64,000 nt of DNA, taken from positions 1-64,000 of the forward strand of contig JAPOZO010000076.1 in the NCBI GenBank assembly GCA_026706025.1. The letters run 5' to 3'. Positions 1 to 64,000 of the stretch are shown in pieces. Made by a program: the position numbers and the translations under genes. Each line of letters begins with the position of its first letter. Within the stretch, counting starts at the first letter, position 1. The notes below the pieces were generated by a model. That model was not told the origin of the DNA, did no database searches, and saw only the letters and a list, made by a program, of their open reading frames with translations. Origin of the DNA: Candidatus Poribacteria bacterium (GTDB lineage: Bacteria; Poribacteria; WGA-4E; WGA-3G).

Positions 1-51
1 CGACCTTCTGCTCCCAAAGCAGACGCGCTAGCCGGGCTGCGCTACGCCCCG
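1..51 (-). tRNA. tRNA-Pro (anticodon TGG), 3' part cut by window edge
   Basis: Read on the minus strand, bases 51 to 1 form the 5' two thirds of a tRNA: acceptor strand CGGGGCG, a TA linker, a D-arm with GCGC pairs, then anticodon stem TCTGC/GCAGA closing the loop TTTGGGA. The anticodon is TGG (proline). The T-arm and acceptor 3' strand lie beyond base 1. No clear sigma-70 promoter was found upstream (plus-strand bases 52-120). Confidence 0.9.
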
Positions 52-209
52 AAAGGGATACATACTCTCAATTTACAGGCAATAACGGCAATATTGGAGA
101 CTTCATTGAGGGACGCAATGGACGCTTGCCTGTTGCGTTCTACGTCCGCTTCGGTAGTTAAAATTATACACTATCTTTGGGCAGATGTCAAATTAAATAT
201 GAAAAATTC

Positions 210-239
210 TTGTGTTTTTTTCACAGACTGTGCTATACT
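210..239 (+). promoter_or_regulatory. possible sigma-70 promoter for the DUF58 operon
   Basis: TTGTGT at 210-215 and TATACT at 234-239 are separated by 18 bases and lie about 30 bases before the GTG used for the DUF58 gene. The -10 box is good and the -35 box is weak. Confidence 0.4.
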
Positions 240-267
240 ATTGACCTAATTATAAGGCGAGATTTCC

Positions 268-1215
268 GTGCCTCGTATACCCGTTTCTCTGCTATTCCAA
301 ATACTTGTAACGATGCTTCTTACACCACAATTTCTGAAACGACTTGACCCCTTCTACATGCGATCGAAGCATATGTTCCGCGGCAAATTCAGAGGCGAAC
401 GGCGAAGCCTCAATCGCGGCACAGGTATGGAATTCGCTGACTATCGTGTTTATGAACCCGGCGATGATCTGCGACATGTCGACTGGAACATTTACGCACG
501 GTTAGACAGACTCTTTATCAAACTCTTCCACACTGACGAAGACTTATCACTTGTGCTACTCATTGACAATAGCCGTTCCATGGAATTTGGATCGCCTACC
601 AAATTGACGTGCGCTAAGCAGATCGCCGCGGCGTTGGGTTATATCGCTTTAGCACACGCTGACAGCGTTGCAGTCTACACTTGTGCTGAACGACTCTCGC
701 CAACGCTGCCACCAACGACAGGCAAATCGCAATTCCCCCGGTTAACGAAAGCACTCAACGCAATGACAGCATCCGGGCAAACGCGGCTAACGGAATGCCT
801 TAAGCAACTTCCTATGTACCAACGACGTGCTGGCGTGGGCGTCATACTTTCAGATTTTTTGGATCCGAACGGCTACGCCGATGGGCTCAAATTACTCTTA
901 GGACGCGGGTTCTCCCTCACAGTTATCCATTTGATAAGCCCAGAAGAGATGGCCCCACAAACACACTTGGAAAACACTCCTACTGGCGCGGATTGGTTGG
1001 TGGAAGATGCCGAAACAGGTGAAACGAAAGCCGTCACGATTAATGCAGAAATCCTCGCACAATATCGGGATCAACAGCAGGCATTTTGCAACAATATGCA
1101 ACGTTTCTGCACCGATCAAAGTATTGGCTACGCGGAATTAAAAAGCGATACACCTGTAGAGCCTTTTATTTTACAGGAGCTGCATAGGATAGGTCTCATT
1201 CAGAGGCATCGGTAA
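268..1215 (+). CDS. DUF58 domain protein (vWA-like)
   Basis: A 315-residue protein of the DUF58 family, which usually works with a MoxR AAA+ ATPase in an unsettled envelope or stress role. The family signature is clear: RGERRSLNRGTGMEFADYR, then EPGDDLRHVDWN, then a MIDAS-like DNSRSM near residues 99-104. It heads an operon with the macrodomain gene 18 bases downstream. The GTG at 268 lies inside a degenerate copy of the hairpin seen at 63600-63621, so the ATG at 313, just before LLTPQFLKRL, is a real alternative start. A MoxR gene exists about 12 kb away instead of next door. No membrane segment is obvious. Confidence 0.88.
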   Translation: MPRIPVSLLFQILVTMLLTPQFLKRLDPFYMRSKHMFRGKFRGERRSLNRGTGMEFADYRVYEPGDDLRHVDWNIYARLDRLFIKLFHTDEDLSLVLLIDNSRSMEFGSPTKLTCAKQIAAALGYIALAHADSVAVYTCAERLSPTLPPTTGKSQFPRLTKALNAMTASGQTRLTECLKQLPMYQRRAGVGVILSDFLDPNGYADGLKLLLGRGFSLTVIHLISPEEMAPQTHLENTPTGADWLVEDAETGETKAVTINAEILAQYRDQQQAFCNNMQRFCTDQSIGYAELKSDTPVEPFILQELHRIGLIQRHR

Positions 1216-1233
1216 CCATACGGAGATAGTCTA

Positions 1234-1779
1234 ATGAACAAGCAGATTAAACAAACAGACTTGGAAATGATTCAAGGCGATATCACGAAAGCTCAGGTTG
1301 ATGCCATCGTGAATGCAGCGAACAGCGAACTCATCGGCGGTGGCGGTGTAGACGGCGCGATACGGCGCGCTGGTGGGAACGCAATTGAGGGGGCATGCGC
1401 AGAAATCCGCAGACGTGAAGGCGGTTGTCCTACTGGCAAAGCGGTCATCACCCCAGGCGGTAACCTTCACGCGAAATATGTGATTCACACCGTTGGACCG
1501 GTGTGGGAAGGCGGTAATTCAGGTGAAGCAGAACTGCTTGCGAGTTGTTATAAGGAGAGTCTCCGACTCGCTATAAAAAACAACATTCAAAGCATTGCTT
1601 TTCCTTCGATTAGCACCGGTATCTATGGATACCCAACGGAGAAAGCGGCAGTCGTTGCACTGACTGCGGTGAAAAAACTTGTGCTCCAGAGTGACACTGT
1701 GCCAGCGACGATTCAGTTTATCCTGTTTGATGAGGCAACCCATGCCTGCTATGTGGACGCTTTGCTCACTGTTTTTTAA
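1234..1779 (+). CDS. macrodomain protein (O-acetyl-ADP-ribose deacetylase type)
   Basis: A 181-residue single macrodomain that probably removes ADP-ribose or acetyl from ADP-ribosylated substrates in the cytoplasm. The motifs follow the MacroD/YmdB pattern: [18 protein letters not shown] at residues 14-31, the loop [14 protein letters not shown], the strand YVIHTVGP, and ISTGIYGYP in the phosphate-binding loop. A GGAG Shine-Dalgarno sits before the ATG. It follows DUF58 by 18 bases and precedes the MFS gene by 46, so co-transcription is likely. Length is normal for the family. Confidence 0.92.
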
Positions 1780-1825
1780 AAATGAGGTGTGCTAAAAAGC
1801 TATCTGTGCTGAAAGGCACCCAAAA

Positions 1826-3004
1826 TTGAACAACCCTAAATTTAGCCGAGTCTCGTTGATTCTCCCCATCTACATTCCAGCGTTTTTGCTGGCGACAGGT
1901 GGAGGCATTGTTTCACCAACGCTCTCAATTTACGTTAAATCGTTTGAGTTATCCTATACGTTAACAACAGTTGTCCTTGCTGTCGGTGTACTTGGAAACA
2001 TCCCGGCGGGTATTTTAGTAGAACGACTCGGACGCAAACCGTCAATGCTGGTCGGCTTAGTGATGATAGGCGTGTCAACTGTCGGTATGGGTGCGGCAAC
2101 GAATTTTTTCCAACTTATCGGTGCACAGTTGATCGGCGGGGTCGGGAATGCATTGTGGATGCTTGCCCGGCACGCTTATATGACAGACGTAATTCCGATA
2201 GCGAATCGCGGGAGAGCGATTGCCCTGTTCGGTGGTGTAAACCGGATGGGGACCTTCGCAGGACAATTCTTTTCTATCTTCCTCGGTGTAAACTTACGCC
2301 TGCCCTTCTTTATCTATGCGGGAATTGTGTTGCTGAACCTTTTCCTCTGTTTTTTCTTCATTCCAAAGACACACCGCCGCCGAAGTGAAACAACCGATAA
2401 GAAAATTCCCTATCTAAAACACCTTCTCCAGATATCGCGTCAGCATGCACGACTGCTCGCTACAGCAGGAGTCGGGCAGGTATGCGTCCAAACGCTACGC
2501 CGTGGGTGTCATATCATCATCCCACTCTATGCCGACGAGGTTGTCGGATTAACAACGCAACAGGTCCGCTCGGTCGTCATGGTATCTTCAGCGGTAGACA
2601 TGTCAATGTTTCCGCTTGCTGGCTTTATGATGGACCGATTTGGTCGGAGATATGCGACAGTCCCTGGGATTTGCATCTTTGCCACCGGAATGGTATTGAT
2701 GCCGTTTACAGGTACATTTATGTGGTTGCTGCTTGCAGCGATTTTGATGCGACTCGGTAATGGTATCGCTTCGGGAACAATGATGACCCTTGGTGCTGAT
2801 TTAGCACCGCAAGAGGGGACTGGCGAGTTCTTAGGTTTGTGGCGGCTCACAGGAGATTTCGGCGGCTCAGCAGGACCCGTTATCGTCGGCAATATTGCCG
2901 ATTTGTTTGGGTTAAGTTATTCTGGCTTCGCGTTAGGAGGCATCGGTTATCTCGCGGTCGGGATTTTCTTGTGGCTGGTACCGGAGACATTGAAAAAAGA
3001 ATAA
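1826..3004 (+). CDS. MFS transporter
   Basis: A 392-residue major facilitator protein with about 12 hydrophobic segments. The loop 2-3 signature appears as GILVERLGRKPSM and is echoed in the second half as FMMDRFGRRYATVPG, the usual two-fold repeat. The substrate cannot be read; drug or small-metabolite export is the common role of such short MFS proteins. The start is a TTG preceded by GAAAGG; the upstream ATG near 1782 is in another frame and hits a stop. It is the last gene of the DUF58 run and is followed by a perfect 9-bp hairpin. Confidence 0.88.
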   Translation: MNNPKFSRVSLILPIYIPAFLLATGGGIVSPTLSIYVKSFELSYTLTTVVLAVGVLGNIPAGILVERLGRKPSMLVGLVMIGVSTVGMGAATNFFQLIGAQLIGGVGNALWMLARHAYMTDVIPIANRGRAIALFGGVNRMGTFAGQFFSIFLGVNLRLPFFIYAGIVLLNLFLCFFFIPKTHRRRSETTDKKIPYLKHLLQISRQHARLLATAGVGQVCVQTLRRGCHIIIPLYADEVVGLTTQQVRSVVMVSSAVDMSMFPLAGFMMDRFGRRYATVPGICIFATGMVLMPFTGTFMWLLLAAILMRLGNGIASGTMMTLGADLAPQEGTGEFLGLWRLTGDFGGSAGPVIVGNIADLFGLSYSGFALGGIGYLAVGIFLWLVPETLKKE

Positions 3005-3010
3005 AGTAAA

Positions 3011-3035
3011 TAGGCACGCGTGGATAGCGTGCCTA
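3011..3035. terminator. hairpin between MFS gene and tRNA-Leu
   Basis: TAGGCACGC at 3011-3019 and GCGTGCCTA at 3027-3035 form a perfect 9-bp stem with a 7-base loop, lying between the convergent MFS and tRNA-Leu genes. No T run follows, so it is not a canonical intrinsic terminator. It resembles the other GC-rich hairpins at 51262 and 63600. Confidence 0.5.
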
Positions 3036-3051
3036 CACAATATTTCATAGA

Positions 3052-3137
3052 TGCCGGGAAAGGGGCTCGAACCCTTACGCGCGTAATGCACACTAGACCC
3101 TGAACCTAGCCTGTCTACCAAATTCCAGCATCCCGGC
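3052..3137 (-). tRNA. tRNA-Leu (anticodon CAG)
   Basis: The minus strand gives an 86-base class II tRNA. The acceptor stem GCCGGGA pairs with TCCCGGC and A is the discriminator. The anticodon stem is CTAGG/TCTAG with loop TTCAGGG, so the anticodon is CAG. A long variable arm is followed by the T-arm GGGTTCGAGCCCC. CCA is not encoded. It has its own consensus promoter at 3148-3176. Confidence 0.95.
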
Positions 3138-3147
3138 GAGCAATTAT

Positions 3148-3176
3148 AGTATACCCTAATTTTTGTCCGCTGTCAA
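3148..3176 (-). promoter_or_regulatory. sigma-70 promoter of tRNA-Leu
   Basis: On the minus strand TTGACA (3176-3171) and TATACT (3153-3148) are separated by exactly 17 bases, ending 10 bases before the tRNA 5' end. This is a near-consensus strong promoter in the expected place. Confidence 0.85.
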
Positions 3177-3325
3177 ATTAAAATCCGGAGAAGAGAACGC
3201 TGAAAAATCAGATTAAACTTGCAACACACTCAATATGTCTAATGTAATTAATATACCGATCACATTTTTAGTAGTGTCAAACTGTGGTCACGATTTTCCG
3301 CACAAGAAAAAAGGAGTGCAAACCT

Positions 3326-4072
3326 ATGAGTGTGAAAATATTGCTCTGCACGATGCTCGTGCTATGCCTCGTAGTCAGTTACAGTCAAGCCGAGATTGAT
3401 TCGGATAGAATTGTCGGGATCTGGCTATTGGATGAGGGCAAAGGCGATGTCGCTGAAGACGCGTCTGAACACGGACGTAAAGGTACGATTACCAATGGAA
3501 AATGGGAGGAAGGCAAGTTTGATGGTGCCCTTGAGATCAAGAAGGGTGGAACCGTTACAATTCCGCTCGGCAAAGGCATTATCGAAGATAAAGTGACTTT
3601 CATCTTGTGGCTAAACTTTACCGACATCGGCGGTCAACAGAACTATTTCTCTATATGGGATCAGAGCAACAACCGCTATGTCCCATACAAAAACGGTGGG
3701 AATCTCATGCGTAGTTGGACGAACACCTGGGATGTCGCCAGTGGCGTGACCGTCAAGGCGGACACATGGTATCATGTCGCCAATGTCTACGACGGAGAAA
3801 CCTGCAAAATCTACATTGATGGCGAAGAAAAGGTGTCACAAAAGGTACCGAAGTTCCAACTCCAAGACCAGGATCAGACAGCATGGCTCGCTACCGATAG
3901 AGGGACAGGTTTCCTCTCCGCCACTATTATGGACGAGGTGGGTCTCTTCAACGATGCGCTCACTGAAGATGAAGTTCAGGGTATTATGAACGATGGTATC
4001 GATTTCACTGCTTTCGCTGTAGAACCGTCGGACAAGCTCTCTGTACTCTGGGGAAAACTGAAGGCAGAATAG
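3326..4072 (+). CDS. exported LamG/concanavalin-fold protein
   Basis: A 248-residue protein that starts with a signal peptide (charged MSVK, hydrophobic core, SYSQA cleavage region) and continues as one LamG-like jelly roll. Typical features are IVGIWLLDEGKGDVAEDAS near the N-terminus, DTWYHVANVYDGETCKIYIDG in the middle, and IMDEVGLFNDALTEDEV near the end. Such domains bind carbohydrates at the cell surface; no catalytic residues are seen. The ATG at 3326 follows AAAGGAG with good spacing, so the longer frame from 3284 is not used. It stands alone and ends before a hairpin. Confidence 0.88.
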   Translation: MSVKILLCTMLVLCLVVSYSQAEIDSDRIVGIWLLDEGKGDVAEDASEHGRKGTITNGKWEEGKFDGALEIKKGGTVTIPLGKGIIEDKVTFILWLNFTDIGGQQNYFSIWDQSNNRYVPYKNGGNLMRSWTNTWDVASGVTVKADTWYHVANVYDGETCKIYIDGEEKVSQKVPKFQLQDQDQTAWLATDRGTGFLSATIMDEVGLFNDALTEDEVQGIMNDGIDFTAFAVEPSDKLSVLWGKLKAE

Positions 4073-4082
4073 CAATGATTTT

Positions 4083-4111
4083 GCGGTCCCTTCGCTTTGT
4101 TTGGGGACCGC
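4083..4111. terminator. hairpin after the LamG gene
   Basis: GCGGTCCC at 4083-4090 and GGGACCGC at 4104-4111 form a perfect 8-bp stem between the LamG gene and the next plus-strand gene. It ends 19 bases before the next ATG. A terminator is plausible; there is no T run. Confidence 0.45.
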
Positions 4112-4130
4112 TTCACAGCAGGAGGCACCG

Positions 4131-4619
4131 ATGCAATATTTTGCGTATGGCTCGAACATGAACGTTTCTCAAACGCAACAACGGTGCCCCAATATCACTC
4201 GTATAGGGAAGTTCCAACTCAAGGGTTTCCGCCTTGTTTTTAACTACCACGCTGATATTATCCCCGCAGAAGGATGTATCGTTCACGGTGGACTCTGGGA
4301 AATTACAGGAGACCATGAAGTTGCGCTTGATACGTACGAAGGTTACCCCAATTACTATGGTAAATATTATCAAGACAATGTCATGTTCTACAGGATGAAA
4401 GAAGCGTCTGACAATTCGGAACCTCCGTCAAGATGGTATCTCGAAATTATCATTCAGGGATACAAAGATTTTGGGCTAACGCGAGACGACTTTGAAGAGA
4501 GCCTCGGTGTCCAACAACTTGGGTTAACGCACACGGACCTTGAAATGATTCTCGGTGTGTCAACGAATGAATTAGAACGTTTATTCTCTCGCGTGGCAAC
4601 CTCTCCTGTTTACCAGTAA
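4131..4619 (+). CDS. gamma-glutamylcyclotransferase (AIG2-like)
   Basis: A 162-residue protein of the GGCT/AIG2 fold, which releases 5-oxoproline from gamma-glutamyl dipeptides or amines. The substrate-binding start MQYFAYGSNMN matches the family YGSN motif, and GLWEITGDHEVALDTYEGYP holds the catalytic glutamate region (LDxYEG). The ATG at 4131 has AGGAGG five bases before it, which excludes the longer frame from 4101. The C-terminal 55 residues extend beyond the minimal domain. It converges on a minus-strand sulfatase only 9 bases away. Confidence 0.88.
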   Translation: MQYFAYGSNMNVSQTQQRCPNITRIGKFQLKGFRLVFNYHADIIPAEGCIVHGGLWEITGDHEVALDTYEGYPNYYGKYYQDNVMFYRMKEASDNSEPPSRWYLEIIIQGYKDFGLTRDDFEESLGVQQLGLTHTDLEMILGVSTNELERLFSRVATSPVYQ

Positions 4620-4628
4620 CCCCATATC

Positions 4629-6359
4629 TTAGATTACCCGTTTCACATACACATAATACGCCCCAATTGCCAATTCGCCAGTTTCATCAGCAAACTCAGT
4701 GTGCATACGTGTCTGACCGGCGGTGAGGTCGAATGTAAACGTCACGCCTTTTGCATCCGGTGAAATGGCTTGTGTAGCCGTCTGGTTTCCAACGCGAATT
4801 TGTGCTGTTGTTAATGCCAACGCCTTTCCACCATTATAGAGATCAATATGCTCACCCGGAATGCCATCCGTTATCGCCCTGTCTTCGGCGTAGGGCCACC
4901 GACGCAGCTCAAAACTGTACTGTCCATCTTCCGGCACCTCAATCGCCCAATAACCGTTGCACTCCATGCCGCGACGAATCATCCCCTGATTCCATGCGTG
5001 TGATTCTCCGTGCCAATCGTGCGTTGTGATACACGTAACAGGTTCGCTTTGCGTGCCGACGACAATTGGACAATCCTCATCAAACCGCTTTGAAACCAAT
5101 TTCCACCACGCCTCATAATGTTCACGGAGTTCTGCGACAACCTCTGGATGCGCATCTGCTATATCGTGTTGTTGCCCGGGATCCGCTTGAATATCGTAGA
5201 GTTCTTTTCCGTTGATGAGTCGCCACCGTTGCGACATCGTCGCGCTATCTTTCCATTTAATCGGATTTTCGACGCGCTGCGAATCGGTAACGATAACCCG
5301 TTCTTCCCACGTCTCCGTCTCATTTCTCAACAACGGGACGATGCTTGTGCCGTGGAAACTCGCATTTGAGGAGACTTCGAGATCACAGAGATCTATCAGC
5401 GTTGGGAGCAGATCAATATTTGCGGTGAGTTCGTGCACCTCTTGCTTTTCCGTGAAACCACCACCGGGCCAATGCATGAACAGCGGCACGCGATGCCCAC
5501 CTTCATAAGGTGATCCTTTTTTGCCACGCATTCCGGCGTTATAGCCGGACTCGACAAACTGCCCCGCACCCAAGTCGCACCCGGCCGCAGAACCGTTATC
5601 GGTCATGAAGATAAGGATAGTATTTTCCTCAAGCCCCAAGACCCGGAGGTGATGTCGCATCCGTGCCATGTTGTCGTCTATATTGGTGATCATGCCGTAG
5701 AAATTCGCACGATCCCCCGATACACCCTTCCTGCGGTAGACTTCGCTGTAAGCATCAGGAACACGGAACGGACCATGAGGCGCGTTGGTAGAGAGATAAC
5801 AGAGGAATGGACTGTTCTGACTACCTTCAGCCTGCCGTTCAATAAACGCCATCGCCTCTTGGAACCAGACATCGGTGCAATAGCCATCAAAAGGCTGTTC
5901 GGAACCGTTGCGGAAATAGGTGTCGTCAAAATAGTCGTTGCCCCAATAGTCAGGGGTCTGACTGATACCGCCGCCACCGTGGTAGAGTGCTTCGTCGAAA
6001 CCTCTGTCGTGTGGACGGAACGGATAGTTGTCGCCGAGGTGCCATTTCCCGAACATAGCAGTTTTATAACCGTTGCGCCGGAAGATATCTGCCATCGTGA
6101 CCTCGTCACTGCGGAGGAGCGAGCGTCCGCCGATAGTATGCCACACACCCGTGGAATTGCAGTAGTGTCCCGTCATAATCCCTGCACGTGTCGGGGAACA
6201 GGTGGGACCGACGTGCAGGTTCTGCAGTTGTACACTCTCTGCTGCGAGCGCGTCCAGATTCGGTGTATTGATAACGGGATTTCCGGTGCATCCCAAATCG
6301 CCGTACCCTTGATCATCTGTAATGACGAAAACAAGGTTAGGGGTATTCTGTTGTGCCAC
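4629..6359 (-). CDS. arylsulfatase with C-terminal extension
   Basis: A 576-residue type I sulfatase. It hydrolyses sulfate esters using formylglycine made from the cysteine in GPTCSPTRAGIMTG (C-x-P-x-R), residues 51-64. Metal-binding motifs are ITDDQGYGDLG near the N-terminus and FMTDNGSAAG. No clear signal peptide is seen, which is unusual for glycan-degrading sulfatases. About 120 residues after the sulfatase core look like an extra beta domain of unknown role. The start is a GTG with AGGAG upstream. The plus-strand reading frame of 243 codons inside it is a shadow. Confidence 0.93.
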   Translation of the reverse strand: MAQQNTPNLVFVITDDQGYGDLGCTGNPVINTPNLDALAAESVQLQNLHVGPTCSPTRAGIMTGHYCNSTGVWHTIGGRSLLRSDEVTMADIFRRNGYKTAMFGKWHLGDNYPFRPHDRGFDEALYHGGGGISQTPDYWGNDYFDDTYFRNGSEQPFDGYCTDVWFQEAMAFIERQAEGSQNSPFLCYLSTNAPHGPFRVPDAYSEVYRRKGVSGDRANFYGMITNIDDNMARMRHHLRVLGLEENTILIFMTDNGSAAGCDLGAGQFVESGYNAGMRGKKGSPYEGGHRVPLFMHWPGGGFTEKQEVHELTANIDLLPTLIDLCDLEVSSNASFHGTSIVPLLRNETETWEERVIVTDSQRVENPIKWKDSATMSQRWRLINGKELYDIQADPGQQHDIADAHPEVVAELREHYEAWWKLVSKRFDEDCPIVVGTQSEPVTCITTHDWHGESHAWNQGMIRRGMECNGYWAIEVPEDGQYSFELRRWPYAEDRAITDGIPGEHIDLYNGGKALALTTAQIRVGNQTATQAISPDAKGVTFTFDLTAGQTRMHTEFADETGELAIGAYYVYVKRVI

Positions 6360-6465
6360 GATGGTATCTCCTATATGTGATTAAAAGCCACGCCTACCAG
6401 TTGTCTGGTGGCGCGCCTAAACGTGTGCAACGTTAACAATGTTATAAGACGGAATTGATAAGGCT

Positions 6466-7653
6466 TTATGCTAACGCCTTTTTAATTCGATCCAATCCGC
6501 GGTTGATCTCTGTCTCCGAAGTAGCAAAAGAGAGTCGCAAATGGTTATCAGCACCGAACCCATTACCCGGCACGACGCCGACGCCCGCCGAATTGAGCAG
6601 ATAATCGGTAATATCCATTGAACCCTCAATCTTCTGTCCACCAATTGTTCTGCCGTAATGTTCAGAAAAATCGGGGAAGATATAGAACGCGCCTTGCGGT
6701 TTGACATAACTGACACCGTTGATCTCGTCAAAACGTTGGCAGATGACATCTCGGCGTTCTTCAAATGCTTTCCGCATCTCTTCAACAGCATCTTGGGGTT
6801 CATTGAGCGCGACGACAGCGGCTTTCTGTGCGATGGATGTCGGATTTGAAGTGCTGTGCGATTGGATACGCGACATCGCTGAGATCGCATTTTCGGGACC
6901 CGCGGTATATCCAATCCGCCACCCTGTCATTGAGTAGGCTTTAGAGACACCGTTGACAACAAAGGTAATCGCTTTCGTCTCCTCGTTGAACGAGGCGGGA
7001 CTCTGGTGGGTCGCACCGTCATAAAGCAGTGCCTCATAAATTTCATCAGAGATGAGATAGACCTGATGTTTGACAGCGAGATCGGCGATTGCCTTGAGTG
7101 TGTCCAGATCATAGGTAGTGCCAGTCGGGTTACTTGGACTGTTAACGAGGATTGCCTTTGTCTTTGGAGTGATGGCTGCTTCTACTTGATCGGGTGCCAT
7201 ACAGAAATTTTGTGCCGGTGTCGTCTCAATGACGCGAGGCACTGCCCCTGCGAGTTTAATCTGCTCTGGATAGCTCACCCAATACGGTGCGGCGAAGATG
7301 ACTTCGTCGCCCGGATCGCAGATCGCTTGTAAGATGTTATAGATAGTATGCTTGGCACCACATGAGACGATGACTTGAGAAGTTTCATAACGCAATCCGT
7401 TATCCCGTTTGAATTTCTCGGTGATTGCCTCGCGGAGTTCGGGGGTGCCGGGGACGGGGGTGTACTTTGTAAACCCTGCATCAAGTGCGGCGATTGCGGC
7501 GGCTTTGATATAATCGGGTGTGTCAAAATCGGGTTCGCCTGCCCCGAATTTGACGACATCTACGCCATCAGCGATCAACGCATTAATCTTCGCGGTGATC
7601 GCCAAAGTGGACGATGGCGTTACGTTTTGACTCCGTTGTGATAATGAAATCAT
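6466..7653 (-). CDS. pyridoxal-phosphate aminotransferase (aspartate aminotransferase type)
   Basis: A 395-residue class I fold-I aminotransferase, probably moving amino groups between aspartate and 2-oxoglutarate or related acids. Motifs in order are AGEPDFDTPDYI, NSPSNPTGTTYD, DEIYEALLYDG, and the PLP-lysine region VSKAYSMTGWRIGY. The length and pattern match the AspC/PatA group. It is transcribed toward the sulfatase with about 100 bases between them, so it may be monocistronic. An assignment to another group 1-beta transaminase cannot be excluded. Confidence 0.92.
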   Translation of the reverse strand: MISLSQRSQNVTPSSTLAITAKINALIADGVDVVKFGAGEPDFDTPDYIKAAAIAALDAGFTKYTPVPGTPELREAITEKFKRDNGLRYETSQVIVSCGAKHTIYNILQAICDPGDEVIFAAPYWVSYPEQIKLAGAVPRVIETTPAQNFCMAPDQVEAAITPKTKAILVNSPSNPTGTTYDLDTLKAIADLAVKHQVYLISDEIYEALLYDGATHQSPASFNEETKAITFVVNGVSKAYSMTGWRIGYTAGPENAISAMSRIQSHSTSNPTSIAQKAAVVALNEPQDAVEEMRKAFEERRDVICQRFDEINGVSYVKPQGAFYIFPDFSEHYGRTIGGQKIEGSMDITDYLLNSAGVGVVPGNGFGADNHLRLSFATSETEINRGLDRIKKALA

Positions 7654-7683
7654 TAGTGCTCCTTTGAAAATCGGTTTTTGCGT

Positions 7684-7917
7684 TTAATTATGACAGCAAG
7701 GTGAATTACTTTGATACAACCCTCTTTTTTCCTCTCTCAGGCTTTCGTAAACGGCATCGTGTTTCCTGATCGAAAACCAGACAAAACCTTCCTCGTCTTC
7801 AAATGCCACCGCTCTATACCCTCTGGTAACCCTGGCGGACCAATAATTGTATCCCTCAAGTTTCTTGAAATTAAGGGACGGATGGCTGGGGTTTTCCTTG
7901 TAATTTTCCAGTTCCAT
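7684..7917 (-). CDS. RelE/ParE-like toxin, N-terminally short
   Basis: A 77-residue protein matching the C-terminal two thirds of RelE/ParE-type mRNA interferase or cytotoxic repressor families: NPSHPSLNFKKLEG, then YWSARVTRGYRAVAF, then FVWFSIRKHDAVYESL. Family members normally have about 30 more N-terminal residues forming the first helices; here only ELENYKE precedes the core. ATG 7917 has GGAG upstream. It lies between dnaJ and the aminotransferase with no antitoxin partner. It may be a shortened or decaying toxin gene. Confidence 0.7.
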   Translation of the reverse strand: MELENYKENPSHPSLNFKKLEGYNYWSARVTRGYRAVAFEDEEGFVWFSIRKHDAVYESLREEKRGLYQSNSPCCHN

Positions 7918-7949
7918 CGTTGCACTCCGTCGAATCTTCAATCTTCACA

Positions 7950-8825
7950 TCACAGCGTCTTATCAAGTTCTTTCAGCAGATTCCGCTGTTTTCGAGATAA
8001 AGATTTCGGGATCTCCACGACCAACCGTACCCGCAAATCACCCTTCCGTCCAGAAGCATCCGCCGCGCCTTGACTGCGCAAGCGGAGTTGTTGCCCAGGT
8101 TGTGCACCCGCTGGAACCTTCAAGTCCACATCGCCTGTCAGCGTTTGCACCCGAACAGAACCACCTAACGCCGCTGTTGTCATTGAAATCGTCGCGTCTG
8201 TTAGTAAATCTGCACCTTCACGAGTCAACGTCGGATGCGATTGTACAGCGACTGTCACTAATAGATCACCAGAAGCCCCTATACCGAGGGCTTCTCCGTG
8301 TCCTCGAATGCGTAAGGTTTGCCCGTCCTGAATGCCCGGTGGGATTGTAAGGGTGATACGTTTTCCTTCGACATTGACCTCTTTCTTACTCCCTAACACC
8401 GCATCCGCAAAAGGGATGTTAAGATTCATACGGATGTCACGTCCACGGGTGGGGCCCGTCGTGCGCCGTTGTCCGAAGGCATCGCCGAACGCATCATCGA
8501 ATCTACCGAACCCACCGAAGCCACCGAACCCACGCCCGAAAATATCGTCCAAGTTTATGTGTGAGAAGATGTCGTCCATATTTTGGTAGCCTTCAAACCC
8601 CATACCGTGAACACCCGCATGTCCACGCGTATCGTAGATACGCCGTTTTTCGGGGTCTGAGAGTACCGAATACGCATTCGATGCCTCTTTGAATTGCTCT
8701 TCTGCCGCTTTGTCGCCGGGATTCTTGTCCGGATGGTACTGGACTGCGAGTTTGCGATAGGCTTTTTTGATTTCTTCAGGGGTGGCACCTCGGTCAACAC
8801 CGAGGATTTCATAGTAGTCTCTCAT
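7950..8825 (-). CDS. J-domain co-chaperone (CbpA/DnaJ type without zinc finger)
   Basis: A 291-residue Hsp40. Residues 1-67 form the J domain with the HPD motif ([11 protein letters not shown]) that stimulates DnaK. A G/F-rich linker with repeated GFGG follows, then two C-terminal substrate-binding beta domains. The CxxCxGxG zinc-finger repeats of true DnaJ are absent, so it is a type II, CbpA-like protein. The start is set at [10 protein letters not shown], where the J domain begins; an in-frame TTG at 8870 would add 15 residues that do not fit the family. No grpE or dnaK is adjacent. Confidence 0.92.
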
Positions 8826-8971
8826 ATTTTTACTTATGGCGATTTCTACTCGGTTTTTCTCCGTTGTCAAAAAACCGGTTGTTTAGGTTTATATCTTCAT
8901 CTGAAATGACGTGCAACTTCATCAAGACCCATTACTGTTAACGGGAGAAAACGGTGCGAAAACTACCAGGA

Positions 8972-10111
8972 TTAAGAAAGCATGGCGATGACCGCTGTGA
9001 CATCTCGTAAAGATTGGTACTGTTTGACAAGTGTCGTTCCGAATTGAAGTGCGGCTCTCTCTACACTTAGTTTTCGAGAGAGATCAACAATGCCTTCAAT
9101 ATCCTTGACATGTGCGGCACCGATAAGGCGACGCAGGACTTCCAATCCTGCAAACCCAACAGCATCTTGGAAAATGTTTTGTAGCGTTTGCGCTTTCAAT
9201 CCAACATCAATCGTTGTAAATTCAGCCCTATAGGTGTCCCACACTTGCCCAATTGCTGTTTTGAGTGCTGATTGTACACTCAAGGCATCTTGATGTGAAA
9301 AATAGGATAAGAAGTAATTTGCCCAATACAATCCGAGGTCAAATCCTACGGGGCCGTAAAAGGCAAATTCGGCATCAATAACTTTAGCTGCATTGTCTTG
9401 GACGAGAACGCTACCTGTATGTAGGTCACCATGGGTTACACCTTGCTGTGCCGTTAAGAAAATCCGCTTGAGATGCTCCGCTTGACGCAAAAAACCCGTA
9501 TCCGCTTTCAACCGTTGCACATCCGGCTCCAACCCAGGTGTCCAAAAGTTCGTCTCATGTTCGGTAAGCGGGAAGGTGAACACATAATCGGCAGTTATCG
9601 CCTGCATAGTGGTGTTCGCAAATTGCTGTCTATAGTTCTGGACAGTCGCGTCGCCGATGTTATCAACATAGGTTTGACTATGGACAATCCCCATAAATCG
9701 CCCAATCTGTTCAGCGATTGCAGTGTCCACTGTACCAGCGATCAGTGCATCACGTAGCACACGTGCATCTCGGAGGTCCTCCATCGCTATGGCTGCTGCG
9801 TCTACATCGAAATCGTACTGCACAGGTACAGTGCCACTCGCCAACCGATTGTAAACGTCAAGGGCGCGAGACTCAAAAGTCAAACGTTCGGTGGACAGCG
9901 GATAATCGGGACCTAATATCTTAATGTAGGGCGGTGCATGTTTCAAGACAAGCGAGCGCGCCGGGCTTGCCGCATCTGAGACGCGATAGACGGTGTTGAG
10001 ATTACCATCGCCAATCTCTTCTATACGGAGCTCTGCTTCTGGTTTAAACATACGGAGCTCTGCATGTCGCTGACGAAGGTAGTCCGGTAGCGTGGCAAGG
10101 TTGAGTTCCAT
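8972..10111 (-). CDS. mtnK: S-methyl-5-thioribose kinase-like protein
   Basis: A 379-residue kinase of the aminoglycoside phosphotransferase fold. MtnK phosphorylates methylthioribose in methionine salvage. The diagnostic stretch is present: VTHGDLHTGSVLV (Brenner-type catalytic loop) followed by VIDAEFAFYGPVGFDLGLYW, where DxE replaces the usual DFG. The N-terminal lobe has IGDGNLNTVYRV and SLVLKHAPPYIK. It lies 15 bases after asd in the same direction, so the pair is probably an operon. No mtnA is visible nearby, so the pathway would be completed elsewhere. Confidence 0.85.
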   Translation of the reverse strand: MELNLATLPDYLRQRHAELRMFKPEAELRIEEIGDGNLNTVYRVSDAASPARSLVLKHAPPYIKILGPDYPLSTERLTFESRALDVYNRLASGTVPVQYDFDVDAAAIAMEDLRDARVLRDALIAGTVDTAIAEQIGRFMGIVHSQTYVDNIGDATVQNYRQQFANTTMQAITADYVFTFPLTEHETNFWTPGLEPDVQRLKADTGFLRQAEHLKRIFLTAQQGVTHGDLHTGSVLVQDNAAKVIDAEFAFYGPVGFDLGLYWANYFLSYFSHQDALSVQSALKTAIGQVWDTYRAEFTTIDVGLKAQTLQNIFQDAVGFAGLEVLRRLIGAAHVKDIEGIVDLSRKLSVERAALQFGTTLVKQYQSLRDVTAVIAMLS

Positions 10112-10126
10112 ATCACTTTTGAAGGC

Positions 10127-11125
10127 TTATAGCAGATTTTCGGCGATCTGGATAGCGTTCAAGGCAGCACCTTTACGGAGATTATCTGAGACGACCCAGA
10201 GGTTCAAACCGTTTTCTATCGAGGCATCGTCACGAATTCTACCTACGTAGACTTCATCTTTACCAGCAACGTCAACAGCAAGCGGATATTGCTGATTGCT
10301 CGGATTGTCCATAAGTTTCACACCGGGTGCATCAGCGAGGCACTCTCTGGCTTCGGCCGCTGTGAGCTTTTCATGCGTCTCAATGTTTATTGATTCGGAA
10401 TGCGCAAAGAAGACCGGAACTCGGACGGTTGTAGCGGATACACCAATCCTATCGTCCTCCAATATCTTCCGAGTCTCGTTGATCATCTTGACCTCTTCTT
10501 CATTGTCACCGCTATCTAAAAAGGGCCAATCAAATGCGACATTGAACGCCATCTGGTGTGGAAACTTATCCAAAGTGATGGGTTTGCCTTCAAGGGCTTC
10601 AGTTGTTTGTTGTACCAACTCCAAGACGGCGCGCCCACTCTTACCAGAAACGCTCTGATAGGTAGAAACGACTATCCGTTTGATGCCAGCAGTATCGTAA
10701 ATTGGTTTGAGTGCTACCATCATTTGGATAGTAGAGCAATTGGGGTTTGCAATGAGTCCGTTGTGGGTGTGGGCAGCCGCCATGTTGACTTCCGGGATGA
10801 TCAATGGGGTGGCTGCGTCCATCCGAAACGCGCTGGTATTGTCAATGACGAGCGCGCCTTTATCTACGGCTGTAGGGATGAATTCGCGGCTGACGGACGC
10901 ACCTGCTGATGAAAACACCACGTCCACATCTTCAAATGAATCGTGTGTTAATTCCTCAACAACGATGGGGTCATTTTTAAAGGACAGAATCTCACCAGCA
11001 GAGCGATGTGATGCCAGAAGTTTCAGGGAAGCGATAGGAAATGATCGTTCTTCAAGAAGTTGCAATATTGTATTGCCAACAGCACCCGTCGCACCAACAA
11101 CCGCTACATGATAACTCTCACGCAT
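10127..11125 (-). CDS. asd: aspartate-semialdehyde dehydrogenase
   Basis: A 332-residue enzyme that reduces aspartyl phosphate to aspartate semialdehyde for lysine, threonine, methionine and diaminopimelate synthesis. The NADP motif GATGAVGNTILQLLEERSFP is at residues 11-30. The active-site cysteine is in LIANPNCSTIQ, about residue 130, and the later segment RVPVFFAHSE carries substrate-site residues. The ATG at 11125 follows GAGGAAA, so the 16-residue longer frame is discarded. mtnK follows directly. Confidence 0.96.
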   Translation of the reverse strand: MRESYHVAVVGATGAVGNTILQLLEERSFPIASLKLLASHRSAGEILSFKNDPIVVEELTHDSFEDVDVVFSSAGASVSREFIPTAVDKGALVIDNTSAFRMDAATPLIIPEVNMAAAHTHNGLIANPNCSTIQMMVALKPIYDTAGIKRIVVSTYQSVSGKSGRAVLELVQQTTEALEGKPITLDKFPHQMAFNVAFDWPFLDSGDNEEEVKMINETRKILEDDRIGVSATTVRVPVFFAHSESINIETHEKLTAAEARECLADAPGVKLMDNPSNQQYPLAVDVAGKDEVYVGRIRDDASIENGLNLWVVSDNLRKGAALNAIQIAENLL

Positions 11126-11437
11126 TTCTGATATTTCCTCTATTGTATGATTCAAGCAGAATTTTTCAGTCAAAATTTAATTCTTAATTTTACCACAAAT
11201 ACGACCCTTAAAGCAAATATTTTGGTAAAGACTATATATTTGAACGAAAAATTCGCTGTTTCGAAACAAAAAACTTGACAAATCCTATGATTTATGGTAT
11301 TAATTTTAAAAGATGGACCTGTTATGTCAAGCGACCTTTGTTAGAGATACCTGTTTTTGGCAAAGTAGTGTAGGCTCCTTTGGAGTGCCTATTCATTAAT
11401 CATTCCGACTAATTTTTAGTATTAGTCACATTTTTTC

Positions 11438-11466
11438 TTGACATATCCATATCTGTGTAGTATAAT
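11438..11466 (+). promoter_or_regulatory. consensus sigma-70 promoter of the HU gene
   Basis: TTGACA at 11438-11443 and TATAAT at 11461-11466 with a 17-base spacer: a perfect consensus promoter. Transcription would begin near 11473, giving a leader of about 115 bases. The rest of the 11126-11437 gap is AT-rich with no gene seen. Confidence 0.9.
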
Positions 11467-11501
11467 ATAATTACTATTAGTTTTTTGTTAAATTCATTTT
11501 A

Positions 11502-11568
11502 TGCCTGAGGCGGAAGGCTCGCGATTTCCAGATCGTGTTGGTAAAAGCAGCGTTCACTTATTCAGGCA
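11502..11568 (+). promoter_or_regulatory. structured leader upstream of HU
   Basis: TGCCTGA at 11502-11508 and TCAGGCA at 11562-11568 can pair to close a 53-base multiloop that contains at least one small inner stem (GCGAT/ATCGT). The Shine-Dalgarno AGAGGA at 11575-11580 starts six bases after the closing stem. This could be autoregulatory; no known riboswitch motif was recognised. Confidence 0.4.
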
Positions 11569-11589
11569 AAAATTAGAGGAACATTTAAC

Positions 11590-11871
11590 ATGGCAAAATT
11601 AACGAAGAACGATGTCGTCAGCAGTATCGTTGAACAAACAAGCCTCAGCAAGAAAGATGCGAACGCCGCTGTTGATGCTTTTGCTGCGACTATTTGCGAA
11701 GCTTTGAGCAATGGCGATTCCGTCGGCCTGATTGGGTTCGGAACATTTGAAACCAAAAATCGACCCGCCCGCACAGGTCGGAACCCACAGACCGGCGCAC
11801 CGCTGAGAATCCCGGCGAAAACGGTCCCTGCTTTCAAAGCTGGTAAGAAACTTCGCGACGCCGCCGCCTAA
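11590..11871 (+). CDS. hup: HU family DNA-binding protein
   Basis: A 93-residue nucleoid protein of the HU/IHF family, which bends and compacts DNA as a dimer. The fold is complete: MAKLTKNDVVSSIVEQTSLSK helices, then VGLIGFGTFETKNRPARTGRNP with the saddle motif and the DNA-contacting beta arm. A perfect promoter and a 115-base leader precede it. Expression is likely high. It is a single gene with an 11-bp inverted repeat after it. Confidence 0.97.
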   Translation: MAKLTKNDVVSSIVEQTSLSKKDANAAVDAFAATICEALSNGDSVGLIGFGTFETKNRPARTGRNPQTGAPLRIPAKTVPAFKAGKKLRDAAA

Positions 11872-11899
11872 GACTAGCGGTTTTTTCGCTCAGTTTCTT

Positions 11900-11956
11900 G
11901 GAAAAGCCGCCAGGCTGTGCTTCGTTTCTACACCGAGGGATAGCTGCGGCTTTTCC
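11900..11956. repeat. 11-bp inverted repeat after HU
   Basis: GGAAAAGCCGC at 11900-11910 and GCGGCTTTTCC at 11946-11956 are perfect inverted arms around a 35-base loop. The position fits a 3' end structure for the HU transcript. A T-rich stretch (11880-11886) precedes the hairpin instead of following it. Confidence 0.5.
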
Positions 11957-12165
11957 ATGTTAAACCCATCAGTAAAAGTCTCTGCAGATCTCTGCCATAG
12001 AGACTGCCTTTGCAACGTATTCTAACACGGTGCTATTACCTACAATTACTGGCACCAATTTTTGCTTGTATTATTTGTAGGTACCCTTTCCAACTTTTTG
12101 TCCGCATCGCTTCCAGGCACGCTTTGCAAGCGCGTTCGTTAAAAACTGATGTCAGGAGACCCGTC

Positions 12166-13224
12166 ATGTTAATCCGAACGAGAGCCCCTGTCCGCATTGA
12201 TTTTGCTGGCGGATGGAGCGACGTTGCCCTCTTCACTGAACACTCAAAGGGGCTCGTCGTTAACGGAGCCATTAATCGATACGCCTATGCAACCCTCCGG
12301 TGTGAGCGGCAGACAGTACAAGACGACTCTGTTGAACTGCAACGGATTTTGGATAAAAGCATTCGTATCTACTCCGCGGATTTTGACACTTTTATCGAAG
12401 CAGATGATGTCCGTCAACTTGAATACGACGGAAACATTGACTTGGTGAAGGCAGCTGTGCGACGAATGTCCATACAGATTGGCGGGTTTGATCTCATCAC
12501 GCAGTCCACTGCCCCGCCAGGTAGTGGATTAGGCACCTCCGCATCAATGGGTGTAGCACTCGTTGGTGTGCTTGGCGCGCTTAAGGAAGCCACCTATCTC
12601 CCATACGAATATGCTGAACTCGCGAGTACTATCGAACGTCATGAACTCGGAATACTCGGCGGAAAACAGGACCATTACGCAAGTGCGCTCGGTGGCATCC
12701 ATTTTATGGAATTTCAAGATGAAGAGGTAAAGACCTCGCCGTTGAGATTCCCATCCCCTATCCGCTACGAACTTGAAAAAAACCTTGTGCTTTGCTACAC
12801 CGGGCAATCTCGACTTTCTGGTAATATCCATCAGAACGTGACCGAGGCATATAAAAGTGAAGAACCGAGTGTACGCAACGCACTGGAAGCCATCAAAACC
12901 ACTGCCGAGGCAACAAAAACGGCACTCATGCGAGGTCGTTTGACGGAATTCGGCGAACTTCTCACCGAAAATTGGAATAACCAGAAAAAGTTGCACCCCT
13001 CTGTCACAAATGAACAGATTGAGCATCTCTTTAAAATTGCGATGACGAACGGCGCAACTGGTGGGAAAGCATGCGGGGCTGGCGGCGGCGGATGCCTCCT
13101 GTTTTATTGTGAACCTACACGCGAACACCGCGTCCGTCAAAAACTTGAAGACGCAGGGGCGCGAATCATTGATGTCAACTTCGATTTCGACGGACTTCAA
13201 ATGTGGAAAGTCTCAAACGATTAA
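12166..13224 (+). CDS. GHMP-family sugar kinase (heptose/fucose kinase-like)
   Basis: A 352-residue GHMP kinase resembling D-glycero-D-manno-heptose 7-phosphate kinase (HddA). The N-terminal RTRAPVRIDFAGGWSDV contains the sugar-binding motif, PPGSGLGTSASMGVALVG is the ATP-binding loop, LGGKQDHYASALGG follows, and KACGAGGGGCLLFYCE is the C-terminal motif. The ATG at 12166 has CAGGAG upstream and starts exactly at the family N-terminus. No GmhA or HddC partner is adjacent; a UDP-glucose dehydrogenase lies 1.7 kb downstream, so a surface-sugar role is inferred. Confidence 0.87.
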   Translation: MLIRTRAPVRIDFAGGWSDVALFTEHSKGLVVNGAINRYAYATLRCERQTVQDDSVELQRILDKSIRIYSADFDTFIEADDVRQLEYDGNIDLVKAAVRRMSIQIGGFDLITQSTAPPGSGLGTSASMGVALVGVLGALKEATYLPYEYAELASTIERHELGILGGKQDHYASALGGIHFMEFQDEEVKTSPLRFPSPIRYELEKNLVLCYTGQSRLSGNIHQNVTEAYKSEEPSVRNALEAIKTTAEATKTALMRGRLTEFGELLTENWNNQKKLHPSVTNEQIEHLFKIAMTNGATGGKACGAGGGGCLLFYCEPTREHRVRQKLEDAGARIIDVNFDFDGLQMWKVSND

Positions 13225-13235
13225 ACTCAAAAAAT

Positions 13236-14255
13236 ATGGAAAATAATACACAAACTGCGCAAACCGCAACTGATATGGAAGCCGCCGAAACACTAAAAAC
13301 GGCAAGGGATAACATTTTAGCAGAACTCAAAAAACGAATCATCGGTCAGAACGAAGTCATTGAGCAGCTCCTCATGGCACTCTTTTCGCAAGGACATTGC
13401 TTACTGGTAGGCGTGCCAGGGTTAGCGAAGACGCTGCTAATTAGCACGTTCGCGCAGATTCTCGAACTCCCTTTCAACCGTATCCAATTTACGCCAGATC
13501 TGATGCCCTCCGATATCATCGGCACCGATATTATTGAGGAAGGCGATGCTGGAAAACGTGCTTTCCGTTTTATTAAGGGACCCGTATTTGCGAACATTGT
13601 CCTCGCCGATGAGATCAACCGAACACCTCCTAAAACACAAGCCGCGCTTCTACAAGCCATGCAGGAATACAAGGTCACCGCAGGCGGTAGAACATACGCA
13701 TTGGAACGTCCGTTTTTCGTCTTAGCGACACAGAACCCAATCGAACAGGAAGGTACTTACCCGTTACCGGAAGCACAACTCGACCGGTTTATGTTCCATA
13801 TCACAATTGATTATCCTGATAAAGATGCCGAGAAAGAGATCGTGATGACGACAACTGCGGCGTATGAGCCGGAGATAAAAGCTATTATCACAGGCGAAGA
13901 GGTACTACGAATACAGCAGGTCGTCCGGAAAGTTCCTATTGCGGAAGCGATTGTAGACTATGCCGTAGAATTGAACCGACAGACACGTCCTACAGCAGAC
14001 GCACTTGATTTTATTCAAGATTGGGTGCAGTGGGGTGCTGGGCCGAGAGCATCACAATATCTTGTTCTCGGTGCAAAGGCGCGTGCAATTCTCCACGGAC
14101 GTTATCATGTCTCATACGAGGATATCAAAGCGGTCGCTGTACCGGTGCTACGCCACCGAATTTTGACCAATTTCAACGCAGAAGCCGACGGTATCACGAG
14201 CCTGGATATTATCAATAGACTGTTGGAAAAGGTTGAACCACCAGCGGTACAATAA
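13236..14255 (+). CDS. MoxR family AAA+ ATPase
   Basis: A 339-residue MoxR ATPase, a chaperone-like AAA+ protein that usually partners vWA or DUF58 proteins. Walker A is GVPGLAKT, Walker B is IVLADEINRTPPKTQ, sensor 1 is FVLATQNPIEQEGTYPLPEAQLD (quoted span 723-like, key residues N and Q), and the lid contains GAGPRASQYL. It begins 11 bases after the GHMP kinase. The ATG at 13275 is an alternative start; neither has a good Shine-Dalgarno. Its natural DUF58 partner is not downstream but near the window start. Confidence 0.92.
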   Translation: MENNTQTAQTATDMEAAETLKTARDNILAELKKRIIGQNEVIEQLLMALFSQGHCLLVGVPGLAKTLLISTFAQILELPFNRIQFTPDLMPSDIIGTDIIEEGDAGKRAFRFIKGPVFANIVLADEINRTPPKTQAALLQAMQEYKVTAGGRTYALERPFFVLATQNPIEQEGTYPLPEAQLDRFMFHITIDYPDKDAEKEIVMTTTAAYEPEIKAIITGEEVLRIQQVVRKVPIAEAIVDYAVELNRQTRPTADALDFIQDWVQWGAGPRASQYLVLGAKARAILHGRYHVSYEDIKAVAVPVLRHRILTNFNAEADGITSLDIINRLLEKVEPPAVQ

Positions 14256-14276
14256 GCGGAGGTTTTAGACAGACTT

Positions 14277-14495
14277 ATGCGTACAATTGATACTTTTAGA
14301 GTGGATAAGGAAAAGTTCTCTGTGCTATCCTCTTTTGAAGAAGCGGATGCAGATGACAAAGCATATTGGCATTCTAAAACGCCCCAAGAACGTATGGCAG
14401 CCCTCGAATTGATGCGGCAGATTAACTATGGCTACGATCCAACTACCGAACGACTTCAAAGAGTTCTTGAAATTGCTGAATTCACACCAAGTTGA
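14277..14495 (+). CDS. small acidic protein preceding a nucleotidyltransferase
   Basis: A 72-residue protein with TFRVDKEKFSVLSSFEEADADD followed by WHSKTPQERMAALELMRQINYG (key residues W, P, ER, RQINYG). This second part is the pattern of small proteins commonly encoded just before DUF6036-type nucleotidyltransferases. Its end overlaps the next gene by 68 bases, which implies translational coupling. A toxin-antitoxin role is inference from arrangement; the function is not recognised. Confidence 0.65.
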   Translation: MRTIDTFRVDKEKFSVLSSFEEADADDKAYWHSKTPQERMAALELMRQINYGYDPTTERLQRVLEIAEFTPS

Positions 14496-14874
14496 GTATC
14501 TTCTCATCGGGGGGTACGCCGTTAGTTACCATGGACATCCACGTACAACCGCTGACATGGATATATGGGTTGCAATCCAGAAGGAGAATGCCGAGAAAAT
14601 GGTTACTGTCTTGAAGGCGTTTGGTTTTGATACGCCGCAATTAACTTCTGACCTCTTTTTGATGGAGAACCAAATTATTCGAATGGGGAGCCCGCCTATG
14701 AGAATTGAACTTTTGACAACGATCTCCGGTGTCCATTTTGAAGAATGTTATTCGGAACGGATTATTGGGGTTATTGATAATATTGAGGTTCAAATTATCA
14801 ATCTTGAACATTTGAAACGCAATAAGCAGGCCAGCGGAAGACAAAAGGATTTAGATGATTTAGAGCATCTTTGA
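14428..14874 (+). CDS. DUF6036-type nucleotidyltransferase
   Basis: A 148-residue minimal nucleotidyltransferase. VEYLLIGGYAVSYHGHPRTT contains the GG motif and TADMDIWV gives the metal-binding D-x-D; the third acidic residue is probably in MRIELLT. The C-terminal part ends with RQKDLDDLEHL, typical of the AbiEii/MenA-like group where KD.DD follows the core. The start overlaps the small gene upstream. Similar pairs behave as toxin-antitoxin modules in other systems, but this is inferred. Confidence 0.78.
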   Translation: MATIQLPNDFKEFLKLLNSHQVEYLLIGGYAVSYHGHPRTTADMDIWVAIQKENAEKMVTVLKAFGFDTPQLTSDLFLMENQIIRMGSPPMRIELLTTISGVHFEECYSERIIGVIDNIEVQIINLEHLKRNKQASGRQKDLDDLEHL

Positions 14875-14959
14875 AATCCAAATCTTGAAAGCGAGTTACG
14901 AAAGGAGCAAGGCTCGTATTCCCTTGTCTTAATGACTTGGCGTTCACGGCCTATCTTTA

Positions 14960-16339
14960 ATGAAGATTGCAATCATAGGAACAGGATACGTCGGTTTAAC
15001 CACAGCAGTAGTACTCTCTTATCTCAATCATGATGTCGCTGCAGTGGACAAAGATCAAAACAAATTAACGCTGTTGCACGAAGGGAAAAGCCCAATTCAT
15101 GAACCCGGCATCCAGAACCTTCTTGAGGGAGTATGGCATACAATCCGTTTTACGCCGAACGTCGCTGAAGTCGTTCCAGAGTCAGAGCTGATTCTGATTG
15201 CTGTCGGGACACCACCGAAGAAAAACGGTGAGGCGGATACGCGGCATGTTGAACAAGCCGCGAGAGAAGTCGCGGAAGTCTGCCTCCCCAATAAACACTA
15301 CACACTTGTCGTCAAATCTACGGTTCCGATCGGCACTAACCAGCGCGTCGTTGAAGTTGTGGAGGACGTGTTTTCTGAACGCGGGATCCGAGGAAATATC
15401 TCTGTCGCCTCAAATCCAGAATTCCTACAAGAGGGGTTAGCGTTGCAAGGCGCATTCTATCCAGATCGGATTGTCGTCGGGGCAAATAGTGACGAAGCAG
15501 TCGATACGTTGCGTCGTCTCTATCAACCCATCCTTGAACAGACCTTTGACCCGCCAAGCGAGTTTCCACGTCCATCCACTTACCATCTACCACCGATGAT
15601 GACAACGGATCCGAACAGTGCTGAGATGATTAAATACGCCGCCAACTCCTTTCTCGCGCTTAAAATTAGCTTTATCAATGAAATTGCTGGGCTTTGTGAG
15701 GAAGTTGATGCAGACGTGACAGAAGTCGCACGCGGGATCGGGCTTGACGCACGTATCGGACATCAATTTCTCCGTGCGGGTCTCGGTTGGGGCGGCAGCT
15801 GCTATCCAAAAGATACTGCCGCACTGTTAGGTGTCGCAGCGCAATCCGGATACACGATGCCAATCACGGAAGCTGCGCGTACCGTTAACTTCCGTCAACG
15901 CGACCGTATCGTTGAAAAGTTACAAGGTACACTCGGAACGCTCAAAGGCAAAACCATCGGTATCTTGGGGCTTGCGTTCAAGCCAAACACGGATGACGTT
16001 CGCGAAGCACCTGCACTCGACATTATCAGAGAGCTGCTTGCTGAGGGCGCAATTGTTCGCGCACACGATCCAATCGCTATCGCAAATGCTCGCCGTGCTT
16101 TAGGTGAAAACGACGAAACAGACAACAATAGACTACTCTTCATTGAAGATATATACGACCTTTCGTACGACACGGACGCACTGGTGCTTGTTACTGAATG
16201 GGAACCCTATCACAAACTCGAACTCCGCAGACTCGCCAAGCAGATGAAGACCGCTATTCTTATCGACGGTCGTAACGTGTATTCGCCAGAAGAGGCGAGA
16301 TCTGCAGGTTTTCACTATATCGGGATCGGCAGAACATAA
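14960..16339 (+). CDS. ugd: UDP-glucose 6-dehydrogenase
   Basis: A 459-residue enzyme that oxidises UDP-glucose to UDP-glucuronate for surface polysaccharides. The NAD-binding motif IGTGYVGLTTAVVLS is at residues 5-19, the middle domain has AEMIKYAANSFLALKISFINE, the catalytic cysteine is in GLGWGGSCYPKDTAALL, and the UDP-binding domain has IGILGLAFKPNTDDVREAP. It is monocistronic in appearance. The related GDP-mannose dehydrogenases share this plan, but the overall pattern and length favour UDP-glucose. Confidence 0.93.
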   Translation: MKIAIIGTGYVGLTTAVVLSYLNHDVAAVDKDQNKLTLLHEGKSPIHEPGIQNLLEGVWHTIRFTPNVAEVVPESELILIAVGTPPKKNGEADTRHVEQAAREVAEVCLPNKHYTLVVKSTVPIGTNQRVVEVVEDVFSERGIRGNISVASNPEFLQEGLALQGAFYPDRIVVGANSDEAVDTLRRLYQPILEQTFDPPSEFPRPSTYHLPPMMTTDPNSAEMIKYAANSFLALKISFINEIAGLCEEVDADVTEVARGIGLDARIGHQFLRAGLGWGGSCYPKDTAALLGVAAQSGYTMPITEAARTVNFRQRDRIVEKLQGTLGTLKGKTIGILGLAFKPNTDDVREAPALDIIRELLAEGAIVRAHDPIAIANARRALGENDETDNNRLLFIEDIYDLSYDTDALVLVTEWEPYHKLELRRLAKQMKTAILIDGRNVYSPEEARSAGFHYIGIGRT

Positions 16340-16401
16340 GGTGCTCCTAAGGCTATAGGTACTATTAATCAGAAAGGGCACAAGATTAAGACTTACACGG
16401 T

Positions 16402-16480
16402 ACATCAAAAACGTTAGCCCGTAACGAAGTGGAGGGCGGGTTTAAGGAACGTACTTGATAACTCAGATGCACGTTGTTTA
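16402..16480 (+). repeat. dispersed repeat, copy 1
   Basis: The sequence beginning ACATCAAAAACGTTAGC and containing TTTAAGGAACGTACTTGATA is also present, inverted and about 80% identical by eye, at 28430-28502. It ends just before the DUF309 gene. It has no coding frame of its own. Confidence 0.65.
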
Positions 16481-16652
16481 ACCGCAAGGAAAAATTAAAA
16501 AACAGCCTGAACCTTTTAATCCGAGTTGGGAGCGGTATTGCCCACAAAAGCCATTTCCACCGTATCGCCACATACCCGGTGTCACCCCACATCCGATTCG
16601 CGATCCGCTCGGGCACAGTTACGGGATAGAAGAGGAACACGACGCTGAACCG

Positions 16653-17054
16653 TTGTCGCCAGAACTTTGGAGACAAAACGAAGATTATCTCTACGGTGTG
16701 GATCTCTACAATTTTGCTTATTGGTGGGAGGCACATGAAGCGTGGGAAGGGTTGTGGCATCAAGCAGAAGATACATATCGCCTGTTTCTTCAAGGGTTAA
16801 TTCAAGTATCGGCATCCCTAATCAAATACCACATGCGGATGTTGCGCCCCTTGCGTACGCTTTCTACCGCGGGACGTGATAAATTACGGCAAGTTGTCGC
16901 TGAATGTGACGATGCATCGAATTATATGGGACTTAATCTACCGGCATTTTTAGACACCGCCGATGCGTTTTTCACACCTTTCTTCGCCGATACCGTTTCA
17001 GAGATTACCTATCGTCAGGAGTCGGTTAAACCGCTGATATTGCTGAAAGATTGA
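16653..17054 (+). CDS. DUF309 family protein (coding continues upstream to about 16494)
   Basis: The DUF309 core is clear: YLYGVDLYNFAYWWEAHEAWEGLW and LFLQGLIQVSASLIKYHM (key residues W, HEAWE, QG.IQ). Function of the family is not established. The coordinates use the only standard start, TTG at 16653. The frame is open back to 16482, and its translation there (PGVTPHPIRDPLGHSYG and so on) looks like genuine protein. Thus the true start is probably farther up, possibly the ATT at 16494 after AAGGA. That would give 186 residues. Confidence 0.8.
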   Translation: MSPELWRQNEDYLYGVDLYNFAYWWEAHEAWEGLWHQAEDTYRLFLQGLIQVSASLIKYHMRMLRPLRTLSTAGRDKLRQVVAECDDASNYMGLNLPAFLDTADAFFTPFFADTVSEITYRQESVKPLILLKD

Positions 17055-17076
17055 CGTATATTTTGAGGAAAGCAAT

Positions 17077-17367
17077 ATGCCAACATTCTTGCCTTTTCTC
17101 ATCTTCAGTTTTGTCTGTGTTTTCATCGTTGTGCTGCTGCTTATTGTGTTTAAAATAGGTGCTTATTTCGGTAGGAGTGATGTTGATGAGTTCCGAGCCG
17201 TTCGGTGTCCGCAGTGCCAAACGCGACGCAAACCCGAAAAAACAGGTGCGGTCAGAAACCTCGTTGAGCTTGAGATGCGCTGCCCGCGCTGCGGGTACAT
17301 CTCATGGGATATACCGCCAAAAACGAACCTATCCACACGTCCCACGGATCGCGATAATATGCCGTAA
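17077..17367 (+). CDS. small membrane protein with zinc-ribbon-like motif
   Basis: A 96-residue protein with one strong N-terminal membrane segment (residues 4-28) and a cytosolic part holding two CxxC pairs: VRCPQCQTRRKP and MRCPRCGYISWD. This is a zinc-ribbon arrangement. The family is not recognised. It starts 22 bases after the DUF309 gene in the same direction and likely shares its transcript. Confidence 0.7.
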   Translation: MPTFLPFLIFSFVCVFIVVLLLIVFKIGAYFGRSDVDEFRAVRCPQCQTRRKPEKTGAVRNLVELEMRCPRCGYISWDIPPKTNLSTRPTDRDNMP

Positions 17368-17375
17368 CGATACGG

Positions 17376-18500
17376 TTAGAAATCAGCGAACGCTCCATCA
17401 TCTGAATGCCAGAACATCCCACGCAACCGAAAAGTTTCATCGCGCACGGCTTCAATAGCAGCGTCGTCCATATCCACACCGAGTCCAGGGGCTGTTGGTA
17501 ATTCGATGAACCCGTCTTTGAATACCAGAGGTGTTGAAAATAGCCCTTCTCCACGTCGGTGTCCACCTTCACATATCAGTAAATTCGGCACGGTTGCCAT
17601 CACGTGAACAGATGCTGCGACCCCGATAGGACCCGCAGCGTTATGTGGCGCGATCGCTATGTTGTGGATTTCCGCCATCGCCGAGATCTTTTTCAGCTCC
17701 AGTATCCCACCACAGTGGCGGATGTCGGGTTGTAAAATCGCGCACATCTCACGTTCAATTATCTCTCGGAAACCCCATCGCGTCAAATGACGTTCACCCG
17801 TCGCGATCGGTACCGTCGTTGATTTAGATAAAGTCAGCAGGGGTTCGTTGTTTTCTGGATGGCACGGCTCTTCAGCAAATAGGAGTCGAAACGGTTCTAA
17901 TTCTTTAACAAGAATTATCGCCATTGTCGGGCTTAATCGCCGGTGCAAATCAACGGCAATATCAACTTCATCACCGACTGCTGTGCGCACTGCTGCGACG
18001 CGCGCCACCATCGTGTCAATCGCCTTCGGTGTATCCACAAATCGGACAGGCTGCGGTGAGGCTCCCATTTTCACCGCACGGAATCCCGCTGCCACTGCTT
18101 TTTTCGCCCGCTCTGCACATTCATCAGGTGTTGTACCACCTATACCCGTATAGACGCGGATCCGCCTCCGCACCGAACCTCCCAGCAACTTCCAGACGGG
18201 TAGACCGACGACCTTGCCGAATACGTCCCACATCGCCATCTCAATACCGCTTAAGGCACCGACCAGTACCGGCATGCTCCGACTGTAACTTGACCGATAC
18301 ATCGCCTGCCAGTGGTCTTCTATCTGTAGTGGATCTTTACCGACAAGATATTCCGCCATGTCGTCCACGGCTTGCGCGACGACGCGCCAATGCTCGTAGT
18401 TCATCGGTTCGCCGTAACCGATGATCCCTTCATCGGTGAACATTTTCAGAACCATTGCGCGCCCTTGAATCGGTATCGTCTCAAATCCCGTAATTTTCAT
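17376..18500 (-). CDS. enolase-superfamily dehydratase (mandelate racemase subgroup)
   Basis: A 374-residue acid sugar dehydratase-like protein. Residues seen: the lysine region FRAVKMGAS, metal ligands in DIAVDLHRRL, EEPCHPEN and IATGERHLTRWGF, and the base histidine in APHNAAGPIG. This matches the galactonate/gluconate dehydratase branch; the exact sugar acid cannot be told. The start is MKITGFETIP at 18500. It follows the sialidase-like gene by 11 bases, so the pair may act on one glycan. The next gene, a zinc-ribbon protein, converges on it. Confidence 0.9.
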   Translation of the reverse strand: MKITGFETIPIQGRAMVLKMFTDEGIIGYGEPMNYEHWRVVAQAVDDMAEYLVGKDPLQIEDHWQAMYRSSYSRSMPVLVGALSGIEMAMWDVFGKVVGLPVWKLLGGSVRRRIRVYTGIGGTTPDECAERAKKAVAAGFRAVKMGASPQPVRFVDTPKAIDTMVARVAAVRTAVGDEVDIAVDLHRRLSPTMAIILVKELEPFRLLFAEEPCHPENNEPLLTLSKSTTVPIATGERHLTRWGFREIIEREMCAILQPDIRHCGGILELKKISAMAEIHNIAIAPHNAAGPIGVAASVHVMATVPNLLICEGGHRRGEGLFSTPLVFKDGFIELPTAPGLGVDMDDAAIEAVRDETFRLRGMFWHSDDGAFADF

Positions 18501-18511
18501 AGTCTTATATC

Positions 18512-19582
18512 CTAAACTGGTCGCCACCGGATGATGCAGAAGTGTGAGTTTCCTGTAGCGTTTTCCCATTTACTGACATCACCGTAGCAGGAACCGATAA
18601 AAGTTAGTATCTCTTCGTCATCTAAACTGATGTGTCGTGGAAAGCCAGCGACATGTCCGTGACAGAGATAGTAGACTTCATCCGACCAAGTTTTGCCATT
18701 GTCGTCGCTGACCATTGCACGGCCACTGCCGAGTTCTCGTGGATAACGGTGATCATAAGCCACAACAACACGGTTGTTAGAAAGCCCAACAGCAGCACCG
18801 TGGCATTGTCCATGTACGCTCGTCAATTGGCGTAGATCCGTCCATGTTTCACCGTTGTCTACTGAGTCGGCAAGGAAAACGGTTTTGTTGGTATGGGGTT
18901 GATCTGTCGGCCCCGGTTGGTAACGGATAACCGCAAGCAGCCGTCCAGGGAAAAGTTCTGCTATGTTGACTTCATTGCCGTAATCCGACAAGAAGAAGCG
19001 ATTTGAGAAGGTGTGTCCATCATCCTCTGAAACGAAAACATAGGTCGGATTTGTGCCTTCGTAAAATGGATCATCCCGTCTTTTGATTGGAAGGAGAAGT
19101 GTGCCATCGCTGAGTCGGGTCAGGCTTGCACCGGCGACGGTTTTCTGAAATGGTGAGACATCTATTTCACTCGTCTGTTCCCAAGTCTCACCTTCATCAT
19201 CAGATAGCCAAACACTGGTCGGCTGTTTTTCACCCTGTTGGCTTACATTAATAAGTTGCCCGTGCCGATTGGCTTGCAACAACCATCCACTAAACCCGAA
19301 CGCGGAAGGATCTCTATTGAGGTGTTCCCAAGTCTTACCACCATCGGTGGACTTGGAAAAGATAGTCTGCTGTACCGCATAGATAATCCCATCAGGGGTC
19401 AAAACGAGGTTCAACCCTTGATAATGCGCTTGTGGGTCCAAAGGCATGCGGATTTTCTCCACTGGAACCTTGTTCAGCACGCCATCACGAGCATGTAAGA
19501 TATAATCACCCGCTTGCATATCGCTCAATTGGATCGGAGTGACGACAACACCACCCATATTTTCGGTTGATAGCATTTGCAA
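18512..19582 (-). CDS. sialidase-like BNR/Asp-box protein
   Basis: A 356-residue beta-propeller with at least five Asp boxes of the S-x-D-x-G-x-T-W type: SKSTDGGKTWEH, SDDEGETWEQ, SEDDGHTF, SVDNGETWTD and SDDNGKTWSD. These occur in exo-alpha-sialidases and other glycan-binding propellers. No signal peptide is seen, so a cytoplasmic or non-enzymatic role is possible. It is the first gene of a two-gene operon with the dehydratase. True sialidase activity is uncertain because the arginine triad was not located. Confidence 0.82.
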   Translation of the reverse strand: MQMLSTENMGGVVVTPIQLSDMQAGDYILHARDGVLNKVPVEKIRMPLDPQAHYQGLNLVLTPDGIIYAVQQTIFSKSTDGGKTWEHLNRDPSAFGFSGWLLQANRHGQLINVSQQGEKQPTSVWLSDDEGETWEQTSEIDVSPFQKTVAGASLTRLSDGTLLLPIKRRDDPFYEGTNPTYVFVSEDDGHTFSNRFFLSDYGNEVNIAELFPGRLLAVIRYQPGPTDQPHTNKTVFLADSVDNGETWTDLRQLTSVHGQCHGAAVGLSNNRVVVAYDHRYPRELGSGRAMVSDDNGKTWSDEVYYLCHGHVAGFPRHISLDDEEILTFIGSCYGDVSKWENATGNSHFCIIRWRPV

Positions 19583-19709
19583 GACTCCCTACAGTAGATT
19601 TTTACTTGTCCTAAGCGATGAATTATGGCAAAATATTTGAAATACCCATCCTGCTAATATACACCATAGCACCGGACAATGCAAGCCATATTTGAAGGAA
19701 AAGAAATAT

Positions 19710-20402
19710 ATGAACATATTTGACGCTACTCAGACACATTACAACGCGGCGGGTGTCCACCCGACGACTGACCCCGATAATCCAAGATCACAATTTGCTG
19801 TCGATAGGTACAAAGACCACCTACCTAAACTCATAAAACCCGGCATGCGCGCATTAGACTTGGGCTGCAATACCGGACGGTTTACCTTTGCTATGGAGGA
19901 CATGGGAGCAATAGCAACAGGTATTGACTTCGCAGAGATTCCACTCCGCCACGCCAAAAAGGTTGCCGAAAAAAGAAAGAGTCGCTGTCAATTCAATATC
20001 GGAGATATGGCTGTGTTGCCTTACAAAGAGAACTCTTTCGATCTCGCGTTACTCCCGCAAAATAATGTTTACTTACCATATCAGACGCTGGAGAGCTTAA
20101 CGGTTCAACTTAAAGAGATTCTATCGGACAATGGCATTTTCGTTGTCATTATGCACGATAGCTTGGTCAAGAGAGCAGGTGAGGGAACCCTGCCAGATCG
20201 CTATGATGTCCAGACGGGTTTGATAGATGGAATCAGGGCAATTCCTGACAAGGGTGTGTACGCGAATCCATCGTACTTTTGGACAATTGCCTTTGCCAGG
20301 TACATCATTGAGAAACATCTGCTTTTAGAAAAGGTAGAGCAGATAGAAGATAATAGATTTATGTTGGTGTTCCTAAACAAAAAGAGAAACGGAGTTCCAT
20401 AA
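19710..20402 (+). CDS. class I SAM-dependent methyltransferase
   Basis: A 230-residue Rossmann methyltransferase. Motif I is MRALDLGCNTGRFTFAM, the acidic residue of strand 2 is in GIDFAE, and motif IV-like NSFDLALLPQNNVYLP follows GDMAVLPYKE. The substrate is unknown. ATG 19710 follows AGGAAAAG. Its stop codon TAA abuts the ATG of a PhyH dioxygenase, so the two are translated in tandem and may modify one metabolite. Confidence 0.88.
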   Translation: MNIFDATQTHYNAAGVHPTTDPDNPRSQFAVDRYKDHLPKLIKPGMRALDLGCNTGRFTFAMEDMGAIATGIDFAEIPLRHAKKVAEKRKSRCQFNIGDMAVLPYKENSFDLALLPQNNVYLPYQTLESLTVQLKEILSDNGIFVVIMHDSLVKRAGEGTLPDRYDVQTGLIDGIRAIPDKGVYANPSYFWTIAFARYIIEKHLLLEKVEQIEDNRFMLVFLNKKRNGVP

Positions 20403-21155
20403 ATGGTACAACAAGACGCAATAGAACATCTCGAAACATTCGGGTATTGTCTGATTGAGGATGCAATTCCTGCGGGGCAAGCCGATGCGATGGCGGAGAA
20501 ATACTTCCAACTTCATCAAGACCCAGTGAATCGGCAAACTTTTCAGGATCCGAATGCTGAGTTGTATCAAACCCTTTTCGGTGTGGTCAACCTCGATGAG
20601 ATGTGTTGGGAATGCATCGCGCATCCACAGGTACTACAGGTCGTCCGTCATTTTCTCGGCGATAGCGCACGGTTAGGTGAGGCGTGTACAAAATGGGTCA
20701 AACCAAGAGCACCACAAGGTGGTATCCATTCTGATTCAACGCACGATTTGCCAGCGCGCTTACCTGAAACCCCGTGGATGATTAATACAATCTGGATGAT
20801 GACGGATTTTACCGTTGAAAACGGTGCGACGCTCGTCGTGCCGTTTAGCCATCGCGCACGCCGGAGACCTTCGGCATCCGATATTGCAGAGGGTCATCCG
20901 GTACCTGTCTGCGGACGACGCGGTTCTGTACTCTTATGGCACGGCGGGACATGGCACGGGCAAGGTGCGAACACTACCGATGACCAGCATCGCATGGCGT
21001 TGAACATCGCCTATTACCCTGCATGGTGGAACCTCATGCGTGAGGGTGGACACCAGCCTGTTTTTCCGGAAACCTTTGCGCGGATGCCAGAGGACCTGCA
21101 AGCACTTGTGAGACATAAGGTCGCAAAACAGCGTGAGGACATCTATGAGTTTTGA
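20403..21155 (+). CDS. phytanoyl-CoA dioxygenase (PhyH) family protein
   Basis: A 250-residue Fe(II)/2-oxoglutarate oxygenase. Iron ligands are read in GGIHSDSTHDLP (H-x-D) and GTWHGQGANTTDD (distal H), with R in HRMALNIAYYP as the 2-oxoglutarate anchor. Substrate unknown; bacterial PhyH proteins hydroxylate diverse small molecules. The start directly follows the methyltransferase stop. Last gene of this pair; the Nudix gene converges on it. Confidence 0.9.
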   Translation: MVQQDAIEHLETFGYCLIEDAIPAGQADAMAEKYFQLHQDPVNRQTFQDPNAELYQTLFGVVNLDEMCWECIAHPQVLQVVRHFLGDSARLGEACTKWVKPRAPQGGIHSDSTHDLPARLPETPWMINTIWMMTDFTVENGATLVVPFSHRARRRPSASDIAEGHPVPVCGRRGSVLLWHGGTWHGQGANTTDDQHRMALNIAYYPAWWNLMREGGHQPVFPETFARMPEDLQALVRHKVAKQREDIYEF

Positions 21156-21176
21156 TCTGACCAAACCCCAGCGTTA

Positions 21177-21650
21177 TTATTGCGCCACAGTCTTGAGAAC
21201 CGCCTTGGTAGCGTCCGAGATGTTAAGCGTTGTGAACGCCACATCGGACAACGCAACCCAATAGTATGCTTGATGTTCGGTAGGGCTGAGTTTGATTTCT
21301 CCCGCCTCGACCTCAACAAGAAAGTTGAAATGTCTCGTTTTTTTGCCGGAACTGGATCTATAATCAAAGGATCCGAGGTATTCAAGGACTGATATTACAA
21401 TAAGTCCTGTCTCTTCCTGTACTTCCCGGGGGAGTGCGGTGAGTAGTTCTTCTCCTGCCTCTACGGTCCCGCTCGGAATTTCAACGAATCCACCCATGAA
21501 GTCAGATAAAACTCGCTCCAAAAGCAGGAACTTGTCATTTTTGTAGATGACCGCGCCCACAACCAATTTTTGCACGCCGTCTTTTTGAGCATCAGCCAAC
21601 AACTGCTGAATGAGAATGTGGTCAATGTTTGACTGCATATTGTGCTTCAC
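21177..21650 (-). CDS. Nudix hydrolase
   Basis: A 157-residue Nudix protein that hydrolyses nucleoside diphosphate-linked substrates. The Nudix box is GTVEAGEELLTALPREVQEE (G-x5-E-x7-REVQEE), and GLIVISVLEYL follows. The proposed GTG start overlaps the TGA of the amidohydrolase gene by four bases (GTGA), which indicates translational coupling; an ATG lies four codons later. It is the third gene of the nitrilase-amidohydrolase operon. Confidence 0.9.
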   Translation of the reverse strand: MKHNMQSNIDHILIQQLLADAQKDGVQKLVVGAVIYKNDKFLLLERVLSDFMGGFVEIPSGTVEAGEELLTALPREVQEETGLIVISVLEYLGSFDYRSSSGKKTRHFNFLVEVEAGEIKLSPTEHQAYYWVALSDVAFTTLNISDATKAVLKTVAQ

Positions 21651-22900
21651 TTCACCCGCTGCCCCGCTTGAAATACCGCGATTACCCGACTAAAGGCATC
21701 TACATCGCTCGTTGGATCGCCCTCGAAAGCAACGAGATCAGCGATTTTGCCCGGGGCAATGGTCCCAATGTCGTCTGCCATCCCGATTGCCTCCGCGGAG
21801 ATACGGGTTGCTGAGATAAGTGCCTCCGCAGGCGTAAATCCAACTTGAACCAGCAGCTGCAAATCATAATCAAGATGACCGAATGCAAGGTTACCAACAC
21901 CTGAATCGGTACCCGGCACAATCCTATCACGAAGGTCGTAGTCGAGCATACGGCGCATCACATCTAAGCGTACTTCTGCCCGTGCCTCAAGTCGTTGTAA
22001 TTCGGTTGCTTCATCAGCAGAAATCGCGTTGCTATCACGTTTCGCACGGAGTTCAACAATGCGCGGATAACCCGTCCACGCTTGGAGGGTCGGACTAATC
22101 CATATGCCAGACTCCGCCATCATCTCGGCAATTTTAGGGTCAAATCGGAGTTCACCATCTGGGTCGAGAAACTCGGCATGCTCCATCAAATCAATGCCTG
22201 CCTCAACCGCACGCACCATAGATTCCTTCGCTCGGCAATGCGCCACCGTGAGCCGATGAAAGTGGTGCGCCTCGTGAACAGCGGCATGCAACTCGGCGAC
22301 AGAGTAACTGGCGCGTCCGGGAATCGTTCCAGCAGTGCCACCGCCTGATGCCATAATCTTGATATAATCTGCGCCTTCATGAACCAATCGACGGACAGAG
22401 CGGCGCATTTCAGCCTCACCGTCTGCTGTCTCGTTGCACATGTGGAAATGTCCGCCTGTGCAAGTAATCGGTCGTCCGCTCACGAAGGCACGCGGACCTG
22501 GGATGTAACCGCGCTCAAGTCCTTCTTTGAGCGTAAATCCGACTTTATTTCTCGCGCCATGTTCGCGGATTGTGGTAATCCCCGCTGCGAGATGGCGTTG
22601 CAGATTCATCGCACCGGTCAGCACCATCATCTCATCGGTTTCAGAGAACATCTGAACGTAGTTCCGTCCGTCACCTGCGAGGCTCAGGTGTGTATGCCCA
22701 TCAATGAGACCCGGCGCGAGGCACGCATCGCCGAGATCAACGATTTGTGCATCAGGTGGTGTCTGTTTCGCAATCTCTTCTTGATGTCCGACAGCATCAA
22801 TTCGTCCGTTGGTTACGAGGATTGCCTGATCGGTTTTAGCGGATGTGCTTATCCCGTCAACGAGTCGAGCCGCATGAATCTGAACAGTTTGGTTTGACAT
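21647..22900 (-). CDS. metal-dependent amidohydrolase (imidazolonepropionase/prolidase-like)
   Basis: A 417-residue amidohydrolase-superfamily enzyme. Metal motifs in order are DGHTHLSLAGDG (H-x-H), GADYIKIMASGG (bridging lysine), LTVAHCRAKE and LMEHAEFLD (two H), and VPGTDSGVGN (D). The family cleaves cyclic amides or dipeptides; the substrate here is unknown. It sits between a nitrilase-like gene and a Nudix gene in one operon, hinting at turnover of a nitrogen-containing compound. Confidence 0.9.
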   Translation of the reverse strand: MSNQTVQIHAARLVDGISTSAKTDQAILVTNGRIDAVGHQEEIAKQTPPDAQIVDLGDACLAPGLIDGHTHLSLAGDGRNYVQMFSETDEMMVLTGAMNLQRHLAAGITTIREHGARNKVGFTLKEGLERGYIPGPRAFVSGRPITCTGGHFHMCNETADGEAEMRRSVRRLVHEGADYIKIMASGGGTAGTIPGRASYSVAELHAAVHEAHHFHRLTVAHCRAKESMVRAVEAGIDLMEHAEFLDPDGELRFDPKIAEMMAESGIWISPTLQAWTGYPRIVELRAKRDSNAISADEATELQRLEARAEVRLDVMRRMLDYDLRDRIVPGTDSGVGNLAFGHLDYDLQLLVQVGFTPAEALISATRISAEAIGMADDIGTIAPGKIADLVAFEGDPTSDVDAFSRVIAVFQAGQRVK

Positions 22901-22933
22901 AAATCCGATTCCTTCTAAATTGCCTTGTTGATA

Positions 22934-23779
22934 TCAGACCTTTACGACGAACTCCGTGCATCCGTGTCGGAACCATTCCCGAAGGATTGTGTCTTCGTTG
23001 CAAGTCCGTTTTGCCTGTGAACCTGTCGCTTTTAAGAGGTCTATTGTTGCCGATACGATGTCATCTCCGAAGAATCCAGCCTCTTTAATAACGTTGCCGT
23101 CTGGATGTATAATCTTCGAGTTCCCGTGTGATGAGCCCGGCGAACGGATGTCATCAGGATTCGCGGGTGTATTCGCCATCACGAGATAAATACCATTTTC
23201 TGTCGCACGTGAAATCGGCATGGCTCGGTAAGCGGACAACTTGTATTCCGATAACAACCCTGCTTCACACGAGCAGAAAATGCAGAGTTGCGCCCCCATC
23301 GCCGCGGGTAACTTAACCAACTCTGGATAGCGCACATCGTGGCAGATGATAAAGCAACAGTCAACGCCTGCAAGTTGCACAATCGGTAGTTTACCACGGT
23401 TATTGGTGCACCACTTCTCCCCGGCGAGGAAAGTCTTACCGTAACGGTATTTCAGGCTCCCTTGCTGGTCAAAAATCGCTAAATCGTTGTGCCAATTCTC
23501 GCCATCGTGATGCGCGGAACCGACGACAACAGCCATCGCGTGCCGACGCGCGGCCTCGGCAATTTTTGCCTCAGCCTCTTTAAAAACCTGTGGAGAAACT
23601 CGTTCCCAATAGTCTGTCCGACAACAGTAACCGAACAGACACCCTTCAGGAAATACCGCAATCTGGATGCCCATCTCCGCAGATGTTTCGATCTGCTGAA
23701 GCACTTTTGCGGTGCTGGCGGAAACGTCTTCACTTGTAAGCAATTGGCATGCAGCGACTTTAATCTGATTATTTGCCAT
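22934..23779 (-). CDS. carbon-nitrogen hydrolase (nitrilase superfamily)
   Basis: A 281-residue amidase-type nitrilase. The triad regions are VFPEGCLFGYC (Glu), RYGKTFLAGEKW (Lys) and CFIICHDVRYPELVKLPA (Cys). Such enzymes hydrolyse amides or N-carbamoyl compounds. ATG 23779 is preceded by a strong AGGAGG, so the 12-residue longer frame is discarded. It heads the operon with the amidohydrolase 33 bases downstream. Confidence 0.92.
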   Translation of the reverse strand: MANNQIKVAACQLLTSEDVSASTAKVLQQIETSAEMGIQIAVFPEGCLFGYCCRTDYWERVSPQVFKEAEAKIAEAARRHAMAVVVGSAHHDGENWHNDLAIFDQQGSLKYRYGKTFLAGEKWCTNNRGKLPIVQLAGVDCCFIICHDVRYPELVKLPAAMGAQLCIFCSCEAGLLSEYKLSAYRAMPISRATENGIYLVMANTPANPDDIRSPGSSHGNSKIIHPDGNVIKEAGFFGDDIVSATIDLLKATGSQAKRTCNEDTILREWFRHGCTEFVVKV

Positions 23780-23957
23780 TTCGATGCCTCCTCCTCTTTT
23801 CCGCCATTGTAGCATACTTATCCGTTTGATTCAAGAATTGCAGGCATCTGGTACAGAGCCGTTCGGTTTTCTACCCGTTTGTCGCACGGAAGTCGGGATT
23901 CGGAAATTCCTCCTACGGCAAAAGAACTGAACACCACTAACAGTACACAAAAATCGA

Positions 23958-23986
23958 TTGACAAGTGCCAAGCGATTTGGTATAAG
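23958..23986 (+). promoter_or_regulatory. sigma-70 promoter before the dehydratase at 24030
   Basis: TTGACA at 23958-23963 and TATAAG at 23981-23986 with a 17-base spacer; transcription would start near 23993, about 37 bases before the ATG. Confidence 0.8.
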
Positions 23987-24029
23987 GATTAGGTATCTAC
24001 TATGAAATCTGCACAGGAGAAAATCTGTC

Positions 24030-25190
24030 ATGAAAATCACTGACATCAAACCTTATCCCGTTTGGGTGGGACACAGAAACCAACTCATTGTTAAAGTAGA
24101 GACTGATAGGGGTATATACGGTTGGGGCGAATCTGGACTGTCAAGTCGAGAATTGGCGGTCGTTGGGGCGGTTAAGCACTACCGAGAATTCCTGATTGGG
24201 CGCGACCCGATGCAAATCGGTGGGTTGTGGCAGGAGATGTACCGGAGCCAGTATTTTGAGGGCGGTCGTGCCTTAACAGGCGCGATCTCAGCGATTGACA
24301 TCGCACTCCACGATATTGTCGGAAAGGCATTGAATGTACCTGTCTATCAATTGCTCGGTGGAAGGCAACGCGACACTGTTCCGTGTTTTGCTACAACAGG
24401 TGCGGCTACGGTTGAGCAATTGATAGAAAACGCAAATTTATTGCTTGAGAAGGGGTGGAACGTCATCCGAACAAATGTATTGCATCGCGCGAAACCGGGC
24501 GAGGAGAACATCTTTGAGCCACGTGAATCCATCAGTCTGGCGGCGGAGTGGTTGACAGCACTTCGAGAAGCCATCGGACCTGAACCTGTGCTTGGCATAG
24601 ACTACCATCATCGGCTGAGTGTTGCGGAAGCCGCATCCTTCTGCCAACGTATGCCCTCCGGCACGCTTGATTTCTTAGAAGAGCCGATCCGAGACGAGAC
24701 TCCAGAGGCGTATGAATCGCTTCGGACGATGGTGGATGTACCGTTTGCTATCGGTGAGGAGTTTTCCAGTAAGTGGCAGTTCCTCCCGTATTTGGAACGC
24801 GGTATCACGAACTTTGCACGTCTTGACGTGTGCAATGTCGGGGGTTTGACGGAATCGATGAAGGTTGCGGGCTTAGCCGAGGCGCACTATATTGACTTGA
24901 TGCCACACAACCCGTTAGGTCCTATCTGCACGGCTGCGACGGTTCATCTCGCAGCTGCTGTTACCAATTTCGCTTGGTTGGAAATCCGGACTTCGCCAAC
25001 AGAAAATTCTGGACACTATGATGAGGATCTGTTTCCTATCCAACACAAACTTGAAGGTGCCTCTATACCGGTACCGGACGGTCCTGGTTTGGGAGTCGAA
25101 GTTAACGAAGAATTGGTAACGGCGCAGACATTCAAGTTCTCGGAACCTCCACACCTACGTCGACGTGACGGTTCGCATACGAACTGGTAG
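24030..25190 (+). CDS. enolase-superfamily dehydratase (mandelate racemase subgroup)
   Basis: A 386-residue acid sugar dehydratase-like enzyme, second of three in the window. The capping domain begins MKITDIKPYPVWVG, GIYGWGESGLSSRE follows; metal ligands are in LGIDYHHRLS, FLEEPIRDET and AIGEEFSSKW, and the base histidine is in MPHNPLGPI. The usual K-x-K site is replaced by VIRTNV, so catalysis probably relies on the histidine. It has CAGGAG before the ATG and a good promoter. Confidence 0.9.
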   Translation: MKITDIKPYPVWVGHRNQLIVKVETDRGIYGWGESGLSSRELAVVGAVKHYREFLIGRDPMQIGGLWQEMYRSQYFEGGRALTGAISAIDIALHDIVGKALNVPVYQLLGGRQRDTVPCFATTGAATVEQLIENANLLLEKGWNVIRTNVLHRAKPGEENIFEPRESISLAAEWLTALREAIGPEPVLGIDYHHRLSVAEAASFCQRMPSGTLDFLEEPIRDETPEAYESLRTMVDVPFAIGEEFSSKWQFLPYLERGITNFARLDVCNVGGLTESMKVAGLAEAHYIDLMPHNPLGPICTAATVHLAAAVTNFAWLEIRTSPTENSGHYDEDLFPIQHKLEGASIPVPDGPGLGVEVNEELVTAQTFKFSEPPHLRRRDGSHTNW

Positions 25191-25240
25191 CACGCTGTAA
25201 TTTTAGAGCCTATAACCACTCAGCAAAGGTGAATATCTCT

Positions 25241-26131
25241 ATGCAAGACAATCCGTTTGAAACGCGTCGCGAACTTCGTGCTAGGAAACTGGTAGTGGGT
25301 GGTATTCTCGCTTTTATTGCCACTATCATTATTGTCTTAATCTTCTTTAAATACAGCAGAGATGCGCCACTTCCAAAAGCACTGACCGGTTTATTTCTAT
25401 ACGCTTTCTTTTTTCTCTTTAACTTTGGGGCACTATCCCGTGCGGGTTTGTCTTACGACCAATTATTCGGGATATTCCCAACATGGCGTACGTTGGGACG
25501 ATACACCCTCTGGGTAGTACCACTTGTAGTCGTCGCCATTGCAGCTATCTACGTTTTGTATCTACCACTGTCCTATGTTTTTCCCAGATTTGTCAAGTCG
25601 TGGTACCTTGAGGACTCCACAATAATGATCTGGGGGCGAGGCGACAACTATATCCTTGCGAACGCAATCAACTACCTAACGATTGTGTTAGTCGCACCCG
25701 TGCTGGAAGAGTTCTTCGCACGTGGCATTTTGCTAACGCGATGGACTGTCAAGTGGGGGGTGCCACGGGCGATTCTCGCTTCATCCGCTGTCTTTGCGCT
25801 TCTGCATGCTAATTTCTTGGGCGCGTTCTGTTTCGCTTGTGCGATGGCGATTCTCTATATCCGAACCAAGTCGCTCTTTGTTCCGATGAGTCTCCATATC
25901 GTAAATAACCTAACAGCGTGGATCATAGAATCTCTCACAATGGATATTGACACCCCTGCTTCATACGAAACGCTTGCTGAGTTTCAAGAATCATGGATGA
26001 TAGGGCTGATAACACTCGTCATTAGCATTCCGTGCGTTATCTTATTCTGGAGACGCTATATCCTAAAGACCGATTGGCGCGTTCCATACCTTTCCGAATC
26101 TGCTGACTGTGAAAACGACACCACCGGATAA
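25241..26131 (+). CDS. CPBP family intramembrane metalloprotease
   Basis: A 296-residue multipass membrane protein of the CAAX protease/bacteriocin-processing (Abi) family. The catalytic motifs are APVLEEFFARGILLTRW (E-E-x3-R), FALLHANFLG (H) and VPMSLHIVNNLTAW (H-x3-N). About seven membrane segments are visible. ATG 25241 has AAGGTG at the right distance; a GTG four codons upstream is the alternative. Substrate unknown. It lies 50 bases after the dehydratase. Confidence 0.88.
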   Translation: MQDNPFETRRELRARKLVVGGILAFIATIIIVLIFFKYSRDAPLPKALTGLFLYAFFFLFNFGALSRAGLSYDQLFGIFPTWRTLGRYTLWVVPLVVVAIAAIYVLYLPLSYVFPRFVKSWYLEDSTIMIWGRGDNYILANAINYLTIVLVAPVLEEFFARGILLTRWTVKWGVPRAILASSAVFALLHANFLGAFCFACAMAILYIRTKSLFVPMSLHIVNNLTAWIIESLTMDIDTPASYETLAEFQESWMIGLITLVISIPCVILFWRRYILKTDWRVPYLSESADCENDTTG

Positions 26132-26162
26132 CCCAAAAATTGTCCATATCTCATCTGATGTA

Positions 26163-26171
26163 TGCTATAAT
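26163..26171 (+). promoter_or_regulatory. extended -10 promoter element before the zinc dehydrogenase
   Basis: TGCTATAAT is a perfect extended -10 box 60 bases before the ATG at 26231. The nearest -35-like TTGTCC is too far (20 bases), consistent with an extended -10 promoter. Confidence 0.55.
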
Positions 26172-26230
26172 TTGGGGAAATCACGTTATCGTTCGCTATT
26201 GAATCAATGTAAGAAAGGGCGTATCAAACG

Positions 26231-27160
26231 ATGAAAACGCAAACGATTAAGTATGGAGAGAACGGCGGTGTTGAGATCATTGATATTGATGTCCCCGATC
26301 CACAAGCTGATGAAGTGCAGGTTCGGCATGCCGCATGTGGTGTCTGTGCATGGGATTTAGCGACTTTTCGGAACGGTGGCTATGCACCTCCGGGTCATGA
26401 AGGTGTTGGTTATGTCACAAAAGTTGGAAGCGGTGTCCGAGACGTCAAAGAAGGGATGCGTGTTGCGAGTGTAGAGTTGGGGTTCGATGGTATCAAGAAC
26501 TGTTCAACCGACGATGTATATGTCCTTCCAGAATCGGACCTTGCGGACGAATATTGGCTTGTTGAACCGGTCTCATGTGTTGTAACAGGTCTCGACACTG
26601 CACCCTTACGACCTGCCGACAACGTTGCGGTTATCGGATGCGGTTTTATGGGACTTATGTTCGTCCAAGCACTGAGCCGATTTTACACAAATGACCTTAT
26701 CGCTATTGATCTCGTTGAGGAACGCCTGAAATTGGCAGCGTCGTTCGGTGCTAAATTCACGTATAATCCTAAGGAAATAGGTGTCTCCGAGTTGGTGTCA
26801 GAACTGAGAGCACGTTCAATTGACGTGGTGTTTGACTGTTCTGGTAAGGCTGCAGGGTTGAATCTCGCCACCAAAATTGTGCGCCGAGGCGGACATATCA
26901 ATCTTTTCGGTTGTATTCGAGAGGAAGTGACGTTCAACGGTGGCGAATGGCATGGCGGCGCGTTTAATTTGGTGAGTTCATCGCCGGGCGCGCAGGTTCG
27001 GGATTCGTTTCCGCCAGCCATCCGCTTCCTTGAGCGAGGTATCATTGACCTGAAACCACTCATAACGCATATCGTCCCGCTTGAGGACTATCCCGCACTT
27101 CTCAAGGCAGCGACAAACGGAGACGGGAGTTACATCAAAGGGGTCGTGAAAGCGGTGTAG
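26231..27160 (+). CDS. zinc-type medium-chain alcohol dehydrogenase, short form
   Basis: A 309-residue MDR-family oxidoreductase. Catalytic zinc ligands are likely the cysteine in CGVCAWDLATFRN and the GHEGVG histidine-glutamate pair; the nucleotide motif is VAVIGCGFMGLMFVQAL. The four-cysteine structural-zinc lobe is missing, and the protein is about 40 residues shorter than classic ADHs. Substrate is probably a polyol or sugar alcohol, by similarity to sorbitol dehydrogenase-like proteins. It is followed by a convergent dehydratase gene. Confidence 0.87.
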   Translation: MKTQTIKYGENGGVEIIDIDVPDPQADEVQVRHAACGVCAWDLATFRNGGYAPPGHEGVGYVTKVGSGVRDVKEGMRVASVELGFDGIKNCSTDDVYVLPESDLADEYWLVEPVSCVVTGLDTAPLRPADNVAVIGCGFMGLMFVQALSRFYTNDLIAIDLVEERLKLAASFGAKFTYNPKEIGVSELVSELRARSIDVVFDCSGKAAGLNLATKIVRRGGHINLFGCIREEVTFNGGEWHGGAFNLVSSSPGAQVRDSFPPAIRFLERGIIDLKPLITHIVPLEDYPALLKAATNGDGSYIKGVVKAV

Positions 27161-27274
27161 AGGTATAGATGCTGAACGATAATTGGTGTCCTCAAATTGA
27201 TAAAGTATCACGCAGGATCGCCTACAAACACAAAACGCTCCGCTGTCGTTTGTGCTTCTGATATAGTTGCACTT

Positions 27275-28402
27275 CTATCCAAATAGATACTTTTGCACAA
27301 CATCCTCTCGCACCGTGACCCCCAACCCCGGCGTGTCGCGGATGGCGACATAACCGTCCTCTTGCACCCACGGATCGCTGACCAATTCATGCTGCATCGG
27401 GGATTCGTGGGGTTTGAAATCCGTGCAATCGGCGTGTGGCGAACTCGCGAGCATGTGCAGACTCGCGGCGGTTTTTAAAGCACTACTCCATGAATGTGCA
27501 CTGAACTGAAGACTCTCTGCCTCAACCAATTTGATAACATGTCGGCTGCCAGTGAGTCCGTGGCAACGTCCCGGATCAATTTGTACGATATCGACACCAC
27601 CGGACTGGATAAGCCGTTTGTAACTTTCGACATCCCATTCATCCTCACCCGTACCGATGGGTGTCATGATCGCCGATCGCAATTGGGCATACGCTTCAAA
27701 GTTATCGGGCGGTAGAGGTTGCTCAATCCATTTGAGCCGATAGGGTTCGAGATCCCGGAAGCGTTGGATGGCTGTCGGGACATCCCAAATGCGACGGTGT
27801 CCCGGCGTATCAATGACCAACTCAAGTTCGTCTCCGATGACATCACGGATGCGACGAATCATTTCAAGGTCGCGTTGGCGGTCGAGACCGAATACTGCCT
27901 CTGGTCGCATTCCCCAACCGCCTTTAACAACGCGGTAGTTTTGCTCTCGCAACCACCGAAATTCGTTGAGCGTCCATTCCAGGTCCTCCATATCAAAGAT
28001 GATTGATGCCATTGCAATGATTTTGTCGTGTATTTGACCCCCAAGGAGTTTACAAACAGGTAAATCGAGTGCCTTGCCTTTTAAGTCCCATAACGCCATA
28101 TCCACAGCACTGACGGCAAACGCGGCGATGCCTTCGGGGCCATACCACCAGATGTGGTCAAGCATTTTATGCCAGTGTCGTTCCACATCTAAAGCATCTT
28201 CACCGGTAAGCATTGGTGCAAATCCCTGCTCGATGATTATCTTTGTTGCGAGTGTTGCTTCTCGAAATTGTGAGATACACTCTCCCCAACCGACAAGACC
28301 ATCGTCGCTCTCCACGCGAGCCAGCGTGATGTAACGTTCGATACCTTTGTAGTGCGGCTCTGGGTAGGCAAGTGGAAACGCCTGAATTTTTTGAATTTTC
28401 AT
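27275..28402 (-). CDS. enolase-superfamily dehydratase (mandelate racemase subgroup)
   Basis: A 375-residue protein, the third such enzyme here and distinct from the other two. Metal ligands are in LVIDTPGHRR, IEQPLPPDN and GTGEDEWDVES; the base histidine is in FSAHSWSSALK. The second-strand region reads YRVVKGGWG. Compared with galactarate or galactonate enzymes, HSW replaces PHN, so the substrate probably differs. It is convergent with the zinc dehydrogenase, which could act on the same sugar acid pathway (inference). Confidence 0.9.
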   Translation of the reverse strand: MKIQKIQAFPLAYPEPHYKGIERYITLARVESDDGLVGWGECISQFREATLATKIIIEQGFAPMLTGEDALDVERHWHKMLDHIWWYGPEGIAAFAVSAVDMALWDLKGKALDLPVCKLLGGQIHDKIIAMASIIFDMEDLEWTLNEFRWLREQNYRVVKGGWGMRPEAVFGLDRQRDLEMIRRIRDVIGDELELVIDTPGHRRIWDVPTAIQRFRDLEPYRLKWIEQPLPPDNFEAYAQLRSAIMTPIGTGEDEWDVESYKRLIQSGGVDIVQIDPGRCHGLTGSRHVIKLVEAESLQFSAHSWSSALKTAASLHMLASSPHADCTDFKPHESPMQHELVSDPWVQEDGYVAIRDTPGLGVTVREDVVQKYLFG

Positions 28403-28429
28403 ATTTTTAATGTTCCTTGCGGAGAAGTT

Positions 28430-28502
28430 AAGCGCGTCTAAACTATCGAGTGCGTTCCTTAAATCCGCACTCCACTATGTTAAGTGCTAACGTTTTTGAT
28501 GT
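28430..28502 (-). repeat. dispersed repeat, copy 2
   Basis: Inverted copy of the element at 16402-16480. On the minus strand it begins ACATCAAAAACGTTAGC and contains TTTAAGGAACGCACTCGATA. It lies upstream of the dehydratase gene. Confidence 0.65.
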
Positions 28503-28584
28503 TACGAAGTTAACGATATTGCGTACACAGTTCACTGCTACAGCAAGATTGATCGGTTTTGTAAGATAATACAACTACATTGTA

Positions 28585-30504
28585 CTACGGCCAGATGCCA
28601 TAAGTCGGTATATTAAACAGCATGCCCAATATTGTCCACAGACTCCCGACGGTAAATTGTCCCAGTATCAACCCCAGAAAAAACGGCATCGCCTTCCGAT
28701 GGGCATTTCGTCCGCCATATTTCAGCAGAATTAATTTCAATCCCCACGCCACCAATAGCGTAAACCAGATGTAATTGACCGCCCAACTCCCACATACGGC
28801 GGCGTAGGCTGCCGGATGAAAAGGAAACCAGAAAAACTTCATCCGCATCAACATAAGAAAAAGCGCGAACAGTAGACCAATTCCCGTAAATCCTAACGCC
28901 CAATAGTCCGGGGAAAGTGGATGTGTTAACCAATTCTGCAAATTCCGCCACGGTTCTGAACCGTATATGATTGGCACGCGAGACATCTCGTGTACAGCAC
29001 CGAGGCGGTAAGGGATGGATATAAGTGCCCAAAACTGTGAGAGGATGCCGACGACCAAAGCAATAAGGATCGCAAACAGCATAAAACGACTCCGGATGCC
29101 TGACGTTGAGGCGAGTTTGAAGCCTTCAAGTTGATGCGGCATCGGATGCGAATCGAAGGTGCGCGTAAAAAACCAAAAAAAAGAAAACATCGAAAGGTTA
29201 TTCGGTCCCAGCGAACGAGTGCCTACAGCGGCGACCATGACCCGTTCGGGTCCCGTATAGTGCAAGTCGTGCATCGGTGATCCGAGTTCGGCGCGCATCC
29301 GGGAAACCGCCGTTGAAAAGGCAAAATAGAGTCCGAAGAAGACAAGAATCGCCCAGAGGGACATACCTGCTTTCAAACAAAAGAAGATCAGAAACGCCAC
29401 CCCAGAAATAAGTGCGAGAATAAGAGTCCGGTGCGACATCGGTTCATCCGACGCGGGCGCAGGATGGACTTTCACACCCAGTAAATTCTGAAGGTATTTT
29501 CTACCCCTCCATACCGCAATCAGAAAAATGCCCATATATGCACCGAATCCCTGATAGTTGATGTAAGGATAACCCGTTCCGTCTAAGCCCGCAATGCTGC
29601 CGATGAGTTGTTGTCCCTTCCATACCCAAAAGAAAAACCAACTCGAAAACAGCAGATCCAGCGGAATCAGAAATCCGATGCCTAAAACGAAAGGGTAAAT
29701 CCCCAATCTCAGCCACCCCATTGCGGAGAAGGGTTTCTCTGTGAACCTGAAACGGTATGTTTTCTCATATACGGAAGGTATTGCGGGAAAAACGTGGTGG
29801 AGACCGTTAATGATATCGAAAGCCGCTACAAGTCCGAAAGCGATCCACATCAGCTTGTTGGTAAAAAAACCTTCGCTTGTCATTCGCGTTGGAAGTTGGA
29901 TAATCGGATACGCCAGTTTCTCATCTTCCGTCCACGGTTTCCGCACGATAAGCGTGATGCAAACCATAACAAAAAGCATCGCAAGGAGAAAGCCAAACCA
30001 ATTCATCACAGGCGTTAGCCAGCCTAACAGATGCTGTTTCGTGTAGAGCGTAGAATCTCCCTCGTAATAGCCCGAAAGAACATCCTTGTCTGCCACGGCA
30101 AGCCATCTCGGAATATACCGCCAGAACAGGTCCTTCCAATCATTTTCTGGCGTTGCGAACCAGAACGCGTGCCCCAATGTGGGAACCAAAATCTCCATCA
30201 TGCTGTGTCCCGCAGTGGCTGAGGCAACGGATAGCATGGCGTAAATGACCAAGAGTTCACCTTGGGATAGAGCCATCTGAGGCAGGAATCGCCTGAATAT
30301 TTGGTTGAGTCCTATCAACACCAGTACATTGAAAACAACGGTGAAAATCAGCGAGACGATGGTGGGCTGCGCGGAATATTGGACGAGTTCAATATAGGTA
30401 ATCCAATAACAATTGATAGGGATCAGAATCAGTCCAATTGCTATAGACCACCAACGGACTGATGGAAGCGGTTTTGATGGGGATAGGGAGGGTTTCGTGT
30501 GCGG
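28585..30504 (-). CDS. DUF6785-type multipass membrane protein
   Basis: A roughly 639-residue membrane protein with about 14 hydrophobic stretches. It resembles large uncharacterised DUF6784/DUF6785 proteins of Poribacteria and planctomycete-like bacteria; recognisable segments include YAMLSVASATAGHSMMEILVP and PMHDLHYTGPERVMVAAVGT (first truncated to key residues). Function unknown; transport is a guess. The start is unclear: ATG 30504 (MPHTKPSL) or GTG 30537, neither with a good ribosome site. It follows a lipoprotein gene by about 106 bases. Confidence 0.82.
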   Translation of the reverse strand, partial: PHTKPSLSPSKPLPSVRWWSIAIGLILIPINCYWITYIELVQYSAQPTIVSLIFTVVFNVLVLIGLNQIFRRFLPQMALSQGELLVIYAMLSVASATAGHSMMEILVPTLGHAFWFATPENDWKDLFWRYIPRWLAVADKDVLSGYYEGDSTLYTKQHLLGWLTPVMNWFGFLLAMLFVMVCITLIVRKPWTEDEKLAYPIIQLPTRMTSEGFFTNKLMWIAFGLVAAFDIINGLHHVFPAIPSVYEKTYRFRFTEKPFSAMGWLRLGIYPFVLGIGFLIPLDLLFSSWFFFWVWKGQQLIGSIAGLDGTGYPYINYQGFGAYMGIFLIAVWRGRKYLQNLLGVKVHPAPASDEPMSHRTLILALISGVAFLIFFCLKAGMSLWAILVFFGLYFAFSTAVSRMRAELGSPMHDLHYTGPERVMVAAVGTRSLGPNNLSMFSFFWFFTRTFDSHPMPHQLEGFKLASTSGIRSRFMLFAILIALVVGILSQFWALISIPYRLGAVHEMSRVPIIYGSEPWRNLQNWLTHPLSPDYWALGFTGIGLLFALFLMLMRMKFFWFPFHPAAYAAVCGSWAVNYIWFTLLVAWGLKLILLKYGGRNAHRKAMPFFLGLILGQFTVGSLWTILGMLFNIPTYGIWP

Positions 30505-30610
30505 CATTTCGGATCTGTTTTGAAAATCTTGACCCACAAGTTAGAAAAATTATGACGCCTCTTAGATTGACGTGCATTCTGCAGGCACGCCATCCGTTGC
30601 CCCCAACGTC

Positions 30611-31018
30611 TTATAGATTTCTGTTGTACTTGATAAAAATCGCTTTAACCTGTAATACGCTTTTGGTTTTCGTGTTGACGATACTTGTGTCACCTATGTC
30701 ATTGACTATGGTTTGTTCTCCGGTCTCTACCCGATCGAATCCTTCAAATATGATTCCATCAGCACCGCTCTCGCGTGCCTTCTCTATTAACTTTTCTTGT
30801 AACGCCTCTGTGTCCCCTCCATCTGCAGTCGCGTGTCCTATCACCAGATAGCCTTCGGTTATACCATCTTCTGAAAAGTAAACATCCACATGAGAAGTAG
30901 ATGGATAGGAGTCCCCAAGATAATCGACATCGATATCATCGCTACCACAAGCGGTAAGAAATAATATCATTGATAGAATCAACACGATAATTTTCCCATT
31001 CACATTTGCGTTCAACAT
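30611..31018 (-). CDS. small lipoprotein of unknown function
   Basis: A 135-residue protein with a lipoprotein signal peptide: charged start, hydrophobic IIVLILSMILFLTAC with the lipobox cysteine. The mature part contains YLVIGHATADGGDTEALQEK and ARESGADGIIFEGFDRV (key residues GADGIIFEG), a pattern of small alpha/beta domains in which LxxKAxxxGADGI recurs. CAGGAG precedes the ATG. It is 29 bases after the PhyH gene and in the same direction. Confidence 0.75.
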   Translation of the reverse strand: MLNANVNGKIIVLILSMILFLTACGSDDIDVDYLGDSYPSTSHVDVYFSEDGITEGYLVIGHATADGGDTEALQEKLIEKARESGADGIIFEGFDRVETGEQTIVNDIGDTSIVNTKTKSVLQVKAIFIKYNRNL

Positions 31019-31047
31019 GAGAAAACTCCTGATATTTAGTTTTCGAT

Positions 31048-31875
31048 TTAAGACTGATTTGATAGTGTGCTACTGTTTCGATATGAGAAAACCAATGGCA
31101 GATGCGTATCGTCCGCCAACACGTCACCGGTCTTCAATTTCGCGACCACTTCATCGGGCAACGCGCTTTTCTTTCCGTTGAATGTGGCATCCTCCGGCAT
31201 AAAGAGCATCGCAAACGCACGCCGGGGGCGCGTCGTCATATTCGGTCCTGCTGCATGCGCGACCATCCCGCTGATGAATACGCCGGCTCCTGCTTTCATC
31301 TCAGCGGCGCAAGGCTCAATCTCTGCCCATTGTGGATATTCGCGGAACAGTTCACCGATGCCAGCCTGCCCGAGACTTCCGCCAACCTCGAAACCGCTCG
31401 TCTTATGTGTGCCGGGCAGAAAATACAAACACCCGTTCTGGACGGTTGTATCGTCGAGTGCTACCCAGAACATGATTGCCTGATGTGAGTAGAAGGGATC
31501 GTATGGATTATCAACATGGAAGTTCGTCGGATTTGCCCACGGTTGCTTAACCATGGCGTGGTCATGATACAATCGCACGCCCGAAGTGCCAGCGAGGTCC
31601 GCCGCCAACTTCCCCAATTCAGGGTTAAGAATCAACTGTTTAATCTTCTCACTCGTTTTCCACAAATTGACGCATTGAATGAAGACGTTCTTGTAGTAGT
31701 TGTCTTCCCCTTTCTGATTGTGAAAGGCATCATCACGACTCACATGTTCTGCGATAGCCTCGTCAACAGCATCCTGCCACAATGACAACTCAGCACCTTT
31801 CAGGAAGTCGTCAATAACCAGAAACCCATTCTCACGGTAAAATTCAATCTGCTCGCTTGTAACTTGTGTATTCAT
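31048..31875 (-). CDS. phytanoyl-CoA dioxygenase (PhyH) family protein
   Basis: A 275-residue Fe(II)/2-oxoglutarate oxygenase. Ligands are in NFHVDNPYDP (H-x-D) and MVAHAAGPNMTTRPRRAFAM (distal H and Arg). GCLYFLPGTHK is the usual strand before the distal site. It is divergent in sequence from the two paralogues next to it, so the substrate may differ. It lies 17 bases after another PhyH gene, forming a PhyH-PhyH-lipoprotein operon. Confidence 0.92.
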   Translation of the reverse strand: MNTQVTSEQIEFYRENGFLVIDDFLKGAELSLWQDAVDEAIAEHVSRDDAFHNQKGEDNYYKNVFIQCVNLWKTSEKIKQLILNPELGKLAADLAGTSGVRLYHDHAMVKQPWANPTNFHVDNPYDPFYSHQAIMFWVALDDTTVQNGCLYFLPGTHKTSGFEVGGSLGQAGIGELFREYPQWAEIEPCAAEMKAGAGVFISGMVAHAAGPNMTTRPRRAFAMLFMPEDATFNGKKSALPDEVVAKLKTGDVLADDTHLPLVFSYRNSSTLSNQS

Positions 31876-31892
31876 GGTGTCTTAGGTGCTTC

Positions 31893-32696
31893 TCAATCGT
31901 AATTACTGGGTCGATGGTCGCCGAGGAGCCGTCTCTGTCGAGGATTCGTTTGCGCGAGAATTGATTGATCAAACTGAAATTTGTTCAAATAAGGCGGGTA
32001 TTTCTGTGTAATCATCCGCATGGCATAGTGTACCTGCAAAAGGTAACGGGTTTCGTCACTCGTATTAGCAGAGCCACGATGCCAGACTTCACTGCGAAAA
32101 AGCACCACGTCCCCCGCATTGCATAAAATACTCTCTTCGCCCCGGTTATTCCACTCGGTTGCGCCGTTTGGAGAGCATCCGGAGAAATGGCTGCCCGGTA
32201 CAAACTTCGTCGGTCCCAATTCCTCATACATATCATTGAGATAGTAATGCGCAGTCGTAATGAAGATAGGGACTTTAACGCGTGGATCGGAACGAACATC
32301 TGTGGGTAGACTGATGGGCAGCCAATCGGTATGCAACCCTTGATCTGGACGGCCGGGTCCTGTTATCCACGATTGCATACCGATGCAATGGCAATCCTCG
32401 CCGTGCGTCGCCTCGGCAACTTCAATAATCGGTGATTTGTCAAGGAATTGGAGATACAACAGGTCGCGATTAAACGAGTTGTTGATGATTTTATTTAGGA
32501 ATCCGTCGCCATTTTGAGGCGTTTGATGCCGATCCAAACACTCCGGGATCGTCTCTAATCGGTCCATAGTGGCTCGCAATTCGGCGACTTCATCGGCGTT
32601 AAGCACACTGGGGAAGTAGACATAACCGTCCGTTTCAAGTGCTTCAACTTGGCTCTCTAAATCGTTATGTGCCACAAGTGAGAGGGCTTTTGACAT
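31893..32696 (-). CDS. PhyH family dioxygenase, paralogue A
   Basis: A 267-residue PhyH oxygenase. Iron ligands are in GLHTDWLPISLP and EVWHRGSANTSDETRYL (H, with R of TRYL as 2-oxoglutarate anchor). The protein at 35536-36339 has the same length and is more than 80% identical by eye, nearly identical over the last 95 residues; a scrap of the same gene lies at 33496-33546. Shine-Dalgarno AAGGAG precedes the ATG. Substrate unknown. Confidence 0.92.
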   Translation of the reverse strand: MSKALSLVAHNDLESQVEALETDGYVYFPSVLNADEVAELRATMDRLETIPECLDRHQTPQNGDGFLNKIINNSFNRDLLYLQFLDKSPIIEVAEATHGEDCHCIGMQSWITGPGRPDQGLHTDWLPISLPTDVRSDPRVKVPIFITTAHYYLNDMYEELGPTKFVPGSHFSGCSPNGATEWNNRGEESILCNAGDVVLFRSEVWHRGSANTSDETRYLLQVHYAMRMITQKYPPYLNKFQFDQSILAQTNPRQRRLLGDHRPSNYD

Positions 32697-32746
32697 TTTC
32701 AGTACTCCTTCAAAGCAAATATTGGGTTGAAAGGATGAAAGGAAAG

Positions 32747-32783
32747 GAAGGATGGAAATCCGCCTTCCACGCTTCCATCCTTC
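32747..32783. terminator. 11-bp hairpin after sodC
   Basis: GAAGGATGGAA at 32747-32757 and TTCCATCCTTC at 32773-32783 form a perfect 11-bp stem downstream of the minus-strand SOD gene and upstream of PhyH paralogue A. Probably the 3' end of the SOD transcript. Confidence 0.55.
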
Positions 32784-32828
32784 TAATCTTCCGATGCTGT
32801 GAGGAAAGAAAGGAATTTTGCGTAAGTC

Positions 32829-33404
32829 CTATTCCGTTAATACGATGACACCGCACCCGATACGCGCACCCGCATTGCCCGAAGGTTGCGAGACGAAATC
32901 GTCCGCATCAGCATGGACAATGATACCTTTGCCGACGACATCTACGTCAGAACCGGTGCCGATTTCCCAGAGGTCTGTTGTCAATGTAATACGACCGGTT
33001 CCATCTTCGCCGACAGTGATGTTGCCAATATCTCCAAGATGAAACTCACCTTCTCCCCACTTTCCGTGCGCAACATCAGTGGGATTCCAGTGACCGCCAG
33101 CGGATGTCCCGTCGGGCGCGCTACAATCACCGTTTGCGTGGATATGAATGGCGTGCAGACCGGGAGACGCGCCCTGAATCTCAGCCATAAACGTAATGTG
33201 GTCGCCGTTTTGTGTGAAAACTGCCATTCCGGTTACGCCACTGTCGTTCAATGAACCAATCACGGCGTGTGCTTGTTCTGCGGGTGCCGTTGGAAGAACG
33301 CCCGCCTGTTGCTGAACTCTCTCGCAACCCGTCAATAGGATCGAAACACTGATCAATAGGAAACATACTGACTTTATACCAATAGACATTAAACGCGTTT
33401 TCAT
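32829..33404 (-). CDS. sodC: Cu/Zn superoxide dismutase lipoprotein
   Basis: A 191-residue exported SOD that dismutates superoxide outside the cytoplasm. The signal peptide ends in a lipobox (ILLTGC, Cys near residue 27). Copper and zinc ligands are read in LHAIHIHANGDC, SAGGHWNP, EFHLGDIGN and IIVHADADDF, and RIGCGVI contains the second disulphide cysteine. All key residues appear present. It sits between the duplicated PhyH genes, which are iron enzymes. Confidence 0.94.
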   Translation of the reverse strand: MKTRLMSIGIKSVCFLLISVSILLTGCERVQQQAGVLPTAPAEQAHAVIGSLNDSGVTGMAVFTQNGDHITFMAEIQGASPGLHAIHIHANGDCSAPDGTSAGGHWNPTDVAHGKWGEGEFHLGDIGNITVGEDGTGRITLTTDLWEIGTGSDVDVVGKGIIVHADADDFVSQPSGNAGARIGCGVIVLTE

Positions 33405-33495
33405 TGTTAGCTCCTTTAGTTATAAGGTTGTTAATCTAACGTGAGTTTGATAAGAAAAATATGATGGAAAAAATCCCTAAAAACCTCAATCATAT

Positions 33496-33546
33496 CGGTT
33501 GCCCATTTGGAGGACACTCGGAGAAATGGCTGCCCAGTCCGAACCA
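33496..33546 (-). pseudogene. fragment of a third PhyH gene copy
   Basis: About 50 bases match the PhyH paralogues over the part encoding GSHFSGCSPNGATEW, including a 17-base exact match (CGGAGAAATGGCTGCCC) and a one-base deletion. No open frame continues on either side. It marks a past duplication between the SOD and WD40 genes. Confidence 0.6.
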
Positions 33547-33576
33547 GATTAGCGGTGGCATATCCGACGAATGCGT

Positions 33577-35475
33577 TCAGTTCCACAGCAGCACTGTTTG
33601 ATCCCGACTCCCACTGGCAAGTGTTAAACTATTCGGACTGAACGCTACACTATTGACCCGACCCGTATGCCCAGTGAGTGTCGTTTTCAACGCACCGGTC
33701 CGAATCTCCCACAACAGCACTGTCTGATCCCGACTTCCACTGGCGAGCATTGAACTATCCGAACTGAACGCTACACTGCTGACATCGTTCCCATGCTTCC
33801 GCCAGGTGGCTTTGATCGCACCCGTCGCAACGTCCCACACACGAACTCTTCTGTCGTTACCCCCACTGGCAAGCATTGAACCATCTGGGCTGAACGCTAC
33901 ACTATTGACCCAACCTGTATGTCCAGTGAGTGTGGCTTTGACTGCCCACGTCCCTACATCCCACAAACGCAACGTCTGGTCCCGACTCCCGCTGGCGAGT
34001 GTCTTGCCATCTGGGCTGAACGCTACACTATTGACCCCGCCCATATGTCCAGTGAGTGTCGTTTTTAGCGCACCTGTCGCAACGTCCCAGACACGAATTG
34101 TTCTGTCACCACTCCCACTGGCAAGTGTCTTTCTATCTGGGCTGAACGCTACACTACTGATCCAACTCGTATGCCCAGCGAATGTCCTTTTCATCGCACC
34201 TGTCGCAACGTCCCAGACACGAATTGTTCTGTCACCACTCCCACTGGCGAGTGTTTTTCCATCCGGGCTGAACGCTACACTACTGATCCAACTCGTATGC
34301 CCAGTAAGCCTCGCTTTGAACCTACCCGTCGCAACGTCCCACAAACGAATTATCTGGTCACTACTTCCACTGGCGAGTGTCGAACCATTCGGACTGAACG
34401 ATAAACAACTGACTTCCTCTGTATGTCCAGCGAGTGTCGCTTTCAATGCACCTGTCGCAACGTCCCACAAATGAACTGTATCGTCCAACCACCCACCCGC
34501 ACTGGCAAGTGTCGAACCGTCCGGACTGAACACTACACTATTAACACCCCCTGTATGCCCGATGAGCGTGGCTTTTACGATACCCGTCTCGACATCCCAC
34601 AAACGAATCGTCTGGTCTATATCTCCGCCGCCACTGGCAAGCGTCTTGCCATCTGGACTGAAGGCTACGCTATTGACACCGCCGATATGCCCGGTAACTG
34701 TCGCTTTCGCCGCGCCTGTCGCAACGTCCCACAAACGAACCGTATCGTCCAACCACCCACCCGCACTGGCAAGTGTCGAGCTGTCTGGACTGAAGGCTAC
34801 ACTAATGACACCGCCGATATGCCCGGTAACTGTCGCTTTTGCTGAATGCGTCGCAACATCCCGCAAACGCAACACCCCATATCTCCGGTTCAGACTTCCG
34901 CTGGCAAGCGTCTTGCCATCTGGACTGAGCGATACAGTACTGACACCGCCGATATGTCCGGTGACTGTTGCTTTGATGTTACCACTCTTTTTAAGGTCCC
35001 ACAAACGAACTCTCCCCTCATAATCCCCACTGGCAAACAGTGAACCATCCGGACCAAACGATACACTACTGACACCACGGAGGTAATCAGTGCGTGTCAT
35101 TGTGACCCTGCCCGTCGCAATGTTCCAGAAACTTAACACCCCGCGATCCTCGTTCAGGCCCGCACTGGCAAGCATCTGTCCATCTGGGCTGAACGCTACA
35201 CTATAAACCCAGTCCATATCTCCAGTGAAAAATGCAACTTCTTCGTATGTTTTGGTATCATACAGCCAAATACCTGCCCGACTTCCTACCGCAAGTAACA
35301 AACCGTCCGGGGAATATGTTACCTCTCCTACACTCCCTTTGCCGAGACGTGCTTTCGCCCCCTCGGGTAAACTGAATTGGGTATGTGCGGCATACTGCGC
35401 GAACCCATCAAGAATACCGACGCTCGAAACTGTTAGGAGCGTTAAGGCCAACAAAAACGTTGTTTTCACCTTCAT
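33577..35475 (-). CDS. exported WD40-repeat protein
   Basis: A 632-residue protein: signal peptide (MKVKTTFLLALTLLTVSS and on to FAQ), a short motif FSLPEGAKARLGKG, then about 14 WD40 repeats of roughly 42 residues with the pattern GHxxxVxSVAFSPDGxxLASGSxDxTVRLWDV. That is enough for two seven-bladed propellers. Such surface propellers are binding scaffolds; partner unknown. GGGAG precedes ATG 35475. The N-terminal SLP-GA-ARLGKG motif is shared with the WD40-dockerin protein at 39973. Long plus-strand frames opposite are repeat shadows. Confidence 0.93.
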   Translation of the reverse strand: MKVKTTFLLALTLLTVSSVGILDGFAQYAAHTQFSLPEGAKARLGKGSVGEVTYSPDGLLLAVGSRAGIWLYDTKTYEEVAFFTGDMDWVYSVAFSPDGQMLASAGLNEDRGVLSFWNIATGRVTMTRTDYLRGVSSVSFGPDGSLFASGDYEGRVRLWDLKKSGNIKATVTGHIGGVSTVSLSPDGKTLASGSLNRRYGVLRLRDVATHSAKATVTGHIGGVISVAFSPDSSTLASAGGWLDDTVRLWDVATGAAKATVTGHIGGVNSVAFSPDGKTLASGGGDIDQTIRLWDVETGIVKATLIGHTGGVNSVVFSPDGSTLASAGGWLDDTVHLWDVATGALKATLAGHTEEVSCLSFSPNGSTLASGSSDQIIRLWDVATGRFKARLTGHTSWISSVAFSPDGKTLASGSGDRTIRVWDVATGAMKRTFAGHTSWISSVAFSPDRKTLASGSGDRTIRVWDVATGALKTTLTGHMGGVNSVAFSPDGKTLASGSRDQTLRLWDVGTWAVKATLTGHTGWVNSVAFSPDGSMLASGGNDRRVRVWDVATGAIKATWRKHGNDVSSVAFSSDSSMLASGSRDQTVLLWEIRTGALKTTLTGHTGRVNSVAFSPNSLTLASGSRDQTVLLWN

Positions 35476-35535
35476 GCGCTTATATCTCCCTTTCAGAGAA
35501 AAAGTTAAGGACACACATCAAATTCCGTGCTGCTC

Positions 35536-36339
35536 TTAATCATAATTGCTTGGTCGGTGGTCGCCCATGAGCCTTCTCTGTCGAGGATTTGCTTGAGCGA
35601 GAATCGACGCATCGAACTGAAATTTATTTAGATAGGGCGGATATTTCTGTGTAATCATCCGATTGGCATAGTGGACCTGCATAAGATAACGAATTTCGTC
35701 ACTCGTATTGGCAGAGCCACGATGCCAGACCTCACTACGGAAAAGCACCACGTCTCCCGCATTGCATAGGATACTCTCTTCACCTCGGTTATTCCATTCT
35801 GTTGCTCCGTTTGGGGAGCATCCAGAGAAATGGCTGCCCGGCACAAACTTCGTCGGTCCCAATTCCTCATACATATCGTTGAGATAGTAATGAGCAGTGG
35901 TGATGAAGACTGGAATTTTGACGCGAGGATCGGAACGAATGTCTGCTGGTAAGGAGATTGGCAGCCAATCGCTATGTAATCCCTGATCTGGCCGTCCCGG
36001 TCCTGTCAGCCATGAATGCATGCCGATGCAATGGCAATCTTCACCGTGCGCTGCTTCGGCAACTTCGATAACGGGCGATCTATCGAGGTATTGAAGATAA
36101 AGTGGATCCCGATTAAACGAGTTGCTGATAAGCTTATGGAGAAATGCGTCGCCATTCTCAAGTGTTTCGTCCCGATCATGAGATTCAGGGATTGCTTCTA
36201 ATTGATCCATCATTGCCCGCAATTCAGCGATTTCATCGGCATCAAGCACGCCGGGAAAATAGACATAGCCATCCTTTTCGAGTGCTTCAACTTGGCTTTC
36301 TAAATCATTGTATGCGACGAGTGAGAGGACTTTCGCCAT
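35536..36339 (-). CDS. PhyH family dioxygenase, paralogue B
   Basis: A 267-residue near-copy of paralogue A with the same ligands (GLHSDWLPISLP; EVWHRGSANTSDEIRYL). Differences cluster in the N-terminal half (helices before the core) while the C-terminal third is almost unchanged, including the nucleotide sequence, which suggests either a recent duplication or gene conversion. GGAG precedes ATG 36339. It is 60 bases upstream of the WD40 gene in the same direction. Confidence 0.92.
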   Translation of the reverse strand: MAKVLSLVAYNDLESQVEALEKDGYVYFPGVLDADEIAELRAMMDQLEAIPESHDRDETLENGDAFLHKLISNSFNRDPLYLQYLDRSPVIEVAEAAHGEDCHCIGMHSWLTGPGRPDQGLHSDWLPISLPADIRSDPRVKIPVFITTAHYYLNDMYEELGPTKFVPGSHFSGCSPNGATEWNNRGEESILCNAGDVVLFRSEVWHRGSANTSDEIRYLMQVHYANRMITQKYPPYLNKFQFDASILAQANPRQRRLMGDHRPSNYD

Positions 36340-36441
36340 TTTCGGTACTCCTTTCGGACGATAGCAGCGGGTCAACGCTTATCGCTATGATATGTTAACC
36401 ACAACGAAGTTGTCAATGAAAAAATTGTCCCCATAATCCAA

Positions 36442-38601
36442 CTATACTGCCTTGAGTTTTCGCCATAGTGTTGTACGACTGATCCCCAAACGTTGTGCAG
36501 CGAGCTGCGGCTTTCCATCAGATGCCTCCAAAACCCGTTGGACTAATTCACGTTCCAATGCAGCAAGTGGGTTGCTTTCCCTGAGTGCCCGCGTAACAAT
36601 ATCATCTCTCGACGAAATAAGGTCGAGCGGTAGATGTTGCTTTTCAATACTGCTATCCTGACATTTGACGAATGCATGCTCTATGATATTCTCCAACTCT
36701 CGCACATTGCCGGGGTAGGTATAATCCATTAAGATTTCAAGGGCATCAGGTGCGATCCGATGAATGGACTTTTGTGTCTGTTGACTGAATTTTTCGATGA
36801 AGTGTTCAATGAGGAGTGGGATGTCATCTGGTCTTTCACGGAGTGGCGGCGGCGTAATCGGGACGACATTGAGTCTGTAGTATAAATCCTCTCGGAAACG
36901 TCCAGCGTCAATTTCTGTTTTCAGTATTCGATTTGTCGCTGCAATGACGCGGACATCTACTTTCTGTGTCTCGGTTGAACCGACCCTTTCATATTCACCT
37001 TCTTGCAAGACGCGGAGCAACTTTGCTTGTGTCCCGAGACTTAACTCGCCGATTTCATCAAGAAAAAGCGTGCCGCCGTCCGCAGCCGCGAATCGCCCTT
37101 CGCGCGTTGCGATGGCATCGGTAAACGCCCCTTTGACATGTCCAAAGAGTTCGCTTTCCAGCAAGTTGTCAACTAAGCCAGCGCAATTGACGCGGATGAA
37201 GGATTTCTTTGCCCGCTCGCTATTGTAGTGAATCGCGTGGGCAATCGGTTCTTTGCCGGTACCGCTTTCGCCTTGAATCAGGACGGTCGTTTTCATCGGT
37301 GCGACGAGTTGAATCAACTCGAAAATCTCCTGCATTTTCCGGTTTTTTCCGATGAGATTCCCAAACGAATGGCGCGCCTTGAGTTGGGCACTGAGTGCCT
37401 TTACCTCCGAGAGATCCCGGGCAAATCCTTGGATAAATTCCTGATCGTCATACGCAATTCGGATGGCGCGAATTTCCAATGGCAAGCGATTTCTGTTTTT
37501 ACGGGACAACTCCGTTTGGAAAGTAATCGGGTTCTGTTGGTCGAGGCTTTTGAGCGTTTCGCGGGTATTTTGAAATTCATCGGGAGGCATTAGGTCACAC
37601 AGGGACAGATTGACGAGTTCTTGATGTGTGTAACCGAGCCAGGCACAGAAATTTTCGTTTACAGTAACGAAGGCTTCCGTTAGCGATGGACAGATGAAGA
37701 TTGCGTCGTTGGACATCTCAAAAAGTGTGCGGTATCGTTTATTGTTTTCGGCGAGTTTGTCTGTCCAATTCCCTTTTTCAATCAGAATTGAGAGTTGTCC
37801 AGCAATCGGTTTCAGGTGTCCGATATGTGCTTCGGAGAATGCTCGGGGTTTTTCACTGGTGAAAAAGACGACCCCAATGGGTTTACCCTGCACCTTGAGC
37901 GGAAGTGTCAGATTGGAGCGCATCCCTTCTTGAACCATCAGCCTGGTCCAGTGTGCCGGTCTTTTTGCGAGAATTTCCTTAAAGTCGTCAATAATCCGTG
38001 CTTCACCTGAATTGAGGATAGGTTCAAGGCTTGACCCTTCGATTTTTGCTGAGAACCCGTTGTCCAGCAAGATTTTTCTGTTAGATTTCGTTTTGCACTG
38101 CACTAAATCACCGGAAGATTCGTCAACAAGCGCGATGCCTAACCGGTTATGCGGCACTATGTTCTGAAGTCCAGCGTGGATGTTCTCAAAGACTTCATCG
38201 AGTGTTTTTCCGAGTTGAATCTCCTCAAGGGTTTCATAGACCTGATCGGTGCCAAGGGTTTCCGTCAGTCTATTGTTTGCTGATGCTTCAGGGGTAATTG
38301 CAATCTGAAGTGTATCGCCCTGGATCCGGAGTGGATAGGTTCGGAGGTTCGGCGTGGTAATAGGGCATCCACTTTTCAGGTCGTATTGCCAACCGTGCCA
38401 CGGACAGGTGATAAGGTTGTCTTCCAATACGCCTTGGTTGAGCGGTCCGCCCTGATGTGGACAAGCGTTATTGACAGCATAAAACGCTTCACCTGCGTTG
38501 AAGATCGCGATGTCTTCACCCTCACATTTGACCACGATATTCTGTCCCGGTTCAATTTCAGTTGTTTTAGCAATATTAATCCACTTCACCTTTCCCTCCA
38601 C
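36442..38601 (-). CDS. sigma-54 activator with N-terminal Rieske domain (Rieske-GAF-PAS-AAA+-HTH)
   Basis: A 719-residue enhancer-binding protein. Residues 1-105 are a Rieske [2Fe-2S] ferredoxin-like domain with ACPHQGG (Cys47, His49) and TCPWHGWQYD (Cys66, His69). GAF-like residues 120-275 and PAS residues 285-400 follow. The AAA+ domain has Walker A GESGTGKEPIAHAIH (444-458), the sigma-54 contact loop GAFTDA (491-496, with D where G is usual) and Walker B TLFLDEIGEL; the last 45 residues are a Fis-type HTH (AAQRLGISRTTLWRKL). It probably senses redox or oxygen and activates the divergent VOC gene, whose sigma-54 promoter and operator-like repeats lie between them. Confidence 0.93.
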   Translation of the reverse strand: MEGKVKWINIAKTTEIEPGQNIVVKCEGEDIAIFNAGEAFYAVNNACPHQGGPLNQGVLEDNLITCPWHGWQYDLKSGCPITTPNLRTYPLRIQGDTLQIAITPEASANNRLTETLGTDQVYETLEEIQLGKTLDEVFENIHAGLQNIVPHNRLGIALVDESSGDLVQCKTKSNRKILLDNGFSAKIEGSSLEPILNSGEARIIDDFKEILAKRPAHWTRLMVQEGMRSNLTLPLKVQGKPIGVVFFTSEKPRAFSEAHIGHLKPIAGQLSILIEKGNWTDKLAENNKRYRTLFEMSNDAIFICPSLTEAFVTVNENFCAWLGYTHQELVNLSLCDLMPPDEFQNTRETLKSLDQQNPITFQTELSRKNRNRLPLEIRAIRIAYDDQEFIQGFARDLSEVKALSAQLKARHSFGNLIGKNRKMQEIFELIQLVAPMKTTVLIQGESGTGKEPIAHAIHYNSERAKKSFIRVNCAGLVDNLLESELFGHVKGAFTDAIATREGRFAAADGGTLFLDEIGELSLGTQAKLLRVLQEGEYERVGSTETQKVDVRVIAATNRILKTEIDAGRFREDLYYRLNVVPITPPPLRERPDDIPLLIEHFIEKFSQQTQKSIHRIAPDALEILMDYTYPGNVRELENIIEHAFVKCQDSSIEKQHLPLDLISSRDDIVTRALRESNPLAALERELVQRVLEASDGKPQLAAQRLGISRTTLWRKLKAV

Positions 38602-38669
38602 GCCTGCACAGGATTTGTTATCTATGGGTTACAGATTATCATATAGTGAACCGGATGTCAAGAATTTTG

Positions 38670-38758
38670 TTTCATAAATGAAAAACGTTTCATTTGTGAA
38701 AAACCTGTATTTCTCAACTCCCTAAGCAATTAATTCGGGTTTTGTTTCAGATTTGAAA
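38670..38758. promoter_or_regulatory. three TTTCA-N4-TGAAA inverted repeats (likely activator sites)
   Basis: Copies lie at 38670-38683, 38688-38701 and 38745-38758; the first two are centred 18 bases apart. Each is a 5+5 dyad, and the G before TTTCA is also kept. They lie about 80-170 bases upstream of the -24/-12 promoter, the usual distance for sigma-54 enhancer sites, and 70-160 bases from the activator start, so they could also control the activator itself. Confidence 0.75.
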
Positions 38759-38764
38759 TACATC

Positions 38765-38790
38765 GGTAAAATCTGAAATTTGGTTTTACC
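38765..38790. promoter_or_regulatory. inverted repeat GGTAAAA-N12-TTTTACC
   Basis: Perfect 7-bp arms at 38765-38771 and 38784-38790, between the activator sites and the sigma-54 promoter. It could be a second regulator or bending-protein site. Confidence 0.45.
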
Positions 38791-38835
38791 CCATAAAACG
38801 TTGATATACGTCAATTGTATAGGAACCTGGACACT

Positions 38836-38850
38836 TGGCACGAAACTTGC
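38836..38850 (+). promoter_or_regulatory. sigma-54 (-24/-12) promoter of the VOC gene
   Basis: TGGCAC at 38836-38841, five bases GAAAC, then TTGC at 38847-38850: an exact match to the TGGCAC-N5-TTGC consensus. Transcription would start near 38862, giving a 73-base leader to the ATG at 38935. The activator gene divergent from it is a sigma-54 enhancer-binding protein. Confidence 0.88.
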
Positions 38851-38934
38851 GACGCTATTGTAAAGACAAAAGATACCTAACCCGATTTGAGTTAGACGAT
38901 AAGGTTTAACTCTAAACTTCAGGAGGATTAAGAA

Positions 38935-39345
38935 ATGAGCCGTTATCTTGAACACGCAAACATGACCGTGAATGACCTTGAAAAAGCGATCGATTTTCTA
39001 ACAACTGCCTTTCCAGATTTTCGAGTCAGGGGCGGTGGCAATAACGCCAACGGAACAAAATGGTGTCATCTTGGGACTGACGATTTTTACATCGCCTTGT
39101 CAGACCGCAAGCACCCCTTCACAGGTGACCGTAAGGGGAGCTACGTAAACCATCTCGGTTTTGCTGTTGATGATGCTGAAGGCATCAGAGAACGTTTGCT
39201 GGCTGCCGGATATAAAGAAGGTTTTAAAGTTGGACCGCATCCCCACCGAAAACGGGTCTATTTCATTGATGTGGACGGTTTTGAATGGGAGTTCGTCGAA
39301 TACTTCACGGACGATCCAGCGAAACGGAACGATTATTCACAGTAA
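38935..39345 (+). CDS. VOC/glyoxalase-fold protein
   Basis: A 136-residue vicinal oxygen chelate protein with two beta-alpha-beta-beta-beta modules. Probable metal ligands are His in RYLEHANMTV, His in YVNHLGFAVDD and Glu near FEWEFVEYF. Members include glyoxalase I, epimerases, ring-cleaving dioxygenases and resistance proteins; which one is not clear. AGGAGG precedes the ATG. A sigma-54 promoter and a terminator bracket the gene, so it is a one-gene unit under the Rieske-type activator. Confidence 0.9.
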   Translation: MSRYLEHANMTVNDLEKAIDFLTTAFPDFRVRGGGNNANGTKWCHLGTDDFYIALSDRKHPFTGDRKGSYVNHLGFAVDDAEGIRERLLAAGYKEGFKVGPHPHRKRVYFIDVDGFEWEFVEYFTDDPAKRNDYSQ

Positions 39346-39381
39346 AATAACTTTCGTTCGGGATGCGATGTTTGTTAAAAT

Positions 39382-39420
39382 TTGTAGGGTTAAGGCGTGG
39401 TGCTTGCCCTACAAGTTTTT
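39382..39420 (+). terminator. intrinsic terminator of the VOC gene
   Basis: TTGTAGGG at 39382-39389 pairs with CCCTACAA at 39407-39414, followed at once by GTTTTT. It is 37 bases after the VOC stop codon. Confidence 0.8.
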
Positions 39421-39504
39421 CGCAGCGTTAATGTACCGATCATGATAAAAACCACACGCACAACACGACAAATCCACTGCCTATCCATAGTATCCTACGA
39501 CGGG

Positions 39505-39879
39505 TTACAAGCATCTATAACTCAATAATTCAACAAAACCTATTACCATAAATAATAAATCCATCCTTGGTGAATGGAGTATGGCGTAACCCGTCAGAAA
39601 ACCGGACCCAGCCAAACTACCCGTTATTAGGAACGGGTTTATTAGTTCCGCAATTGAGTTTTGTTCTGAAATAGCTATCGCAATCATAAATAAAGCACCG
39701 CCTAAGCAGCCCGCGAAAAACCATTTAGATTCATGAATATCATTTTTAGCATCTCGTTCAGCATCAAGTATAGCGACATCACTATCACTGTATTGTTGTG
39801 CCAAAGCAATAAACGGCATGCTAAAAACCAACACTATCATGATAAATACCGAAACATAAAATATTGAACGAGTTTTCAT
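39505..39879 (-). CDS. small membrane protein of unknown function
   Basis: A 124-residue protein with a signal-anchor or cleavable signal (hydrophobic residues 8-27 ending ALAQQ), a short hydrophilic stretch rich in D and E, and then three hydrophobic segments. No family recognised. It lies between the VOC terminator and the WD40-dockerin gene; the 75 bases upstream hold no clear promoter. Confidence 0.6.
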   Translation of the reverse strand: MKTRSIFYVSVFIMIVLVFSMPFIALAQQYSDSDVAILDAERDAKNDIHESKWFFAGCLGGALFMIAIAISEQNSIAELINPFLITGSLAGSGFLTGYAILHSPRMDLLFMVIGFVELLSYRCL

Positions 39880-39972
39880 AAATGTTCCTTTATTGATTCT
39901 TGATTACCGGAGCAACCAAGTTGTTGATCGAAGGGGGTTATCTTCCATCCTTCCGTGTTTAGCTGATAAGTG

Positions 39973-41580
39973 TTACTTCCGTATCAACATCTTACGCGTA
40001 GCAGAAAAATCCCCCGCAGTAAGCCTATAGAAATACAAACCACTCGCAACCTTTTCACCAAACTCGTTTTTACCATCCCAATACGCCGCACGGGAACGAT
40101 TCTGATACATCCCTGCGAGTTGATGTCCGAGCGTCAATGTCCGCACCAACGTGCCATTCACCGCATAGATATGCAGTGTAACATCCGCATCCTTCGCCAA
40201 ATGGTAGGGTATCCACGTCTCAGGATTGAACGGGTTGGGATAGTTGGCAAGCAGGACCGTCTCTTTGGGGGTCAACACTATAAGGAGTTGTTGTAGGAAC
40301 AGGATACCGCGCTGTGACATTATATCCGTGAGATCCAATTGCTGTGCAGCAGATACCCACTGTTTGACCTCCGTAACAGTAAGCATTTTTATCGCTTGCG
40401 GATGTAGAGAAGGCGCGGCAGCACTTGTCCCTAATGCACCAGCAACGAGGACAAGGTCCTGAATATTGACTTGCCCATCACCGTTGACATCCGCACTACT
40501 TGTGCCTGTTTGTCCCAACTTCGCAGCAACTAACACTAAATCCTGAATGTTTACAATGCCATCACCATTCACATCGCCTTTGCGTTGAAATGTAACATCA
40601 CCTGTCGGCATAACACGCCATAACAGCACAGTGCCGTCCCAACTGCCACTTGCTATCGTCTGCCCATCAGGGCTGAAACTCACGCTATAGACCCCACCCG
40701 TATGCCCAATGAGTTTCTGCTTTTCAATCCCCGTCTGAACGTCCCACAAGCGGATAGTGTTATCCTCACTGCCACTTGCTATCGTCTGTCCATCCGGACT
40801 GAAACTCACGTTAATGACCCCATCCGTATGCTCGGTGAGTTTCTGCCTTTCAAGACCTGTCTGAACATCCCACAAACGAACAGTGCCATCCCAACTGCCG
40901 CTGGCTATCGTCTGCCCATCTGGACTGAAATGCACGCTATAGACCCGATCTGTGTGCCCAATGAGTTTCAATTTTTTAAGACCTGTCTGAACATCCCACA
41001 AACGAACAGTGCCATCCCAACTGCCGCTGGCTATCGTCTGCCCATCTGGACTGAAATGCACGCTATAGACCCGATCTGTGTGCCCAATGAGTTTCAATTT
41101 TTTAAGACCTGTCTGAACATCCCACAAACGAACAGTGCCATCCCAACTGCCGCTGGCTATCGTCTGCCCATCTGGACTGAAATGCACGCTATAGACCCGA
41201 TCCCAATGCCCTGTGAGTTTCAGTTTTTCAATACCCGTCTGAACATCCCACAAACGGACGGTATTATCCGTACTACCACTTGCTATCGTCTTACCATCTG
41301 GACTGAAACTCACGCTATAGACCTCATCCGTGTGCCCTACGATCAGGTTAAGTTCTTGCCCATTGTGTGCATCATACAACCAAATGCCGATCTCACTCGC
41401 AACAGCAAGTAATTTACCATCGGGAGAATATGTTACATCGTCTATCGTGCCTTTGCCGAGGCGCGCCACAGCACCGTCCGGCAAACTCCATTTTGTAATG
41501 TCTGCCGTAGCAGTGTGCGGTAGAAAAGTGAAAAGTGAAACTGCTAATAGAAATAAACGAAAAATTAAAGTCGTTTTCAT
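39973..41580 (-). CDS. exported WD40-dockerin protein with C-terminal sorting-type domain
   Basis: A 535-residue protein: signal peptide ending PHTATA, the motif WSLPDGAVARLGKG, about seven WD40 blades, two dockerin-like calcium repeats (DVNGDGIVNIQDLVLVA and DVNGDGQVNIQDLVLVA, near residues 345-395), and a C-terminal FlgD/T9SS-like beta domain starting NYPNPFNPETWIPY and ending GLYFYRLTAGDFSATRKMLI. The last resembles secretion or anchoring domains in Bacteroidetes-like proteins. CAGGAG precedes ATG 41580. Several blades are identical at DNA level. Confidence 0.92.
   Translation of the reverse strand: MKTTLIFRLFLLAVSLFTFLPHTATADITKWSLPDGAVARLGKGTIDDVTYSPDGKLLAVASEIGIWLYDAHNGQELNLIVGHTDEVYSVSFSPDGKTIASGSTDNTVRLWDVQTGIEKLKLTGHWDRVYSVHFSPDGQTIASGSWDGTVRLWDVQTGLKKLKLIGHTDRVYSVHFSPDGQTIASGSWDGTVRLWDVQTGLKKLKLIGHTDRVYSVHFSPDGQTIASGSWDGTVRLWDVQTGLERQKLTEHTDGVINVSFSPDGQTIASGSEDNTIRLWDVQTGIEKQKLIGHTGGVYSVSFSPDGQTIASGSWDGTVLLWRVMPTGDVTFQRKGDVNGDGIVNIQDLVLVAAKLGQTGTSSADVNGDGQVNIQDLVLVAGALGTSAAAPSLHPQAIKMLTVTEVKQWVSAAQQLDLTDIMSQRGILFLQQLLIVLTPKETVLLANYPNPFNPETWIPYHLAKDADVTLHIYAVNGTLVRTLTLGHQLAGMYQNRSRAAYWDGKNEFGEKVASGLYFYRLTAGDFSATRKMLIRK
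40855..41232 (-). repeat. three 126-bp tandem repeats inside the WD40-dockerin gene
   Basis: Units begin at 40855, 40981 and 41107. The first two are identical over 126 bases and the third over about its first 95. Each encodes one 42-residue blade. Recent expansion by slippage or recombination is implied. Confidence 0.9.
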
Positions 41581-41987
41581 TATCAAGCTCCTGTATGTGT
41601 TAATCAGCAAAATTGATCGGTTTTCTCAACTAAAGTAGAGGTTCTTTCCGTATAAGGACACGTCTGTGAAGATCATTGACTACCACGGGTTTACTATAAT
41701 TCGCTATAAATGACCCTATAGTTAGGATAAGTCTTATTTGAATAATTTTCAAATTAAAAAAACAAAAAAGTCTATCTATAACTATAAATTATACGAAATT
41801 TTCTGGGAAAAGCAAATTCTGTGGGTAAAAATTGTTAACTTTGCTTGAAAGGTGCGTAATGCTTGAGCGGTGAGTAATACTTTGTCGGCAGAATTTATAG
41901 TAAAGTTTAGAATTAATAGGACACTCTATGTAGGTTTGATTAGGAAAATGAACCATAGGTGTCAACTTAAAAAAATAACCGCCGCGG
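41581..41987. other. AT-rich non-coding stretch
   Basis: Between the WD40-dockerin gene and the palindromic repeats no gene or tRNA is seen. The sequence is strongly AT-rich with short A/T runs and probably contains the minus-strand promoter of the WD40 gene; no convincing -35/-10 pair was fixed. Confidence 0.5.
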
Positions 41988-42035
41988 CCCCAGGCCCGGT
42001 AGGTTCGGTTTCCTAACCGAACCGGATCCTACGCG
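41988..42035. repeat. palindromic dispersed repeat, copy A
   Basis: Contains CCCGGTA followed by a perfect 9-bp hairpin: GGTTCGGTT at 42002-42010, loop TCCT, AACCGAACC at 42015-42023, then GGATCCT. Related palindromes are at 42117-42146 and 59096-59166. Confidence 0.75.
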
Positions 42036-42072
42036 GAAACCTTGAAGGCTTCAAAACCTTCTTTAGCCCCAT

Positions 42073-42187
42073 ATGAAGTTTAATAAAATATTTGGGTAAT
42101 TCTGTGTTCCTCCAAACCCGGTGGGTACGGTTTGCAACCGCACCGGACTTCCGCAAGAAATTACCCGATTAAATTCTTAATCTTCAT
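42073..42187. repeat. 115-bp MITE-like element with terminal inverted repeats
   Basis: The first and last 29 bases are inverted copies (23 of 29 match), starting ATGAAG and ending CTTCAT, with GGGTAATT/AATTACCC as inner arm ends. A CGGTGGGTACGGTT...AACCGCACCGG palindrome fills the centre. It has no coding capacity. Half-copies are found at 55201-55269 and 56999-57029. Confidence 0.7.
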
Positions 42188-42329
42188 TAGGAACGGTATG
42201 TTTATAGCTGGGAAACCATTCAGGGCTTCTTGTCAATTACCGAACTTATTTTTTCACTTCATACAGGCTTTTATACGGATCCTATCTCAATAATAAACCC
42301 GGCAACGTTTCTTTAACAACCTGTCCGGC

Positions 42330-44147
42330 TCAATCTTCATCAATAGACCAAGTACAGTTGATGTTACTGTCTTTGTAAAATTGCTTGAGGGCTGGCTTAT
42401 CAAACCACAATTGAATCTCTTTGCCCACAATATGACCGATGCTGCTCACCTTGAGGTAAAGACCACCCGCTGTCCAACCGGGGATGATGTTATATTGTCC
42501 GGTCTGTGCGGCGTAGATACTGAGCAGTGCCAGCGGCTCCATCGCGTCAAGATTCGCGGTTCTATGGGTATCCTGCAGGAGTTCAGCCACACTTTTCCCT
42601 TCATGTCCCTCTTGTAGCTCCGGTTTGTCCATAACCTTGCTGTGGAGGATAAAGTCATCTTCGAGTGTAAAGAGACCGCTATCGGCGTGTTGTCTACCTT
42701 GCAGCAGATTGTCCCCTATCCGTTCCGCCATCGCCAGAAATTCTGGCTTCGGTTCTACTCGGTACAAATCCACCAGCGCGAAGATATAAGCAGGTTCCAA
42801 AGCAGTTGTCCCAAAATTCAACATCGCTTCGGAGTTTTTATCAGCACCAATGTCTCCGAGTCCGAAGGTTTTAAACATCGTGCGTAGATAGTCTCTGAAC
42901 TCAGTTCTGCCTCCAGAGACCCGATATCCACGCGCACAGACGGGGGTAAAGAGCGGCGTGATGTTTTGCGGCAGAAATGCCCCGCCTTCTTTTGCACCAA
43001 AGTATAACTTCGCATCTCTGAAGGGTCCCTGTATCCGAAAACCTGTGAGATCCGTCCCATCAATGACGATGCTTTTCAGTGTATTGTTTTTCGGATCGTA
43101 GGAAGCGTTGAGGAAACCGATGATGTGTTGCGCAACTGCCTCTTTGATATGCGCCATTTCGCCGACGCGACCATATTTTTCGGCATTTTCTACGATTGTC
43201 AGCATACCCATCATCTGCGTAATCGTGTGGTTCAACTGGTTGCCGACATAGACCCGTGGTTCGGTTGCCTGCGGATACTTTCTGCCGAATACGTTTAGCC
43301 CGCGTCTGCCACTTTGCGGATGCACCAGATTCGGCCAGATACCCGTCTCTGGGTCTCGCTGCTGTATAATCAGATTTAAGAGGCGTTCCGCCCACATCCG
43401 CGGTGCTTCTTCCTGCTTTTGGTAGCCCAAGCTGTAAGCAGCATAAGCCAGATCCAGTGCTACACTAATAAACGAGAGATCGCCACTGATTTCGGGTGCT
43501 TTGTATCCGTTCCAAGATCTGTTCCACGTATTGGCATGATTGACCTGTTTCTTGAAGTCACCGTGTCGGTTGTAGTGTAAGGCATCCCAATCCTTGATAT
43601 TTGCTTCCCAGAGACCTTTCATCAGCATCTCGCCACGGTCGGGGTCCACGGCTCTCAGCAATTCCCAGTACGGATACACGTCCTCTATTTCATGGACAAC
43701 GCCTTTCATACCGTACCGATTACCGGTTACCAAGTCCACATAGCCGTGTCCACCCCAATGCAGAACACCACTCTCTGGATACCAGTAGTTATTGAACATG
43801 TATTCTGCGGCTGCTCCCGCGGCATGGACATACTTGCCATCCCCAGTGAACTGGCTTAAAGAGGCGAGCAACCGCATCAGGTTCTGCTGATTTTGGAAGA
43901 AACTCCAGACCGCTGGTTTCGGTTCAGTGCCTGTGCGGTGAGAAGTCATAGACCTGGGTGCTTTCAGATGGTTTATATGAAGACAATCGGCAAAGAGCGG
44001 CATATTCTTGCCACTGTATCTATCTCTCCCGTATTCTATGGCTGTCCCGGCAAAGAGACTCGCTGCTTTTAAGAAGCGGTTACCCGTTATTTCGTCCGGA
44101 CTTAATCGGTCTCTGCCGATCCACCGATCTAATCGATTAACGCTCAT
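42330..44147 (-). CDS. probable alpha/alpha-toroid (six-hairpin) glycan-active protein
   Basis: A 605-residue protein rich in helix pairs with motifs such as LMRLLASLSQFTGDGKYVHAA and SGVLHWGGHGYVDL and DLAYAAYSLGYQ (key residues G.Y...A). Repeated 'x-x-A-x-x-x-Y/F-Y' helices and Trp-rich loops are typical of six-hairpin glycosidases and polysaccharide lyases, but no family could be named. No signal peptide is present. Its ATG overlaps the stop of the membrane protein gene (ATGA), so translation is coupled. Last gene of a four-gene operon. Confidence 0.7.
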   Translation of the reverse strand: MSVNRLDRWIGRDRLSPDEITGNRFLKAASLFAGTAIEYGRDRYSGKNMPLFADCLHINHLKAPRSMTSHRTGTEPKPAVWSFFQNQQNLMRLLASLSQFTGDGKYVHAAGAAAEYMFNNYWYPESGVLHWGGHGYVDLVTGNRYGMKGVVHEIEDVYPYWELLRAVDPDRGEMLMKGLWEANIKDWDALHYNRHGDFKKQVNHANTWNRSWNGYKAPEISGDLSFISVALDLAYAAYSLGYQKQEEAPRMWAERLLNLIIQQRDPETGIWPNLVHPQSGRRGLNVFGRKYPQATEPRVYVGNQLNHTITQMMGMLTIVENAEKYGRVGEMAHIKEAVAQHIIGFLNASYDPKNNTLKSIVIDGTDLTGFRIQGPFRDAKLYFGAKEGGAFLPQNITPLFTPVCARGYRVSGGRTEFRDYLRTMFKTFGLGDIGADKNSEAMLNFGTTALEPAYIFALVDLYRVEPKPEFLAMAERIGDNLLQGRQHADSGLFTLEDDFILHSKVMDKPELQEGHEGKSVAELLQDTHRTANLDAMEPLALLSIYAAQTGQYNIIPGWTAGGLYLKVSSIGHIVGKEIQLWFDKPALKQFYKDSNINCTWSIDED

Positions 44148-45523
44148 ATACCCTCCATACTACCTGTTTGTTTTCTTCCTTTCGTCCATGCGATAACGGC
44201 GGATCCCAACACGGCAAAGCCGAAGAGCGTAAACGGCATCTGCCAGAGCAGAAAACTCATGTGTATATGGATGTATGAGTGCGCCTTGAAGATTATAAAC
44301 CACGATAAAGGTGCCAGGATTGAGAACCACGTTGTACAGATTAAGGCGATATAATGAGGGCGTCGGTCTGCCTGACTACGCCACAACAGCAGCGCAGACA
44401 TCGCTATAAAGAGAACAATTAGATAATAATAGCGGACTTTCAATAGGAAGTTAGAGACAAATGAATTTGCTTGAGAAAAATAGTTGTTAAGATCAAAGAA
44501 AACACCGTTCATGTAAGTAATGACCACACTTAATGTACCCGCGTTCAGACTGGCAGCATATACGGGTGGAAAATCTTCCGCTTCTCCATACGTGCGCTTT
44601 CCAAAAGACCAGACTATATGCTCAACGCCATCCATAAACCCATCTTTGGCAGCACCGATCTGGAAACATAACATGATGAAACTCAAAAAAATTGCTACGC
44701 CTGATCCGAGTCCGGCTGCAAGCGTCCATTTCACACATTGGCGACCGCTCCACTTATCAAGGATAACATAATAGACGAAGGGCACCATCATCATGACCAA
44801 CGTAGTCGTAATATACTCATAGCCGTTGATGAAACACTTAATAGAAACTGCAATGAAAATAACAATTCCAAACCTGATGAGTTGTCGGTCCAATGTTTCT
44901 CTGTAGCGTTTAAGGAAGTACATGACGACAATCATCGGTAGGTAGAATGCCCATAGACTCCACCAAAGATTTTTACCAAAGACCGTCAACCATTGAGACA
45001 ACACAGCCGAACCTATAACGAATGGCGCAACCCATCCACCAAATTCTTCATAGAACCAGCCTATGGGCACCGTCAATGCGATTGCTGAAAGTAAGGCTGT
45101 TAGCACATAGAACAACTTTAATTTCCTTTCAGGCGATAGCGGAATAAGTCTATCCAATAGACTAAAAATCATCCCTTGCCCGGCAGGTTGTGAATTGTAC
45201 GTTGAAAATTTTTCAAAGGAGAGCTTGTAAAGATAAGCAGTATATTGGGGACCGAGCTCTGTTGAAGGTATCCATTCCGCGTCAGTACTTTTTGCTGTAC
45301 CCCAACCATTCAGACCACCCGCTGAGAAGATACCATCTTGGCGAGATTTGACCATCCTTCCCATGATATGCGCTTCGGTGTCTTTCTGATGTGTCGCAAA
45401 CCAATTCTGATCAGCAACTCGCCATGTGTTAGAGAAAAACCCGAAAAATAGGAGTCCGATTGAGATCGTCCAAATGGACATCTTTCTTATAAGTGCTGGT
45501 TGGCTGAGATGTTTAAGTCGCAT
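44144..45523 (-). CDS. multipass membrane protein, possibly GT-C-like
   Basis: A 459-residue protein with about 10-11 membrane segments and a large first extracytoplasmic loop (residues about 35-105) containing DQNWFATHQKD and NSQPAGQGMIFSLLD. This layout resembles GT-C glycosyltransferases, but the usual acidic loop motif was not confirmed. The start is MRLKHLSQ after GGGGGAG; the longer frame overlaps the creatininase gene and is rejected. It is coupled to the toroid gene downstream. Confidence 0.7.
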   Translation of the reverse strand: MRLKHLSQPALIRKMSIWTISIGLLFFGFFSNTWRVADQNWFATHQKDTEAHIMGRMVKSRQDGIFSAGGLNGWGTAKSTDAEWIPSTELGPQYTAYLYKLSFEKFSTYNSQPAGQGMIFSLLDRLIPLSPERKLKLFYVLTALLSAIALTVPIGWFYEEFGGWVAPFVIGSAVLSQWLTVFGKNLWWSLWAFYLPMIVVMYFLKRYRETLDRQLIRFGIVIFIAVSIKCFINGYEYITTTLVMMMVPFVYYVILDKWSGRQCVKWTLAAGLGSGVAIFLSFIMLCFQIGAAKDGFMDGVEHIVWSFGKRTYGEAEDFPPVYAASLNAGTLSVVITYMNGVFFDLNNYFSQANSFVSNFLLKVRYYYLIVLFIAMSALLLWRSQADRRPHYIALICTTWFSILAPLSWFIIFKAHSYIHIHMSFLLWQMPFTLFGFAVLGSAVIAWTKGRKQTGSMEGI

Positions 45524-45560
45524 ATTGACAGACTCCCCCTGCTTTAGCGAGCGGAATATG

Positions 45561-46457
45561 TTAGAGTATCCGCCCTTTTTTTGGCACTTGCGAGTTCGGA
45601 TACCATCGGGAATCGGAAGGCGGTGCCGGTTCAGGCGGTTGCATGGAAGCAAACGTATCTAACTTCGGGCGGATCTCGGCTTCCCAAATCCCCTCCACAT
45701 CATCAAACGTCAGTGGTGTGTGATTCGACACTTCTGCCTCATAAGCCGTTAGTAACTCCCGCGTCTTTTCGCCAAAATGCGCCACAATATCTGCCACCAT
45801 CTGTTCCCCAACGCGGCGGCTGGAGGACGCGTTGAAAGACCCCATTGCGAAATCAGGTGCGCGTGTATCATCCGTCGGCATCCGCGACATATCCACACAA
45901 TCTGGTGCCACCGCCCAAAGCACGGACGTTTCACCACGGCCTGCGTGTCCACCCAATCCTTTACCGTCCTCAAAACGCTCGATATCCGCACCGATGCTCA
46001 TCGTCGAATACATCCGAACCCCGACGTGTGCCTGCATGATTTCGATCACCACCGGTACGTCTAACCGATGTGGACCCGAATGCCCTGAAAACAGGATCGC
46101 GCCCTGAAAACCCAACGCATCAACTGCTCGAATGTGGTAGCAGATATTCTTCAGAAACATCCAAGGCGATATCGCTGTTAGCCACGGTCGTTCTTGATTT
46201 ACTTGGTTGTGTCCCCATGAACCGTAGCCGCCAATCTCATGGCAGTGCCAATAAAACGGCGGTGCGACAATCCCACCGTGTGCTTGTGCCGCCTGACACG
46301 AGCATTCGTGTGCCCGAATCGCATCCATCCCAACTGCATTGTGCCAACCGTGTGGTTCGCACAACCCATAAGGTAGATACACCATCGGACACGCCTCGAA
46401 CGCCGCTTCTAACTCATCTGGGAACATCCGTTCCCATCGCACCTCATTCTGTCTCAT
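45561..46457 (-). CDS. creatininase family protein
   Basis: A 298-residue creatininase-fold amidohydrolase. Metal-binding motifs are read in LPYGLCEPHGWHNAVGMDA (E, H, D), YWHCHEIGGYGSWGH, and ILFSGHSGPHRLDVP; GLGGHAGRGETSVLWAV supplies a late Glu. Family members cleave creatinine or act in cofactor biosynthesis. The usual GS.EQHG start is replaced by GLCEPHG. It lies between the tandem PhyH gene (17 bases) and the membrane protein (37 bases). Confidence 0.88.
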   Translation of the reverse strand: MRQNEVRWERMFPDELEAAFEACPMVYLPYGLCEPHGWHNAVGMDAIRAHECSCQAAQAHGGIVAPPFYWHCHEIGGYGSWGHNQVNQERPWLTAISPWMFLKNICYHIRAVDALGFQGAILFSGHSGPHRLDVPVVIEIMQAHVGVRMYSTMSIGADIERFEDGKGLGGHAGRGETSVLWAVAPDCVDMSRMPTDDTRAPDFAMGSFNASSSRRVGEQMVADIVAHFGEKTRELLTAYEAEVSNHTPLTFDDVEGIWEAEIRPKLDTFASMQPPEPAPPSDSRWYPNSQVPKKGRIL

Positions 46458-46474
46458 ACGATATCCTGTTCCGA

Positions 46475-48217
46475 TTATTCGCGTTTTTCACCGGGTTTGC
46501 GCCGATGCTTTGATGCATAACTATCGCCTTCTGGATCGTACGAAACGGACACCTGTCCATCTTCGACAACCAGCCGCGGTACAGTCCGGTGGCGACCATC
46601 CCGTTCGGGTCCCCGCATGACAGCGAATTGTTCCTCGGTCATATCTTCAACCATATCGCCCCACCGGTCTTTCGGATCAATCACACCACCGCCCCAATTG
46701 ACATTTTTCGACTGATACTTAATCAGTACCCCGCGTCTGGGGATTGGATTCTTCCACGCTAAGGCACCGTGTGTGCAACCGCCGTCCATAAAGAAGAGCA
46801 CATCCCCGGCTTTCATAACAGGTTGTACGACCAAACCCATGGTATCATCACACGTCCGAATCCCGCGTGGCATGGCGTACTGCGTCTTGTGAGATCCGGG
46901 CACACATGCGAAACCACCCTGTCCCGGCTCAACATCGCGTAATTGCCATGTAATGGTGACCGTCTCAGCATAACTGCGTCCGTTCTTAAAAGCATAACCG
47001 CGTGATGGGGTCATCGGCTCATTTCCATCGTGCAGCGAGTGTCCCGATGTACCTTGAACGGCGCAGAATACGGTCGCGCCCCCCATGCGATAGCCACTAC
47101 CGCCCATCCAATTCATTCGCCCTACTACAGCAGGATGCGCTATCATGCGTCGAAATGGCGCATTATAGGGGGCAGGTAGGTCTAACAAACCCGGCAGGAG
47201 TGGACGACCTGTTCCCGCTTGGCTTATCGACCCGCGAGCTAATTCCTCGCCTACGACGATGCGATCTTGGAATTTATCCACTGCTTCATTTGCCTCTGCC
47301 AACCACTGTTCGTCCATCAAGCCACGCACCACCAGATACCCGTTCAGATCCCAAAAATAAAATTCTTTCTCATCAATTCCAGAATCTGGATCGCGGGTGT
47401 AAATTGATGGATGAATGACCGAGGCATCTTCCTCCACCCACGTCTTTTCACCATCCGTATTCACCACGGGTGGTGGGCTTGAACCCTTGTACCCAGGGGT
47501 ATACATGACCGCCTTTTGCACAGGTGTTGCTTCGTCCGCCCATCCCGGCAAAGATTCGGTTTCTGAGTAAGGTCCAACTGGATTAGACTGAATCGCTGCA
47601 CGCGCGGCATACCAATAGCTCAACAATCTTTTCGGCTCGTTTTTCCACGGGCGAACGCCTTGGAGCGTGGGCACCGCGACCAAAAATAGATCGCCTGCCT
47701 TGAGTGCCGGTTGTATCACCAACCCCATATCATCGACACCGGTCGCCAAGTCGTGCGGCGTTTCGACATTGCTCTTGTGGCTTGCCTGAACAACAACAAA
47801 TCCACCGTCGCCTTCTGCGACATCGTCCAATGCCCAAACCGCTTTTACGCCTTGACAACGCCGTTGACCGTTTTGTTGGCGATATGCCAAGGACGGGTTT
47901 CTCGGTTCATCGCCACCGACAAGTGTTGTGCCTACCTCACCTTCCGGATTTCCTAACAACTGTGGGGCTTGGTCGAGTCGGAAGCCGTGTCCCACAATCT
48001 GGTTCAAATACCAGACCAATGTCGGATGTACCAGTAGGTCGCGGAACAATTCACGGTGTGAACTGTCTCCGCCTAACAGCATCGCACTCTCTTCAACTGC
48101 GTCCAATGCCTCGTTGAGTGCTGCCACCTCTTCTTGACTGAGAACATCCGGAATGTGTAGATAGCCCGCGACATCAAAAGCATAATTCTCTTCATTCGTC
48201 ATTAGTTCGTTAGCCAT
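46475..48217 (-). CDS. tandem PhyH protein with degenerate first domain
   Basis: A 580-residue protein of two PhyH domains in line (about 10-240 and 285-530) that align to each other. The second keeps iron ligands in SLHDGNEP (H-D) and CTHGALAW (distal H). The same positions in the first are LVGGDEP and LQGVRPW, so all three ligands are gone. The first half is therefore probably regulatory or structural. It heads the operon with creatininase, membrane and toroid genes. Substrate unknown. Confidence 0.9.
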   Translation of the reverse strand: MANELMTNEENYAFDVAGYLHIPDVLSQEEVAALNEALDAVEESAMLLGGDSSHRELFRDLLVHPTLVWYLNQIVGHGFRLDQAPQLLGNPEGEVGTTLVGGDEPRNPSLAYRQQNGQRRCQGVKAVWALDDVAEGDGGFVVVQASHKSNVETPHDLATGVDDMGLVIQPALKAGDLFLVAVPTLQGVRPWKNEPKRLLSYWYAARAAIQSNPVGPYSETESLPGWADEATPVQKAVMYTPGYKGSSPPPVVNTDGEKTWVEEDASVIHPSIYTRDPDSGIDEKEFYFWDLNGYLVVRGLMDEQWLAEANEAVDKFQDRIVVGEELARGSISQAGTGRPLLPGLLDLPAPYNAPFRRMIAHPAVVGRMNWMGGSGYRMGGATVFCAVQGTSGHSLHDGNEPMTPSRGYAFKNGRSYAETVTITWQLRDVEPGQGGFACVPGSHKTQYAMPRGIRTCDDTMGLVVQPVMKAGDVLFFMDGGCTHGALAWKNPIPRRGVLIKYQSKNVNWGGGVIDPKDRWGDMVEDMTEEQFAVMRGPERDGRHRTVPRLVVEDGQVSVSYDPEGDSYASKHRRKPGEKRE

Positions 48218-48342
48218 CTGTTCCTCCTGTTTATGGGTCTATGATCAGAATTGGTTTCGTTATTCGATAGAATCATTATCACGTAACTCTCCCGTTTTGT
48301 CAAATAGAAGATGGGAGCAACCAACCCTTGGTGAGATTGTGA

Positions 48343-49770
48343 CTACAAACACCATTCGTAAGGACCAGGGCCTGTCCGGCGAATCATTTCACTGATTTGC
48401 TGGTGCATCTGTACGATCCGGTTCTGATGTTCGGGATGATTGACAACGTTCTGCATTTCGCCCGGGTCTGTCTTTAGGTCGTACAATTCATCAATGTCGA
48501 AGCGGTTACGAACATATTTCCAATTACCATCTTTTACCATCACACACGCTGCCAGTTCTTCTGGTTCGTCGGCGTTGTGATAGATGGCATTGAGGCTGGC
48601 GATTTCAGCGAAGATCGGTTGATGTTCCGGTTCTTGCCCGTTCAAAATCGCCGCCGCAACGGACCGCCCATCAATTGGCGTTTCTGGAGCCTGATCCGCG
48701 AAACTCAACAAGGTCGGCATCAGATCCACACCTGCCAGAGGTGTCGTGACGCGAATACCGGACGGCAAATGGTTCTGCCATGAAAGTAGACATGGCACCC
48801 GTACCGAACCTTCATACATCAGACACTTCTCCGTAAAGCCGTGGTCGCCGAGCAACTCACCGTGATCACTCATAAAGGCGACAACCGTATTTGTTCCCTC
48901 AAGCGCATTCAGCAGGCGTCCAACTTGGTTATCAATATGGGTGATGAGGGCGTAATAGTAGGTCATCATTCTGCGAAATTCAGCGTCAGTGACCGTTGGA
49001 GGGATGCGAAATTTTCCTCGTTTTTGAAATTCGGGTTTCCCATTGAGCGCATCTCGCAACGAGGGGGATAACGGCATCTCTTCTTCGCGATAGTGTGCTG
49101 GTAGGTCTGGTGGCACTAAGATGCGCGGGTGTGGATCTTTGATACTGGCAAATAGGAAAAACGGGACATCAGCATCTTGTTGCTGAATGAATTCGAGTGA
49201 ACGGTCAATTGTCCAAGTTGTGCGTTGTTGTCGAGGGTCTGTAATCGTCCCAAATTCCAAGATATTTCCGTACTGTGTCATTCCGGGTGCCTTCGAGCGA
49301 TATAGGTTTTCAACCTCTTCCGTTTCAAAATAATCAAACAGCGGATCTGGGTGGTCTCCAAGATAACGGTAGGTACACCAGAAATCGGAAAATCCGTGTT
49401 GTGGGCGATGATCGTCCCCCAAATGCCACGGACCCACGATACCACAACGATAGCCAGCAGATTTGAGTACATCCCCGATAGTGGTCCGGTCATGCGGCAA
49501 GTAACCGCCAAACTCGCCCATTCTTTTCGGCCCATAATTCCGCAGTTGTCCGTGGGCATGTGGATAGAGTCCAGTCAACCAACTTGCGCGTGCCGGTGAA
49601 CAGACCGGCGATGCACAGTAAGCGTTTTCAAAGCAGACCCCGCTCGCCGCCAGCCGATCCAGATGGGGCGTTTGAACGACTCGGCTACCAGCGAATCCAG
49701 CGGCATCCCACCGCATCTGATCACACATAATGAGTACGATATTGGGTCGAGATGTCGTCGTGCTATTCAC
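48343..49770 (-). CDS. type I sulfatase
   Basis: A 475-residue sulfatase. The formylglycine motif is SPVCSPARASWLTGLYP (C-S-P-A-R), metal residues are in IVLIMCDQMRWD and FMSDHGELLGDHG, and GFTEKCLMYEGSVRVP follows. No signal peptide is seen. The start is a GTG. It is 125 bases from the tandem PhyH operon in the same direction and back to back with a second sulfatase on the other strand. Confidence 0.94.
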   Translation of the reverse strand: MNSTTTSRPNIVLIMCDQMRWDAAGFAGSRVVQTPHLDRLAASGVCFENAYCASPVCSPARASWLTGLYPHAHGQLRNYGPKRMGEFGGYLPHDRTTIGDVLKSAGYRCGIVGPWHLGDDHRPQHGFSDFWCTYRYLGDHPDPLFDYFETEEVENLYRSKAPGMTQYGNILEFGTITDPRQQRTTWTIDRSLEFIQQQDADVPFFLFASIKDPHPRILVPPDLPAHYREEEMPLSPSLRDALNGKPEFQKRGKFRIPPTVTDAEFRRMMTYYYALITHIDNQVGRLLNALEGTNTVVAFMSDHGELLGDHGFTEKCLMYEGSVRVPCLLSWQNHLPSGIRVTTPLAGVDLMPTLLSFADQAPETPIDGRSVAAAILNGQEPEHQPIFAEIASLNAIYHNADEPEELAACVMVKDGNWKYVRNRFDIDELYDLKTDPGEMQNVVNHPEHQNRIVQMHQQISEMIRRTGPGPYEWCL

Positions 49771-49802
49771 TTTGGTTAAACCCCCAGGTCCGGGTTGTAT
49801 TT

Positions 49803-49830
49803 TTTACCAACAATGTGGTAGCATTATACT
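49803..49830 (+). promoter_or_regulatory. promoter-like sequence with a small dyad before the second sulfatase
   Basis: TTTACC at 49803-49808 and TATACT at 49825-49830, 16 bases apart. TACCA-N6-TGGTA lies across the -35 side and could be an operator. The gene starts at 49886. Confidence 0.5.
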
Positions 49831-49885
49831 ATATTTCGATATCCAAACCAAGAGAAAAAGAGGTTGAGGCTCCAGCCCAAGATCC

Positions 49886-51253
49886 ATGAATATCGTTTTT
49901 CTATTTTCAGATGAACACGCCGGTGCTGTGATGGGGAATAGCGGGCACCCAGTTGTCCAGACACCGCATCTTGACCGCCTCTCGGAACAGAGTTACACCT
50001 TCGACAACGCCTATTGCAATTATCCAATCTGTACGCCTTCACGCCTGTCCATGCTCACCGGACGCTATCCGCATCAGATTGAGGCGTGGGATTTAGGGGC
50101 AATTTTGGATCGACAGCACCAGACATGGGGCGATTATTTAACAGAGGCGGATTATGAGACCGTATTGTGCGGACGGACGCATTTCAACGGAACTGACCGC
50201 CTTCTCGGTTTTTCGGATCGTTTACTTGATGACCTGCCTCGGTGGAGGCACACAACCGGTCGTCCACCACGGCGTACAGCGGACGCGCGTCGGGGTTCCA
50301 ATTCGCATGTCGCCGAATGCGGACCGGGAGATCACGAACACACGAGATATGACCGAAACGTCACAGACTTGGCAGTTGATTTCCTTCGTGAAAAGGCGGC
50401 ATCACCAGATGACAAACCGTTCCTGCTCTATTGTGGATTCATGCATCCACACTTTCCACTGATTGCACCACCAGAATTTTATTCACGGTACGATCCAGAC
50501 ACCCTTGAACTACCTGCTACGTGGAACGAACCGCTTGAATCTCAGCATCCCATCATCCAACACCACCGTTGGGCGTGGCGGAACGACATTCCACCACCCG
50601 AAGCCGTTGTACGGTGTGCGTTAGCCTCCTATTACGCGCTTGTTTCGTCTCTTGATACCCAGATTGGTCGAATACTTGAGGCAATTGATACATCGCTATT
50701 ACGCGAGGATACGGTTGTCATCTATACCAGCGATCACGGCGAGATGGCAGGACACCACGGCATTTGGCAAAAGCAGTGTTTTTACGAACCGGCGGTGAAA
50801 GTGCCATTAATGCTACGCCTACCTTCCGGTGGGATCAGTCGCGTGGCACAAAACGTTTCTCTGGTAGATATCTTGCCGACTTTACTGGAACTTGCTGATT
50901 TGGAAACACCGTCCGATTTACCGGGTAACAGTCTGCTGGAGATAGCCCAACACGAAGCAAACGAAGTAACGCGGACTGTATTCTCAGAATACCATCACAT
51001 GGGTATGCTTAACGCCGGTTTCATGCTCAAGGATGGAGATTACAAATTGTGCCATTACGTCGGGAGCGAACCCCAAGTGTTTAATGTAAAAGTTGATCCG
51101 TTGGAAAACGAAGATTTGGCACCAAAGCCTGAATATGCGGCAAGACGTAGTGAAATGGAAGCTGCCCTGCGTGCGATTGTCGATCCAGAGTTAGCAGATG
51201 CGCTGGCAAAAGAGAATCAAAGAATGCGTGGATCGAAAGGTAGAGACACCTAA
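49886..51253 (+). CDS. type I sulfatase
   Basis: A 455-residue sulfatase. The formylglycine site is NYPICTPSRLSMLTGRYP (C-T-P-S-R), with metal motifs NIVFLFSDEHAG at the N-terminus and VIYTSDHGEMAGHHG in the middle. Lack of a signal peptide suggests action on imported sulfated sugars. The insert RPPRRTADARRGSNS near residues 130-145 is unusually basic. A bidirectional terminator hairpin follows. Confidence 0.94.
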   Translation: MNIVFLFSDEHAGAVMGNSGHPVVQTPHLDRLSEQSYTFDNAYCNYPICTPSRLSMLTGRYPHQIEAWDLGAILDRQHQTWGDYLTEADYETVLCGRTHFNGTDRLLGFSDRLLDDLPRWRHTTGRPPRRTADARRGSNSHVAECGPGDHEHTRYDRNVTDLAVDFLREKAASPDDKPFLLYCGFMHPHFPLIAPPEFYSRYDPDTLELPATWNEPLESQHPIIQHHRWAWRNDIPPPEAVVRCALASYYALVSSLDTQIGRILEAIDTSLLREDTVVIYTSDHGEMAGHHGIWQKQCFYEPAVKVPLMLRLPSGGISRVAQNVSLVDILPTLLELADLETPSDLPGNSLLEIAQHEANEVTRTVFSEYHHMGMLNAGFMLKDGDYKLCHYVGSEPQVFNVKVDPLENEDLAPKPEYAARRSEMEAALRAIVDPELADALAKENQRMRGSKGRDT

Positions 51254-51261
51254 TTATTGGA

Positions 51262-51289
51262 TTCGCCGAGGCACAGGCACCTCGGCGAA
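51262..51289. terminator. bidirectional hairpin between convergent genes
   Basis: TTCGCCGAGG at 51262-51271 and CCTCGGCGAA at 51280-51289 form a perfect 10-bp stem with an 8-base loop between the convergent sulfatase and MBL-cupin genes. No T run. Confidence 0.65.
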
Positions 51290-51305
51290 CAGAGGAATTC
51301 ACCCA

Positions 51306-52367
51306 TTAAACTTCGCCATCCCAATAACTCAGACTTGGGTCTTTACGGTAAATCTTCCCAACAACATAAGGTAGTACTTTATTGGAATCAGGATACTCGC
51401 TGACATCATGCGGTGTGGTAGTTCCCAAAATAAAGAACACAACCGGAGCATCGGTGTTGTTCACGAACTTATGTGCCCCGACTGTGCCGGGCGGAAATGC
51501 GATGAAATCGCCTTCCGTTACTTCCACATCACCGCGTGGTGTTTTAAGTGTGCAGCTCCCTTTCATCACATAGCACATCTCCTCGCCGAAGTTGTGAAAA
51601 TGCATCGGAAAACTCATCTTGCCGGGTTGGAGACGGATGACACGATACCCCAAATTCTTGCCACCAATGAGCGGGTCAATGTCTTTATCCTCAAAATCGT
51701 AAGGGTGTGGCGCGTTTTTATACTGCCACTCAATTTCGTCAATATGAATGCAGTTGATATAGATATCGCGCCGTGCTTGTAGGCAATCAACGAGGTATTG
51801 GCGGGCATCTTTAAAGATGGAGTGCCCATCACCGACGAGAATCGTATTGAAGCGGAGTGCCAAGATTTTACGCAATTCGAGTGCTGCTTTCGGTGGATCG
51901 CTCAGTTTGCTATCGGCGAGTAAAGTCAATGCACCCATCGGTTCACCGACCACAAGATCTCCGAACAGGACGGTCTGTTTCTCTGGAAAGTAGAGTGCGA
52001 TTTCACCGGGACTTTTCCCGTGGCTGAGATGAATGGCATGCAAGCCCGGCACAATCGCCTCACGGTCTTGAACCGTTCGGGTCGGTGTGATATTCAACGC
52101 GGCGGCATCCGCTTCATGCACAATCACGTCAGCACCCGTCCATTCCTGAAAGGTAGCAGCTTCGCGTTCGTGATCGGCATTCGTCAGCACAATTGACTTC
52201 GCGCCACCGAGTGCTGTTAAGTGTTCCTTATCGGCATCGGACATCGGGACAGGATCTATCAGAATATTTCCGTCCGGACGCACCCACAAGTGTCCGTTAA
52301 AATCTATCTGCCGTTCTGGACTAAAGACCCCCCAACTGTATATATCTTCAAAAATCAAACGTTTCAT
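51306..52367 (-). CDS. metallo-beta-lactamase-fold protein fused to a cupin
   Basis: A 353-residue fusion. Residues 1-210 are an MBL fold: LTNADHEREA sits where HxHxDH is expected (first two His missing), while IHLSHGKSPGE, LFGDLVVG and LVGDGHSIF keep the later ligands. Residues 245-345 are a cupin with metal motif MHFHNFGEEMCYVMKG and FIAFPPGTVGAHKF. The combination suggests a one-metal or altered hydrolase with a ligand-binding cupin. It is a single gene ahead of which lies a lipoprotein gene. Confidence 0.9.
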   Translation of the reverse strand: MKRLIFEDIYSWGVFSPERQIDFNGHLWVRPDGNILIDPVPMSDADKEHLTALGGAKSIVLTNADHEREAATFQEWTGADVIVHEADAAALNITPTRTVQDREAIVPGLHAIHLSHGKSPGEIALYFPEKQTVLFGDLVVGEPMGALTLLADSKLSDPPKAALELRKILALRFNTILVGDGHSIFKDARQYLVDCLQARRDIYINCIHIDEIEWQYKNAPHPYDFEDKDIDPLIGGKNLGYRVIRLQPGKMSFPMHFHNFGEEMCYVMKGSCTLKTPRGDVEVTEGDFIAFPPGTVGAHKFVNNTDAPVVFFILGTTTPHDVSEYPDSNKVLPYVVGKIYRKDPSLSYWDGEV

Positions 52368-52392
52368 TCTTGTTTACCCCTTATGCTGTCTA

Positions 52393-52935
52393 CTATGGGA
52401 TGGCTTTGGCTTTCTCCTTTGAGACGAATCCGTAGACCTCAAATTCATGTATAAAGGCTCTACCTAACTTTATTTGCGGTACAACTTCGCCACGCCTCGG
52501 ATCATACTGATTGGGTCCCTTTTCATCATCGGTGGTACCGCTGATATAGATGCGGATTGCATCCGTCACAACAGCACTGAAGCGCATTTTAATGACCGGA
52601 CTTTCATTGTTCTGAATCTGCATAATTGCACGCCAACGCCCTTCGCCTTCCAATTTCTCGTATATCATGGCGTTTATAATATTCGTGCCGTTGATGGTAA
52701 TCCGATGAATCGCCTTTTGCGTAGGCAAGTTTAGGTGAATCCACCGCCCATCGGCGTAGCCTCTTGTCTTCACATCACCGTCTATCATTTCCGGTGCCGT
52801 ACAGGTGACCCCTTCTGTAACGGCGTAGTTGTAAAGTTCCTGCGGTTCAATCAACATCTGCAGCACCTTAGATTGGCATCCGCAAAAGAGGGCAGCGGCG
52901 CAGAGTAATAGAAAAATCAAAATATAGTGTCGCAT
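52393..52935 (-). CDS. discoidin-like lipoprotein
   Basis: A 180-residue lipoprotein (signal ending LFCGCQS). The mature domain resembles an F5/8 type C (discoidin) jelly roll: EMIDGDVKTRGYADGRWIHL, IHRITINGTN, and at the end AFIHEFEVYG. These bind glycans at surfaces. It precedes the MBL-cupin gene by 25 bases and they probably share a transcript. Confidence 0.8.
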   Translation of the reverse strand: MRHYILIFLLLCAAALFCGCQSKVLQMLIEPQELYNYAVTEGVTCTAPEMIDGDVKTRGYADGRWIHLNLPTQKAIHRITINGTNIINAMIYEKLEGEGRWRAIMQIQNNESPVIKMRFSAVVTDAIRIYISGTTDDEKGPNQYDPRRGEVVPQIKLGRAFIHEFEVYGFVSKEKAKAIP

Positions 52936-53019
52936 CTTTTCCTCCGCAGTTTATTCCATTTTTACCAGATATTATAGCGCATTTCCGTTTTTCTATAAAC
53001 CCGAATTTTGCGAAAAGCA

Positions 53020-53048
53020 TTGTTTTAAATCCACGACTGAGATATAAT
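53020..53048 (+). promoter_or_regulatory. sigma-70 promoter of the Gfo/Idh gene
   Basis: TTGTTT at 53020-53025 and TATAAT at 53043-53048 with a 17-base spacer, 87 bases before the ATG at 53135. Confidence 0.75.
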
Positions 53049-53134
53049 GCGATAGAAATGGGTTTTGAAGTTACACCTACAATCGCGCGGTATGCCCCGC
53101 GTCTATTAAATCAGGTTTCAGACAGGAGAAAATT

Positions 53135-54172
53135 ATGTACAAAAGTGCGATTTTGGGATGTCGTGGACGCGCACGTGGACACGCCCGTGCTTATGAACAT
53201 GTCAAGGGCGGAAAACTCGCCGCGATCTGCGACATGAAGGAAGACCTGCTCAACGACTTTGGCGATGAATTTGGGATTGATGCGCGTTATACCGATCTCG
53301 ATGAAATGCTCTCTAAAGAGAAACCGGATCTACTGCACATCGTCACCGCACCGGTGCTACGCGGCAGCAATGAACGCATCCGCTACCCGCTAATGAACCA
53401 AGCATCCGAACACGGTGTGCCTGCTGCGATTGTCGAGAAACCGATTGCAGTCGAAAGCGAAGATTGGCGGCAAATCTCCGAACTGGCGGAACGCACTAAA
53501 ACCAAATTCGTCGTCAACACACAACTCAATTTCCACCCAGAGAACCTTGCCCTCAAGCAGGATGTCGCTGAAGGCAAAATCGGTGCCATCAAATTTATTG
53601 AGGCAAGCGCACGCAATCCGCCCGTCGATCAAGCCCCACACGTCTTACAACTCGTGTCGTCCTATATCGACAACTCGCGCCCCGCGAAGGTACAAGGACA
53701 AATATCAGGGGCAGGACAACTCGACTCCGCGCAACCTTCACCCGCGAACGCCACCGCTTTAGTTACCTACACAAACGGCGTGCAAGCCTCGGTCGCATTC
53801 GGACCGGAGATGGCACCCCGTGTACTGCCGGATACTGGAAACAACCGACACAAACGCGTCTGTGTGTTCGGTGAAACAGGGTTCGTCCATTGGCGGTTCG
53901 AGAGTTGGGAACGGAATCTGCCCGGGACCGGTTACGAAGGTGGGGACATGAGTTACGGCGGACAAGATGTCATCGCCCAAGGCGGACTCACCGATGCAGT
54001 GTTCGAGTGGCTCGACGATGAAAGCAAAGTTCATCCAACGCACTTGAAGCAGTCCCTTGCTGAATTCAATCTGCTGTTAGGCATTTACTATAGCGGTTTG
54101 ACGAACACTGTCGTCGAATTGCCGTTTGATCCACCTGATGGCATGATTGACATGTTCAGAGAACGGCTTTAA
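53135..54172 (+). CDS. Gfo/Idh/MocA family oxidoreductase
   Basis: A 345-residue NAD(P)-dependent oxidoreductase of sugars or cyclitols. The N-terminal Rossmann region is ILGCRGRARGHARAYEHV, then AAICDMKEDLL, and the catalytic segment AAIVEKPIAVES contains the EKP lysine. GQLDSAQPSPANATALVTY is in the C-terminal beta domain. The dinucleotide motif GCRGRARG departs from GxGxxG, as in several members of this family. It has a good promoter and stands alone. Confidence 0.9.
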   Translation: MYKSAILGCRGRARGHARAYEHVKGGKLAAICDMKEDLLNDFGDEFGIDARYTDLDEMLSKEKPDLLHIVTAPVLRGSNERIRYPLMNQASEHGVPAAIVEKPIAVESEDWRQISELAERTKTKFVVNTQLNFHPENLALKQDVAEGKIGAIKFIEASARNPPVDQAPHVLQLVSSYIDNSRPAKVQGQISGAGQLDSAQPSPANATALVTYTNGVQASVAFGPEMAPRVLPDTGNNRHKRVCVFGETGFVHWRFESWERNLPGTGYEGGDMSYGGQDVIAQGGLTDAVFEWLDDESKVHPTHLKQSLAEFNLLLGIYYSGLTNTVVELPFDPPDGMIDMFRERL

Positions 54173-54205
54173 AATAGTAAGCACACGCCGTGTGCCGTCC
54201 CATTA

Positions 54206-54239
54206 CGGAATTCGGTCTATTTCCCCAGATCGAATTCCG
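54206..54239. terminator. hairpins after the Gfo/Idh gene
   Basis: CGGAATTCG at 54206-54214 and CGAATTCCG at 54231-54239 form a perfect 9-bp stem. Just before it GCACAC-GCC-GTGTGC (54181-54195) forms a second hairpin. Together they probably end the Gfo/Idh transcript. Confidence 0.5.
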
Positions 54240-54286
54240 ACTAAAGACTATCCGACATTAGGAAAATCCACTCTAAAGGAGATACA

Positions 54287-55192
54287 GTGAAAACACTTGC
54301 ACTCATTATATTTTTATGTACCATCGGGTTTCCACTTATCAGTTTTGGGGAGGGTGTGGATATCCCAGATGCAACCCTTCGCGCGCTCATTGAAGCGACC
54401 CTCGGCAAAGAAGCAGACACACCAATTACCGAGGAAGATCTATTAACGCTGACCGCACTTCATGCGTCTCCTGGTAACATTTCCGATCTTACGGGACTCG
54501 AATTCGCGACAAACCTAACAGAACTAAACCTGCGACTCAACAATACCTCAGATGTGTCGCCATTGTCGGGTTTGACAAAACTGACAGTACTCGTGCTTGA
54601 CCGCAACGACATCTCCGATGTAACCCCCTTAGCAGAATTAACGGAACTCATAGAACTGAACCTTGAAAACAACCCAATCTCTGATTTGACACCGCTTGCG
54701 GGACTAACAAAACTCCAAGAACTCGGACTTGACGATAACGAAATTTCGGATTTATCACCGCTTGCGGGTTTGACTGAACTGATCAAACTCGACCTTGACG
54801 ACAACGATGTTTCAGATATAACACCGCTTGCGGGATTAACAAAACTCGAAGAACTGGATCTCGACGGAAACGACATTTCGGATGCCTCTCCTTTGGTAGG
54901 TTTAACAAGCCTCACGTATGTGAATCTTGAAGACAACCCACTCAATCAAGCATCAATTGAGACCCATATCCGAGCGATCGAAGTTAACGGTGCCCGTGTC
55001 GATTTTGATCCACCGGCACTGCGTGCGGATCTTAACGAAGATGGTGTTGTTAACATTCAAGACCTTGTGCTTGTCGCCGCTCAAATCGGACATCCCTGTC
55101 CAAACGAAGCGGATCTCAACGGCGATGCAGTCATCAACGTTCAGGACCTCGTCTTGGTAGCGCAAGCATTCGGACAGACCCGAGAAGAATAG
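54287..55192 (+). CDS. exported leucine-rich repeat protein with dockerin-like repeats
   Basis: A 301-residue protein: signal peptide (to SFGEG), then about seven 22-residue internalin-type LRRs with the pattern SDLTPLAGLTKLQELGLDDN, then two dockerin calcium loops (DLNEDGVVNIQDLVLVA and DLNGDAVINVQDLVLVA) as in the WD40-dockerin protein. GGAG precedes the GTG/ATG region. It is likely a surface adhesin or scaffold; no cohesin partner is visible in the window. Confidence 0.9.
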   Translation: MKTLALIIFLCTIGFPLISFGEGVDIPDATLRALIEATLGKEADTPITEEDLLTLTALHASPGNISDLTGLEFATNLTELNLRLNNTSDVSPLSGLTKLTVLVLDRNDISDVTPLAELTELIELNLENNPISDLTPLAGLTKLQELGLDDNEISDLSPLAGLTELIKLDLDDNDVSDITPLAGLTKLEELDLDGNDISDASPLVGLTSLTYVNLEDNPLNQASIETHIRAIEVNGARVDFDPPALRADLNEDGVVNIQDLVLVAAQIGHPCPNEADLNGDAVINVQDLVLVAQAFGQTREE

Positions 55193-55200
55193 TTTTCAGA

Positions 55201-55269
55201 GCGGTAGATGTGATTTTCAACCGCACTAGGCACCGTTAGAACATTACCGAATTAATTTTTTAATCTTCA
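55201..55269. repeat. degenerate half-copy of the MITE-like element
   Basis: Centre GCGGTAG...TTCAACCGCACTAGG at 55201-55231 and right arm ATTACCGAATTAATTTTTTA at 55243-55262 ending in AATCTTCA match the right half of the element at 42073-42187. It lies between the LRR and BCCT genes. Confidence 0.55.
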
Positions 55270-55330
55270 GTGTCCACAAAGCGCGCTATTGAAAACCGCC
55301 CAAATCAGCTCTAAAAGGGAAATTTTGACG

Positions 55331-56968
55331 ATGCGCGAAGAAGGCAAACAACCACAATACATGGAAGAAAGAAAATACAGGAAACTATTCGGTTTAGATA
55401 TCTACCTAACACCTGTATTCATAATTTCCAGTATAGTCATTGTTGTCTTTATCATCGGAGCACTCGTTTTCCAAGAAGGTGCGACAAAACTCTTTGGCGA
55501 TGTCAAAAACTGGCTTACCGCGAACTTTAACTGGTTGTTCATGCTTACCGCCAACATTGTCCTGCTTTTTTTTCTGTTTGTGGCGTTTTCTCCACTCGGT
55601 AAGGTACGCCTCGGAGGCGCAGATGCGAAACCCGACTACTCCTACTTAACATGGCTTGCCATGCTCTTTGCGGCAGGCGTGGGCATTGGGTTTCTGTTCT
55701 TTGGCGTGTTGGAACCGGTTACCTACTTTCAGAGTCCACCGCTGGGAGTAGAAAAGGTTTACGACCCGACAAAGGTATACAATACTGAAAATATCCCCGA
55801 TGCCAGAGATGCCAATGTCCAGGCGGTGAGCTCTTTGGGGATAGCAGCGACGGTCTTCCATTGGGGGCTACAAGGGTGGGCGATCTACGGTGTGGTCGCG
55901 CTTGCCCTCGCTTTTTTCGCTTACAACCGCGGCTTGCCGCTGCTGATCCGCTCAGCCTTCTATCCGATCTTCGGTGACCGGATATGGGGATGGCCTGGAC
56001 ATATTATTGATACACTTGCCATATTCTCAGGTATCTTTGGGTTGGCAACCTCGCTCGGTATGGGGGTGCAACAGGTGACCGCCGGTTTTGACTATCTGTT
56101 TGAAATTCCGACGAACGCCTTCACCATGGTCCTACTGATTGTGGCGATTACGGCAATTGCGCTCATATCGGTGCTGACCGGTATTAATGTAGGTATCAAA
56201 CGTCTCAGCCAGTTTAACATAATTCTCGCGTTTTTGTTGTTGTTGGCTGTCATCATCCTCGGTCCGACGCTCCACATTTTCCGCAATATTTTCACTGGAC
56301 TTGGCACTTATCTTATGAAGATTGTGCCACTCAGCAATTGGATTGGGCGCGCGGACACTGATTTCCTGCGCGGCGGGACGACGTTCTCTTGGGCGTGGTG
56401 GATTGTCTGGTCCCCGTTCACTGGCATGTTCATTGCCCGTATTTCAAAGGGACGTACGGTTCGCGAGTTTGTAATCTTTGTGCTTCTCCTGCCGATGTTA
56501 CTATGTTTACTTTGGTTTGGTGCCTTTGGCGGCACTGCCATCCACCAATTTCTCATTGAGGGATACACCGGCGTAACCGAAATAGTTGAGACGGGTAAGC
56601 AAGAAAAACAGTTTCAAGAGAAACCAGAACTTGCCTTGTTTAAAATGTTTGAAGGACTCCCGTGGACATTGCTACTTTCCTGTATCGGTATGACACTGAC
56701 AATCATCTTTTTCATTACCTCATCGGACTCCGGTTCCCTGAGTATTGACACCATAGCAGCGGGCGGCAAGGTTGATGCCCCGGTCCCACAACGCGCGTTC
56801 TGGTGTATTGCTGAGGGACTCGTCGCCATTGCGCTACTGCTTGGCGGGGGGCTGCAGTCGTTACAGGCAGCCACGCTCACGATGGGCTTCCCGTTTGCGA
56901 TTGTGCTATTAGGTATGGGCGTATGTGTCTGGATCGGGCTTAGGAGCGAAGTACGCCAATCTCTTTAA
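55331..56968 (+). CDS. BCCT family transporter
   Basis: A 545-residue transporter of betaine, carnitine or choline. About 12 membrane segments are visible. Diagnostic stretches are AAGVGIGFLFFGVLEPV (glycine-rich segment), FHWGLQGWAIYGVV, and FSWAWWIVWSPFTGMFIARIS followed by KGRTVREF (split here at the length limit). The tail is short, with no large cytoplasmic sensor domain. ATG 55331 follows AAGGGA; the TTG at 55289 is less likely. Imports an osmolyte or a methylamine nutrient (inference). Confidence 0.92.
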   Translation: MREEGKQPQYMEERKYRKLFGLDIYLTPVFIISSIVIVVFIIGALVFQEGATKLFGDVKNWLTANFNWLFMLTANIVLLFFLFVAFSPLGKVRLGGADAKPDYSYLTWLAMLFAAGVGIGFLFFGVLEPVTYFQSPPLGVEKVYDPTKVYNTENIPDARDANVQAVSSLGIAATVFHWGLQGWAIYGVVALALAFFAYNRGLPLLIRSAFYPIFGDRIWGWPGHIIDTLAIFSGIFGLATSLGMGVQQVTAGFDYLFEIPTNAFTMVLLIVAITAIALISVLTGINVGIKRLSQFNIILAFLLLLAVIILGPTLHIFRNIFTGLGTYLMKIVPLSNWIGRADTDFLRGGTTFSWAWWIVWSPFTGMFIARISKGRTVREFVIFVLLLPMLLCLLWFGAFGGTAIHQFLIEGYTGVTEIVETGKQEKQFQEKPELALFKMFEGLPWTLLLSCIGMTLTIIFFITSSDSGSLSIDTIAAGGKVDAPVPQRAFWCIAEGLVAIALLLGGGLQSLQAATLTMGFPFAIVLLGMGVCVWIGLRSEVRQSL

Positions 56969-56998
56969 TATCACAGTCCTCCGTTTTTTGGGAATAGA

Positions 56999-57029
56999 AA
57001 TTACACTCAATTAAATTCTTAAACTTCAT
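56999..57029. repeat. right-arm copy of the MITE-like element
   Basis: The stretch containing CAATTAAATTCTTAAACTTC and ending CTTCAT resembles the right arm at 42159-42187. It sits 34 bases before the cysteine desulfurase start. Confidence 0.5.
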
Positions 57030-57062
57030 CTAAGCATGCACCTCACGAAAGGAAAAACCCTC

Positions 57063-58214
57063 GTGAATAAAATCATCTACATGGACAACCATGCAACAAC
57101 GCCAATCGCTCCCGAAGTGCTTGAAGCCATGATGCCTTACTTCACGACAAATTTTGGCAACGCTTCCAGCACACACCCATTTGGTATCACCGCGAAGGAT
57201 GCGGTGGACAAAGCACGCCATCAGGTCGCCGAATTGCTCGGTTGTTCAGCGGAAGAGATCATCTTCACCAGCGGCGCGACGGAATCGGACAACCTCGCTG
57301 TTAGAGGGATCGCTTACGCCTGCAGAGGAAAAGGTAACCACATCATTACAAGTGCCGCCGAGCATCACGCAATCCTTGATACCTGCCATGCTTTGGCGGC
57401 AGAGGGGTTTGAAACGACATATCTTTCAGTGGATAAATACGGGAGGGTAAGTCCTGACGATGTGGAGGCTGCCATTACACCGGAAACCATTCTGATGAGC
57501 TTCATGTATGCGAATAACGAGGTCGGCACGATAAATCCGATTACCGATATTGCCGCTGTCGCTGCCAAACACGGTGTACTTTTCCATTCGGATGCGGTGC
57601 AGGGGATTGGGCAGCTGCCCTCAAACATGGAGATGCTTGGTGTAGATCTCGCCTCTCTGACAGCGCACAAAATTTACGGTCCAAAGGGGATTGGCGCGCT
57701 TTACATCCATCGAAACGCTTCTCAGCCACATTCGCTTTTTCACGGCGGTGGACAGGAGGAAAGAGTGCGACCCGGGACCTTGAATGTCCCAGGGATTGTC
57801 GGTTTAGGTGCGGCGTGCGAACTTTCAAAAAAGCACATGGCATCGGGGAAAAGCTGCGTGGCAACTTTACGGGATGCACTTCATCAGAAGTTAAACGCAC
57901 ACTTAGATGACATTCATCTCAACGGACACCCTGAACAGCGTCTGCCGGGCAACTTGAATCTCTGTTTTGCGGGTGTGCAGAGCCACGCGCATTTGGCAGG
58001 TCTTAAACACGTCGCAGTATCAACTGGATCTGCGTGTGATTCAGAGTCAGTGAAGGCATCGCATGTCTTAGTTGCAATGGGGGTTCCGAATGAACTGGCG
58101 TTGACTGCCGTCCGCTTCGGTCTCGGACGTTATAATACTGCTGAAGAGGTCGATATTGTTGCAGATGAGGTCGTAAAAGTCGTTAATCGGCTACGGGCAT
58201 TGGCACCTGAATAG
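57063..58214 (+). CDS. cysteine desulfurase (NifS/IscS family)
   Basis: A 383-residue PLP enzyme that takes sulfur from cysteine for Fe-S clusters or thiolation. Motifs: YMDNHATTPIAPEV at the N-terminus, FTSGATESDNLAVRG, SLTAHKIYGPKGIGALY with the PLP lysine, and STGSACDSESVKASHVL with the active cysteine. The GTG at 57063 has AAGGA eight bases upstream and fits the family start better than ATG 57036. No iscU or iscR is next to it. Confidence 0.94.
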   Translation: MNKIIYMDNHATTPIAPEVLEAMMPYFTTNFGNASSTHPFGITAKDAVDKARHQVAELLGCSAEEIIFTSGATESDNLAVRGIAYACRGKGNHIITSAAEHHAILDTCHALAAEGFETTYLSVDKYGRVSPDDVEAAITPETILMSFMYANNEVGTINPITDIAAVAAKHGVLFHSDAVQGIGQLPSNMEMLGVDLASLTAHKIYGPKGIGALYIHRNASQPHSLFHGGGQEERVRPGTLNVPGIVGLGAACELSKKHMASGKSCVATLRDALHQKLNAHLDDIHLNGHPEQRLPGNLNLCFAGVQSHAHLAGLKHVAVSTGSACDSESVKASHVLVAMGVPNELALTAVRFGLGRYNTAEEVDIVADEVVKVVNRLRALAPE

Positions 58215-58221
58215 GAATATC

Positions 58222-58452
58222 CTAAGTCCCCTGTTCTGCTTGCGGGTGATTTTGGGCGGCATGTTTGGCAATCAATTCACGCACGGCAGGCACCAATTCA
58301 ATGGGCACTTCTATCAGCATGCTGGATTCATTCTGTAACGCTTCCTCAGCTTCAGCGACAGCTTCATCCTCCGTTTGTTGGTCGTAGTATGCGATGACGC
58401 TTTGGACGCGTTCTTCGTTCCAACCGGGTGGAAATTCGTTCTTTTTTTTCAT
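58222..58452 (-). CDS. small antitoxin-like protein
   Basis: A 76-residue acidic protein: KKNEFPPGWNEERVQSVIAYYDQQTEDEAVAEAEEAL (key: PPGW, ER, YY, TEDEA) followed by IEVPIELVPAVRELIAKH. The first part is a helix pattern common in small antitoxins whose gene follows a DUF4258-type toxin. Its ATG overlaps the toxin stop (ATGA). Function inferred from arrangement. Confidence 0.7.
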   Translation of the reverse strand: MKKKNEFPPGWNEERVQSVIAYYDQQTEDEAVAEAEEALQNESSMLIEVPIELVPAVRELIAKHAAQNHPQAEQGT

Positions 58453-58736
58453 CGTCTGCCTCTCTTCCTTTGTCTTTGGCGGTATGCTGTTAACGGTTTT
58501 CCTGTCAATTCGTAGGCCGTAATTACAAAGACACTATCGGGTTTCGGGTCTCGAACATAGACGACTTGCAAATAGCGACCACTTTGCGTTTGACCAAGGG
58601 CATTTCGCGTTTTTCGCCTTCCCTGCCAATTCTCACCAGGATTCAGTAAAACATCTTCTACTTCATCCTCGGTAACGCCATGATTATAAATATGGGGCAA
58701 GCCAGTTTCGGGATCCTTGTAAAAGCGAATATTCAT
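58449..58736 (-). CDS. DUF4258/BrnT-like toxin candidate
   Basis: A 95-residue protein: FYKDPETGLPHIYNHGVTEDEVEDVLLNP, then a basic stretch GRRKTRNALGQTQSGRYLQVVYVRD and a C-terminal VITAYELTGKPLTAYRQRQRKR. This is the DUF4258/BrnT-type RNase fold pattern (H, E-DE, GQT-GR-L-VV). It is the first gene of a coupled toxin-antitoxin-like pair and starts next to an IS200/IS605-like remnant. Confidence 0.72.
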   Translation of the reverse strand: MNIRFYKDPETGLPHIYNHGVTEDEVEDVLLNPGENWQGRRKTRNALGQTQSGRYLQVVYVRDPKPDSVFVITAYELTGKPLTAYRQRQRKRGRR

Positions 58737-58740
58737 CAAA

Positions 58741-58985
58741 ATCTTCGATGTGGAAACCCCTGTCTGTAGGCAGGGGAGGAAACACTGCTCCTTTTAAGTT
58801 AGTAACAGGTTTTGGCTACCGATGCACCTATCAAACATCGCTGTGCTATTAATATCGCTACACAGAAGCGACCTGTAGTCAGCGGTTTAACTCGTGGAGT
58901 GGACGTTTGGCGGACGCTTCGCACAAGCCCCGTCCGTTAAGGCGGGGTTACTGACTTGCTACCTAACCATTTCCTTGGTAGGTGA
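58741..58985 (+). mobile_element. IS200/IS605-like remnant or PATE, no transposase
   Basis: At the left is a hairpin CCCCTG...CAGGGG (58757-58776); at the right AGCCCCGTCCGTTAAGGCGGGG forms the hairpin (58926-58946) followed by TTACTGAC, as at the right end and guide-RNA end of IS200/IS605-family elements. No tnpA or tnpB frame is present between. The 5' end touches the toxin-antitoxin pair. A short non-autonomous element is the likeliest reading. Confidence 0.5.
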
Positions 58986-59041
58986 AAGTAATTATAGCAT
59001 GGATTAATCTATATTGCAAAAGATATTAGCAAGCAAAGGGT

Positions 59042-59225
59042 ACCTCACGACTCAGGGCCATTCAATTCTCGGTTTTTAGTCCAATTTTGGACCCCCCAGG
59101 CCCGGTAGGTGCGGTTTTGCGGCGTACTCGCCCAAATGCGACCTGCATTCCAAACGCACCGGATCCTGAAAAAAGGACGAGAAACTCTATAATTTCATAA
59201 AACTGAATGGCGCTGCCTCATGACT
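59042..59225. repeat. palindromic dispersed repeat, copy C, with flanking inverted arms
   Basis: CCCCAGGCCCGGTAGGTGCG at 59096-59115 through CGCACCGGATCCT matches copy A at 41988. Outer arms GCCATTCA (about 59057) and TGAATGGC (about 59206) are inverted copies. The rest of the 58986-59234 gap has no gene. Confidence 0.55.
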
Positions 59226-59234
59226 CACTACTTG

Positions 59235-59263
59235 TTGTTTTTTCCCTAATAATATGCTATACT
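59235..59263 (+). promoter_or_regulatory. sigma-70 promoter of the acyl-CoA synthetase gene
   Basis: TTGTTT at 59235-59240 and TATACT at 59258-59263, 17 bases apart, with TGC just before the -10. The leader is about 135 bases. Confidence 0.75.
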
Positions 59264-59404
59264 TTCATCGTGAAGTTTAAACGCATAGTGAGGAGATTCG
59301 ATCGAGGCGGAACTCTCCTTGCATCAGATTTACAGATTCATCGAATTTGAAATTGGCAATGCCCTTCAAACCACTCGTATTATCTAAAAGAGGAAACCTA
59401 TCTC

Positions 59405-61453
59405 ATGCTGACCGTTGAACAACTTACTGCTTGCGGATTAGAAAAAACGGAAGCAGTAAAGATAGTCGAAGCCGTCAATCGGATATTGCCAACACAGTCC
59501 CCGACAGCCTGCTGGTATGAGATTTCGCGCTATATCCTCACACCACAATACCCGTTTACACTCCACCAATTCCTATATGAGACGGTCTACGCCGACTTCG
59601 ATCGCGCAAGGTACGGACCACCCCCCGCATGGTTTCCCACGGACGAAGACATCACCGAAGCGAATATCACCCGTTTAATGGTTGAATTGCACATCAAAAC
59701 TTATCCCGAATTCCACGCTTGGTCAGTCGCCAATCGCGACACGTTTTGGCAGATGATGATTGATGTACTGGGTATTAAAGCGACAGAAACACACACCGAG
59801 GCACAAAAAGACGCAACAGGCGTTTCAACAAAACTTGCTAAACTGAACATTGTCGAAAGCTGCTTCAATGCCGACCCTGATACCATCGCGATCGTTACGC
59901 AGCGAGAAAGCGACGAAAATCTATCAACACTCACCTACGGCGAGTTGGAATCCCTCACCAACCGAGTCGCGAACGGACTTGTTGAAATCGGTATGAAGCC
60001 GGGAGATGCCGTGGCGGTTGACATGCCGATGAACGCTGAATCCGTTGCCATCTATCTCGGAATTGTAAAAGCGGGGTGTGTTGTTGTTGGTATCGCCGAT
60101 AGTTTCGCGCCAGAGGAGATAGCCACCCGTCTCCGCATCGGTAACGCAAAAGCCATCTTCACACAGGATTATATCAACAGAGCAGGGAAACGTCTGCCGT
60201 TGTATGAGAAAGTGATTGCCGCAGATGCCCGCAAGGCAGTCGTTTTTTCGTCTGAAGGCGGTGAAACCATCGCACAACTCCGACGCGAAGGCGATATGAC
60301 GTGGCAAGACTTTCTAAGCGATACAGAGACATTTGCCGCCGTTCCTTGCCACCCTGACGCACCTACCAATATCCTCTTCTCTTCCGGCACCACTGGCGAA
60401 CCGAAGGCAATTCCGTGGACACACACTACCCCGATTAAAGCCGCCGCAGATGCCTACTTACACCACGATATCCACCCCGGGGACGTGCTGGCATGGCACA
60501 CAAGTCTCGGTTGGATGATGGGACCCTGGCTCATCTACGCAAGTCTCATCAACAATGCTACGATCGCCTTGTATGACGGCGTACCAACAGGTCGGAACTT
60601 CGGTGTTTTTGTGCAGAACGCTAAAGTCAGTATGCTCGGTGTTGTGCCGACGCTTGTACGGGCGTGGAAAAATACAGGCTGCATGCACGGACTCAACTGG
60701 CATGCGATCCGAGCATTCAGTTCAACGGGTGAATGCTCTAACCCTGAAGAGATGTTTTACCTCATGTCACTTGCTGGCTACAAGCCAGTAATCGAGTATT
60801 GTGGTGGCACTGAGATTGGAGGCGGTTATATCACCGGTACGCGTGTCCAACCCGCTGCACCTTCGACATTCACAACACCAGCACTCGGTTTAAATTTCTT
60901 ACTCTTTGATGACGCTGGAAACCTCTCTGACAACGGTGAAGTTTTCATCGTTTCGCCATCGCTGGGTCTCTCCACAAGTCTGCTCAACGCCGACCATAAT
61001 GAAGTCTATTTTGCGGGGACACCGCAATCCAATCTGCGTCGTCACGGTGATGCGATTGAACGGTTAGGCAACGGCTTTGAAACCGAACCATGGCTTGTAG
61101 GTGCTAAATACCGGGTCCTCGGTCGCGTTGACGATACGATGAACCTGAGCGGTATCAAGGTAAGCTCCGCAGAGATTGAGGAAGTGCTTAACGTCGTTGA
61201 TGGGATTCAAGAAACAGCAGCGGTCGCCATCTCACCGAAAGACGGCGGTCCGAGCCAACTCGTCATCTATGCCGTTTTGGTAGCATCAGAAGCAGCACCC
61301 CCAAAACAGGAGCTTCACGCGACTTTACAAACCGAGATTTCAGGACATCTCAATCCTTTATTCAGAATTCACGATGTCGTTATCGTAGATACGTTGCCGA
61401 GGACCGCTTCTAATAAGGTGATACGTCGCCTTTTGCGCCAGCAAGCGATGTGA
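59405..61453 (+). CDS. AMP-forming acyl-CoA synthetase (acetyl-CoA synthetase-like)
   Basis: A 682-residue ANL-superfamily enzyme. An N-terminal ACAS-type cap (YPEFHAWSVANRDTFWQM) precedes the core. The AMP-binding P-loop is FSSGTTGEPKAIPWTH, the A5-like motif is EYCGGTEIGGGYI, the hinge YRVLGRVDDTMNLSGIKVS, and the catalytic lysine near the end is in RTASNKVIRR. Size and cap resemble acetyl- or AAE17/18-type synthetases; the acid is unknown. No PKS or NRPS genes are nearby. Confidence 0.92.
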   Translation: MLTVEQLTACGLEKTEAVKIVEAVNRILPTQSPTACWYEISRYILTPQYPFTLHQFLYETVYADFDRARYGPPPAWFPTDEDITEANITRLMVELHIKTYPEFHAWSVANRDTFWQMMIDVLGIKATETHTEAQKDATGVSTKLAKLNIVESCFNADPDTIAIVTQRESDENLSTLTYGELESLTNRVANGLVEIGMKPGDAVAVDMPMNAESVAIYLGIVKAGCVVVGIADSFAPEEIATRLRIGNAKAIFTQDYINRAGKRLPLYEKVIAADARKAVVFSSEGGETIAQLRREGDMTWQDFLSDTETFAAVPCHPDAPTNILFSSGTTGEPKAIPWTHTTPIKAAADAYLHHDIHPGDVLAWHTSLGWMMGPWLIYASLINNATIALYDGVPTGRNFGVFVQNAKVSMLGVVPTLVRAWKNTGCMHGLNWHAIRAFSSTGECSNPEEMFYLMSLAGYKPVIEYCGGTEIGGGYITGTRVQPAAPSTFTTPALGLNFLLFDDAGNLSDNGEVFIVSPSLGLSTSLLNADHNEVYFAGTPQSNLRRHGDAIERLGNGFETEPWLVGAKYRVLGRVDDTMNLSGIKVSSAEIEEVLNVVDGIQETAAVAISPKDGGPSQLVIYAVLVASEAAPPKQELHATLQTEISGHLNPLFRIHDVVIVDTLPRTASNKVIRRLLRQQAM

Positions 61454-61567
61454 CCTTTGCAAAAAGATTGACTTATGCAATTTTTTTAGGTATACTTAAT
61501 ATACTTAACAGATACCCGAGTGACATACACTTGTTTTTCAATCATTTGTGGAAAAGGAGATGTTCTC

Positions 61568-62302
61568 ATGGAAACGTATCCAAATTCACGCCACATCCCT
61601 TACGCTCCCACAGAAACTGCCGACCTATACCCTGAATCGGATGGAAAACCTATGGCTGAAACGGATATGCACGCAGTGGCTATCATCGATTTGCGGCAAC
61701 GTTTTGATGGCTTCTTCGCGGATAACCCAGATACATACGTCTCTGGGACTATCATGATGTATGATGTAGAGGGGCCCGGCCGTACAGCTGTCTCACCCGA
61801 TATCCTCGTCTCTTTCGGCATAGGCAAGAAACTCCGCCGCACCTATAAGGTGTGGGAAGAGGGGAAGCCCCCAGACTTCGTGATGGAGTTTTCGAGTAAA
61901 GGAACGTTTCAAAATGACTTAGGTCATAAAAAGGCACATTACGCGTCAATGGGAATCTCGGAGTATTTTCTCTGCGATATAGATAGACGCTATTTGCCCA
62001 CGCCGCTGATGGGATTTCGCCTCAAAGATGGAACTTATGAGCGGATACCCGAGAATGTAGATGGTAGTATTCTTTCTGTGACGTTAGGCGTATCGTTCCA
62101 TCTACTGGATGATGGATTAGCCGTTTATGAGGAGGCGACGGGACAGTGGCTGCAAACGCTGGCAGAGACAGCAGAGCAGCGCGCAGAACAAGAAGCCGCT
62201 GCACGCGAGCGTGAAGCCGCCGCACGCGCAGAAGCGGAAGCTGAAGTCTCGCGCTTGCGCGAAGAACTCGAGCGTCTCAAGGCGCGCTTGCCAGATGACT
62301 AA
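61568..62302 (+). CDS. Uma2 family putative endonuclease with coiled-coil tail
   Basis: A 244-residue protein. Residues 35-185 are a Uma2 (PD-D/ExK-type) domain: VSPDILVSFGIGKK, PPDFVMEFSSKGTFQND, HYASMGISEYFLCDID. The last 55 residues are an Ala/Glu-rich coiled coil (AEQRAEQEAAAREREAAAR then AEAEAEVSRLREELERLKA), the usual tail of such proteins. AAGGAG precedes ATG 61568. Uma2 genes are very numerous in some lineages, and their role is unknown. Confidence 0.88.
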   Translation: METYPNSRHIPYAPTETADLYPESDGKPMAETDMHAVAIIDLRQRFDGFFADNPDTYVSGTIMMYDVEGPGRTAVSPDILVSFGIGKKLRRTYKVWEEGKPPDFVMEFSSKGTFQNDLGHKKAHYASMGISEYFLCDIDRRYLPTPLMGFRLKDGTYERIPENVDGSILSVTLGVSFHLLDDGLAVYEEATGQWLQTLAETAEQRAEQEAAAREREAAARAEAEAEVSRLREELERLKARLPDD

Positions 62303-62371
62303 CGCTTGAGGCGCGAAGCCCCAAAATTTCGTACGATTTTAGAAAATCACGCACTTGCAATGGAGGCCATT

Positions 62372-63586
62372 ATGGAAAAACAGTTCAAAGTTAGAGCAGC
62401 ACATTGCGATTATCGCGCAACGGAAGAGGAAATTTATCAAACACTCCGCCGTATCACCGATCCGCTTACGCGTGCTTGGAAACCCATTGAAAACGCCAAG
62501 AAGGTGGTTATGAAATTCAATATGATGAAACCACCTGAGCGGATTATTTACTACGAGGGTCGGCGCAGAGAATTAGTAGACGATGCCACCTGCCGTGCCG
62601 TACTACGGTTGATTAAGGAGCATACCACGGCGCAGCTCGTCGCTACTGACACGAACCCGTATACACACGGGCACCGGATGCCACCTGATTTCAATTACCT
62701 ACACCACCTCAAAGAATTTGATGTGCAGTTTGTTGATTCTAACCTTCCTCCCTTTAAGGATTACGATGTCCCCGGCGGCGGTTCAATGTTCGATCGCTAC
62801 ACACTGAGCGCATGTTTCGACGATGCCGATGCCGTTGTCTCTGTCGCGAAGATGAAAAACCACGCTTTCATGGGGATCACCTTATGCACCAAAAACCTGT
62901 TCGGATTACCACCGATGCTGCTTCCAGAAGGCAGGACACGCAGCTACTACCACCACCTCATCCGCCTCTCTTATGTGCTTCCAGATTTGGCACTCATCAC
63001 GAAACCGTGCCTCAATATCATTGATGCGTTGACGGGACAGTGGGGACGCGAATGGGGTGGTGAAGGTAGAATCTGTAACGCCCTCATAGCAGGCGATCAC
63101 CCTATCTCCACGGATACTGTCGGTATGCATCTGATGGGACACGATCCGCAGTCCGACTGGCCCACACCTCCGTTCAAACGCGATCGGAACCATATCCTTA
63201 TCGCAGCACAGCGTGGATACGGCACCGTCAACCTTGATGAAATCGATTGGGAGAGCGAAGTCACGGCACCCTTAGCGGAATTTGATTCTGTGGAAACAGA
63301 TAGTTCGGAAACGGTCGCGAATTGGCGGAAAACAACCTGTGAACAGGGATTGGTCTATCAGGAAAACCAGAAAGACCTGATTGACCGGTATCGTGATAAT
63401 TTTATTTATATGCAAGGGGGTGAAGTCGTCTGGAGCGGACCGGATCCGTCGAACCTCGGCAGCCGTCGGCAGCTGAGCGGTAAGAAGAAGGACAGTGCGC
63501 TCTGGCTCAAACTGGTTGATGCCGAAGAACACGAAGGCGAACATTTCAACGTTTATGAGGAGTGCCTGAAAACCTTTGCAGCATAG
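62372..63586 (+). CDS. DUF362 domain protein
   Basis: A 404-residue DUF362 protein. Recognisable stretches: VVMKFNMMKPPERIIYYEGR, ADAVVSVAKMKNHAFMGITLC and KNLFGLPPMLLPEGR (quoted in parts), and DHPISTDTVGMHLMGHDP. The family is uncharacterised and sometimes linked to iron-sulfur or cofactor proteins; no clustered cysteines are seen here. ATG 62372 has GGAGG upstream; the longer frame from 62306 starts with TTG and lacks one. It is followed by a PhyH gene. Confidence 0.88.
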   Translation: MEKQFKVRAAHCDYRATEEEIYQTLRRITDPLTRAWKPIENAKKVVMKFNMMKPPERIIYYEGRRRELVDDATCRAVLRLIKEHTTAQLVATDTNPYTHGHRMPPDFNYLHHLKEFDVQFVDSNLPPFKDYDVPGGGSMFDRYTLSACFDDADAVVSVAKMKNHAFMGITLCTKNLFGLPPMLLPEGRTRSYYHHLIRLSYVLPDLALITKPCLNIIDALTGQWGREWGGEGRICNALIAGDHPISTDTVGMHLMGHDPQSDWPTPPFKRDRNHILIAAQRGYGTVNLDEIDWESEVTAPLAEFDSVETDSSETVANWRKTTCEQGLVYQENQKDLIDRYRDNFIYMQGGEVVWSGPDPSNLGSRRQLSGKKKDSALWLKLVDAEEHEGEHFNVYEECLKTFAA

Positions 63587-63599
63587 TTTAGACCTGTTT

Positions 63600-63621
63600 G
63601 GCGAGGTCTCCGTGCCTCGCC
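63600..63621. terminator. GC-rich hairpin after the DUF362 gene
   Basis: GGCGAGG at 63600-63606 and CCTCGCC at 63615-63621 form a perfect 7-bp stem. The same sequence in degenerate form (GGCGAGATTTCCGTGCCTCG) lies at 257-276 over the start of the DUF58 gene, so this is a dispersed hairpin. Confidence 0.55.
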
Positions 63622-63639
63622 TACCGAAGGAGATCCAAA

Positions 63640-64000
63640 ATGGGTATCACCGACGCACAAAAAAGGCAATTGGACGAACAGGGGTGCATCGTCATCCCCG
63701 ACGTGCTTTCCGATGAGGAGATCAAGGTCTATAGAGCAGATATACTCAGGTTGGCAGAAGAAGAAAAGCAGAATGGATTAGCACGCCAACACACCAACGG
63801 GCACGGGCAGCACGTCCGCTGGTTAGTCAACAAGGGACAGATGTACGAGAGCCTCGTTGCCCGACCGAAGGTGATGCCCTTCTTTGAACACCTCCTCGGT
63901 CCCGATTACACGCTCAGCACACTCACCTCCAACATCATCGACCCAGGGGCACCAGATGGTGGCTACCACGTGGATAGCGTCTTAGGGTCTATGCCGGAAC
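63640..64000 (+). CDS. PhyH family dioxygenase, 3' end beyond window
   Basis: A partial gene of 120 visible codons starting MGITDAQKRQLDEQGCIVIP after GAAGGAG. It has the PhyH N-terminal helices and HxD iron ligands in GGYHVDSVLGSMPE; the distal histidine is beyond base 64000. It is the sixth intact PhyH protein in the window and lies 53 bases after the DUF362 gene. Confidence 0.9.
   Translation, partial: MGITDAQKRQLDEQGCIVIPDVLSDEEIKVYRADILRLAEEEKQNGLARQHTNGHGQHVRWLVNKGQMYESLVARPKVMPFFEHLLGPDYTLSTLTSNIIDPGAPDGGYHVDSVLGSMPE

Follow-up and report, generated by a model that had tools for sequence, protein, structure and literature searches.

A gene for a Rieske-type sigma-54 activator, the region upstream of it and the adjacent VOC-family gene very likely form a complete, self-contained sigma-54 module in this Candidatus Poribacteria genome (G000), as judged from sequence comparison. 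The predicted module comprises the activator, a three-dyad enhancer, a -24/-12 promoter and the adjacent target. Its core circuit is strongly supported by comparative genomics, namely by half-sites, spacing, co-loss, exchanged targets and a constant control region. The window is the whole 64 kb stretch of DNA analyzed here, and positions of its features are collected in Table 1.

Elements and geometry of the control region

The intergenic region at 38602-38934 lies between the minus-strand activator and the plus-strand VOC gene. The preliminary description had reported TGGCAC-N5-TTGC facing the VOC gene and three TTTCA-N4-TGAAA repeats 80-170 bases upstream. Both were found: the promoter is TGGCACGAAACTTGC, and the three dyads are placed 78-166 bp upstream of its -24 element. 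The exact dyad occurs four times in the 64 kb window while 0.22 occurrences are expected from the shuffled window, and four per window was reached in none of 100 shuffles; the fourth is located at 37851, within the activator CDS. Three dyads plus a -24/-12 promoter in this intergenic region are far beyond chance. A further perfect dyad had also been described and is most likely the inverted repeat TTTCAGATTT / AAATCTGAAA (38745-38754 / 38769-38778), complementary at 10/10 positions with a 14-nt spacer. This repeat is not an independent element, since its left arm belongs to dyad 3; its right arm is a possible fourth half-site.

Table 1. Features of the activator-VOC locus, in window coordinates
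Feature	Position	Strand	Remarks
-24/-12 promoter TGGCACGAAACTTGC	38836-38850	+	directed at VOC start 38935; 97.8% conserved
Dyad 1 TTTCATAAATGAAA	38670-38683	none	candidate activator site adjoining activator -35
Dyad 2 TTTCATTTGTGAAA	38688-38701	none	18 bp from dyad 1
Dyad 3 TTTCAGATTTGAAA	38745-38758	none	starts 91 bp before the start of -24 element
AAATCTGAAA, right arm of inverted repeat with left part of dyad 3	38769-38778	none	well, not fully, conserved
IHF-like sequence WATCARNNNNTTR (TATCAACGTTTTA)	38794-38806	-	between enhancer and promoter; from sequence
Candidate sigma-70-type promoter of activator	38635-38661	-	TTGACA 38656-38661; A/T-rich -10-like ATTATC (+ strand) 38635-38640
VOC-family protein, 136 aa	38935-39345	+	PF00903; present predicted target
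Sigma-54 activator	36442-38601	-	Pfam; orthologues 80-95% identical
PhyH (phytanoyl-CoA dioxygenase family) gene	35536-36375	-	PF05721; synteny; downstream of activator

Conservation of the dyads in related strains had been named as a check on the circuit, and the dyads are conserved. In an alignment of 18 genomes, mean identity to the window is 98.9% for the dyad half-sites and 97.8% for the -24/-12 element, compared with 76.5% for the remaining columns. When the dyad mask was slid along the alignment, conservation was maximal at its own position. All 18 genomes place dyad 3 at 90-92 bp from the promoter. By contrast, the interval between dyads 1 and 3 takes values from 75 to 304 bp, owing to insertions in four genomes (G003, G036, G048 and G049), which separate dyad 3 from dyads 1-2 and leave the dyad 3-promoter distance fixed. 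The layout is repeated in a second family, f3 (G073, G075, G076 and G081), with dyads of the form GTTTCA-N3/4-TGAAAC, of which some carry one to three mismatches; dyad 3 lies about 92 or 103 bp from the promoter, the two distances being one helical turn apart.

On the activator side, the TGTCAA block (complement of TTGACA) is invariant in the 18-genome alignment, and its conservation suggests that TTGACA is probably the -35 element of the activator's own promoter. A consensus sigma-70 scan of the control region gave nothing above shuffles and did not list this candidate promoter, and its -10 spacing is not ideal. Since in the inspected lineages, family f3 included, a few bases separate TTGACA from dyad 1, autoregulation of the activator appears likely. 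One could go further and assign dyads 1-2 mainly to autoregulation, leaving only dyad 3, perhaps with the half-site at 38769-38778, as the enhancer of the target promoter. Dyads 1-2 are indeed near the activator -35 in all lineages, and dyad 3 is the only one whose distance to the -24/-12 element stays constant when insertions part it from the other two. Looping, however, would let dyads 1-2 act from farther off, and NorR requires all three of its sites according to the part of PMC2941729 that cites Tucker 2010. We consider this division of labor rather unlikely and prefer an enhancer of all three dyads.

The block at 38798-38818, around the IHF-like sequence, is 84% conserved in the 18-genome alignment. 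The IHF-like sequence was not seen in the family f3 control regions, and only one HU/IHF-family gene was found in the genome (window 11599-11862, + strand); for these two reasons an IHF site at this position is left as speculative.

The following mechanism is proposed. The activator would be made from its own sigma-70-type promoter, and dimers of its Fis-type HTH would bind the three TTTCA-N4-TGAAA dyads. The occupied dyads would seed assembly of the AAA+ ring, as three NorR sites do, and the ring would reach across about 90 bp to touch sigma-54 RNA polymerase waiting at TGGCACGAAACTTGC; this polymerase would then transcribe the adjacent VOC gene. Dyad 1, beside the activator -35, would probably mediate autoregulation as well. 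Both binding of the activator to the dyads and sigma-54 firing of the promoter are very probable, as suggested by conservation and by analogy to NorR at norVW.

Sigma-54 in the genome and the genes behind the promoter

Absence of rpoN had been named as refuting the proposed circuit, which presupposes sigma-54, but one copy of rpoN was identified in G000 (E=8e-59), together with about 20 sigma-54 activators. Strict -24/-12 sites number 124, compared with 17 for a reversed-pattern control, and such a site lies within 1.5 kb of 12 of the 20 strongest activator loci, indicating that local activator-promoter pairs are habitual in this genome. A strict -24/-12 site also follows several short sigma-54 activators on their own strand at a distance of a few hundred bases, on G000 contigs C34, C63, C89, C20 and C61 (loci L288, L289, L293, L294, L297, L299, L302 and L305).

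The preliminary description had suggested a genome scan for dyads upstream of -24/-12 promoters. When 85 genomes from the phylum were scanned for a composite pattern of a dyad, 62-92 bp and TGGC-N8-TGC, it matched 18 activator loci and six other places. The latter are mostly in coding frames with no activator nearby and are chance places. G000 contains a single match, at the activator locus, which points to one target operon at this stringency. The dyad by itself is not specific, as shown by 29 chance occurrences elsewhere in G000, mostly coding. None of these 29 has a second dyad nearby or a strict -24/-12 site downstream, and they were rejected as marks of a second regulon member. The G000 gene of the Rieske-631 family described below was likewise rejected as a present-day second target, having neither dyads nor a -24/-12 site.

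The VOC protein has a predicted VOC fold (pLDDT 87.6). Among solved structures its closest folds are FosX, glyoxalase I/GloA2 and L-DOPA dioxygenase; it shares with them the fold and a probable metal site, but identity is only roughly 17-26%. Residues H7, H73 and E119 are invariant in 12 homologues and would fit this metal site. The gene order VOC-activator-PhyH is usually kept in relatives. The PhyH gene, which probably starts at ATG 36337-36339, is a frequent conserved neighbor that is retained where the activator is deleted, and it may possibly be co-transcribed with the activator; no evidence of sigma-54 promoter control of PhyH was found at the locus. A WD40-repeat gene and a superoxide-dismutase-like ORF lie between two PhyH paralogues about 85% identical (31893-32696 and 35536-36375), and the paralogue pair is found again in the genomes of many relatives.

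VOC genes about 95% identical to that in the window were detected in six genomes with no activator orthologue (G022, G026, G037, G038, G047 and G056). In G022, G037, G047 and G056, the 600 bp upstream of the VOC gene hold no dyads and no promoter, and the PhyH gene now adjoins the VOC gene; a leftover of the activator 3' end is visible in G037. Neither dyads nor a promoter were found in the 385 bp of upstream DNA present in G038, while in G026 the VOC gene is at a contig edge and uninformative on upstream sites. Such co-loss is weaker evidence than independent losses, since one deletion can span the activator and its upstream DNA. The pattern also bears on an alternative in which some unrelated repressor or activator uses the dyads as operators and the neighboring sigma-54 activator works elsewhere. 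Palindromes of such size are common as operators, but in the genomes examined dyads occur at VOC or Rieske-631 genes only beside the activator, and across families conservation extends to both the dyads and the HTH recognition region. We regard unrelated operators as very improbable.

The gene behind the conserved promoter is not constant. An M24 peptidase gene lies between the promoter and the VOC gene in G048, G030 and G031, and a cupin-like gene does so in G040 and G046. In G003, which belongs to another genus, this control region with its three dyads and promoter faces a 631-aa protein, Rieske-631, with an N-terminal Rieske domain followed by a long region predicted helical; its structure model is poor (pLDDT 55). 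Genes of the Rieske-631 family are present in 76 of the 85 genomes. Among the 28 Rieske-631 loci read, of 30 listed, only the activator-adjacent one has three sites and a -24/-12 element; one further locus has a lone dyad. In family f3, Rieske-631 comes first behind the control region in G073 with a VOC homologue further along, and the order in G075 is VOC, rhodanese-like, Rieske-631. The rhodanese-like frame of the latter (L278, G075:C33, about 5860-6190) contains ...EIVTY*G*PGEGSAA..., in which in-frame TGA codons take the place of two expected cysteines, and could possibly encode a selenocysteine protein or be a broken gene. Relatives keep the control region while exchanging the gene behind the promoter. 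The VOC gene, described earlier as the target, is the predicted target in this genome and most of the genus, yet over evolution the target has changed.

The activator and its possible signal

The activator consists of a Rieske domain (aa 6-87; Pfam E=2.5e-19), GAF (132-275), PAS (299-399), AAA+ (416-582), an AAA lid and a Fis-type HTH (679-718); Pfam identified the AAA+ sigma-54 interaction domain and the HTH (PF00158 E=1e-70, PF25601, PF02954). Its start is probably better placed at GTG 38587-38589 than at GTG 38601: the latter codon, further upstream, is overlapped by a GGAGG ribosome site, and in most orthologues the alignment begins at MKWIN. Counting partial copies, about 21 of the 59 family genomes have an orthologue. 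In one locus (L065, G043:C329) the activator is cut to its AAA+/HTH half and fused to DNA from the M24 peptidase locus, by deletion or assembly collapse.

The earlier proposal of a complete circuit is strongly supported by comparison for the activator, the three-site enhancer, the -24/-12 promoter and the single target operon. Its redox-signal step is less secure: the Rieske domain is lost in three relatives, GAF and PAS are alternative sensors, and the AAA+ loop has a variant sequence. The Rieske ligands C-x-H...C-x-x-H are present, and CPH...CPWH is invariant in 14 orthologues, divergent G003 included, which argues for selection on a functional cluster and makes redox sensing by this domain plausible. 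We tentatively propose, short of even confidence, that the Rieske [2Fe-2S] cluster is the redox sensor of the sigma-54 activator within a portable three-site module whose target (Rieske-helical, VOC, M24 peptidase, cupin) has been repeatedly exchanged.

The loop reads GAFTDA, a variant of GAFTGA, in every orthologue of the window family, while f3 and f7 relatives have GAFTGA or GAYTGA. The equivalent change in NorR, G266D, is fully constitutive and escapes GAF repression (PMC2941729), and by analogy the loop could make the activator partly constitutive. A stronger form of this idea is that the activator is largely constitutive in the window lineage, with GAFTDA, a derived state in this family, uncoupling the AAA+ motor from the sensors, the Rieske domain a dispensable relic or fine-tuner, and output following activator dose via autoregulation. 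In-frame deletion of just the Rieske region in G030 (L064), G031 (L049) and G051 (L063), with the junction ...WIN-TDQVY... and the control region intact, would agree with it; the activator tree indicates one or two such events, with an identical junction in separated branches. The invariant Rieske ligands argue for selection instead. FlgR of epsilonproteobacteria naturally carries the G5 to D change and is functional (PMC3162934), so GAFTDA need not mean constitutive activity and is accepted, on this analogy, as a functional variant. A largely constitutive activator is unlikely in our view, and the Rieske domain may sense redox state.

Comparison with known systems

A limited search gave no case of the Rieske-GAF-PAS-AAA+-Fis architecture outside Poribacteria: among the best 80 loci of a genome scan with two peptide patterns, no Rieske-activator fusion came from another phylum. 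Nor did the literature searched contain a paper about a Rieske sigma-54 activator, or about sigma-54 in Poribacteria. The locus offers a regulator, its sites and a promoter that are open to testing in an uncultured sponge-symbiont phylum. It also provides natural experiments on a sigma-54 module that keeps its enhancer geometry while changing its target, and on the effect of a fixed GAFTGA-to-GAFTDA change and of Rieske loss on signalling.

Rieske ferredoxins and oxygenase components have a like C-x-H...C-x-x-H [2Fe-2S] domain, but here it is fused to a transcription activator and does not serve electron transfer to an oxygenase. FlgR is a two-component flagellar regulator and is not known to have a Rieske domain or an adjacent enhancer module of this kind. 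What it shares is a GAFTDA-type loop that occurs naturally in a functioning sigma-54 activator (PMC3162934).

The closest parallel is NorR at norVW of E. coli, a single-component sigma-54 activator with a GAF domain, a divergent target and three dyad sites upstream of one -24/-12 promoter, where three essential enhancer sites scaffold a higher-order oligomer (PMC2941729). Here too, three candidate enhancer sites lie between divergent genes. The window locus differs in the added Rieske and PAS domains, departing from the NorR order of GAF-AAA+-HTH only, in the dyad and the GAFTDA loop, and in the target, which is a VOC gene and not norVW, with no flavorubredoxin. The window activator scores 345.6 bits against the NorR equivalog, below the cut-off of 476 and matching only at aa 393-716, and no evidence of a nitric oxide role was seen at the locus. 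The module would work like NorR/norVW but is not NorR.
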